DNA of 38,736 nucleotides from Gammaproteobacteria bacterium (GTDB lineage: Bacteria > Pseudomonadota > Gammaproteobacteria > Pseudomonadales > Halieaceae). Positions 1-38,736 of the stretch are shown here, piece by piece. The notes under the pieces are model-generated. The model searched no databases. It was not told where the DNA came from and was given only the letters and a program-made list of their open reading frames with translations. The translations under genes were made by a program, and so were the position numbers. Position 1 is the first letter of the stretch. Each line of letters begins with the position of its first letter. The stretch lies in assembly GCA_003646405.1 (NCBI GenBank), contig QNFR01000011.1, positions 1 to 38,736 of the forward strand. Reading direction: 5' to 3'.

Positions 1-1053
1 CACCAGAGCCTTGGCGACATCACCGGAAAAGCGAATACCGCCATCGGCTATCAGAGGAATATCCGTGCTCTTGAGGGCCTCGGTGACGTTGGCGATAGCC
101 GTAATCTGCGGCACTCCGGTACCCGTAACAATACGTGTGGTGCAAATAGAGCCGGGACCGATACCCACCTTGACCCCATCCACACCGGCCTCGGCCAGGG
201 CTATCGCCGCGGCGGCGGTGGCGATATTACCGCCGATCACCTGCATGGACGGGTAGTCGGCCTTGATCATCCTCACCCGCTCAATGACATTGCGGGAGTG
301 CCCGTGAGCGGTATCGACTACCAGCACGTCAACACCGGCGTTGACCAGAGCTTCCACCCGGTCGCCTGTGTCGGGGCTGGTACCCACCGATGCACCCACC
401 CGCAACTGGCCGAGGGAGTCCTTACAGGCGTCGGGGAAACTCTCGGCTTTGTCAAAATCCTTGACTGTAATCATGCCGCACAGGTCGAAAGCATCGTTCA
501 CTACCAGAATTTTTTCGATGCGGTGCCGATGCAACAAGCCCTGCACCTCATCCGAGCCGGCACCCTCCTTGACAGTAACCAGCTTGTCCCGCGGGGTCAT
601 GATGGTGGACACCAGCCGCTGTGGATTGGATTCAAAACGCACATCGCGCCGGGTAACGATACCCACCAGATCCTGCCCGTCCAGCACCGGCACCCCGGAA
701 ATACCGTGGGCGCTGGTCAATTCTGTCAACTGGGCAACAGTGGCGGTCTGCTGGATGGTAATGGGGTCCTTGACCACCCCGCTTTCAAACTTCTTGACCT
801 TGCGCACATGTTCGGCCTGTTCAGCAATGGTCATGCTTTTATGGAGGATGCCAATACCGCCTTCCTGGGCCATGGCAATGGCCAGGCGCCACTCGGTAAC
901 CGTGTCCATCGCCGCAGACACCAGGGGGATATTCAGCTCGATTTCGCGGGTGAGCCGCGTGCGCAGCGACACATCCGTAGCGATCACCTCTGAGTACCCG
1001 GGTGTTAACAGAACATCGTCAAAAGTAAGGGCTTCCTGAGCGATACGCAACAT
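1..1053 (-). CDS. guaB: IMP dehydrogenase, partial (C-terminal part outside the window)
   Basis: Oxidises IMP to XMP with NAD+, the committed step of GMP synthesis in the cytosol. The 351 visible codons begin [16 protein letters not shown], the standard GuaB N-terminus. They include two CBS repeats (about residues 95-205, with GISGVPVLD in the first and KILVVND in the second) and the catalytic loop GPGSICTTR that carries the active-site cysteine. The reading frame runs open off position 1, so about a quarter of the usual ~487 residues is missing. The ATG at 1053 is preceded by GGAG nine bases upstream. The gene is divergent from xseA, as in many gammaproteobacteria, where guaA usually follows guaB. 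It was read directly from the minus strand. Confidence 0.97.
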
Positions 1054-1096
1054 AGGGACTATCTCCGGCGGTTGGCTAGCTTGACTTAAACGAGCA

Positions 1097-1125
1097 ATTA
1101 TAAATCTTTGTGTAGTGCATCACAA
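1097..1125 (-). promoter_or_regulatory. sigma-70 promoter of guaB
   Basis: On the minus strand a -35 element TTGTGA (1120-1125) and a perfect -10 element TATAAT (1097-1102) are separated by exactly 17 bases. Transcription would start near 1090, giving a leader of about 35 bases before the guaB ATG. This is a sequence match only. Confidence 0.7.
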
Positions 1126-1147
1126 TTATTGGTGCAGTACACTGCAA

Positions 1148-1305
1148 CCTGCTGAAAATCTCTCAGCCGGCACGATACGGCGTTGAAATCACCCTCGAAA
1201 TGCTCATGTACTGCCGTGTACACTCCGCTTTCTCAGGTATTTTCACCTCGCTTAAAAGCGCCTGCTGTTGGTGTACCGCACTCGCCTGAGAAGTTTTCAA
1301 CAGGC
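1148..1305. repeat. MITE-like dispersed repeat, copy 1 (158 bp)
   Basis: This 158-bp stretch matches 20209-20366 at about 87% identity (roughly 20 mismatches counted by eye) with no gaps. The ends are imperfect inverted repeats: CCTGCTGAAAA at the left and TTTTCAACAGG at the right, each followed inward by a CTCAG-type motif. It has no coding content of its own. It lies between guaB and xseA and ends 33 bases before the xseA start, so it forms most of the xseA leader. Confidence 0.85.
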
Positions 1306-1338
1306 CGTCGGGCCAAAAAAATCCCTCTGGAAGGCAGC

Positions 1339-2703
1339 TTGTCCAACCCATTTACCACCGCCAGTCCACCGCCCGCCCTGAGCGTCAGCCAGCTTAACCG
1401 CCAGGCCCGGACACTGCTGGAGAGCCATTTCGACTTCGTCTGGGTGGAGGGTGAGGTCAGCAATTTCGCCGCTCCCTCCTCCGGACACTGGTATTTCTCC
1501 CTCAAGGACGGCAAGGCCCAGGTGCGCTGCGCGATGTTTCGCAGCCGCAATCAACGGGTGCGGTTCACGCCGGAAAGCGGCGACGCCATACGCTTGCGCT
1601 GTCGGGTGTCCCTGTACGAGGGGCGCGGCGAGTTCCAACTGATCGTGGAACACCTGGAGCACGCCGGGGCCGGTGCCCTGCAGGCCGCTTTCGAGAAGCT
1701 CAAGGCCAAATTATTGGCCGAGGGCCTGTTTGACCCCGAACACAAAAAGCCCCTGCCAACCAGTGTGTCACAGTTGGGCGTCATCACCTCTCCCAGCGGC
1801 GCCGTCATCCACGACATCCTTACCGTACTGCGCCGCCGCTGCCCCGCCATTGGCGTATCCCTGCTGCCGGTTGCCGTGCAGGGTGACGATGCCGCCGCAC
1901 AGATCGCCAGCGCCATCGAACGGGCCAATCGCTGGCAACGGCAAGGAAAAATACAGCTGGATGCCCTGATAGTCGGGCGTGGCGGTGGTTCCCTGGAGGA
2001 CCTGTGGGCCTTCAACGAAGAAATTGTGGCACGGGCCATTGCCGCCAGCGACCTGCCGGTGGTCAGCGCCGTGGGGCACGAGGTGGATTTCAGCATCGCC
2101 GACATGGTGGCCGATCACCGCGCCGCCACCCCCTCAGCCGCGGCGGAACTGCTGAGCCCCGACCAGCGTGAGTGGCAACAACGCCTGCAGGCCATTGAAA
2201 CCAACCTGGTGCGCCTTATCCGGCGCAAACTTGCAGATGCCGCCATCGAACTGGGCCACCTGCGGCGGCGCCTCAAACACCCCGGGGCGCAACTGCGGGA
2301 ACAGGCCCAGCGCCTGGACGACCTGGAACAGCGCCTGGTGCTGGCCCAGAAAAACCTGCTGCGCAGGCGCCGCAGTGAACTGACCCTGCTGGAAAGCCGC
2401 CTCCACGCCCGATCACCGCTACCGCGCCTGCAACAACTGCAGCGCGACACCAGCCAATTGCAGCAGCGCCTGGAGGCCGCCATACAGCAGCGGTTACAGC
2501 AGGCCGGCAGCCACTTGGCCCACCTGGCCCAGATGCTGGATTCCCTCAGCCCCCTGGGCACACTGCAACGGGGTTATGCCATCGTGACCGATAATCAAGG
2601 CAAGGTGCTTACCGATGCCAGCAAAGTGTCGGTGGGGGATGAGGTAGAGGCCAGATTAGCCAGTGGGCGGCTGGGCTTGACGGTCAAAGAGGTTGTCGAT
2701 TAG
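1339..2703 (+). CDS. xseA: exodeoxyribonuclease VII large subunit
   Basis: Large subunit of exonuclease VII, which degrades single-stranded DNA from both ends together with XseB. The protein opens with an OB-fold (about residues 20-115, FVWVEGEVSNF and GHWYFSLKD). The catalytic core follows, with GVITSPSGAVIHDIL, the glycine-rich VGRGGGSLEDLWAFN and SAVGHEVDFSIADMVAD. A long charged coiled-coil C-terminal part ends in LGTLQRGYAIV. The open frame reaches back to 1183, but codons before 1339 fall in the repeat and look non-coding. TTG at 1339 is preceded by GGAAGG four bases away and gives MSNPFTTASPPPALSVSQLNR, matching family N-termini at 454 residues. The start is therefore inferred, not certain. 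Confidence 0.95.
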   Translation: MSNPFTTASPPPALSVSQLNRQARTLLESHFDFVWVEGEVSNFAAPSSGHWYFSLKDGKAQVRCAMFRSRNQRVRFTPESGDAIRLRCRVSLYEGRGEFQLIVEHLEHAGAGALQAAFEKLKAKLLAEGLFDPEHKKPLPTSVSQLGVITSPSGAVIHDILTVLRRRCPAIGVSLLPVAVQGDDAAAQIASAIERANRWQRQGKIQLDALIVGRGGGSLEDLWAFNEEIVARAIAASDLPVVSAVGHEVDFSIADMVADHRAATPSAAAELLSPDQREWQQRLQAIETNLVRLIRRKLADAAIELGHLRRRLKHPGAQLREQAQRLDDLEQRLVLAQKNLLRRRRSELTLLESRLHARSPLPRLQQLQRDTSQLQQRLEAAIQQRLQQAGSHLAHLAQMLDSLSPLGTLQRGYAIVTDNQGKVLTDASKVSVGDEVEARLASGRLGLTVKEVVD

Positions 2704-2796
2704 TTCACTGTGGTTTCGGCGCTTACTTAAGGTAGAGGCTGATACTCTTTGGGGGTAGGGGTAGGGGTATCGAACCGTTTGTGCGAAGGCTCGCGA

Positions 2797-2850
2797 TCGC
2801 CCATACCGCCATGAGGGCGTGGGGTTCCAACCGAATGGTGGTATGGGCGA
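2797..2850. repeat. inverted repeat between convergent xseA and the Crp-like gene
   Basis: A 16-base arm (2797-2812) pairs with 2835-2850 with a single mismatch around a 22-base loop. Both neighbouring genes end toward it (stops at 2703 and 2924), so the transcript could fold into a hairpin and act as a bidirectional end. No run of T follows on either strand, so it is not a standard intrinsic terminator. Confidence 0.6.
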
Positions 2851-2923
2851 CTGTGAGGCGCGGATTCAGCAGTTAATCTAACTCCCGGCAAGCGACCGAG
2901 AGCTGCAGGGAGCAGAAGCCGAT

Positions 2924-3571
2924 CTAATACTTGGCCGGTAACCGGGTATTGATAATGATATGCCGCCCTTCGAAGCGGATGTACTCACCAATTGTGAGGT
3001 CCTTGAGAATCCGCGCGACCATTTCACGCGATGCCCCCACCCGATCAGCGATATCCTGTTGCGTGAGCTTTTCCGGGATATAAAGCGTGCCGTCGCCGCG
3101 CTCCTCAGAGAGATCCATCAATACATTGGCCACACGACCGTAAACGTCCTGTAAAGCCAGACTCTTCACATCCGCCGTCAGCTTGCGGACTCGCTGCGCC
3201 AGGTTGCGGACCAGCTGGCGGCCGATATTGGGGTGTTCCTCCAATACTCGGTTAAAATCTTCCTTATAGATGATACAGAAGCTGGACTTCTCCACCGTGC
3301 GCACCGATGCGGAGCGGGTAGAGTCATCCAACAGGGCCAGTTCACCAAAGTAATCCCCAACACTCTGGGTATTCATGATGAATTCCTTGCCATTTTTGTC
3401 GCTGCAGTACACCTTGACCTTGCCGCTCTCGATCACAAACAGCGAATCCGCAGGATCGTTTTCATGAATGACCACCGTGTTCTTGGGAAAAGAGCGACTG
3501 GTACTGGTCGCCGCCAATGCCTTCAACTCTTCCGGTGAAAGACCCTGAAATATCTCTACTTGCTGCAACAT
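2924..3571 (-). CDS. Crp/Fnr-family transcriptional regulator
   Basis: A 215-residue regulator with an N-terminal cyclic-nucleotide-binding beta barrel (about 1-120). Its phosphate-binding cassette FGELALLDDSTRSASV keeps the Glu and Arg-Ser-Ala that contact cyclic nucleotide in Crp. A long dimer helix (120-145) and a winged-helix HTH follow, with LTQQDIADRVGASREMVARILKDL as recognition region (about 165-190). It lacks the Fnr-type cysteine cluster. It begins 252 bases from the start of a class III adenylate cyclase on the opposite strand, which suggests it may sense cAMP made next door; that link is inference. Target genes cannot be told from the sequence. The ATG at 3571 gives MLQQVEIFQGLSPEELKALA, the usual start of this family. 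Confidence 0.9.
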   Translation of the reverse strand: MLQQVEIFQGLSPEELKALAATSTSRSFPKNTVVIHENDPADSLFVIESGKVKVYCSDKNGKEFIMNTQSVGDYFGELALLDDSTRSASVRTVEKSSFCIIYKEDFNRVLEEHPNIGRQLVRNLAQRVRKLTADVKSLALQDVYGRVANVLMDLSEERGDGTLYIPEKLTQQDIADRVGASREMVARILKDLTIGEYIRFEGRHIIINTRLPAKY

Positions 3572-3741
3572 CGAAGCACCCGACCCTTTTTAAGCCTAAT
3601 CCATAAAGCCACGACAGAATAATAACCCAAAGTTTTGGCAAAACGCACCTTTGAAATCAATTTTGCACCGCTTCTGTTAATTTAATCGCCAAAATCCACA
3701 TTTCCACAGTCCCACGCAGCTAGTTATACTCTGTGCTGAGG

Positions 3742-3819
3742 ATGAATATAAGGATGTGCCCAGTGCTCCAAGCAGCTGACAAGTCAGGATCAGTGCCAAC
3801 CCGGCGGCGGCGGCACTAG
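3742..3819 (+). other. 25-codon reading frame in frame with, and just before, the cyclase gene
   Basis: ATG at 3742 (GAGG just upstream) opens 25 codons ending at TAG 3817-3819, one codon before the GTG used for the cyclase and in the same frame. It may be a leader peptide giving translational coupling, or the true N-terminus of the cyclase interrupted by a nonsense codon. The GTG at 3823 has no clear Shine-Dalgarno sequence, only GC-rich GGCGG repeats. No homology is recognised. Confidence 0.3.
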
Positions 3820-3822
3820 ACC

Positions 3823-5286
3823 GTGGCCACCAACACCAGAGCGGCCGACACCGCGTGGGGTGACCACCTGCTGCGCGCCATCATCCAATTGCGGGAATTG
3901 TTCAGTGGCCGGCAGGCAGAACTGGACCACGAGGCTCTGGAGGATTTCTCCAGGCTGTTCGAAGGCGCCGACCGTCTGCAGCGGATGCTGGAGGATACGA
4001 CACAGAGGAGCAACACCCACGACCTGATGAACGCTCTGGCTGCCATCCGCGGCTATGGGGAAATGTTGCGAGAGGATATCGGCCCACAACAGCCCGCACT
4101 GGACGAAACCCTGTCACAACTACTGGAGGCCATACACGCCGCCCATAGTGCCCATACCGGCAATGGTGTGGGAACTGCGCAGCCCCTGCTGCAGGCGCAG
4201 AAGATTCAGTCTGAGCCGGGCTTTATCCTGGCAGTGGACGATCTTAAGGAAAACAGGGAACTGGTTGCCAGGAACCTGTCTCGCATGGGGCACTTCGTGG
4301 TCACGGCGGCCAGCGGAGAGGAGGCCCTGCACGCCCTGGAGCAGAGTGATGTGGACGTGGTATTACTGGACCTGTTAATGCCGGGAATGGACGGGCGTGA
4401 AGTATTACGCCGCATCAAGGAGCACCCCGAGTGGCGCGCCACCCCGGTCATCATCATCTCCGGCAACCAGGACATGGACGGCATTATCGAATGTATTGAA
4501 GCCGGTGCCGATGACTACCTGTTCAAACCATTCAACCCTGTGTTGCTGCAGGCGCGCATCAAGGCGGGCATCGAGCGCAAGCGCTGGCATGACAGGGAGG
4601 AACAATATCGCCAGCAGTTAGAGCGTAACGAAAAGTTCATCCGTGCGACCTTCGGGCGCTACCTGTCCGATGAGATTGTCACCGACATCCTGGAGCGCCC
4701 GGAGGGCCTGGAGTTGGGTGGCGACCTGCGCAAGGTGACCATATTGATGTCTGATATTCGGGGCTTTACCACCCTCAGTGAAAGGTTGGCGCCGGCCCAG
4801 GTGGTTACCATGCTCAACCGTTACCTGGGCGCTATGACCGACATCATCATGGCGCACCAGGGCACTATCGACGAATTCATAGGCGATGCCATTCTCGCGG
4901 TGTTTGGCGCCCCAAAACGCGGCGATGACGACGCGGACCGCGCTCTCAACTGTGCCCTGGAGATGCAGGCGGCCATGTCCACCATCAACGCCCGCAACGA
5001 GGCAGAGGGATTACCGGTAGTAAAAACGGGGATAGCGCTGAATACTGGCGACGTCATCGCCGGTAATATCGGCTCCGAACGGCGCAGCAAGTACGGCTTC
5101 GTGGGTCACCCCATGAACGTGACCTCGCGTATCGAGGATCTCACCGCGGGCGGTGAGATCCTGATCTCCGAAAGTACCCTGCGCAGCCTGCGGGGCAACT
5201 TCCAGGTCGGCGATAGCCAGGAAGTCAAAGTCAAGGGCATCGACGAGTCAATTGTCGTTCACCAGATTATACAGGGGGTCACGTGA
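3823..5286 (+). CDS. receiver-domain adenylate/guanylate cyclase (class III)
   Basis: A 487-residue soluble signalling protein. Residues 1-125 are helical and contain THDLMNALAAIRGYGEML, which resembles a histidine-kinase H-box (His66), although no ATPase domain follows. Residues 133-255 are a receiver domain with acidic pair Asp139/Asp140, phospho-acceptor Asp183 (LLDLLMPGMDG) and Lys235 (FKPF). Residues 304-480 form a class III nucleotide cyclase with metal-binding Asp311 (SDIRGF) and Asp355 (FIGDAILAVFG) and the transition-state Asn/Arg pair in PMNVTSRIE. The product is probably cAMP; the substrate is not proven by these residues. It is the first gene of a tight operon, overlapping the next gene by four bases. 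GTG 3823 is the first start after an in-frame stop at 3817. Confidence 0.92.
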   Translation: MATNTRAADTAWGDHLLRAIIQLRELFSGRQAELDHEALEDFSRLFEGADRLQRMLEDTTQRSNTHDLMNALAAIRGYGEMLREDIGPQQPALDETLSQLLEAIHAAHSAHTGNGVGTAQPLLQAQKIQSEPGFILAVDDLKENRELVARNLSRMGHFVVTAASGEEALHALEQSDVDVVLLDLLMPGMDGREVLRRIKEHPEWRATPVIIISGNQDMDGIIECIEAGADDYLFKPFNPVLLQARIKAGIERKRWHDREEQYRQQLERNEKFIRATFGRYLSDEIVTDILERPEGLELGGDLRKVTILMSDIRGFTTLSERLAPAQVVTMLNRYLGAMTDIIMAHQGTIDEFIGDAILAVFGAPKRGDDDADRALNCALEMQAAMSTINARNEAEGLPVVKTGIALNTGDVIAGNIGSERRSKYGFVGHPMNVTSRIEDLTAGGEILISESTLRSLRGNFQVGDSQEVKVKGIDESIVVHQIIQGVT

Positions 5287-5657
5287 CCGACACCGGGCCC
5301 ATCCTGCTGGTGGAAGACAACGAACTGAACCGGGATATGCTGGTTCGGCGACTCAATCGTGCGGGCCTGGAAGTCATTTCAGCAGGCAATGGCCAGCAGG
5401 CGCTGAACCTGATGCTCAGTGAACAGCCCAGTGTAGTTTTAATGGACATGAATTTGCCGGTCTTGGACGGCTGGGCCGCCAGTCGCCAGGCACGGGAAGA
5501 TGAACGCATTAGCCACATTCCCATTATCGCCCTCACCGCCCATGCCAGCGAGGCGGATCGGCTCAACGCCCTGGAAGCCGGCTGCGACGACTATGCGACC
5601 AAGCCAGTGGATTTTCCAGGCCTGCTTATAAAAATAGAGAAACTCACCCGCGCATGA
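5283..5657 (+). CDS. stand-alone CheY-like response regulator
   Basis: A 124-residue single receiver domain without output domain. Acidic pair Glu11/Asp12, phospho-acceptor Asp55 (VLMDMNLPVLDGW), Thr85 (ALTAHA) and Lys107 (YATKPVD) are all present, so it should be phosphorylated normally. Its GTG start overlaps the cyclase stop, and its own stop overlaps the ATG of the histidine kinase, so translation of the three genes is probably coupled. It likely relays phosphate between the kinase and the cyclase receiver or acts by protein contact; this is inference. Confidence 0.93.
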   Translation: MTDTGPILLVEDNELNRDMLVRRLNRAGLEVISAGNGQQALNLMLSEQPSVVLMDMNLPVLDGWAASRQAREDERISHIPIIALTAHASEADRLNALEAGCDDYATKPVDFPGLLIKIEKLTRA

Positions 5658-7183
5658 GTTTACGTCGCCGACTCACCCTCTCGCTGATCACTATCCTGGT
5701 CCTGTTTGCAATAAACGTGGGTACCCATTTCTGGGGTAGTTACGCCAGGAACCAGAGTATGGACGAATATCGCGACTCAGTAAGCGCGACACAGCTTACC
5801 ACCGAGATAGAGCAACTACTGGCTGATCAGCTCCAGCAGATTCTGTTTCTCGCCACATTGCGCGACACCACTGACGATCAACTGGACGAGGAGGAACTAC
5901 AGCAGGCCGAAGACGGCATCGTCACCATCATCGGCAAGATCCAGAAACTGGGTAAGCTCAGTCATAGCATTACCGCACTGCACTATGAACAACTATGGCA
6001 GAGCAGCAGCAACCTGCTGCAAGGCTGGCTGGATTTCTACCGCGGCTACAACGACCCGGACTTTGATATGGACATGGATGACCCCCTGCCCTATCTGGAG
6101 GCCAGTCAGCGATTGAAGGAACTGGAGCAGCGCCAGTCATTCATCGCCGTACAGCGCGCGGCCATTATCGACCGCACCATCTCCCTCACCGACCGTATTA
6201 CGGTGATTGCCTTTCTGGCGTCGATTTTTCTCACGGCTACCCTGGGCTTCTTTCTGGTGCGCTATACCAACACGTCGCTGAAACGCCTGAAAACGGGCAC
6301 CGAGCGCATTGGCAGTGGCGACCTCAACTACCGCATAGACAACATTGACGACGACGGGGAACTGGGAGACCTGGCGAACGCCTTCAATGACATGTCCGAC
6401 AAGCTGCGCAACGCCATCTATGACGTGCGCAAGGCAAAGGACTCCGCCGATGAGGCCAATGCCGCCAAAAGTATCTTCCTGGCCAATGTCAGCCACGAAC
6501 TGCGCACACCCCTGAACGCCATTATCGGCTACAGCGAAATGCTGCATGAAGAGTTGGGCGACGAAGGCGAAGTGGATCGCCCGCAAGTCAGGCAAGACCT
6601 GGGCAAGATCACCAGGTCCGGGCGGCAGTTGCTGAGCCTGATCAACGATATTCTGGATCTTTCCAAGATAGAGACCGGCAAAATGTCCCTGCACTGCGAG
6701 ACATTCCAGCCCAAAGAAATTATCGCCCAGGTGTGCGACTCTCTTGAACCCTTGTTACGTGAAGGAAAGAATGAACTGCAACTGTCTGACCTGGATGAAC
6801 TGACCACGATGTATAACGATGCCACCAAGTTCCGGCAGATTTTCACCAACCTGTTGAGCAACTCCTGTAAATTTACCGAGCAGGGCTACATCAGCGTGTT
6901 CGCCCGCAAGGTTCCCGAACGTTCCGGCTGGGTGGAGTTTTCAGTGCGCGATACGGGAATAGGCATGGATGAAGAGGCGCGGTCCCGGGTGTTCGAGGCT
7001 TTCGTACAGGCCGACTCATCCACCACCGCGAACTATGGCGGCACGGGCCTGGGACTGGCCATTTGCCGGAATTATTGTGAGCTTATGGGTGGCAGTATCG
7101 ATGTGCAAAGTGAAATGGGAGCCGGCTCGACTTTTACGGTTTTACTCCCTTCTGACCCAGAGCTAGCTCACGCAGACGCTTGA
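5654..7183 (+). CDS. membrane sensor histidine kinase with HAMP domain
   Basis: A 509-residue kinase. A first membrane segment (about 8-26) is followed by a periplasmic helical sensor region (about 28-182) rich in Glu, Gln and Asp, a second membrane segment (183-203) and a HAMP linker (203-256). The dimerisation domain carries His281 in FLANVSHELRTPLNAIIGYSEML. The ATPase domain shows the N-box (FTNLLSNSCKF), DTGIGMDEE and GTGLGLAI. The small periplasmic helical domain resembles four-helix sensors, but the ligand is unknown. It is the last gene of the operon and its obvious targets are the two upstream receivers. Its final 50 bases overlap the end of the convergent lipoprotein gene. Confidence 0.95.
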   Translation: MSLRRRLTLSLITILVLFAINVGTHFWGSYARNQSMDEYRDSVSATQLTTEIEQLLADQLQQILFLATLRDTTDDQLDEEELQQAEDGIVTIIGKIQKLGKLSHSITALHYEQLWQSSSNLLQGWLDFYRGYNDPDFDMDMDDPLPYLEASQRLKELEQRQSFIAVQRAAIIDRTISLTDRITVIAFLASIFLTATLGFFLVRYTNTSLKRLKTGTERIGSGDLNYRIDNIDDDGELGDLANAFNDMSDKLRNAIYDVRKAKDSADEANAAKSIFLANVSHELRTPLNAIIGYSEMLHEELGDEGEVDRPQVRQDLGKITRSGRQLLSLINDILDLSKIETGKMSLHCETFQPKEIIAQVCDSLEPLLREGKNELQLSDLDELTTMYNDATKFRQIFTNLLSNSCKFTEQGYISVFARKVPERSGWVEFSVRDTGIGMDEEARSRVFEAFVQADSSTTANYGGTGLGLAICRNYCELMGGSIDVQSEMGAGSTFTVLLPSDPELAHADA

Positions 7184-7727
7184 GCGCTTCCTCACGCTTG
7201 GCCACTTCTTCCTCGAGAACGACATTGTCGGCGCGCAACTGGTGGTTTTGCCAACTCAAGGTCACGAATATTTCCAGGGAGTCACGCATAAGGAGTATCT
7301 TTTCGTGTACCGGCGCACCCTCCACCTGCCGGCCTTTCAAGCTGCTATAGGATTTTCGCGCCGCTTGCGGATCGTATAAAGGACTGTGCGGCAGCATGCC
7401 GACATAGGCGACCGCAATACCCGCCTCCCAGCCCGCCTGTGGCGATGACTCCAGGCGTTGATAGCGCTGAAAATACTGCACCGCCTCACTATGATCCCCG
7501 GCAGCCAGGGCGGTGAAACCCTTTTCCAGGAACGTGTAATCCGTTTGGTTCTGCGCGGCACAGGTACTGTCTTCCTGCTGCGGCAGGTTGAGGGTCAACT
7601 CCGGCACGGGCTGTGGGCCCGTAATGGGTTCCGCCGCCACGTCCCCTGCCGGTGGCGTGGTCGTGCAGGCTTGCAATAGCAGTGCCAGGGTTACTGCAGC
7701 CAGCGAGGGCAACCGGATCACGTGCAA
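7134..7727 (-). CDS. small lipoprotein with TPR-like and coiled-coil C-terminal segments
   Basis: About 197 residues. The proposed TTG start at 7727 has GAGGA seven bases upstream and yields MHVIRLPSLAAVTLALLLQAC, a short signal peptide with lipobox LLQAC, so Cys21 would be lipidated. The middle (FLEKGFTALAAGDHSEAVQYFQRYQRLE) looks like one tetratricopeptide-type helix pair. The last ~40 residues (NHQLRADNVVLEEEVAKREEALKRL) are a predicted coiled coil. The organisation resembles QseG/YfhG-type outer-membrane lipoproteins coded near sensor kinases, but the gene is convergent to the kinase here and the match is weak. Its last codons overlap the kinase gene by 50 bases. Confidence 0.7.
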   Translation of the reverse strand: MHVIRLPSLAAVTLALLLQACTTTPPAGDVAAEPITGPQPVPELTLNLPQQEDSTCAAQNQTDYTFLEKGFTALAAGDHSEAVQYFQRYQRLESSPQAGWEAGIAVAYVGMLPHSPLYDPQAARKSYSSLKGRQVEGAPVHEKILLMRDSLEIFVTLSWQNHQLRADNVVLEEEVAKREEALKRLRELALGQKGVKP

Positions 7728-7774
7728 TGCTATATCCTCAAGCAAATCAGTTAGACAGCGAGTGTAGCGCATTC

Positions 7775-7849
7775 GGTGCGCAATGCGCACCCTACCGAAG
7801 ACCCACAGCTCACCCCAAACACCCCACCGTAGGGTGCGCATTGCGCGCC
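7775..7849. repeat. inverted repeat with GTGCGCATTGCGC arms
   Basis: Two arms (7775-7797 and 7827-7849), each carrying GGTGCGCA/ATGCGCAC-type sequence plus CCTAC/GTAGG, face each other between the lysS stop and the lipoprotein start. A further single copy, GGTGCGCAATGCGCACC, is at 29609-29625. It appears to be a dispersed palindromic unit. Confidence 0.6.
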
Positions 7850-7856
7850 AGGCGCC

Positions 7857-9344
7857 CTACTCAGGTCGCATATGGGGAAACAACAACACGTCCCGAATAG
7901 ACGTCGAGTCGGTAAACAACATAACCAGGCGATCAATGCCGATACCCTCCCCCGCCGTCGGCGGCAGGCCGTACTCCAGAGCACGGATATAATCGTGATC
8001 GTAGTGCATGGCCTCCTCGTCTCCCGCGTCTTTTTCCGCCACCTGCGCCAGAAAGCGCTCAGCCTGGTCTTCCGCATCGTTCAACTCGGAAAAGCCGTTG
8101 GCCAGTTCCCGGCCGCCAACAAAAAACTCAAAGCGATCCGTTACGAAAGGGTCATTGTCATTGCGCCGTGCCAGTGGCGAGACCTCCGTGGGATAGGCGG
8201 TGATAAAAGTGGGTTGGTCCAGCAGATGCTCCACGGTTTTCTCAAAAATCTCGATCTGCACTTTCCCCAGGCCCCAGCTGTCTTTGAGCGTAATACCCAG
8301 CTTTTTGGCCAACTCCCGCGCCGCAACCTCATCCGCCAGTTGCTGCGCCGTAATATCCTCGTTGTAATGCACAATGGAATCGAACACCGTGATACGCGCG
8401 AATGGCTGGGAAAAATCATAAGTGCTGCCCTGATACTGCACCGACGTGTCTCCCAGCACTGTCTCGGTCAGCTTGCGCAGCATGTCCTCGGTGAGGTTCA
8501 TCGCGTCCTCGTAATCCGCGTAGGCCCAGTAATACTCCAGCATGGTGAACTCGGGGTTGTGCCGGGTAGAGAGCCCCTCATTGCGAAAGCTGCGGTTGAT
8601 TTCGAACACGCGCTCGAAACCGCCCACCACCAGGCGCTTCAGGTACAGCTCCGGCGCGATACGCAGGTACATGTCCATAGCCAGGGCATTGTGGTGGGTG
8701 ACGAAAGGCTTGGCCGCCGCACCACCGGGAATAACCTGCATCATCGGCGTCTCCACTTCCATAAAGTCCAGAGCACTCATGTAATCGCGGATAAACTCAA
8801 TGATCCTGGAGCGAGTGCGGAACACCTGCCGCGACTCCGGACTGACGATAAGGTCCACATAGCGCTGGCGGTAACGCAGCTCCTGGTCCGCCAGCCCGTG
8901 GTATTTGTCAGGCAGGGGGCGCAGGGCTTTAGTCAACAGGCGCGCCTCTTCCATATTGATGTACAGGTCGCCTTTGCCCGATTTGTGAATCGGCCCGCTG
9001 GCGCCAATAATATCCCCGAGGTCCCAGCTTTTGATCTCCGCCAGGGTGTCCTGATCCAGGCCTTTGCGATTGACGTACAGCTGGATCTGGTCGGCGCCGT
9101 CCTGGATCAACAGGAAAGCGCCGCGATTGCGGATCAGCCGCCCGGCTACCGCGTAGACGCGATTGGCCTGTTCCAGTTCCTCCTTGGAGGACTCGCCGTA
9201 CTCACGGTGCAAGTGGTCAGCCATCGCCGTGCGCCTGAAATCATTGGGGAAAGGGTTACGCTTGTCGCGCAACTGCGCCAATTTTCCACGTCGCTCGGCA
9301 ATCAGCTTATTCTCGTCTAACTTGCTTTCGTCCTGATCGTTCAT
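7857..9344 (-). CDS. lysS: lysyl-tRNA synthetase, class II
   Basis: Charges tRNA-Lys in the cytosol. The 495 residues are normal for bacterial class II LysS. An N-terminal OB-fold anticodon-binding domain (about 60-160) is followed by the class II core: motif 1 around [20 protein letters not shown], motif 2 around [18 protein letters not shown], and motif 3 [13 protein letters not shown] near the C-terminus. It lies 121 bases downstream of prfB on the same strand, the prfB-lysS order known from E. coli. No irregularity is seen. Confidence 0.97.
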
Positions 9345-9382
9345 ACTTTCTCATCCAATAGTTAGTGCTGCACTGGTGCGTG

Positions 9383-9458
9383 TCCGGATGGCCGGCCCCC
9401 GGAAACCCACTTATTTGTTATTCCCGTGCGGACGGCGTTCCGGGATGACCTTAATCTA
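9383..9458. repeat. degenerate dispersed repeat between prfB and lysS
   Basis: CCGGATGGCCGGCCCCCGGA (from 9384) closely resembles CCGGATGACCGACCCCCGGG at 24694-24713. Both are followed by a sequence ending in GGGATGACC or GTCATCCCC. It looks like a decayed copy of the GTCATCCCCGC palindromic element seen complete at 24725 and 33501. Confidence 0.45.
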
Positions 9459-9465
9459 AGGTAAC

Positions 9466-10564
9466 TTATAGCCCGCTTTTCAATGATGCCTCGATAAACT
9501 GGTCGATATCTCCGTCCAACACCGCCTGGGTGTTGCTGGTTTCTACATTTGTGCGTAAATCCTTGATACGCGAGGCGTCCAGCACGTAGGAGCGAATCTG
9601 GCTGCCCCAGCCGATGTCCGCCTTACTGTCCTCCAGCGCCTGCTTTTCCTCATTGCGCTTGAGAATTTCCAACTCGTACAGCTTACCGCGCAGCAGTTTC
9701 ATGGCGTTATCCCTGTTCTGGTGCTGGGAGCGCTCAGTCTGGCACTGCACCACGGTACCGGTTGGGTTGTGCGTGATACGCACCGCCGAATCCGTCTTGT
9801 TCACGTGCTGCCCGCCGGCGCCACTGGCGCGGTAGGTATCTATGCGCAGGTCCGCCGGATTGATTTCGATCTCGATGTTGTCGTCGATTTCAGGGGACAC
9901 AAACACCGAGGCAAAAGACGTGTGTCGCCGGTTGCCGGAATCGAAGGGAGATTTGCGCACCAGGCGGTGTACACCGGTTTCGGTGCGCAGCCAGCCAAAC
10001 GCGTATTCCCCTTCGAACTTGATAGTGGCGCTCTTGATGCCCGCCACTTCCCCGCCCGATGCCTCAACCAGCTCGGTTTTAAAGCCCCTGGCATCACCCC
10101 ACCGCAGGTACATGCGCAGCATCATTTCCGCCCAGTCCTGGGCCTCAGTGCCGCCGGAACCTGACTGAATGTCCAGATACGCATTATTGGCGTCCATCTC
10201 ACCACTGAACATGCGCCGAAATTCCAGCTGTTCCAGTATTTTGATAAGGTCGGCGACCTCTGATTTTATTTCCGCAACGGTGCCCTCATCATCCTCCGCC
10301 GCCGCCATCTCCAGCAAATCCCCGGCATCGGCAGCACCGGTATCGAGCTGTTCAATGGTGTGGACTATCCCCTCCAGCACAGACTGTTCACGCCCCAACT
10401 CCTGGGCGCGCGGTGGATTGTCCCAGACGCTGGGCTCGGCCAGCTCCAGCTCTACCTCAACGAGACGTTCCTTGCGGTTATCAAAGTCAAAGATACCCCC
10501 TAAGCACGTCAGTGCGCGCTTTGATGTCCTTGATTTGCGTAAGCAGCGGGTTTATCTCGAGCAT
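9466..10564 (-). CDS. prfB: peptide chain release factor 2, with programmed +1 frameshift
   Basis: Terminates translation at UGA and UAA. The gene is in two frames. ATG at 10564 opens 25 codons ([17 protein letters not shown]...) ending at an in-frame UGA (10489-10487). The main frame continues after a +1 shift to the stop at 9466. The shift site has AGGGGGTATCTTTGAC: an internal Shine-Dalgarno-like AGGGGG three bases before CUU-UGA, as in E. coli prfB. The protein has the SPF anticodon-like tripeptide ([12 protein letters not shown]), the catalytic GGQ ([15 protein letters not shown]) and the usual C-terminus. It is autoregulated: low RF2 allows frameshifting. A conventional annotation from a later start would miss the N-terminus. 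Confidence 0.96.
10484..10500 (-). promoter_or_regulatory. RF2 programmed frameshift site
   Basis: AGGGGGTATCTTTGAC on the minus strand contains the stimulatory AGGGGG, the slippery CTT codon and the stop TGA at codon 26, with spacing identical to the classic site. Decoding continues as Leu-Asp-Phe-Asp in the +1 frame. Confidence 0.93.
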
Positions 10565-10622
10565 TTGCCTGTCCAGTTCCGTAAAAGCCGCGCATTTTAC
10601 CGTAGCGAGGGCCGCTAGGGAA

Positions 10623-11759
10623 TCAGAACTGGTTGAGCACCGCACCTATCAGCATGACCTGGGGCACGGTTATCAGCGGCAGATACAGTGCGATGCGCCA
10701 GGATTTGGTGGTATCGCGAATAGACATGATTTCGGTGTAGTCGGTGGCCACACCGGCCATCAGGAACGTGAAGCTGTTGCCCGGGGCGTCTGCACGGTTC
10801 ATCAGGTCTGCCGCAATAGGGGTGGAGCCCTCGGAACAGACCTCGATAATCGAGGTCGCCAGCAGGGTCAGCCACAAGCCGCCCATGGTGGCGCCAAACC
10901 AGGTGGCGAAGGCTTCTTCAGGCACCAGTGCACGAATCAGGCCGGCGAGTATCAGGCCAAAAAGCGACCAGCGGATGACCACCCGGGAACCGGCAAAACC
11001 CTCTCGCAGAATGCCCGTACTGCCCGAGAGGGAAAACTTCATGGTCTGGCGAAACTCCCGCAACAATTCCGGCAGCGGCCGCTTCTCTGCAAGTTCGTCC
11101 TGCCAGGGGTTGGCCGGCAACCGTCCGCGGCGCACCAGCGCGTCAAAAATGCAGCCGGTGATAATCCCGATGACCAGGGACAACACAATAAACAATAGCG
11201 TCCAGCCCACGCCAATGAGGCCGAACAGAATCAGGGTGAGAGAGAAAGAATTCCACGGGCTGGCCAACAGGAAGGCCATTACCTGGCCGGCACTGGCACC
11301 GCGCTCATACAACTTCATGCCCACCGCCAGGATGCCGTGGCTGCACAGATCCAGAAATACGCCCGCCAGAGTGGCCCGAAACAAGCCATTGACGCCCCCA
11401 TCACGGCCCAGAATACCCATCACCAGTTCCCGCGGGATTCTACTGAGGATGCCGACAAAAATAACGCCGATAGCGATACCCCACCACATGACGTTGAACA
11501 GTTCGAAAATACCGCCGGTGAAGATGCCGATAACCGAATCGTGATCGTGTTGCAGAAACGCACCTACAGGATAGGCCACTGCCACAATCAGCATGCTGCC
11601 CCACAACAAATAATCGCGGCGAGCCGGTGTCTCACAGCAGCTGTCTTCAGCTGTAGTTTCCGGCGCATGACAGCTGCCCGCCGCGACCGGCTGCGCACCG
11701 CAACAACTGTCAGTGTCCGCCGCCGCCCGCTGATCTTTTTCGTGCTCGCAGGCACTCAC
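10623..11759 (-). CDS. heavy-metal permease of the SO_0444/DUF318 type
   Basis: About 378 residues and at least eight hydrophobic segments after a soluble N-terminal tail. The tail (first ~50 residues) is rich in Cys and His (DSCC, GSCH, DSCCE), as expected for metal binding. The membrane part has motifs of the permease family related to ArsP and SO_0444 (FLDLCSHGILAVGMKLYERG, LASPWNSFSLTLILFG, EVCSEGSTPIAADL), implying export of Cu, Zn or arsenicals; the exact substrate is not shown. GTG 11759 has GAGGA six bases upstream and overlaps the stop of the MerR remnant (GTGA). A MerR-type promoter lies upstream, so metal control is likely, but the cognate regulator is broken here. Confidence 0.82.
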   Translation of the reverse strand: MSACEHEKDQRAAADTDSCCGAQPVAAGSCHAPETTAEDSCCETPARRDYLLWGSMLIVAVAYPVGAFLQHDHDSVIGIFTGGIFELFNVMWWGIAIGVIFVGILSRIPRELVMGILGRDGGVNGLFRATLAGVFLDLCSHGILAVGMKLYERGASAGQVMAFLLASPWNSFSLTLILFGLIGVGWTLLFIVLSLVIGIITGCIFDALVRRGRLPANPWQDELAEKRPLPELLREFRQTMKFSLSGSTGILREGFAGSRVVIRWSLFGLILAGLIRALVPEEAFATWFGATMGGLWLTLLATSIIEVCSEGSTPIAADLMNRADAPGNSFTFLMAGVATDYTEIMSIRDTTKSWRIALYLPLITVPQVMLIGAVLNQF

Positions 11760-11839
11760 GACGCGTCCTCTGCCAAACCTGCCAGATCCTCGAGAATGGC
11801 GCAATCGAGACCCTCGTCGCCTGCTTCGGAGATATTCAT
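11756..11839 (-). pseudogene. internally deleted MerR-family regulator remnant
   Basis: This 27-codon frame reads MNISEAG followed by DEGLDCAILEDLAGLAEDAS. The first part equals the N-terminus of CueR/CadR-type MerR regulators (MNISEAA...). The second equals their C-terminal tail (...DCPILEDLAG). About 110 residues with the HTH and dimerisation helix are missing, and the frame is kept. The stop overlaps the GTG of the permease. A MerR-type promoter precedes it. The reading as a deletion scar rests on remembered family ends; it could alternatively be a chance small ORF. Confidence 0.65.
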
Positions 11840-11865
11840 AGGCGCCTCGGGTTTCTCATGATGCC

Positions 11866-11896
11866 AATGTAAACCTTACAGCTACTGTAAGGTCAA
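11866..11896 (-). promoter_or_regulatory. MerR-type metal-responsive promoter and operator
   Basis: On the minus strand, -35 TTGACC (11891-11896) and -10 TACATT (11866-11871) are 19 bases apart, the over-long spacing typical of promoters distorted by MerR regulators. The spacer holds a perfect palindrome, ACCTTACAG-CTA-CTGTAAGGT (11873-11893). It drives the MerR remnant and the metal permease. Confidence 0.82.
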
Positions 11897-11965
11897 GTTC
11901 TTCCTGTTGTTATTTATCGGGGCTTTGGTCCGGCGCTCCAACGACTGCAAAAACGCAACAACACC

Positions 11966-13708
11966 TCACCCCGGAGGAACCAGGTACTCCACCATAAGCT
12001 GCACCGAACGCTGCCCGCGGTATTCGTTTACATCCAGTCGATAGGCGATTTCCACCTGCTCCACCGACGGGTCCGGCCACACAGCCAGATCCACATTAAA
12101 GGCAATAGCGTCCAGCAAAATTTTACTACCCACCGGCGCCAACACCATCTTCAGGTGCTTCTGCCCCACCAACCGTTGACTCACCATCTGAAATTGCCCG
12201 TCGAACAACGGCTCAGGGAAATGCTGCCCCCAGGGGCCTGCGAAGCGTAGTTCAGTGGCCAGATCCAGCTGAAAGTCGGACGCGGCCAGCTCACCGTCGG
12301 ATTCAATCACGGCCTGTAAATGCACATCCCGGGCATGTCTGGCCACCTCCTCGACCAGGGCCGCAGAGAAATCCTCGTAGGCCTCCCGGGGAAGCGTCAT
12401 ACCCGCCGCCATCGCGTGGCCGCCGAATTTGGTGATGAGCCCCGGATGGCGGGTTGCTATAGCATCCAGGATGTCGCGGATATGGATGCCGGGGATCGAT
12501 CTTGCCGAGCCCTTGATCTGCCCGGGATCGCCATCGGCAAAGACAATGGTGGGACGGTGTAACCGATCCTTGATGCGTGATGCCAAAATGCCGATCACGC
12601 CTTGATGCCAACCGCTCTGGTAGAGGGTCATGGCCACCGGAGGTTCGTTCTCTTCCCCCAGTTGCAGCTTTGCCAGAATTTGCAGTGCCTCCTCCTGCAT
12701 ATCCTGCTCGATGACCCGGCGATCCTGGTTCAGTTGGTGCAGGCGGGCGGCCTGTGCCCTGGCCTGCCCGGCATCCTCACTCAACAGGCACTCAATGCCG
12801 ATGGACATATCGTCCAGGCGCCCCGCCGCGTTGATACGCGGGCCAACGGCAAAACCCAGATCGGAGGCCACTACCGAACTCTGCCGGCGGGAGGCCACTT
12901 CCAGCAGGGCGAGAATACCGGCCCTGGCCTGGCCGGAACGAATACGCGCCAGGCCCGCTGCCACCATGATACGGTTGTTGCGATCCAACGGCACCACATC
13001 GGCCACCGTACCCAGTGCCACCAGATCCAGGTAATGGCCCAGGTTGATTTCCCGGCGCTGCTCAAACCAGCCCCGTTCACGCAGCAGGGCCCGCAGCGCC
13101 AGCATGACATAGAAAATAACACCGACACCCGCCAGATTTTTGCTGGGGAAGTCACAACCGCTCTGGTTGGGATTGACAATGACATCCGCCGCCGGCAGTT
13201 CGCGGCCCGCCAGGTGATGGTCGGTAATCAGGGTGGCGATACCCAGTTCATTGGCCGCGGACACACCCTCCAGGCTGGAAATACCGTTGTCCACGGTGAT
13301 GATCAGGTCGGGCTTGTCCTTCGCGGCGAGCGCGACGATCTCGGGTGTCAGGCCGTAACCGTAGTCGAACCGGTTGGGTACCAGGTAGTCCACCTGGTTC
13401 GCGCCAAAGGCCCTTAGAGCGGAAACCGCCAGGGCTGTACTGGTGGCCCCGTCCGCATCGAAGTCGCCGATAATGAGAATTTTCTGGTCGCCGGCCAGGG
13501 CGTCCGCCAGCAGGGTGGCGGCGCGATCGGCATTGCGTAGTTGCGTGGGAGGCAACAGTTGCGCCAGGCCAAGATCCAGCTGCGCCATCGAGTCGATACC
13601 GCGGTCGCAGTAGATACGCGCGAGCAGCGGATGAATATCAGTGCCGGCAAAGGCCGCAATACCGGCGTCGGTACGGGTGGACGGTCGCCTGCGGATAAGC
13701 TTGTGCAT
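11966..13708 (-). CDS. recJ: single-stranded-DNA-specific exonuclease
   Basis: 5'-3' exonuclease on single-stranded DNA in recombination and mismatch repair. The 580 residues match RecJ. DHH-family motifs are present: DFDADG at 82-87 and DHH at 163-165, with ITVDNGISS (about 137-145). The DHHA1 region has GGHAMAAGMTL, and a C-terminal OB-fold ends in YRGQRSVQLMVEYL. The ATG lies nine bases after the thrC stop, so it is probably cotranscribed with hom-thrC. Confidence 0.96.
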   Translation of the reverse strand: MHKLIRRRPSTRTDAGIAAFAGTDIHPLLARIYCDRGIDSMAQLDLGLAQLLPPTQLRNADRAATLLADALAGDQKILIIGDFDADGATSTALAVSALRAFGANQVDYLVPNRFDYGYGLTPEIVALAAKDKPDLIITVDNGISSLEGVSAANELGIATLITDHHLAGRELPAADVIVNPNQSGCDFPSKNLAGVGVIFYVMLALRALLRERGWFEQRREINLGHYLDLVALGTVADVVPLDRNNRIMVAAGLARIRSGQARAGILALLEVASRRQSSVVASDLGFAVGPRINAAGRLDDMSIGIECLLSEDAGQARAQAARLHQLNQDRRVIEQDMQEEALQILAKLQLGEENEPPVAMTLYQSGWHQGVIGILASRIKDRLHRPTIVFADGDPGQIKGSARSIPGIHIRDILDAIATRHPGLITKFGGHAMAAGMTLPREAYEDFSAALVEEVARHARDVHLQAVIESDGELAASDFQLDLATELRFAGPWGQHFPEPLFDGQFQMVSQRLVGQKHLKMVLAPVGSKILLDAIAFNVDLAVWPDPSVEQVEIAYRLDVNEYRGQRSVQLMVEYLVPPG

Positions 13709-13717
13709 GGCGCGATA

Positions 13718-15115
13718 TCAGGCGTTGATATGGGTCGCGATGAAGTCCTGCACCGCCGACAATTTGTTGGGCAGCACATGGAAACGCTCGCTGCGCTGGA
13801 ACAGGTCACTTAAATGCGGAGGCAGGGCCACCGCATTGTCCAGTCCGGCGCTCTTGATAGCGTCGGGGAATTTCGCCGGGTGGGCCGTCGCCAGGGTAAC
13901 AATCGGCACTTCAGGGGGCAGACCACTAGCCAGCGCCGCTTTCACGCCGATCGCGCTGTGCGGGTCCAGCAGGTACTCACAATCGGCCCAGGTGCTGGCG
14001 ATCTGCCGACAGGTTTCCTCATCGGAAACATGCGCGCTGGTGAACAAGGCACGGGCTTTGGCCATCGCGGTGTCTGAAAAAGTGATTTCACCCTGGTCAA
14101 AACGCCGCATCAAATCGGCGATTACTGCGCCATCCCGGTCGTACATGTCAAACAACAGGCGTTCGAAGTTGCTGGAGACGGTGATGTCCATGCTGGGTGA
14201 CAGTGTATGTGCCAGCGACTGGCGAGCGTAGGTGTTGGTGGTCAGCACCCGGTGCAATACATCATTGCGGTTGGTGGCGATAATCAGGCGCTCGATGGGC
14301 AAGCCCATTTGCCGGGCCAGGTAGCCGGCAAAGATGTCACCGAAGTTACCTGTGGGTACTGAAAAAGCGATCGGGCGGGACGGCGCGCCCAGCGCCACCG
14401 CCGCATAGAAATAGTAGACGATCTGGACCATGATCCGCGCCCAGTTAATGGAGTTCACCGCGACCAGGCTACGGTCTGGTGGCAGGAAACTCTTGTCGCC
14501 AAAGCTGGCTTTCACCATCGCCTGGCAGTCATCAAAGTTACCCTCTACCGCCAGGTTGTGGATATTGTCACCTGTCACCGTGGTCATCTGGCGGCGTTGC
14601 ACATCCGACACGCGCTGGTGCGGATGCAGAATAAAGATGTCGATATTGTTACAGCGCTTGCAACCCTCGATGGCTGCCGAACCGGTATCGCCGGAGGTCG
14701 CGCCCATAATCACTACTTTCTTGTGCTGACGCTCCAACACATAGTCCAGCAGGCGACCCAACAACTGCAGGGCGAAGTCTTTGAAGGCCAGGGTCGGGCC
14801 ATGAAACAACTCCAGCACCCACTGGTTCGCCGCGATCTGCACCATGGGAGCCACAGCGTTATGGCGAAACCCGGCGTAGGTTTCCTGCACCATGGCCTGC
14901 AGGTCATCTGCCTCAATACAGCCCTGGACAAACGGCATAATGATTTTTTGGGCCAACTGCGGATAGTCCAGGGAGGCCATGGCAGCAATTTCCGCGGCGC
15001 TAAAGGTGGGCAGGGTTTGTGGGACGTAGAGACCACCATCGGCAGCCAGCCCGGCAAGCAGGACTTCTTCAAAATTGAGGGCGGGGGCCTGGCCCCTGGT
15101 GCTGATATATTTCAC
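13718..15115 (-). CDS. thrC: threonine synthase
   Basis: PLP enzyme converting O-phosphohomoserine to threonine. The 465 residues agree with the gammaproteobacterial form (class I, ~465). PLP-binding Lys112 is in GPTLAFKDFALQLLG. The N-terminal MKYISTRGQAPALNFEEVLLAGLAADGGLYVP and the phosphate loop region around SVPTGNFGDIFAGYLA are diagnostic. It follows hom with a 58-base gap and precedes recJ by nine bases, so it is within a probable alaC-hom-thrC-recJ transcription unit. No aspartokinase gene is adjacent. Confidence 0.97.
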   Translation of the reverse strand: MKYISTRGQAPALNFEEVLLAGLAADGGLYVPQTLPTFSAAEIAAMASLDYPQLAQKIIMPFVQGCIEADDLQAMVQETYAGFRHNAVAPMVQIAANQWVLELFHGPTLAFKDFALQLLGRLLDYVLERQHKKVVIMGATSGDTGSAAIEGCKRCNNIDIFILHPHQRVSDVQRRQMTTVTGDNIHNLAVEGNFDDCQAMVKASFGDKSFLPPDRSLVAVNSINWARIMVQIVYYFYAAVALGAPSRPIAFSVPTGNFGDIFAGYLARQMGLPIERLIIATNRNDVLHRVLTTNTYARQSLAHTLSPSMDITVSSNFERLLFDMYDRDGAVIADLMRRFDQGEITFSDTAMAKARALFTSAHVSDEETCRQIASTWADCEYLLDPHSAIGVKAALASGLPPEVPIVTLATAHPAKFPDAIKSAGLDNAVALPPHLSDLFQRSERFHVLPNKLSAVQDFIATHINA

Positions 15116-15173
15116 TGGTTTCTTTTCTCTTTACTCTTCTCTTTGCTCTTCTATTTACCCTTGTCAGGATCTG

Positions 15174-16481
15174 TTAACCGTCCAGCGCCTCTACCCGTAT
15201 CCGGGTGATGTCCCCGTTTATCGTATCCAGCGCCTCAATGGCGCGCACCGCCTTATCGACATTGCCCTGTGCCGCCTTGTTGGTCAACACGATAACCGCA
15301 ACACAGGTTTGCGCCGCCGCCGGTGCTTTCTGGATCAAGCCCTCGATGCTGATGCCCTGCTCACTGAAAATACTGGTCACGCGTGACATGACACCGGGCT
15401 TGTCCTGCGCTTCCATACGCAGGTACCAGGCGGTCTCCACCTTTTCTATGGGCACGATGGGCAGATCCCGCAGGCTGTCGCGGGCAAAACCCAGGGCGGG
15501 AACCCGGCAGGTTTGACCCACACTGAGGTCGCGCGCCAGATCCACCAGATCGGCTATCACTGCCGAGGCCGTCGGTTGTGCACCGGCGCCCGCACCGTAG
15601 TAAAGCGTGGGACCAACCGCATCACCTTCTACCAGAACGGCGTTCATGACACCGTTGACGTTGGCCAGCAGGCGCTGCTCAGGAATCAAAGTGGGGTGAA
15701 CACGCAGTTCCACCCCCTCCCCGTTTTGCCTGGCCACGCCCAGGTGCTTGATACGATAGCCCAGCTCTTGCGCATAACCCAGATCCTGCGGTGTCACCCG
15801 GGTAATACCCTCGGTATAGACCGCGTCAAAGCGCAGGGGCATACCAAATGCCAATGCGGCGAGGATCACCAGTTTGTGGGCGGCATCAATACCTTCCACG
15901 TCGAAGGTGGGATCCGCCTCGGCATACCCTAGAGACTGCGCTTCGGCCAGTACATCGGCAAACTCCCGGCTCTTGTCACGCATTTCACTCAGGATAAAAT
16001 TACCGGTACCGTTGATGATACCCGCCAACCACTCGATACGGTTGCCCGCCAAGCCCTCGCGCAGGGCTTTGATAATCGGGATGCCACCGGCCACGGCGGC
16101 CTCATAGCGCACGGTGACATTGTAGTCATCCGCCAGCGCAAAAATCTCATTGCCAAACTCGGCGATCAGCGCCTTGTTGGCGGTTACCACATGCTTGCGG
16201 TTGCGAATGGCTTCCTCAATCAGCTCTCTGGCGACAGTGGTGCCGCCGATCAGTTCCACCAGTATCTGCACCTCGGGATCGCGGGCGACCTCAAAAATAT
16301 CCCGGCTCACCCGGGTATCCCCCATCTCACAGGCAGGGTTGTTGCGTCGCGCACCCACATGCACCACCTGCAGTGGGACCTGGGCCCGCGCTGCCACTAT
16401 AGCGGCATTTTTGGCCAGCACGTTGAAAGTACCACCGCCCACAGTACCCAGGCCGCAGATTCCTATTTTTACCGGTTTCAA
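15174..16481 (-). CDS. hom: homoserine dehydrogenase
   Basis: NAD(P)H-dependent reduction of aspartate semialdehyde to homoserine, shared by Thr and Met synthesis. The 435 residues have a Rossmann domain (GICGLGTVGGGTF, residues 7-19), the catalytic domain signature GYAEADPTFDVEGIDAAHKL, and a C-terminal ACT domain (about 355-430, AQDKPGVMSRVTSIFSEQGI) that allows feedback inhibition by threonine. It is monofunctional, not fused to aspartokinase as in E. coli ThrA. It lies between alaC and thrC on the same strand. Confidence 0.97.
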   Translation of the reverse strand: MKPVKIGICGLGTVGGGTFNVLAKNAAIVAARAQVPLQVVHVGARRNNPACEMGDTRVSRDIFEVARDPEVQILVELIGGTTVARELIEEAIRNRKHVVTANKALIAEFGNEIFALADDYNVTVRYEAAVAGGIPIIKALREGLAGNRIEWLAGIINGTGNFILSEMRDKSREFADVLAEAQSLGYAEADPTFDVEGIDAAHKLVILAALAFGMPLRFDAVYTEGITRVTPQDLGYAQELGYRIKHLGVARQNGEGVELRVHPTLIPEQRLLANVNGVMNAVLVEGDAVGPTLYYGAGAGAQPTASAVIADLVDLARDLSVGQTCRVPALGFARDSLRDLPIVPIEKVETAWYLRMEAQDKPGVMSRVTSIFSEQGISIEGLIQKAPAAAQTCVAVIVLTNKAAQGNVDKAVRAIEALDTINGDITRIRVEALDG

Positions 16482-16520
16482 ACTCGCTCCCGTTTCAAAT
16501 TATTGCCACTTGCGCACCGT

Positions 16521-17711
16521 TCAGGCGAAGCCGTCGTTCTTTATCATACGCTTGATGCTGCGAATCGCCTGGCGCGTGCGGTGTTCGTTCTCGATCAGCC
16601 CGAAGCGCACATAATCTTCCCCGTATTCGCCGAACCCGATGCCGGGAGAGACTGCTACCTTGGCCTCAGCCAACAGCTTCTTGCTGAATTCCAGAGAACC
16701 CATCTGTCGATAAAACTCAGGCACTTTAGCCCAGACAAACATCGTGGCCTTGGGTGATTTTACCGGCCAACCGGCCCCATTGAGCCCGCCGCACAGCACG
16801 TCCCGGCGCGACTGGTACATGCTCCTGATTTCTGCCACACAGGATTGGTCTCCCTCCAATGCCGCGATAGCGGCCACCTGGATAGGGGTGAACATGCCGT
16901 AATCGAGATAGGACTTCATACGCGCCAACGCGCCGACCAGCACCTTGTTGCCGCAACAGAATCCCACACGCCAGCCAGGCATGTTATAGCTCTTGGACAT
17001 ACTGAAAAATTCCACCGCCACATCCCTGGCGCCCTCGACCTGAAGAATGGACGGGGCGACGTAACCGTCGTAGCACAGGTCGGCATAGGCCAGATCCTGC
17101 ACTACCCATATGGAGTGCTCCCTGGCGATACTGACCACCTTTTCATAGAATTCCAACTCCACACAATGGGCGGTCGGATTCGAGGGAAAATTCAACACCA
17201 GCATTTTGGGCCGTGGCCAACTGTTGTGTATGGCCTTTTCCAACTCCGCAAAAAAATCCTCTTCATTATCACCCATGGGCACATGGCGAATATCCGCGCC
17301 GGAAATCACGAAGCCGTAGGGGTGAATCGGGTAGGACGGATTCGGCACCAGAATGGCATCGCCGGGGCCGGTAGTAGCCAAGGCCAGATGGGCAATGCCC
17401 TCTTTCGACCCGAGGGTGACGATCGCCTCGGAGTTGGGATCCAGAGACACATTGTAACGGCGCTGGTACCAGTCACAGATCGCCTTGCGCAGACGCGGGA
17501 TACCCATGGACTGGGAATAGCGGTGAGTATCGCCGCGCCGGGCGGTTTCCACCAGTTTATCGACAATATGATCAGGCGTGGGCTGGTCGGGATTGCCCAT
17601 ACCGAAATCGATGATGTCATCCCCCGCCGCCCGGGCCTGTTGTTTCAGGTCACCAATGATGTTGAAAACGTATGGGGGCAGGCGCTCGATACGCCGAAAT
17701 TGATCGTCCAC
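16521..17711 (-). CDS. alaC: alanine transaminase (AlaC-type class I/II aminotransferase)
   Basis: 396 residues, PLP-dependent aminotransferase fold type I. The active-site lysine is Lys240 in [17 protein letters not shown]. The N-terminus [20 protein letters not shown] and the motif [16 protein letters not shown] are typical of AlaC (formerly YfdZ), which makes alanine from pyruvate and glutamate. The start is GTG. It stands 40 bases before hom, so it may be cotranscribed with the threonine genes. Confidence 0.9.
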
Positions 17712-17782
17712 GATAAACTGACTCTGCTTGGCGCACCAACGAAGGTGCCGGACTTTGAAAAGGGGAGAAACAGTACTGAGTC

Positions 17783-17812
17783 AGCCCCACGCTGTCAACG
17801 CAGCGTGGGGCT
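17783..17812. terminator. strong hairpin between dsbC and alaC
   Basis: A perfect 12-bp stem (AGCCCCACGCTG, 17783-17794, with CAGCGTGGGGCT, 17801-17812) closes a six-base loop. It follows the dsbC stop (17836) on the minus strand and precedes alaC. There is no U-run, so it may be a weak or Rho-assisted terminator or a processing hairpin. Confidence 0.55.
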
Positions 17813-17835
17813 TAAAGGCATTATTGACGGGAAAG

Positions 17836-18597
17836 TTAGTTCAGCCCCAGGGTCACCATCAACTCATCCGCTGACTGATACCCGGGAATCATCTGTCCGT
17901 CCTGGGTGACAATAGCGGGTGTACCGCGCACCCCTAACTCCTGACCCAGTTGAAACTGAGCTGCGATCGGGTTGTCCGGACACACATTCTCAGGCACCGA
18001 TTTCTTGTTTTTCAACCGGGTGAGAGTCTCCTGTGGATTGTCGGCACACCAGGCGCTGGCCAATTGCTTGAAGCCTGCAGAATCAACACCCGCTCGCGGA
18101 TAGGCCAGGTAGCGCACTTCGACGCCGTTTTTGTTAAGTTGTGGCACCTCTTTGTGCAATTTCTGGCAATAGAAGCATGTAACATCGGTAAATACGGTGA
18201 TACGGGCTTTGGGCTCACTCTGGGGCGAAAATACGATCATATCCTCTTCCGCCACCGCCGCGATTTTCTCCGCACGCTCGCTAGCCAGGTGTTTTTCCCG
18301 GCGTTTTTCCGCCAGATTGACGTAGCCCTGCGGCCCTACCGAGAACATATCACCCAGCAGGAAATAATCGCCATTTGCGGTGGAGTAAACCGTGGGGCCA
18401 TTGAGAAATTGCACCTCGTACAGTCCTGCTATTTCACTGGTTTTGACGCTGGACACCTTCAGGTTCCTGTTGGACACTTCCAATGCCGCGCGCAACTTGT
18501 CGAATTGCGCCTTGTCCACAGGCTCCCCGGCAGTGGCCAGGGGGGCCAGTACCACAAGTGCCACTACCAGCACCGATTGCAAAACTCGAAAAATCAT
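17836..18597 (-). CDS. dsbC: periplasmic thiol:disulfide isomerase
   Basis: Rearranges wrong disulfides in periplasmic proteins; kept reduced by DsbD. The 253 residues start with a signal peptide (about 1-23, cleavage after ATA). The N-terminal dimerisation domain (25-85) is followed by a linker helix and a thioredoxin fold. The active site is Cys141-Phe-Tyr-Cys144 (DVTCFYCQKLH); most DsbC have CGYC, so the first inner residue differs. The structural disulfide Cys184/Cys206 and the cis-Pro loop RGTPAIV (Pro227) are present. It lies downstream of xerD on the same strand. Confidence 0.95.
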   Translation of the reverse strand: MIFRVLQSVLVVALVVLAPLATAGEPVDKAQFDKLRAALEVSNRNLKVSSVKTSEIAGLYEVQFLNGPTVYSTANGDYFLLGDMFSVGPQGYVNLAEKRREKHLASERAEKIAAVAEEDMIVFSPQSEPKARITVFTDVTCFYCQKLHKEVPQLNKNGVEVRYLAYPRAGVDSAGFKQLASAWCADNPQETLTRLKNKKSVPENVCPDNPIAAQFQLGQELGVRGTPAIVTQDGQMIPGYQSADELMVTLGLN

Positions 18598-18735
18598 TCT
18601 CTATCCTCTATTATCGTGAATATTCAGGGGCAAACACCCGGCACAAGCCAACTGGTAACGCCCCACTCTTACAGCAACCACAAAGCGCTTATATCCGTGT
18701 CATTCTACTCTGACCCCAATTTTCCTATTAGTTCC

Positions 18736-19641
18736 TCAACCCCTGGGGTGGTGTCGCGCGTGTAGCTCCTGCATCCGCTGCTGCGCCACGTGGGTATATA
18801 TCTGGGTCGTGGAGAGATCGCTGTGCCCCAGCAACATCTGTACTACCCGCAGATCGGCACCGTGATTCAACAAATGGGTGGCAAACGCGTGGCGCAGAGT
18901 ATGGGGTGACAGGTTTTTTTTGATCCCGGCGCGCTGGGCATAGATTTTAATACGATACCAGAACGTCTGGCGAGTCATTTCACTGCCACGACGACTGGGA
19001 AAAACCGCATCGCAGGGAATACCCTTGAGCAACTCCGCGCGTGGCCCCGCCAAATAGCGCTGCAGCCACATCAATGCCTCTTCGCCCATCGGCACCAGGC
19101 GCTCTTTGCTGCCTTTGCCAAAGACCCGCACGACTCCCTGGTTCAGGCTGACCTGCACCAGTTGCAGGCTGGTAAGCTCGCTCACCCGCAGGCCGCAGGC
19201 ATAGAGCATTTCCAGCATGGTGCGATCGCGAAATTCCAGCGCTTCATCCAGGTTCGGCGCCTCTAACAACAGATCCACTTCTTTCTCGGACAGGGACGTG
19301 GGCAGGGGTCGGCCCAACCTGGGGCTGTCCACGTCCAGAGTGGGGTCCACGGTAATGCGCCCTTCACGCAATAAATAGTGGTAAAAACCCCGCACGCAGG
19401 ACATGAAACGCGCGGTAGAGCGCGGCGACTGACCCTGCTCGAGGCGGGCGCCCAGGTAAGCTTGCAGGGACGAGCGATCGGCCCCGGTGACAGAGCTGTG
19501 TTTGTTCTTTACCAGCCACTCGTTGAACTGCCGCAGATCCCCGCGATAAGACGACAAAGTATTGTCACTCAACCCTTTTTCCATCCACATGGCGTCGATG
19601 TAACGTTCGATTTCCGGGTGAACCAGGGCATCATTTAGCAT
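18736..19641 (-). CDS. xerD: site-specific tyrosine recombinase XerD
   Basis: With XerC resolves chromosome dimers at dif under FtsK. The 301 residues have an N-terminal core-binding domain (about 7-95) and a catalytic domain with Arg152 (ACGLRVSEL), Lys176 (GKGSKERLVP), His247 and Arg250 (HTLRHAFATHLL), His273 (LGHSD) and the nucleophile Tyr282 (TQIYTHV). Length and the dsbC-xerD order support XerD over XerC or an integrase. Confidence 0.95.
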   Translation of the reverse strand: MLNDALVHPEIERYIDAMWMEKGLSDNTLSSYRGDLRQFNEWLVKNKHSSVTGADRSSLQAYLGARLEQGQSPRSTARFMSCVRGFYHYLLREGRITVDPTLDVDSPRLGRPLPTSLSEKEVDLLLEAPNLDEALEFRDRTMLEMLYACGLRVSELTSLQLVQVSLNQGVVRVFGKGSKERLVPMGEEALMWLQRYLAGPRAELLKGIPCDAVFPSRRGSEMTRQTFWYRIKIYAQRAGIKKNLSPHTLRHAFATHLLNHGADLRVVQMLLGHSDLSTTQIYTHVAQQRMQELHARHHPRG

Positions 19642-19759
19642 GCGCTTACCCTACCATGAATATTGTTTTCAGTGGTGGTTGGTTGTGCTGGGATCGAGCG
19701 TGGTCAGCGCGAGTGTGTATCTGGCCTTTCGAGGCAAGTCAAACCGGCCAAACGCGCAC

Positions 19760-19782
19760 AAAAAAACGGCCACAAAGGGCCG
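19760..19782 (-). terminator. intrinsic terminator of the rplS operon
   Basis: On the minus strand CGGCC, a six-base loop and GGCCG are followed by seven T residues, 26 bases after the rplS stop. It ends the rpsP-rimM-trmD-rplS transcript. Confidence 0.88.
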
Positions 19783-19808
19783 CTTTCGAATACTGCCTGG
19801 ATAAGCTT

Positions 19809-20165
19809 TTAGTTGACCAGCTTTTCCTTGATACGTGCCGCGCGGCCGCTCAGTTCGCGCAGGTAGTAGAGCTTGGCCTGGCGCACGTCGCCCTGGCGCT
19901 TGACCGCGACGCTGTCTATCAACGGGCTGTATGTCTGGAAGGTACGCTCCACGCCGACACCGTGGGATATCTTGCGTACAGTGAACGCCGAGTTCAGGGC
20001 GCGGTTACGCTTGGCAATACAAACACCTTCAAAGGCCTGCAGACGCTCGCGCGTACCTTCCTTTACCCTTACCTGGACTACCACGGTGTCGCCGGGGCCG
20101 AACTCAGGCAGTTCTTTTTCCATTTGTTCAGCTTCAATCTGGGCTATGATCTTGTTGGTGCTCAT
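19809..20165 (-). CDS. rplS: 50S ribosomal protein L19
   Basis: 118 residues, full-length L19, located at the 30S-50S interface. The typical segments [68 protein letters not shown] and the end RAARIKEKL are clear. It is the last gene of rpsP-rimM-trmD-rplS, with a 158-bp repeat inserted in the usually short gap after trmD. GGAGCACACC precedes the ATG. Confidence 0.98.
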
Positions 20166-20208
20166 GGTGTGCTCCTGTTAGTTTCCTTCGTAGCTTCACA
20201 GCTAGCGG

Positions 20209-20366
20209 CCTATTGAAAAACCCTCAGCCGGCGCGATACGGCGTGGAAAACACCCTCAAAATACTCATGTACTGTCGTGTACACTCCGCTTTCTCGGGTG
20301 TTGTCACCTCGCCTAAAAGCGCCTACTGTTGGTGTCTCACACTCGCCTGAGACTTTTTCAACAGGC
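20209..20366. repeat. MITE-like dispersed repeat, copy 2 (158 bp), inside the trmD-rplS gap
   Basis: Equal in length to 1148-1305, about 87% identical without gaps. Its ends CCTATTGAAAAA and TTTTTCAACAGG are imperfect inverted repeats. It begins three bases after the trmD stop and ends 43 bases before the rplS start, so both genes must be read through it or rplS needs its own promoter. Confidence 0.85.
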
Positions 20367-20368
20367 TG

Positions 20369-21121
20369 CTAATCTATTGTTGTTACATTGTGCTCACGGA
20401 GATATTCCGCCAACAATTTCTCTTCCTCGGGCGTCATCGCCCTGCCCTGCAGTAAATCCGGGCGACGTTGATAGGTCCTGCCCAGTGCCTGCTTCAGGCG
20501 CCAGCGGCGAATCTCCTGGTGATTGCCGCTGAGTAATACATCCGGTACCCGCACACCCTGGTACTGTTCCGGCCTGGTGTAGTGCGGGCAATCCAACAGG
20601 CCGTTGGCGTAGGAATCTTCCTGTGCCGACAACTCGTGCCCCAGTACACCGGGCAATTGGCGCGTCACCGCATCGATGACCACCATGGCGGCCAATTCGC
20701 CACCACTTAATACATAATCGCCGATGGACAGTTCTTCGTCCACCTCGGCCTCTATCAACCGTTCGTCCACGCCCTCGTAGCGACCGGCAACCAGGATCAG
20801 TGCTTTGTGCTGCGCCAATTCAAGGGCCTTGCCGTGGCCGAAGCGCTGTCCCTGCGGCGACAGGTAGATGACTCTGGCATCTGCTCCCACCATCTCCCTC
20901 GCCGCGGCAATCGCCTGCTGCAAGGGGTCTATCTTCATCAACATCCCCGGACCACCGCCGTAAGGCCGGTCGTCCACCGTACGATGCTTGTCCGCGGTAT
21001 AGTCTCGCGGGTTGCAGTGACTCAATGTCACCAGACCCTGCACAACGGCCCTGCCGGTAACCCCGTGCTCAGCCACTGCACCAAACATTTCGGGAAACAG
21101 GCTCACCAGTGCGATTTGCAT
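20369..21121 (-). CDS. trmD: tRNA (guanine-N1-)-methyltransferase
   Basis: Methylates G37 of tRNAs with G36, preventing +1 frameshifts; uses S-adenosylmethionine. The 250 residues contain the trefoil-knot SPOUT core: [52 protein letters not shown], and the C-terminal helical domain after [21 protein letters not shown]. It lies between rimM and rplS. Confidence 0.98.
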
Positions 21122-21152
21122 CGTGCCCTGCTCCCGGCCTTCGCCTGGTTCC

Positions 21153-21707
21153 TCACTCTTCGTCGAGGAACCACTGCACCTCGATCACCGCCTCGTCCAA
21201 ATCCACCCGGGTTACCACATCGCCCGGCAGATAGGGAATTAGTCGCTCCCGCTGGTCAATACTGCCTGCCGAGGCTTTCACCACCAACACATCATTGGCG
21301 CCGGTTTCGATCAGGTAGTCCACGCTACCCAAAAGGACCTTATCCTCACCATCCTGGCACCAGACCTGCAAACCCTGCAACTGACTCCAGTAATAATCGC
21401 CCTGTTCCAACTGCGGCAGGCTGGCGGCCGGCACCGCTACTTCCAAGCCTTTGTAGGATTCCGCCAGGGTGCGATCATCCACCCCCGCGATATGGGCCAC
21501 CAGGCCTTTGCCCTGGCGCCTGCCTGCGTCAAACTCGATGGGCTCCAGCCCTGAGCGACGCTTTAACATCCACTGCCCGAACGCCAGAAAATTTTCCTGT
21601 GGCTCGGTATACGGGTGAACTTTCACCCAACCTTTAATGCCATAGCAGCCGGTAATTTTACCGACCACGAGCATGGCGTCGGCAGCGGACTCACTCTCAC
21701 TCATCAA
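21153..21707 (-). CDS. rimM: 16S rRNA processing/ribosome maturation factor
   Basis: Assists 30S head assembly by binding ribosomal protein S19. The 184 residues comprise a RimM N-terminal barrel ([23 protein letters not shown]) and a PRC-barrel domain (about 100-180, ending [13 protein letters not shown]). Two adjacent ATGs (21707, 21704) are possible starts. It stands 34 bases downstream of rpsP and 31 bases upstream of trmD. Confidence 0.97.
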
Positions 21708-21741
21708 AAAAGCCGGCCTACGCTCAACTGGCCCCGGTCAA

Positions 21742-22017
21742 TCAGGCCGCGGCAGTCTCCACTGGGGCAGTACCCGCTGCGGCGGCGTCCTTGACCAGCT
21801 TGGCCACACGCTCAGACAACTGTGCACCCTGGCCCTGCCAGTACTCAATGCGGTCGTTATCAATGCGCAGGCGCTCTTCCTGGCCACGGGCGGCCGGATT
21901 GAAAAAACCAACCCGCTCAATAAAGCGGCCGTCGCGCGAATTGCGGCTGTCAGTGACTGTCAGGTGGTAAAACGGGCGCTTTTTGGAGCCACCACGAGCA
22001 AGACGAATTGTTACCAT
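21742..22017 (-). CDS. rpsP: 30S ribosomal protein S16
   Basis: 91 residues starting [19 protein letters not shown] at the ATG of 22017; the frame is open upstream but family members begin here. [23 protein letters not shown] is conserved S16 sequence. The C-terminus has the Ala-rich tail common in this group. First gene of the rpsP-rimM-trmD-rplS operon; a large inverted repeat lies between it and ffh. Confidence 0.98.
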
Positions 22018-22173
22018 TTTACTTAAATTCCTAAATTTAGTGGTGATTTGCGGCGATCTTGCAATATCATCCACGACAAAAACCGACTCACAGGCCGGAA
22101 AGGTGGCGTATCATACGGAAAAAGAGCCGCTTTTGAAACCCCGGCCAGGGAAATTTTTAGTGGGGTCATTAGT

Positions 22174-22257
22174 GGGGTCAGGTCTAGCATTGTAGCCTTT
22201 AGCGGTCTGTCATCTGGTAAGGCTTGCCACAAAAGCTACAATGCTAGACCTGACCCC
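22174..22257. repeat. 23-bp perfect inverted repeat between ffh and rpsP
   Basis: Arm 22174-22196 (GGGGTCAGGTCTAGCATTGT...) is perfectly complementary to 22235-22257, with a 38-base loop. Further GGGGTCA / TGACCCC copies flank it at 22162-22168 and 22266-22272. It lies between the ffh stop and the rpsP start. The style recalls palindromes mobilised by REP-associated tyrosine transposases, but none is coded here. Confidence 0.8.
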
Positions 22258-22277
22258 ATCCTTGTGACCCCATCCTA

Positions 22278-23669
22278 CTAGCGGAAGGGCAGGCCGCCCG
22301 GGCCTCCCATGCCACCGGGACCTCCGGGACCACCCATACCGCCCATGCCGCGCATCATCTTTTCCATGCCGCCGCCTTTCATCTTCTTCATCATTTTCTG
22401 CATCTGCTTGTGCTGTTTGAGCAGGCGGTTAAGATCCTGTACCTGGGTGCCGGAGCCCCGGGTGATACGGCGCTTGCGGGCGCCCTGGATGAGTTCGGGG
22501 TGGCGACGCTCGCGGGGGGTCATGGAGTTAATCATCGCTTCCATACGGGCGAACAGCTTCACGTCGATACTCTGCTGGGCCATTTGGGCCATATTGCCCA
22601 TCCCGGGCAGCTTATCCAGCATACTGGTAATACCGCCCATATTGTTCATCTGCTGTAACTGATCGCGGAAATCCTCCAGGTCGAACTTCTGGCCTCGCTT
22701 GATCTTGCGAGTCAGCCTGGCGGCCTTGTCCTTATCGACCTTCTGCTCCGCCTCTTCGATCAGGGAGAGAACATCACCCATACCGAGAATACGAGAGGCC
22801 AGGCGGTCCGGGTGGAATGGGTCAAGGGCGGCAATTTTTTCACCCACCCCCAGGAATTTGATCGGCTTACCGGTGATCGAACGCACCGACAAGGCGGCGC
22901 CACCGCGGGTATCGGCGTCCACCTTGGTGAGAATAACACCGGTAAGGGGCAGTGTTTCACCAAATGCTTTGGCGGTAACGGCCGCATCCTGACCGGTCAT
23001 GGCATCTACCACAAACAGGGTTTCCACGGGCTTTACCGCCGCGTGCAGTGCGGCGATTTCCGCCATCATGGCCTCATCAATCGCCAGACGCCCGGCGGTA
23101 TCGAGGATTAGCACATCACTGAACTGGATCTTCGCATGCGCCACCGCGGCCCGGGCTATATCCACCGGTTTCTGCTGGGCCGTACTGGGAAAGAAATCCA
23201 CCCCGACCTCAGCCGCCAGGGTCTCCAGCTGCTTGATCGCCGCCGGACGGTAAACGTCCGCACTGACCAGCGTCACTTTTTTCTTGTCGCGCTCCTTGAG
23301 TAATTTGGCCAGCTTGGCCGCTGATGTGGTCTTACCGGCACCCTGCAAGCCCGCCATCATGATGACCGCGGGGGGCGTGGTGGCCAGGTTCAGGCCCTCG
23401 TTGGCGGAGCCCATAACCGTTTCCAACTCCGTCTGCACGATTTTGAGGAAGGCCTGCCCCGGGCTAAGACTCTTCATAACCTCCTGGCCCAGCGCGCGCT
23501 GCTTGACCGATTCCACGAACTCCTTGACCACCGGCAACGCCACATCAGCCTCCAGCAGAGCCATACGGACCTCGCGCAGGGTGTCCTGGATGTTTTCTTC
23601 GCTCAGGCGGGCTTTGCCTGTAACGCTGCGCAGGCTCTGGGACAGTCGATCGCTCAAACTCTGGAACAT
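22278..23669 (-). CDS. ffh: signal recognition particle GTPase
   Basis: Binds 4.5S RNA and signal sequences and docks with FtsY to insert membrane proteins. The 463 residues show the N domain (1-90), the G domain with GLQGAGKTTSAAKLAKLL, DTAGRLAIDE and TKVDADTRGGAAL, and the methionine-rich M domain (about 330-430). A Gly/Met/Pro-rich tail (MRGMGGMGGPGGPGGMGG) follows, longer than in E. coli. It is upstream of the ribosomal operon on the same strand, and divergent from the CcsA-like gene. Confidence 0.98.
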   Translation of the reverse strand: MFQSLSDRLSQSLRSVTGKARLSEENIQDTLREVRMALLEADVALPVVKEFVESVKQRALGQEVMKSLSPGQAFLKIVQTELETVMGSANEGLNLATTPPAVIMMAGLQGAGKTTSAAKLAKLLKERDKKKVTLVSADVYRPAAIKQLETLAAEVGVDFFPSTAQQKPVDIARAAVAHAKIQFSDVLILDTAGRLAIDEAMMAEIAALHAAVKPVETLFVVDAMTGQDAAVTAKAFGETLPLTGVILTKVDADTRGGAALSVRSITGKPIKFLGVGEKIAALDPFHPDRLASRILGMGDVLSLIEEAEQKVDKDKAARLTRKIKRGQKFDLEDFRDQLQQMNNMGGITSMLDKLPGMGNMAQMAQQSIDVKLFARMEAMINSMTPRERRHPELIQGARKRRITRGSGTQVQDLNRLLKQHKQMQKMMKKMKGGGMEKMMRGMGGMGGPGGPGGMGGPGGLPFR

Positions 23670-23680
23670 GGTGTCTCTCT

Positions 23681-23704
23681 CGGGGTATCTCGGGGTATCT
23701 CGGG
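23681..23704. repeat. short tandem repeat before ffh
   Basis: CGGGGTATCT occurs twice in tandem followed by CGGG, directly upstream of the ffh ATG in the ffh/ccsA-like divergent gap. Slippage could change spacing of the ffh leader. Confidence 0.6.
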
Positions 23705-23791
23705 ACTACAGAATCGCCGCTATTGATTATGGCAGGACAAGTCGGTACAAAGGAGCGCAGTATACGTTACCTGAGCCCAACCCCCAAACCG

Positions 23792-24595
23792 ATGCCTGAC
23801 ACAATTCTCGCCCCGCTGGCCGCACTGCTGTATTTGACCGCAACGGGTCTGCAACTACTGCATATGTCCCAACGGCGCCAGCAAATCGATCGTGGGGTGT
23901 TCGCCCTGAGCCTGGCCGCCCTGTTGTTGCATGCGATTATCGCCTGGAACAGCATAATCCAGGACGGGGGTGTTGATCTGGGTTTTTACAAGGTGTCGGC
24001 ATTGATTTTCCTGGTGATCAATGTGGCCTGCATCACCTCCCTGGCCCGCCGTCCGCTACAGAATTTGCTGGTAGTGCTGTTTCCCCTTTCGGCTATGGCA
24101 GTACTGGTAGCCACGTTTGCACCGGATACTTCGGCAGTGGTGAGTGATCTCGGCGGCGGTATGTTGCTGCACATCAGCAGCTCCATCCTGGCCTATGCCG
24201 TACTCTCCCTGGCCGCCTTCCAGTCGGCGCTGCTGGCCGTGCAGGACCACCAACTCAAGCACCGGCACACCCGGGGCATCATCCAGATTCTGCCGCCCCT
24301 GCAGCTGATGGAGACCATGTTGTTCGAGCTATTGTGGATTGGGGTGACCCTGCTCACTATTGCTATCGCCTCAGGTTTCGTGTTCATCGACGATATTTTT
24401 GCCCAGAGCCTGGTGCACAAGACCGTGCTGACCATCATCGCCTGGCTGTTGTTTTCCGTACTGCTGTGGGGTCACTATCAACTGGGCTGGCGCAGCCGCA
24501 CCGCGGTACATCTCACCCTGGCTGGTTTTGCACTGCTAATGCTGGCCTTTTTTGGCTCCAAGCTGGTGCTGGAACTCATATTGCAGCGGGGCTGA
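23792..24595 (+). CDS. CcsA/YpjD-type cytochrome c assembly membrane protein
   Basis: About 267 residues with eight or so hydrophobic segments. It belongs to the CcmF/CcsA haem-handling superfamily by its layout and by GGGMLLHISSSILAYAVLSLA, where the conserved His of the family is seen, and a second His near LVHKTVLTIIAWLLF. The WWD motif of true CcsA is not evident, which fits the YpjD-like subgroup often found beside ffh. ATG 23792 is preferred: it starts MPDTILAPLAALLYL; upstream codons are charged and repeat-like. The exact role is unproven. Confidence 0.8.
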   Translation: MPDTILAPLAALLYLTATGLQLLHMSQRRQQIDRGVFALSLAALLLHAIIAWNSIIQDGGVDLGFYKVSALIFLVINVACITSLARRPLQNLLVVLFPLSAMAVLVATFAPDTSAVVSDLGGGMLLHISSSILAYAVLSLAAFQSALLAVQDHQLKHRHTRGIIQILPPLQLMETMLFELLWIGVTLLTIAIASGFVFIDDIFAQSLVHKTVLTIIAWLLFSVLLWGHYQLGWRSRTAVHLTLAGFALLMLAFFGSKLVLELILQRG

Positions 24596-24618
24596 TTTGA
24601 TTAACCGATGCATGATTT

Positions 24619-24816
24619 GTAGGCTCGAATTCATTCGAGCATCAGTCAAACTCAACTATTGACCGAATAAATTCGGCCCTACTAACGGCCATCCGGATGA
24701 CCGACCCCCGGGAGCGGTCACTATGTCATCCCCGCGCAGGCGGGGATCCAGGGAACTCGTGGTGGCCGATTCCATTGGATTCCGGAACGCCGGACCACCC
24801 CCTGCGCGGGGATGAC
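24619..24816. repeat. cluster of palindromic intergenic repeats
   Basis: The gap between the CcsA-like and CorC-like genes (24596-24900) holds no gene. It contains GCTCGAATTCATTCGAGC (24624-24641), CCGAATAAATTCGG (24662-24675; a related unit is at 26181), the CCGGATGACCGACCCCCGGG unit, and a 92-bp element from GTCATCCCCGCGCAGG (24725) to its inverted end GCGGGGATGAC (24816). These are small dispersed palindromes of the kind common in proteobacterial genomes. Confidence 0.75.
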
Positions 24817-24900
24817 GGTAGTTTCCGAGGCAGGGCTTGCTCCCGCTGCGCTTTTTCTTCAAGATAGGCTTTCTTATCAAGCACGGGGTTCACACCTGCA

Positions 24901-26160
24901 TTGAACGAAGTATCGCTGAGTCTACTTTTCTCGGTTCTGGCTGCACTCATTATTCTCTCCGGTTTTTTCTCAAGCTCGGAAACCGGCATGATGTCTCTCA
25001 ACCGCTACCGGTTGAAGCACCTGCAGAAAAACCACCACAAGGGCGCCAAACGCGTCGGTAAACTATTGGACCGCCCGGACCGGTTAATTGGCCTGATCCT
25101 GATCGGCAATAACCTGGTTAATATCTTCGCTTCAGCGATAGCCACGGTCATCGCTATTCGCCTGTGGGGCGATGCCGGTATTTTTATCGCCACAGCGGTG
25201 CTGACCCTGGTGATACTGATCTTCGCGGAGATCATGCCCAAAACCATTGCCGCCCTGCACCCGGAAAAAGTGGCCTTCCCGGCCAGCTTGATCCTGCTAC
25301 CACTACTGAAGATTCTCTATCCACTGGTATGGATGGTAAATGGTATTACCAACGGTCTGTTACGCATGCTGGGAGTGGATCCCGAGAAACAGATTGATGA
25401 AAACCTTTCCCAGGAAGAGCTGCGCACCCTGGTGTCTGAGGCCGGCGCGCTGATTCCCACCCGGCGACGCCATATGATGCTCAATATCCTGGCCCTGGAA
25501 GAGGTGTCGGTAGACGACATCATGGTGCCGCGCAACGAAGTATACGGCGTGGACCTGGATGACAACGACGACGACATCCTGCGCTGTATCCAGACCAGCT
25601 CGCACACCCGCTTGCCTGTGTGGCGCGAGGATATCAACAATATTGTCGGCGTACTGCATTTGCGTAATATCAGCAAAATCATCGACAAGCAGGGGCTGGA
25701 CCGGGACGCGCTGGAGCGCGAGATGGAGCAACCCTACTACATTCCGGAGAGCACCCCGCTCAACACCCAGCTGATGAATTTCCAGCAGGAAAAGCTGCGA
25801 CTGGCGGTTGTCGTCGACGAGTACGGCGAGGTATTGGGCCTGGTGGCACTGGAAGACATCCTGGAGGAGATCGTCGGTGAGTTCACCTCCAATCTGGCGG
25901 AAGCGAAGGAAAGCATTTTTCCCCAGCGGGACGGCAGCTACATTATTGCCGGCACCGCCAGCATTCGCGAGATAAATAAAGCCTTGGAGTGGCAGCTTCC
26001 TACCGATGGCCCCAAGACCCTGAGCGGCCTCATTCTGGAGTATCTGGAGTCGTTCCCCAACGCCAATGCAGGACTGGCGATCGGCAACTACCGGCTGGAG
26101 ATCCTGGAGCTGGAAGGCAATGTCGTGCAGGCGGCACGCGTGCAGCTGGTGCCCACCTGA
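24901..26160 (+). CDS. CNNM/CorC-family membrane protein (DUF21 and CBS domains)
   Basis: 419 residues: DUF21/CNNM membrane domain with about four helices (LSGFFSSSETGMMSLNRYRLKHL near the N-terminus), two CBS domains (VPRNEVYGVDLDDN at about 205 and EKLRLAVVVDEYGEVLGLVALEDILEEIVGEF at about 300) and a C-terminal CorC_HlyC domain (about 335-415). The family is linked to Mg2+/Co2+ efflux or haemolysin-like annotation; the substrate here is unknown. The start is TTG 24901, giving MNEVSLSLLFSVLAAL. An ORF on the other strand is a shadow. Confidence 0.9.
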   Translation: MNEVSLSLLFSVLAALIILSGFFSSSETGMMSLNRYRLKHLQKNHHKGAKRVGKLLDRPDRLIGLILIGNNLVNIFASAIATVIAIRLWGDAGIFIATAVLTLVILIFAEIMPKTIAALHPEKVAFPASLILLPLLKILYPLVWMVNGITNGLLRMLGVDPEKQIDENLSQEELRTLVSEAGALIPTRRRHMMLNILALEEVSVDDIMVPRNEVYGVDLDDNDDDILRCIQTSSHTRLPVWREDINNIVGVLHLRNISKIIDKQGLDRDALEREMEQPYYIPESTPLNTQLMNFQQEKLRLAVVVDEYGEVLGLVALEDILEEIVGEFTSNLAEAKESIFPQRDGSYIIAGTASIREINKALEWQLPTDGPKTLSGLILEYLESFPNANAGLAIGNYRLEILELEGNVVQAARVQLVPT

Positions 26161-26211
26161 TACGGACAACCCACCGTCGGGCCGAATAAATTCTGCCCTA
26201 CAAGGGTTGAG

Positions 26212-26403
26212 CTAACTCAGGTGGATAGTCGTCTGCGCCTCCATCCTCTCCCGCGCCAGGCGCAACACCTCGCGCTTCTGCTCGGCACTGGCGACAAACC
26301 AGTCGGTGATTTCATCGGCAGTGCGGAAACAACCGGTACAAATATCGTTCTCATCCAGCAGGCAGACAGAGATACAGGGGGACTGTGGCTCGGTAGCGCT
26401 CAT
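26212..26403 (-). CDS. DUF1289 small cysteine protein
   Basis: 63 residues: [25 protein letters not shown] with four Cys in the CxxxC...CxxC pattern of DUF1289, a family of unknown function suspected to bind metal or Fe-S. Its start codon overlaps the stop of the gamma carbonic anhydrase gene (ATGA), a pair commonly seen together in gammaproteobacteria. Confidence 0.9.
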
Positions 26404-26924
26404 ACCTGCTCCTGCAGTTGCTCACTGAAAAGACGGGCATTGTCAATGTAATGATCGGCGCTGCGCAGCAATCCCAGTTGTTGTTCCTCGGATAAATGCT
26501 TTTTGATTTTTGCCGGAGACCCCAGCACCAGCGAGCCATCGGGTATTTCCATACCTTCCGTTACCAGGGCGTTGGCGCCAATCAGGCAGCCCTTGCCCAC
26601 TTTGGCGCCGCTGAGCACCACCGCGTTGATGCCTACCAGGGAGCCGTCACCGATAGTGCAGCCGTGCAACATGGCGTTATGGCCCACCGTGACATTCTCG
26701 CCCACTATCATGGGAAAGCCGGGATCGGCGTGCATCACGGTACCATCCTGGATATTGCTGCCCGCGCCGACCTCAATGCGATCCGTATCGCCGCGCAGCG
26801 TACAACCGAACCACACGCTGCTGTTTTCATGCAGGGTGACGTCGCCGATTACCGCTGCATTGGGGGCGATATAATGGCCCTTCCCCACCAGTTTGACCTG
26901 CTTGTCACCAAGGTTGTATTTCAT
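26400..26924 (-). CDS. gamma-class carbonic anhydrase-like protein
   Basis: 174 residues, left-handed beta-helix of hexapeptide repeats ([62 protein letters not shown]). The three histidines expected to bind zinc are in VMHADPG and [11 protein letters not shown]. coli relatives are YrdA/CaiE-type; carbonic anhydrase activity is not assured. It overlaps the DUF1289 gene by four bases and begins where the NudL-like remnant ends. Confidence 0.9.
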
Positions 26925-27320
26925 GGTTTTTCCTTCCAGTTTCTTTGTAAATCAAAGCCCGCATCGTAGGCCAGATTAGCCAATTGCGCCAGGATCGCCG
27001 CAGTAACGCCCCATACATTATCATCACCCAGTTGGTAATGGGGTACGCGCCGGGTGTGCCTCGCCATCCCTCATGGTCTCCAGCCGGAACAACTCTGGGT
27101 CAGCAAAGGTTTGCAGTGGTGGCATGAACACGCTGTCAAATTCCCCCGGATCAACCACCAGGTCGAGCTCCGCCGGCACCCCCGCTTCCTTGCGCCCATC
27201 TCTGCCCACCGGCCCATCCCAGGCCGGCTGCTCGTAGGGGTGGGTGTCCTGCATGGCCATTACCGCTGACTTGACCTCCTCTAGATGGGTGACAGGCACA
27301 TAGAAACAAAGTTTGTACAC
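26921..27320 (-). pseudogene. decayed fusion of a NIF3-like (YqfO) gene and the CoA pyrophosphatase gene nudL
   Basis: GTG at 27320, adjacent to the tgt stop, opens MYKLCFYVPVTHLEEVKSAV, the N-terminus of small NIF3/YqfO-like proteins. It then jumps to MQDTHPYEQPAWD, which is the C-terminal end of the same family, with about 60 residues missing. It continues as VPAELDLVVDPGEFDSVF, which belongs to the C-terminal half of NudL-type Nudix hydrolases; the Nudix box is absent. The frame stops at 27024, but a +1 shift near 27060 restores VPHYQLGDDNVWGVTAAILA and continues to a TGA at 26921, overlapping the carbonic anhydrase ATG. Two deletions and a frameshift make function unlikely. Confidence 0.75.
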
Positions 27321-29590
<2,270 letters not shown>

Positions 29591-29670
29591 TCAGGTTCGG
29601 GACTAATGGTGCGCAATGCGCACCAAAATATCAAACATTTCCTGAACCCGCATACGGCGCACCAACAATA

Positions 29671-29691
29671 AAGCCGGCGCGTGGCCGGCTT
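29671..29691 (-). terminator. probable terminator of the acidic-tailed protein gene
   Basis: On the minus strand AAGCCGGC and GCCGGCTT pair around a five-base loop, followed by TATTGTTG. It lies 20 bases after the stop of the gene ending at 29711 and upstream of queA. Confidence 0.5.
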
Positions 29692-29710
29692 CGGGAAAAA
29701 CAGGAGATGC

Positions 29711-30091
29711 CTATTTTTCTTTTTCTTCAGCGGCCTCTTCCGCAGGAGCTTCCTCTACAGGGGCTTCTTCCGCTGTGGCCTCTTCCGCGGGAATTTCCTC
29801 GGCAGGAGCTTCTTCCACTGTGGCTTCTTCTGCAGGAGCTTCCTCAGCAGGAGCCTCTTCCACGGCAGCTTCTACTTCTGCTACTTCCTCAACAGCAGCT
29901 TCCTCTGGGGGCGCTTCCCCGGCAACTGGTTCGGCAGGTAAGGCCACCTTGACCAACTCCTCCGCCACCAGAATGCGCACTTTCTCGTCTCCGTTGACCG
30001 CCTGCTTGTTGGGATCTTTAACCGCGTAACGGTCATCACCGCGCTTGTAGATACTATACTCGGCTGTTTTCTTCACCAACTTCATGGCCAT
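29711..30091 (-). CDS. small protein of unknown function with acidic Ala/Glu/Pro repeat tail
   Basis: 126 residues. Residues 1-60 form a conserved-looking basic domain (KLVKKTAEYSIYKRGDDRYAVKD, then NGDEKVRILVAEELVKV), seen to my memory in other gammaproteobacteria as an uncharacterised small protein. Residues 61-126 are low complexity: AEEAPAEEA, AEEATVEEA and similar five- to ten-residue units, strongly acidic. The DNA repeats likely vary in number between strains. AGGAG precedes ATGGCCATG. It is divergent from tRNA-Leu. No function can be stated. Confidence 0.75.
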   Translation of the reverse strand: MAMKLVKKTAEYSIYKRGDDRYAVKDPNKQAVNGDEKVRILVAEELVKVALPAEPVAGEAPPEEAAVEEVAEVEAAVEEAPAEEAPAEEATVEEAPAEEIPAEEATAEEAPVEEAPAEEAAEEKEK

Positions 30092-30215
30092 GGTCTTTTC
30101 TCCTCTTCTCTCAGGTACTCAGATCGTCCACCCCGTGGGGGCAAAACTCAACAAGGGTTCACAATTGAACTGGCGCGGAGTGTACAGACAAACCTCCCCG
30201 GGGTTAAGGAAAACA

Positions 30216-30243
30216 TTGTGCTTTGGCCATTGGTTGCTATAAT
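30216..30243 (+). promoter_or_regulatory. promoter of tRNA-Leu
   Basis: TTGTGC (30216-30221) and a perfect TATAAT (30238-30243) are 16 bases apart and are followed by a GC-rich CGCGCGC discriminator, typical of stringently controlled stable-RNA promoters. The mature tRNA begins 50 bases later. Confidence 0.7.
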
Positions 30244-30292
30244 CGCGCGCTCTCCAGGGGCGTCATTTCGACACCCGCATCATCCCCTCTGT

Positions 30293-30379
30293 GCCGGAGT
30301 GGTGAAATTGGTAGACACGCCGGATTCAAAATCCGGTGCTAGCGATAGCGTGCCGGTTCAAGTCCGGCCTCCGGTACCA
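30293..30379 (+). tRNA. tRNA-Leu, anticodon CAA
   Basis: 87 bases including the encoded CCA. The acceptor stem GCCGGAG pairs with CTCCGGT (one G-U). The anticodon arm is CCGGA-TTCAAAA-TCCGG, giving anticodon CAA for codon UUG. A long variable arm (GCTAGCGATAGC region) and the T-arm GCCGGTTCAAGTCCGGC are present, as for class II tRNAs. Its 3' end could serve as an integration site; a dead toxin gene follows. Confidence 0.97.
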
Positions 30380-30525
30380 CTTAAATTAATACTATATTTC
30401 TCGTTTTCACCCCCTCCAACTTTTACCATATCCCCCTCAAATGCGCCTGGCGCAGGAGTTTAATCACATTGACCCTGCCCACTAATGATGGACACGCTGA
30501 TAAGAGACTTGGAAAATGAAGCCTG

Positions 30526-30840
30526 ATGACGAGATACAGAATCACACCCAGGGCGAGAGATGACCTAAGAAATATCGGTCGCCATACGGAGCAACACTGG
30601 GGTAAGGCTCAGCAGAATGTATACCAGGAAAAACTCGAAAATCGTTTTGACTGGCTAGCTAAAAGCCCTCGTCTCGGTAAGCATCGCACTGATATCGCTG
30701 AGGACCACTAAAGCTTTCCTGAAGGCCAGCACATTGTATTTTACTTATTTAACTGAGAATGTATTGATATCATCGGTATTCCCCACAAAGACATGGACAT
30801 CATTTCTTATTTTCAGCCTCATGAATTGCCTGAGTTAAAT
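30526..30840 (+). pseudogene. ParE/RelE-type toxin gene with two in-frame stops
   Basis: MTRYRITPRARDDLRNIGRHTEQHWG and FDWLAKSPRLGKHRTDIAED are ParE-superfamily toxin sequence. The frame then hits TAA (30709-30711) and TGA (30754-30756), but between and after them the same frame still reads SFPEGQHIVFYLF and IDIIGIPHKDMDIISYFQ, the normal toxin C-terminus. No frameshift is needed. No intact antitoxin is visible upstream (30380-30525); only short fragments are open. It therefore looks like a dead toxin-antitoxin locus next to tRNA-Leu. Confidence 0.8.
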
Positions 30841-30844
30841 CAGG

Positions 30845-31975
30845 TCACCAAAACTCAGGAGTCTCATCACCCTTGCGCCGCCCCTGGTTCTTGCGCCGGT
30901 CCTCTTTATCGAGTTCGAATCGAATATCCTTGCGCCGCTCCTCACCGCCACGGCGGTGACCGCGGCGCTGTTCTGGCCCCATGTACTTTTTCGGCTTGCT
31001 TTTGTCCCCGCTGTACGAGGAAGGAGAGACCTCCAGCGATTCAAACTGTGCTTTACCGGGTGCACTGGAGGCCGGCTCCTCGGACAAGGGCTGATGTGGA
31101 GCGGGGGTTTCGTCCTCTTCTACGCTAAAAAAAACGCTTTCGTTCAGCAGGTTGCGGGGGGATAACTGCTCTTCCTGTAGCTCCTCTACGACGACGCGGG
31201 CATCCGCCACGGTAACCTTATGGCGCTGCTCAACAAAAGCATGCAGCAACAGGCGGTTACAAATCAGGTTGATGCGGCGCGGTATGCCCTCGCTGAACAG
31301 GTAAATAACGGAAAACACCCGCGGACTGATTTGTGGGTCATTATTCCAGCCCACCACATTCAGCCTGTGCTCCACGTAGCCCCGTGTCTCCTCCTCTTTC
31401 AGGGCCTTGAGATGACTGGCGGCGATGATGCGTTGATACACCGGCTCGAGCGACTTATCCTGCATGATATCCCGCAGCTCGGGCTGACCAAGCAAAAAGA
31501 TTTGCAGCAATGGCCTGTTACCGTGCTGCAGGTTGGTCAGCAGTCGCAACTCTTCCATCGCCCGTGATTTCAAATCCTGGGCCTCATCCACGATCAGCAG
31601 GGCGCGCCGGCCATCTTTATCCCAGGCAAGAAATTCCGTTTTCAGCTCTTCCAGAATCGTTGATTTATCGATTTCCTTCGCTTTCACATCAAAGGAAAAG
31701 GCGACCGAGCGCAGCAGGTCGTCCTCGGCCAGCTGGGTGCTCACCAAGTTGGCCACAACGACATTTTCCCCCGCCAGGTACTCGAGGAGGTCACCAATCA
31801 GGGTGGTTTTACCGGTCCCGGGCGGCCCTGTCACCAGGACAAAGCCTTCCGCGCGCCTGAAGGCATAGGCCATATAGGCCTTGGCTTTGGCGAAGTGGGC
31901 GTGTTTGTAGCAGAAACGATGATCCGGGCTGAGCCGGAAGGGGTCTGCGGTCAAATTGAAAAAGCGTTCATACAT
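30845..31975 (-). CDS. ExeA/GspA-type AAA+ ATPase with Arg-Arg-rich tail
   Basis: 376 residues. N-terminus MYERFFNLTADPFRLSPD is typical of ExeA/GspA-like ATPases, which are also found in type II secretion and exopolysaccharide (PEP-CTERM/XrtA) loci. Walker A is GPPGTGKTT (50-58), Walker B is LLIVDEAQ (Asp130, Glu131), and a sensor region includes IFLLGQPELRDIM; SEGIPRRINLICNRLLLHAF ends the AAA domain near residue 265. The last ~45 residues are very basic: QRRGHRRGGEERRK and DRRKNQGRRKGD. No ExeB or secretin gene is adjacent. The role is unassigned; it may couple ATP use to an envelope process. Confidence 0.85.
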   Translation of the reverse strand: MYERFFNLTADPFRLSPDHRFCYKHAHFAKAKAYMAYAFRRAEGFVLVTGPPGTGKTTLIGDLLEYLAGENVVVANLVSTQLAEDDLLRSVAFSFDVKAKEIDKSTILEELKTEFLAWDKDGRRALLIVDEAQDLKSRAMEELRLLTNLQHGNRPLLQIFLLGQPELRDIMQDKSLEPVYQRIIAASHLKALKEEETRGYVEHRLNVVGWNNDPQISPRVFSVIYLFSEGIPRRINLICNRLLLHAFVEQRHKVTVADARVVVEELQEEQLSPRNLLNESVFFSVEEDETPAPHQPLSEEPASSAPGKAQFESLEVSPSSYSGDKSKPKKYMGPEQRRGHRRGGEERRKDIRFELDKEDRRKNQGRRKGDETPEFW

Positions 31976-32131
31976 TCAGTGGAAGCCTATGTGTACGTCG
32001 TCAGCTCATTTGGCACCAAAAAACCCCATACCCGGAGGCACTTTTCTGCCAGTTATCTATGCATTTTAACCTGCTGACCGCAGCTTGTGTGATTTTTGCT
32101 GGGCCCCGTCCAATCGTGATTACAACGGCGT

Positions 32132-33463
32132 CTAATTGAGAATGCCCTGGTAAACCGGCAGGCGGGCGATGCGCTGGTCGATCAAGGCAACCTGTTTCCG
32201 ATAGTTCTCCGATTGGGTGCTGCCGTACTGCCGGCGGAATTGCACGTCGCTCAAACCCTCAGCCAATCCTGAAATATCCGGAAAAAAGGCAGCTTCACTA
32301 TTATTTGCAACAATGCCCTGCTGCAACCGTCGCGCAGCCGGTTCGTTGGACGTTGCGGTGGTGACAAACTGAACACCGGCCCGGTCCGCGGCGAGGTCGG
32401 CAAAACTGAAACCGCTGCCACCGTTCCCGGAATCCAGCAGTTCCTTGAATTCTCCCGCCGCGATACCAATCCCCTGCTGGGTGGCCAGGGTGATGCCGGC
32501 GGAATAGATGAAGTGCGCCATCAGATCCCTCCGGCCGCCCAGGGTAACCCCGGAGGGTGGGCGGACCAGGGCACGCTGACTGGAGACCAGATCACCCACC
32601 AGCGTCTCAAATTCGCCGTAACTGAAGTAGATGGTGAGCGCCCATATCACTGCGCGATTCTCCGCAACCGCAGAGCTGCGCTCCCGGCGATTTGCCGCTG
32701 CAACCATAAGGGGAGTCAGATAGGCACTGAGTGAGCGCCCGCTGTGATCCCCTTGCTCTGCGAGCCTGACCAGGTATTCGTAGTACTGTACAACACGCTC
32801 TTGCTCCCCGGGCGGAAACCGGGAGGCTTGCAGCGTTTTTACCGCCTGCTTGAACTGCGCTTTCACATCGGACGGAGGCTGCACCCTGAGCAGGGCTGTA
32901 TCCCCCTCAATACGAAACCCGCGAACACTGGCGAGCAACAAACTGGCTTGCTGATCCTGTAACACTGTATCTGCCAAATAGGCTATCAGTGGCAATAGCC
33001 ATCGCCCCGGCAAGTTCAGGGGGCCTATGGATAGCCGATCGATGTTAATCCCTTCGCTGGACTGCTCGACCTGAAAAACAAGATTGAGATAGTCACCGAC
33101 TGGATTCGGAATCAGCCGCAAGCTCATACGGGAATTGATGGTAGCCCCATCAAAGTAAACATCGGTATCAAGACGCGCAAAGGTATGGGAGCCCAGCTGC
33201 GCAAGATGCCTGAGCTCGCCCTCGGTGACGGCCAGTGTAGTACCGCTTGCATCAGCAGATTCAACCTGAAGGACGATTCGCTGCAGCAGGGCCTTACCGG
33301 CGGCGACGGTTCCGGAATCGACAGGGGCGCTTTGGCGTACCAGCGGCTCCTTCTCCACGACGTAAAAAACCAGGGCTACTGTTGCAGTAACAATCAGCGC
33401 CGGCAGGAGAATCGCAAAAACAATAGTCAAACAAAGTGCTTTAAGCATGGTGGAGGCGGCCAC
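32132..33463 (-). CDS. membrane-anchored protein of unknown function (443 residues)
   Basis: One N-terminal hydrophobic segment (about 8-36) anchors a long extracytoplasmic part. Residues 45-195 look like a beta-rich domain, 200-280 are helical, and the C-terminal third holds AHFIYSAGITLATQQGIGIAAGEFKELLD, GGSGFSFADLAADRAGVQF and FPDISGLAEGLSDVQFRRQYG. I recall this C-terminal signature in uncharacterised gammaproteobacterial proteins but can assign no activity. Starts are GTG 33463 or ATG 33448; neither has a Shine-Dalgarno sequence, because a palindromic element ends seven bases upstream. It lies 156 bases upstream of the ATPase on the same strand. Confidence 0.75.
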   Translation of the reverse strand: MAASTMLKALCLTIVFAILLPALIVTATVALVFYVVEKEPLVRQSAPVDSGTVAAGKALLQRIVLQVESADASGTTLAVTEGELRHLAQLGSHTFARLDTDVYFDGATINSRMSLRLIPNPVGDYLNLVFQVEQSSEGINIDRLSIGPLNLPGRWLLPLIAYLADTVLQDQQASLLLASVRGFRIEGDTALLRVQPPSDVKAQFKQAVKTLQASRFPPGEQERVVQYYEYLVRLAEQGDHSGRSLSAYLTPLMVAAANRRERSSAVAENRAVIWALTIYFSYGEFETLVGDLVSSQRALVRPPSGVTLGGRRDLMAHFIYSAGITLATQQGIGIAAGEFKELLDSGNGGSGFSFADLAADRAGVQFVTTATSNEPAARRLQQGIVANNSEAAFFPDISGLAEGLSDVQFRRQYGSTQSENYRKQVALIDQRIARLPVYQGILN

Positions 33464-33469
33464 ATAAGT

Positions 33470-33611
33470 AGCTAGTGTTCATCCGGAAACTCACTCTTTT
33501 GTCATCCCCGCGCAGGCGGGGATCTAGTAAACCCCTGATTTGACTGGATTCCCGCCTGCGCGGGAATGACGGTTATGTTGGCAGTACGGCGTTTCCGGAT
33601 GCGCACTAGCT
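33470..33611. repeat. 142-bp composite inverted-repeat element (MITE-like)
   Basis: Outer ends 33470-33490 (AGCTAGTGTTCATCCGGAAA...) and 33591-33611 are inverted copies with 19 of 21 matching bases. Nested inside, 33501-33570 is a GTCATCCCCGCGCAGG ... CCTGCGCGGGAATGAC palindrome like that at 24725-24816. It touches the 5' end of the 443-residue gene. Confidence 0.8.
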
Positions 33612-33930
33612 ACGCCTCCTTCTCCCTGATAGCCGGGATGGGTGTAGTTTTCCATAGAATAACAAATAAGCTATAGCAACTATATGGATAACCTCCATTT
33701 GGTGGCAACATCATTACGGGACACAAGTGCCAACCGCCTCACAAAACCTCCAAACAGTGCAAAAATCCCTACCTGACTGGCAATCGGTTCTGATAGGGTT
33801 CAACTGGAAATATTATGGGTGTTTTCCAGCTTCTCCGAGTGTCTGCGATATAACCCACCCAAGCCGGGCACATGACTCAAATATGAATATTAATAGGATT
33901 CACACTCACAACTAAAGATGGAATTTGCGC
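33612..33930. other. AT-richer gap without recognisable gene
   Basis: About 320 bases between the inverted-repeat element and the binding-protein gene. I see no plausible coding region, RNA fold or terminator. It is lower in GC than its neighbours and ends with a possible weak -10-like TATTAATAG (33888-33896) upstream of the TAXI-type gene. Confidence 0.4.
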
Positions 33931-34803
33931 ATGTGTAAAAAACTTATCCAGCGGGTCACTGCCTCGACACTGTTGCTGATATGGCCATTGCTTGGCATGG
34001 CCGACCCGATTGTATTCAGTTCAGGTATTGAAGGTGGCGGATACTGGAGTGCGGCTACCCGCCTGCAAGCCGTTGCCACAGACATGGGGCTTGAAGTGCA
34101 GGTTGAAGAGAGCCCGGGCTCCCTGCACAACCTGGCGCGGTTATTGGACGATGGCGACCCCGCCAGCCTGGTGTTGGCCCAGGCAGATGCCCTGCAACAC
34201 TACCTGAATGAGCACCCCGGAGTATCGGATAATATTGAGATTCTGGAAAATATCGGCCAGGAATGCGTTTTTATTCTCACTGGCAGCAACAGTGCGATTC
34301 AAACCGACAAGGATCTGCAACAGAGCAAAGACTATAAGCTGGCCATCAGTAGCCCCGACAGCGGTGTTGCTGTCACGTACGCCTATATGACGACACTGGT
34401 ACCAGGCTTAGCCGGCACATCGGTGCTCTACACTGACACGGAAGCCGCTGTAAACGGACTGAACGCGGCAGACAACGGTGAGGTGGATGCGGTAATGCTG
34501 GTGCATCGCCCCAAAGAGTACTCCCCGGAAGTTGATCTCGCACTGCGCAACCCGGATCAGTTCCACTTTGTACGGGTTACGGATGAACGCTTCAAGGGGG
34601 AGTTGCCCGGTGGTGAAGCGGTGTACAGGTCGCTCAAGCTGGCCATCCCCGTGCCGGACAGCGAAGAGCGGCGGGAAGTAGCAACGATTTGTGTAAAGGG
34701 CTTGCTGGTTGCCAACAAGGAAAAGCTATCCCGTGATCAGCGGGATAAATTGGGGGAATTAGTCACTGTCCACTGGATGGAGGTATACGCCACGGATCGG
34801 TGA
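33931..34803 (+). CDS. TAXI-type TRAP transporter binding protein, orphan
   Basis: 290 residues. A signal peptide (MCKKLIQRVTASTLLLIWPL..., cleavage near ADP) precedes a periplasmic binding fold. SSGIEGGGYWSAATRLQAVA, SPGSLHNLARLLDDGDPASLVLAQADAL and AISSPDSGVAVTYAYM fit the TAXI/NMT1-like solute-binding family. TAXI proteins normally serve a TRAP permease (fused DctQM), which is absent here, so it may act as a stand-alone sensor or scavenger. ATG 33931 is preferred to TTG 33925 because of GGA at 33920. Confidence 0.75.
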   Translation: MCKKLIQRVTASTLLLIWPLLGMADPIVFSSGIEGGGYWSAATRLQAVATDMGLEVQVEESPGSLHNLARLLDDGDPASLVLAQADALQHYLNEHPGVSDNIEILENIGQECVFILTGSNSAIQTDKDLQQSKDYKLAISSPDSGVAVTYAYMTTLVPGLAGTSVLYTDTEAAVNGLNAADNGEVDAVMLVHRPKEYSPEVDLALRNPDQFHFVRVTDERFKGELPGGEAVYRSLKLAIPVPDSEERREVATICVKGLLVANKEKLSRDQRDKLGELVTVHWMEVYATDR

Positions 34804-34822
34804 CAGATGTGCGCCTAACGAC

Positions 34823-35257
34823 CTAAGCCGCCACCCAGTCGCTGGCGCGGCGGCCTCTGTCCGCACGGCGGTCCAGGCTCCCGGAGAAGCCAAGAAAACC
34901 TTCCCCGGCAGGGTGAACTCCACGTCGATCTCCATTACCACGACGTCGATCCACGTGGTGAATATACCTGCAATTACAGTTTGTTGCGCTGCAAGCTTCC
35001 AGCGGCAGGCCGGGCGCCTGCTCGCTCAGGAAACGCTGCCCCCTGATTGACTCCGCCGCCAGGCAGGAATTCGAAGAGGGGTGGATGGATACTGCATGAA
35101 ACGGATTGCCTGCCCTACTACTGGACCTTCGGTCAACTTTATCTACCCTACGCGTATTGGATTTCCCATAGGCGGGTTTTGACTTAGCCGGAAACACTAT
35201 CCTCAGGAGCACAAACCCGACGACCAGGGCCAGAACAAATAGACTAGCAATCTGCAT
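34823..35257 (-). CDS. small anchored protein with Cys cluster and Arg-Arg motifs (paralogue 1)
   Basis: 144 residues from ATG 35257 (GGAA six bases upstream; GTG 35284 also possible). Residues 1-20 form a membrane anchor (IASLFVLALVVGFVLLRIVF). The rest is soluble: VDRRSSS, PFHAVSIHPSSNSCLAAESI, RFLSEQAPGLPLEACSATNC, then NCRYIHHVDRRRGNGDRR and, at the end, LDRRADRGRRASDW. The Cys-x4-Cys-x-Cys plus His cluster could bind a metal. A second copy of this module is at 37638-37958. No function is known to me. Confidence 0.75.
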   Translation of the reverse strand: MQIASLFVLALVVGFVLLRIVFPAKSKPAYGKSNTRRVDKVDRRSSSRAGNPFHAVSIHPSSNSCLAAESIRGQRFLSEQAPGLPLEACSATNCNCRYIHHVDRRRGNGDRRGVHPAGEGFLGFSGSLDRRADRGRRASDWVAA

Positions 35258-35636
35258 AATGATTTCCACACGGTTGCGGGGCACGAATTAGCGGAATCAT
35301 TTCCATCATCTTTACATATTAGTAGCAAAATTCCATTGTGCGAGAAATTTTTATCGCCTTTTCAAAGACCCGGCTGCTTTCGTCACGCTGAGGCCAGTAT
35401 AACGCTCCAAACCCAGGCCTGCAATTAGTGGTATCAGGCCCCAAGATATTACTATTTGGTATTTTATTAATAAAAGTACATTCTAGTTTGATATAACATG
35501 TCGTACTTGCTAGCATGCAAAGGAAAGGTATTTGGTGGGTGTCCCCAACTGGAAAGGGTATGCCGAGTGCTGGCAATACTTGTGAATTGCGGCCAGGAAC
35601 CAAATAAACACAAGACGGGACGGCAATCGGGGGCGG
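35258..35636. other. AT-rich divergent gap
   Basis: About 380 bases between the divergent small protein and coiled-coil genes. No gene is seen; the stretch 35440-35510 is very AT-rich (TTTATTAATAAAAG palindrome at 35462-35475) and is a plausible promoter region for the coiled-coil gene. Confidence 0.4.
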
Positions 35637-37229
35637 ATGAAAACATTCGATCTCACCTTCAAGGGGACAGTGCTCCCCAAACATGACCCGAGGCACGTGA
35701 AAGCGCGCTTCGCGCAATTGTTTTGCATCGAAGATCTCTCAGTGATCGAAGAACTTTTTTCAGGCGAGACCATCATCCTGCGCAGCGACCTGGATCGCAA
35801 ATCCGCCGCTGAATACTTCAGGAAAATCACGCAATTGGGAGGCGAAGCTGAACTAATCGAATCGGCAGAGCAGCACACTACCCCTGGACAGCCAACCGTA
35901 AAACTTGAGCAGGACGCTGCCTCCACACCACGAATTATCCGGGAAAAGACGTCCGGATACGGCATGGACCGAGAGATACTGATACGCCGCAAGGGAGAGA
36001 TCGACCAGAGCTGGCCAGTCAGCTCCTCCCGTATGGATCGCCAGCGCCAGGAGAGCACAGCAAAAAAAGAACAGCAAAAGGCCGAGGAGTTAGCGAAACA
36101 ACAGCGGCAGCGGGAGCAAGAGCAGGAAGCAGCGCGCAGGACAGCAGAGGAACACGCCATACGCATCAAAGCGGAGGATGCCGCCCAGGTGCAAGCGGCG
36201 GAAATCCGCAGGTCGGAGCAGCTGGAACAGGAGCGACTGACGGCAGCGCATGCAGCGCAGCAGCAGGCACTCGCCGACGCAGAACAACGCACTGCGCAGG
36301 AGAAAGCCCAACGGGAAGCCCAGGAAAAAGCCCGGGGGAAAGCCCAGCGCGAAGCCCGCATAAGGCAAGTCATAGAGAGTGCCGAACAGGAATTAGCCGG
36401 CCTGCAGGTGCTGGCACAACAGGCCGAAAAGAAAGCAGAGGAAAAAGCTGCCAGGTTCGGGCAACAGGAAAAAGAGCTCCGCCTCAAAACCGAAGAGGAA
36501 ATCGCCGGCATCAAGGAAATGGGCATTACAGCCAGCGGCAAAATCCAGGACGAAATAGCCAGACTGAAGAAATTGGAGCTGCAAACCAGCCGCAATGCCG
36601 ACGTTGAGATCGACAAACTGAAAGAGCTGGAACAACAGCGCCACAGCCAGGCGGACCATGAAATCGCCCAACTGGAGAAGTTGCAGCAGGAGCACCGTAT
36701 CCGCGCGAAAGAACAAATCACCCAACTCGAAAAAAGCAGGCAGGAAACCCAGCGCCAAGCCGATGAAGAGATCAAGCGACTGGAACAACTCCTGCACGAT
36801 ACCCGCCGTCAAGCTGAAATTGATATAACCGAACTGCAAGAACAGGAAAACGCCGTCAGTGCCAGGGCGGAGCATGAAATGGCACAGCTGGAGGAGCAGA
36901 GAACCGCAACTTTGCGCACCGAGAAGCAGGAAATCCACAAATGGCAGGAACGGCATGAGGCAACCAACCAGAAAGCCGAAGAGGACATTGCCGAACTAAA
37001 ACAGCTGCAACTGAAAATCAGCCATAAAAACGCTGCGGAATTGGACAGGTTACAGGGCATGGAATTAGATGTTATCCAGCAATGTGAAATAACAAAAACC
37101 CAGCTACAACAGGCCGACGCCAAAGCCAGGCAACAGGCCGAGGCGGAATTGAAGCGATTGCAGGCGTTGCAGCAGGACGTCAAACGCCGCGAAACCAAAG
37201 CTCTCACCCAAATAAGAAACGGCAAATAA
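35637..37229 (+). CDS. 530-residue coiled-coil protein with exact 18-residue repeats
   Basis: Residues 1-80 (MKTFDLTFKGTVLPKHDPRH, FAQLFCIEDLSVIEELFSGE) form a small alpha/beta domain that I recall at the N-terminus of various gammaproteobacterial proteins. Residues about 140-248 are charged helix rich in Gln, Glu and Ala. From residue 249 (base 36381) to the end come 15 complete repeats of exactly 18 residues and one of 12, with pattern A-x-x-E-I-x-x-L-x-x-L and charged remainder, such as ADHEIAQLEKLQQEHRIR. No signal peptide or membrane segment is seen, so it is probably cytosolic. The VanZ-like gene starts at once after its stop. Function unknown; a rod-like spacer or scaffold is likely. 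Confidence 0.85.
   Translation: MKTFDLTFKGTVLPKHDPRHVKARFAQLFCIEDLSVIEELFSGETIILRSDLDRKSAAEYFRKITQLGGEAELIESAEQHTTPGQPTVKLEQDAASTPRIIREKTSGYGMDREILIRRKGEIDQSWPVSSSRMDRQRQESTAKKEQQKAEELAKQQRQREQEQEAARRTAEEHAIRIKAEDAAQVQAAEIRRSEQLEQERLTAAHAAQQQALADAEQRTAQEKAQREAQEKARGKAQREARIRQVIESAEQELAGLQVLAQQAEKKAEEKAARFGQQEKELRLKTEEEIAGIKEMGITASGKIQDEIARLKKLELQTSRNADVEIDKLKELEQQRHSQADHEIAQLEKLQQEHRIRAKEQITQLEKSRQETQRQADEEIKRLEQLLHDTRRQAEIDITELQEQENAVSARAEHEMAQLEEQRTATLRTEKQEIHKWQERHEATNQKAEEDIAELKQLQLKISHKNAAELDRLQGMELDVIQQCEITKTQLQQADAKARQQAEAELKRLQALQQDVKRRETKALTQIRNGK
36381..37226 (+). repeat. 15 tandem 54-bp coding repeats (18 residues each)
   Basis: The repeats keep an exact 54-base period with no insertion or deletion, although the DNA copies are diverged. 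Consensus first half is A-(D/E)-x-E-I-x-x-L-x-x-L. Examples are ADVEIDKLKELEQQRHSQ, ADEEIKRLEQLLHDTRRQ and AEAELKRLQALQQDVKRR. Confidence 0.9.
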
Positions 37230-37619
37230 ATGTTACCGCCTCGTTGGCGTATTTTCCTACCTGTGGGATATATGGCTTTCCTGCTTCTGCTGTCATCCAT
37301 TCCCGGTGATACACCGCCCGACAACCTGGTGGGGATGGTGTTTCGGTGGGTTGAACCCGGTTGGCAGAACCTGCTGCATGTCCCACTCTATGCAGGATTG
37401 ACCGCGTGTTGGCTGTGGGCTCTGGCCGGGTATCCGCTGGGCCATCGCTACCGCCTGGCCACCGCCTTTGTGCTGACTGTGCTGTGGGCGATCGTGGATG
37501 AAACCTACCAGATGGGTGTCCCCGGACGATATGGATCACTGACAGACCTGGCACTGAATATGCTCGGGGCCTGCTGCGCAATCATGTATGCCAACCATAG
37601 AGTCACGCGCGACAGCTAA
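37230..37619 (+). CDS. VanZ-like membrane protein
   Basis: 129 residues with about four hydrophobic segments. SSIPGDTPPDN in the first loop, then WQNLLHVPLYAGLTACW and AIVDETYQMGVPGRYGSLTDLALNMLGACC, the latter matching the DE-x-x-Q...R-x-x-S-x-x-D-x-x-x-N-x-x-G signature of VanZ-like proteins. The family includes the teicoplanin-resistance accessory protein but most members are uncharacterised. It starts directly after the coiled-coil gene stop (TAA ATG), so the two are probably cotranslated. Confidence 0.85.
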   Translation: MLPPRWRIFLPVGYMAFLLLLSSIPGDTPPDNLVGMVFRWVEPGWQNLLHVPLYAGLTACWLWALAGYPLGHRYRLATAFVLTVLWAIVDETYQMGVPGRYGSLTDLALNMLGACCAIMYANHRVTRDS

Positions 37620-37637
37620 AAAAACCACCCTACCCGA

Positions 37638-37958
37638 ATGGCACTGACTCAAGCGAAATACCACGGTCTCCGCGCCGCCGTACAATCCGTCGGCAACACG
37701 AGGTTTCTTTCCTCGGGGAATGTGCCAAAACTTCCATTAGCAGATTGCGCCTCAACGGCATGCAATTGCAGTTATATTCGTCATGAGGATCGACGCACTT
37801 CGCAGGGGGATCGAAGGGCACCCTTCAGTATACGAACGGATCTATATAACCTTGCCACGGAGTCGGAACGCCGCGTAAAAAAAGGCCGTCGCGAGAGTGA
37901 CTGGTCAGGCAACGCCGCATCAGATTTGGATTACGCAGATTTTGAGTGGACAACCTGA
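37638..37958 (+). CDS. small protein with Cys cluster and Arg-Arg motifs (paralogue 2)
   Basis: 106 residues, 18 bases after the VanZ-like gene. KYHGLRAAVQSVGNTRFLSS, PKLPLADCASTACNCSYIRH, EDRRTSQGDRR and SERRVKKGRRESDW match paralogue 1 at 34823-35257 position by position. It lacks the N-terminal membrane anchor of paralogue 1. The DNA of the Cys/His core is also similar, pointing to duplication. Function unknown. Confidence 0.7.
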   Translation: MALTQAKYHGLRAAVQSVGNTRFLSSGNVPKLPLADCASTACNCSYIRHEDRRTSQGDRRAPFSIRTDLYNLATESERRVKKGRRESDWSGNAASDLDYADFEWTT

Positions 37959-38027
37959 TGTGCATCCGTAGATGTCAATATTTTGCTGAACCGTCGTTCC
38001 CGGGCAGCAGGGCCATCGCTGATTAAG

Positions 38028-38062
38028 GTCATCCCCGCGTAGGGGGCGTTCCGGAATGACGA
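38028..38062. repeat. partial GTCATCCCCGCG palindromic element
   Basis: GTCATCCCCGCG at 38029 is followed 21 bases later by an inverted GGAATGAC. It is a shortened copy of the element complete at 24725-24816 and 33501-33570, located after the paralogue 2 gene and before the convergent pyrophosphatase gene. Confidence 0.6.
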
Positions 38063-38085
38063 AAACCGCCATAATCGGAGGTTCC

Positions 38086-38577
38086 CTAGAAACCGATCTT
38101 CGGCCGCTGACAGCTATCTGTTAGCGGTACCGCCCGTGCAATCGCCGTCGTGGCCTCTCCCCAACCGTCGCAGCGCGAGCGCCCTGCCTGGCCGCGCACA
38201 ACGTTGAGCAGTCCCTTGCAAAAGGCGTAGATGTTGAAAAACAGCAACAGGTTTCGACGGTCTCTGGAAGTAATGGGTTTAGTGGCACAAATCAGTTTGT
38301 CATCAGACATAAAGCGCTCTGACAAACCTACCGACCCATAGGCGTTGACCCGCACCCTGCTTCCGGCGGCCAGGCGCGGACCCAGTACGACCGCATCCAG
38401 GAAGTCTCCCTCGCCGCCTATGTACTGGTGTATTGAGCCATAGTTATAAGGGCAGGGAAACGGCGACACGAAATCGACATGCCCGGTGCTGCCTCGCTTG
38501 AGAAAGCTGCCCCGGGGGATTTCGATGACTACCTCCACGCTGGGTAGTGGTTGTTGCGGACTCGCTACAGATACCAT
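38086..38577 (-). CDS. divergent family I inorganic pyrophosphatase-like protein
   Basis: About 163 residues from ATG 38577 (GTG 38625 is also in frame). VVIEIPRGSFLK, CPYNYGSIHQYIGGEGDFLDAVVLG and MSDDKLICATKPI correspond to the soluble pyrophosphatase core. The canonical DGDPxD metal motif is EGDFLD here, so the first Asp is Glu, and the following DxxxxD loop is altered; E. coli enzyme is 176 residues, and this one has a different C-terminus. It may still hydrolyse pyrophosphate or a related phosphoanhydride; that is not proven. Confidence 0.75.
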   Translation of the reverse strand: MVSVASPQQPLPSVEVVIEIPRGSFLKRGSTGHVDFVSPFPCPYNYGSIHQYIGGEGDFLDAVVLGPRLAAGSRVRVNAYGSVGLSERFMSDDKLICATKPITSRDRRNLLLFFNIYAFCKGLLNVVRGQAGRSRCDGWGEATTAIARAVPLTDSCQRPKIGF

Positions 38578-38674
38578 AACAGACAATCTATCGTGGGCGA
38601 CCAAAAGCTGCAACCCACCACTCACCGAATGTCGTCAGCAATGGGAGAGGCTTGCCCCAGAAAACTGCTGGCCG

Positions 38675-38736
38675 CTATTCCTCTGTGGGCACTACTACTT
38701 CCCCGAGCAACAGGTAGTCGGTCATATCTGCATCTC
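38675..38736 (-). CDS. possible C-terminal end of a gene running in from the right
   Basis: A minus-strand frame open from the window edge reads DADMTDYLLLGEVVVPTEE and stops at 38675. The acidic, regular composition suggests a real C-terminus, but 19 residues are too few to identify it. Confidence 0.3.
   Translation of the reverse strand, partial: DADMTDYLLLGEVVVPTEE

Follow-up and report, generated by a model that had tools for sequence, protein, structure and literature searches.

Architecture of the rod protein

The window analyzed here, a stretch of 38,736 nucleotides, originates from a marine gammaproteobacterium of the family Halieaceae (assembly GCA_003646405.1, contig QNFR01000011.1). 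It carries a gene for a protein that consists of a head, a linker and a long rod, and this gene is directly followed by that of a VanZ-like membrane protein (Table 1). Neither Pfam nor NCBIfam yielded a family match for the rod protein. The protein is new and undescribed, is restricted to its family as far as searched, and joins a small globular head to a long helical rod. Prediction revealed no transmembrane segment (the highest mean hydropathy over 19 residues was 0.98) and a cytosolic location is the best reading.

Table 1. Features of the rod protein gene and of the gene that follows it
Feature	Position in the window	Strand	Basis
Rod protein, open reading frame (P0001), 530 aa	35637..37229	+	no Pfam or NCBIfam match; 13 same-family orthologues
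Head domain at the N-terminus, residues 1-75, with the beta-alpha-alpha-beta-alpha-beta fold of ClpS and the L7/L12 C-terminal domain	35637..35861	+	AlphaFold2, structure comparison, weak L7/L12 profile matches
Variable linker, residues 76-248	35862..36380	+	orthologue comparison; low AlphaFold2 pLDDT at 105-142
Linear motif of the linker, YGMDREILIRRKGEIDQSWPVSSSR, core DQSWPVS	35958..36032	+	sequence
Rod, fifteen 18-residue units, residues 249-518, 3.60 residues/turn	36381..37190	+	periodicity, orthologues, AlphaFold2
Repeat 8, residues 375-392, exact center of the rod, highest conservation, includes Leu382	36759..36812	+	alignment, AlphaFold2
Partial sixteenth unit/C-terminal tail, 12 residues, followed by the stop codon	37191..37226	+	repeat layout
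VanZ-like membrane protein, start codon abuts the stop codon of the rod protein	37230..37619	+	PF04892 (2.5e-9), NF037970

Structural modeling was carried out with AlphaFold2 for the monomer on the basis of 11 sequences (pTM 0.40). The head was modeled with a pLDDT of 87.8 and its predicted fold is that of ClpS and of the C-terminal domain of L7/L12. Structure comparison gave a Z of 9.1 with the L7/L12 domain (1ctf; rmsd 2.0 over 68 residues, 16% identity) and a Z of 8.7 with ClpS. The predicted fold of the head is thus that of L7/L12 and ClpS. Sequence identity is low and Pfam does not recognize the head; the rod protein of the window gave no match to Ribosomal_L12 (PF00542). Among 28 relatives of the head, 14 matched this family weakly, at E-values up to 1 (best 9.7e-5). 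Related heads form the N-terminus of many Pseudomonadales proteins of varied architecture; this ClpS/L7-L12-like domain (L063-L086) is joined to varied membrane or repeat-rich tails and has no Pfam family of its own. A domain of this type is a widespread N-terminal head in Pseudomonadales that the family libraries used here do not describe.

The linker contains a long charged stretch rich in Ala, Glu, Gln and Arg (residues 141-248), and pLDDT was low at residues 105-142. The linker is probably disordered, and its length varies among the orthologues. The linear motif (GMDxEI...DQSWPVS) also occurs in several orthologues and in some long membrane paralogues.

Periodicity and geometry of the rod

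The original prediction had described fifteen exact 18-residue coiled-coil repeats with no indel breaking the 54-base period. Here, we found that fifteen consecutive units do run in register and gap-free through residues 249-518 of the open reading frame. In a BLOSUM autocorrelation, similarity at lag 18 reached z=10.4, a value that none of 1,000 shuffles attained, and the peaks at lags 36 and 54 were equally strong. At lags 7 and 11 no peak was seen (lag 11, z=-1.0), so that the rod lacks hendecad periodicity. Hydrophobic power peaked at harmonics of 18 (18/7, 18/6 and 18/5), and the helical period was 3.60 residues per turn. In the window protein, a unit typically opens with A-E-x-E-I and has Leu as its eighth residue. 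Neighboring units share 26% identity, and Tandem Repeats Finder detected no 54-base array at the DNA level over the rod. These data indicate that the repeats are old and that only their period is exact: number, register and period of the units were as predicted, but they are strongly diverged and not exact copies.

When the rod sequences of the family were pooled, position 8 was hydrophobic in 97-99% and position 5 in 78-84% of the cases; positions 1 and 15 were occupied by Ala, Leu, Thr or Val, and positions 11 and 12 shared one role. Five core positions per 18 residues correspond to 3.60 residues per turn, which approaches the 3.63 residues per turn of an undistorted helix (PMC4786415). For this reason, the rod should form a nearly straight coiled coil, as had been anticipated. 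From these values we estimate a supercoil of about -0.8 degrees per residue and a pitch of 65 nm, as compared with 15 nm for heptads, and the 270 residues should span about 40 nm if extended (40.5 nm computed). AlphaFold2 modeled residues 223-382 and 387-527 as helices, mostly with pLDDT values of 84-97, and predicted the rod as confident helix instead of the disorder that would have spoken against a coiled coil.

The top profile match of the rod in the PDB was 4tql (E 4.6e-5), a designed three-helix bundle which we take to have been made untwisted. In contrast, the rod is a natural array of fifteen units in one helix that is attached to a head. When the rod alone was searched by phmmer against the PDB, no match was obtained. 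Coiled coils of the 18/5 type have been described as heptads with a delocalized stutter (PMC4786415), and the known coiled-coil periods include 18 (PMC5344682). At the sequence level the rod is such an octadecad, with 18 residues per five turns. Our literature search gave no match for natural octadecad or 18-residue-repeat proteins, which does not in itself establish the rarity of such rods. Most long natural coiled coils have been described as heptad- or hendecad-based.

Conservation of register and length

Searching 140 genomes of the family, we selected 13 further rod proteins by open-frame length and architecture. The names of ten of them include Haliea, Halioglobus, Pseudohalioglobus, Seongchinamella and HTCC2148, and all 13 appear to belong to Halieaceae. 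In 294 genomes of the order, a profile search located full rods in this family only, and head domains alone elsewhere. For all 13 orthologues the strongest lags were multiples of 18 (18, 36, 54, 72) and the best helical period was between 3.59 and 3.605. The multiple alignment showed no gap across the rod (residues 249-518) in 10 of the 13; L040 had a gap of one position, L045 of two, and L034 was shorter by 21 positions at the ends, with most of repeat 1 and the final portion absent. This near-constancy contrasts with a mean identity of 24% (minimum 12%) in the rod, compared with 58% in the head.

In a leave-one-out scan, the phase was constant along the full length of each sequence except in scattered windows of low score. 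A deliberately permissive Viterbi fit introduced local slips in some orthologues, but these mostly compensated each other. Thus, the pattern is imperfect locally and coherent globally. Gaps do appear in the rod when sequences are aligned pairwise with ordinary gap costs, and at 24% identity such alignments are too noisy for counting indels. HMMs built from single subclades, which are less tied to the multiple alignment, aligned distant members indel-free in several cases (W, 215 and 244 residues; L045, 262; L032, 267); they also gave some shifted alternative matches, as is to be expected for repeats. Across species, repeats of the same number scored 15.8, whereas repeats of different number scored 7.2. 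Since repeat k resembles repeat k elsewhere, the fifteen-unit array was already present in the common ancestor and there has been no turnover of repeats.

Lengths vary in related regions: the linker comprises 41-173 residues, and the coils of the long paralogues 144-723 residues where a transmembrane helix was found. A constant length is therefore particular to this rod. The orthologues retained the period and essentially the length despite their low identity, and no irregular repeat lengths were found among them (n=13). Judged from the sequences, the register of the rod is under selection, which agrees with the original prediction.

The long Halieaceae paralogues share the head, the 18-residue repeats and in some cases the DQSW-type motif with the rod protein. 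They differ from it by an Ala/Glu/Lys-rich coil of variable total length, a subsequent transmembrane helix and a large domain that looks extracytoplasmic. Paralogues with such a large C-terminal domain include G000:C83:4091 (L002), L006, L017, L019, L022, L024 and L062, and in L023 the period is 16 residues instead of 18. The genome of the window encodes one long head-bearing paralogue (G000:C83), and every other rod-bearing genome except G118 contains at least one. It is these paralogues that resemble TolA, with its long Ala/Glu/Lys/Arg-rich helical middle, and a sub-threshold match to the TolA profile was seen in the paralogue of the window only. TolA has an N-terminal membrane anchor, but the rod protein has none.

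The central repeat and chain orientation

Repeat 8 is the exact middle of the fifteen units and had the highest same-number score (29.3). Leu382, which it includes, is the sole rod residue that is invariant in all 14 sequences. At this site the AlphaFold2 monomer contains a helix break (residues 383-386), with pLDDT falling to 58 at residues 381-390. Break and conservation fit either an antiparallel dimer centered on repeat 8 or a hairpin, in which the rod would fold back on itself to about 20 nm like SMC arms or the cytoplasmic domains of chemoreceptors, perhaps as part of a four-helix bundle, and bind a partner with its conserved tip. The closest structures of the model point in the latter direction, since they are a chemoreceptor hairpin (2ch7, Z 14.9) and SMC coils (5xg2, Z 12.5; 5nnv, Z 12.2), but Z-values below about 13 carry no information for long helices. 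The rod protein gave no Pfam match to the MCP signaling domain, and the likeness to chemoreceptors is one of generic model shape only. AlphaFold2 is inclined to fold long coils back. Moreover, repeat 8 is free of Gly and Pro in 14 of 14 sequences, and the sequence around it (LEQLLHDTRRQ-like) is strongly helix-forming. The residue contacts of a hairpin are identical to those of an antiparallel homodimer, so that a monomer model does not discriminate between the two. We therefore favor an antiparallel dimer with a continuous helix and regard the hairpin as rather doubtful.

A parallel in-register dimer that builds filaments or meshworks would be analogous to the cytoskeletal rods FilP and Scy of Streptomyces. 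With Ile at position 5 and Leu at position 8, the units recall canonical a/d packing, and FilP and Scy are likewise long bacterial cytosolic rods whose dimers have non-heptad, low-twist periods and Ala-rich cores (PMC9858780). They come, however, from other phyla, are built of hendecads instead of 18-mers and start with a DivIVA-like motif, for which the rod protein has no Pfam match. In the window protein, in-register parallel charge pairing ranked 293 of 301 registers, among the worst, and a parallel arrangement gives no obvious reason for a special center at repeat 8. We consider such a dimer unlikely. Charge complementarity peaked near i+j=769, which corresponds to an antiparallel arrangement, but 49 of 200 repeat permutations reached the same value; the charge pattern thus agrees in direction with an antiparallel dimer but does not exceed this null. 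It is highly improbable that the rod lies as a continuous amphipathic helix on a membrane, a lipid droplet or a storage granule. Its stripe runs straight (3.60 residues per turn), as in apolipoprotein-like helices, and apolipoproteins A-I and A-IV gave weak profile matches (E 0.005-0.06), but the rod is too polar for such a role and its stripe is not wide enough, with a mean hydrophobicity of about 0.05, a mean moment of 0.24-0.30, almost no aromatic residues and a mostly net negative charge.

A possible role as spacer or scaffold

The rod, its conserved length and the fold of the head are well supported. On this basis, our leading though still tentative reading, which we hold with a little less than even confidence, is that of a cytosolic protein, restricted to Halieaceae as searched, in which a head, a disordered linker and a near-straight coiled-coil rod of fifteen units form a spacer or scaffold of fixed length, most likely antiparallel. 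Two chains would pair via a stripe of Leu, Ile and Ala at positions 1, 5, 8, 11/12 and 15, most probably antiparallel about repeat 8. The abundance of Ala in the core is compatible with a non-heptad dimer of the kind described for FilP and Scy (PMC9858780). The product would be a stiff dumbbell of about 40 nm with one flexibly tethered head near each end, and the rod may thus serve to keep head-bound partners at a set distance.

A role as spacer or scaffold is the most economical reading of a conserved length with free sequence, in analogy to the coiled-coil arms of SMC proteins, in which length but not sequence is under selection (PMC5344682). This combination is the signature of few proteins, and SMC helices are antiparallel, as proposed here for the rod. 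In contrast to the rod protein, SMC proteins have an ATPase head and a hinge, and their heptad arms fall into several length modes; the window protein had no Pfam or NCBIfam match to the SMC ATPase head or hinge, and one orthologue scored 17.7 bits at a cut-off of 567. Number and spacing of the units have remained unchanged in the relatives of the rod protein while most of the sequence changed, and for this reason it is probably a molecular spacer of set length.

The proposal of a "scaffold or ruler" made in the original prediction is plausible. A true protein ruler, i.e., an untwisted antiparallel dimer of 40 nm in which exactly fifteen units space two heads, and which is derived from membrane proteins with variable coils, appears somewhat unlikely to us. 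Since the length of the rod can be counted in equal 18-residue units, this idea is directly testable. If correct, designed untwisted bundles would have a natural and uniform equivalent in this protein, which would represent a new class of cytosolic spacer in bacteria.

Genomic neighborhood

The position of the rod next to a VanZ-like membrane protein had been taken as a hint of a scaffold or ruler. Around the other 13 rod genes, the flanks examined (on either side up to about 19 kb further, contigs allowing) contained no VanZ gene. Within these flanks VanZ is near the rod gene of the window only, and a VanZ partnership is not supported. Nor was an operon partner conserved across the neighborhoods examined, and the surroundings differ: about half of the rod genes have queA/tgt on one side, others a heptose/glycosyltransferase operon or genes for UDP-sugar dehydrogenase. 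In L032, L033, L035, L036, L040 and L045, the rod gene adjoins an operon of the D-glycero-D-manno-heptose type (GHMP kinase, SIS isomerase, glycosyltransferases), in some cases with 3' to 3' overlap. This operon was rejected as a general partner, as it is convergent or merely neighboring and confined to a single subclade.

The window also encodes an ATPase (30845-31975, minus strand) that resembles those associated with XrtA/PEP-CTERM systems (TIGR03015, 312.8 bits at a cut-off of 324.5). Together with the surroundings of some orthologues it hinted at a link to such a system, but we discarded this candidate since the exosortase XrtA was found neither in the genome of the window nor in several other rod genomes. 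Two small open reading frames nearby end in tails similar to the C-terminal tail of the ATPase (RR...GRR...D...W). The rod and VanZ genes are flanked by the genes of two small, mutually related proteins that have a CNC and a DRR/GDRR motif (34823-35284, minus strand; 37638-37958, plus strand); in L034, L040 and L045, relatives of these proteins adjoin the rod gene. A protein of 443 residues without a Pfam match is encoded at 32132-33463 (minus strand), and a relative with 31% identity adjoins the rod gene in L034. Finally, a tandem repeat of 45 bases with a 15-base sub-unit occupies positions 29732-29899 within the open reading frame 29711-30091 (minus strand).
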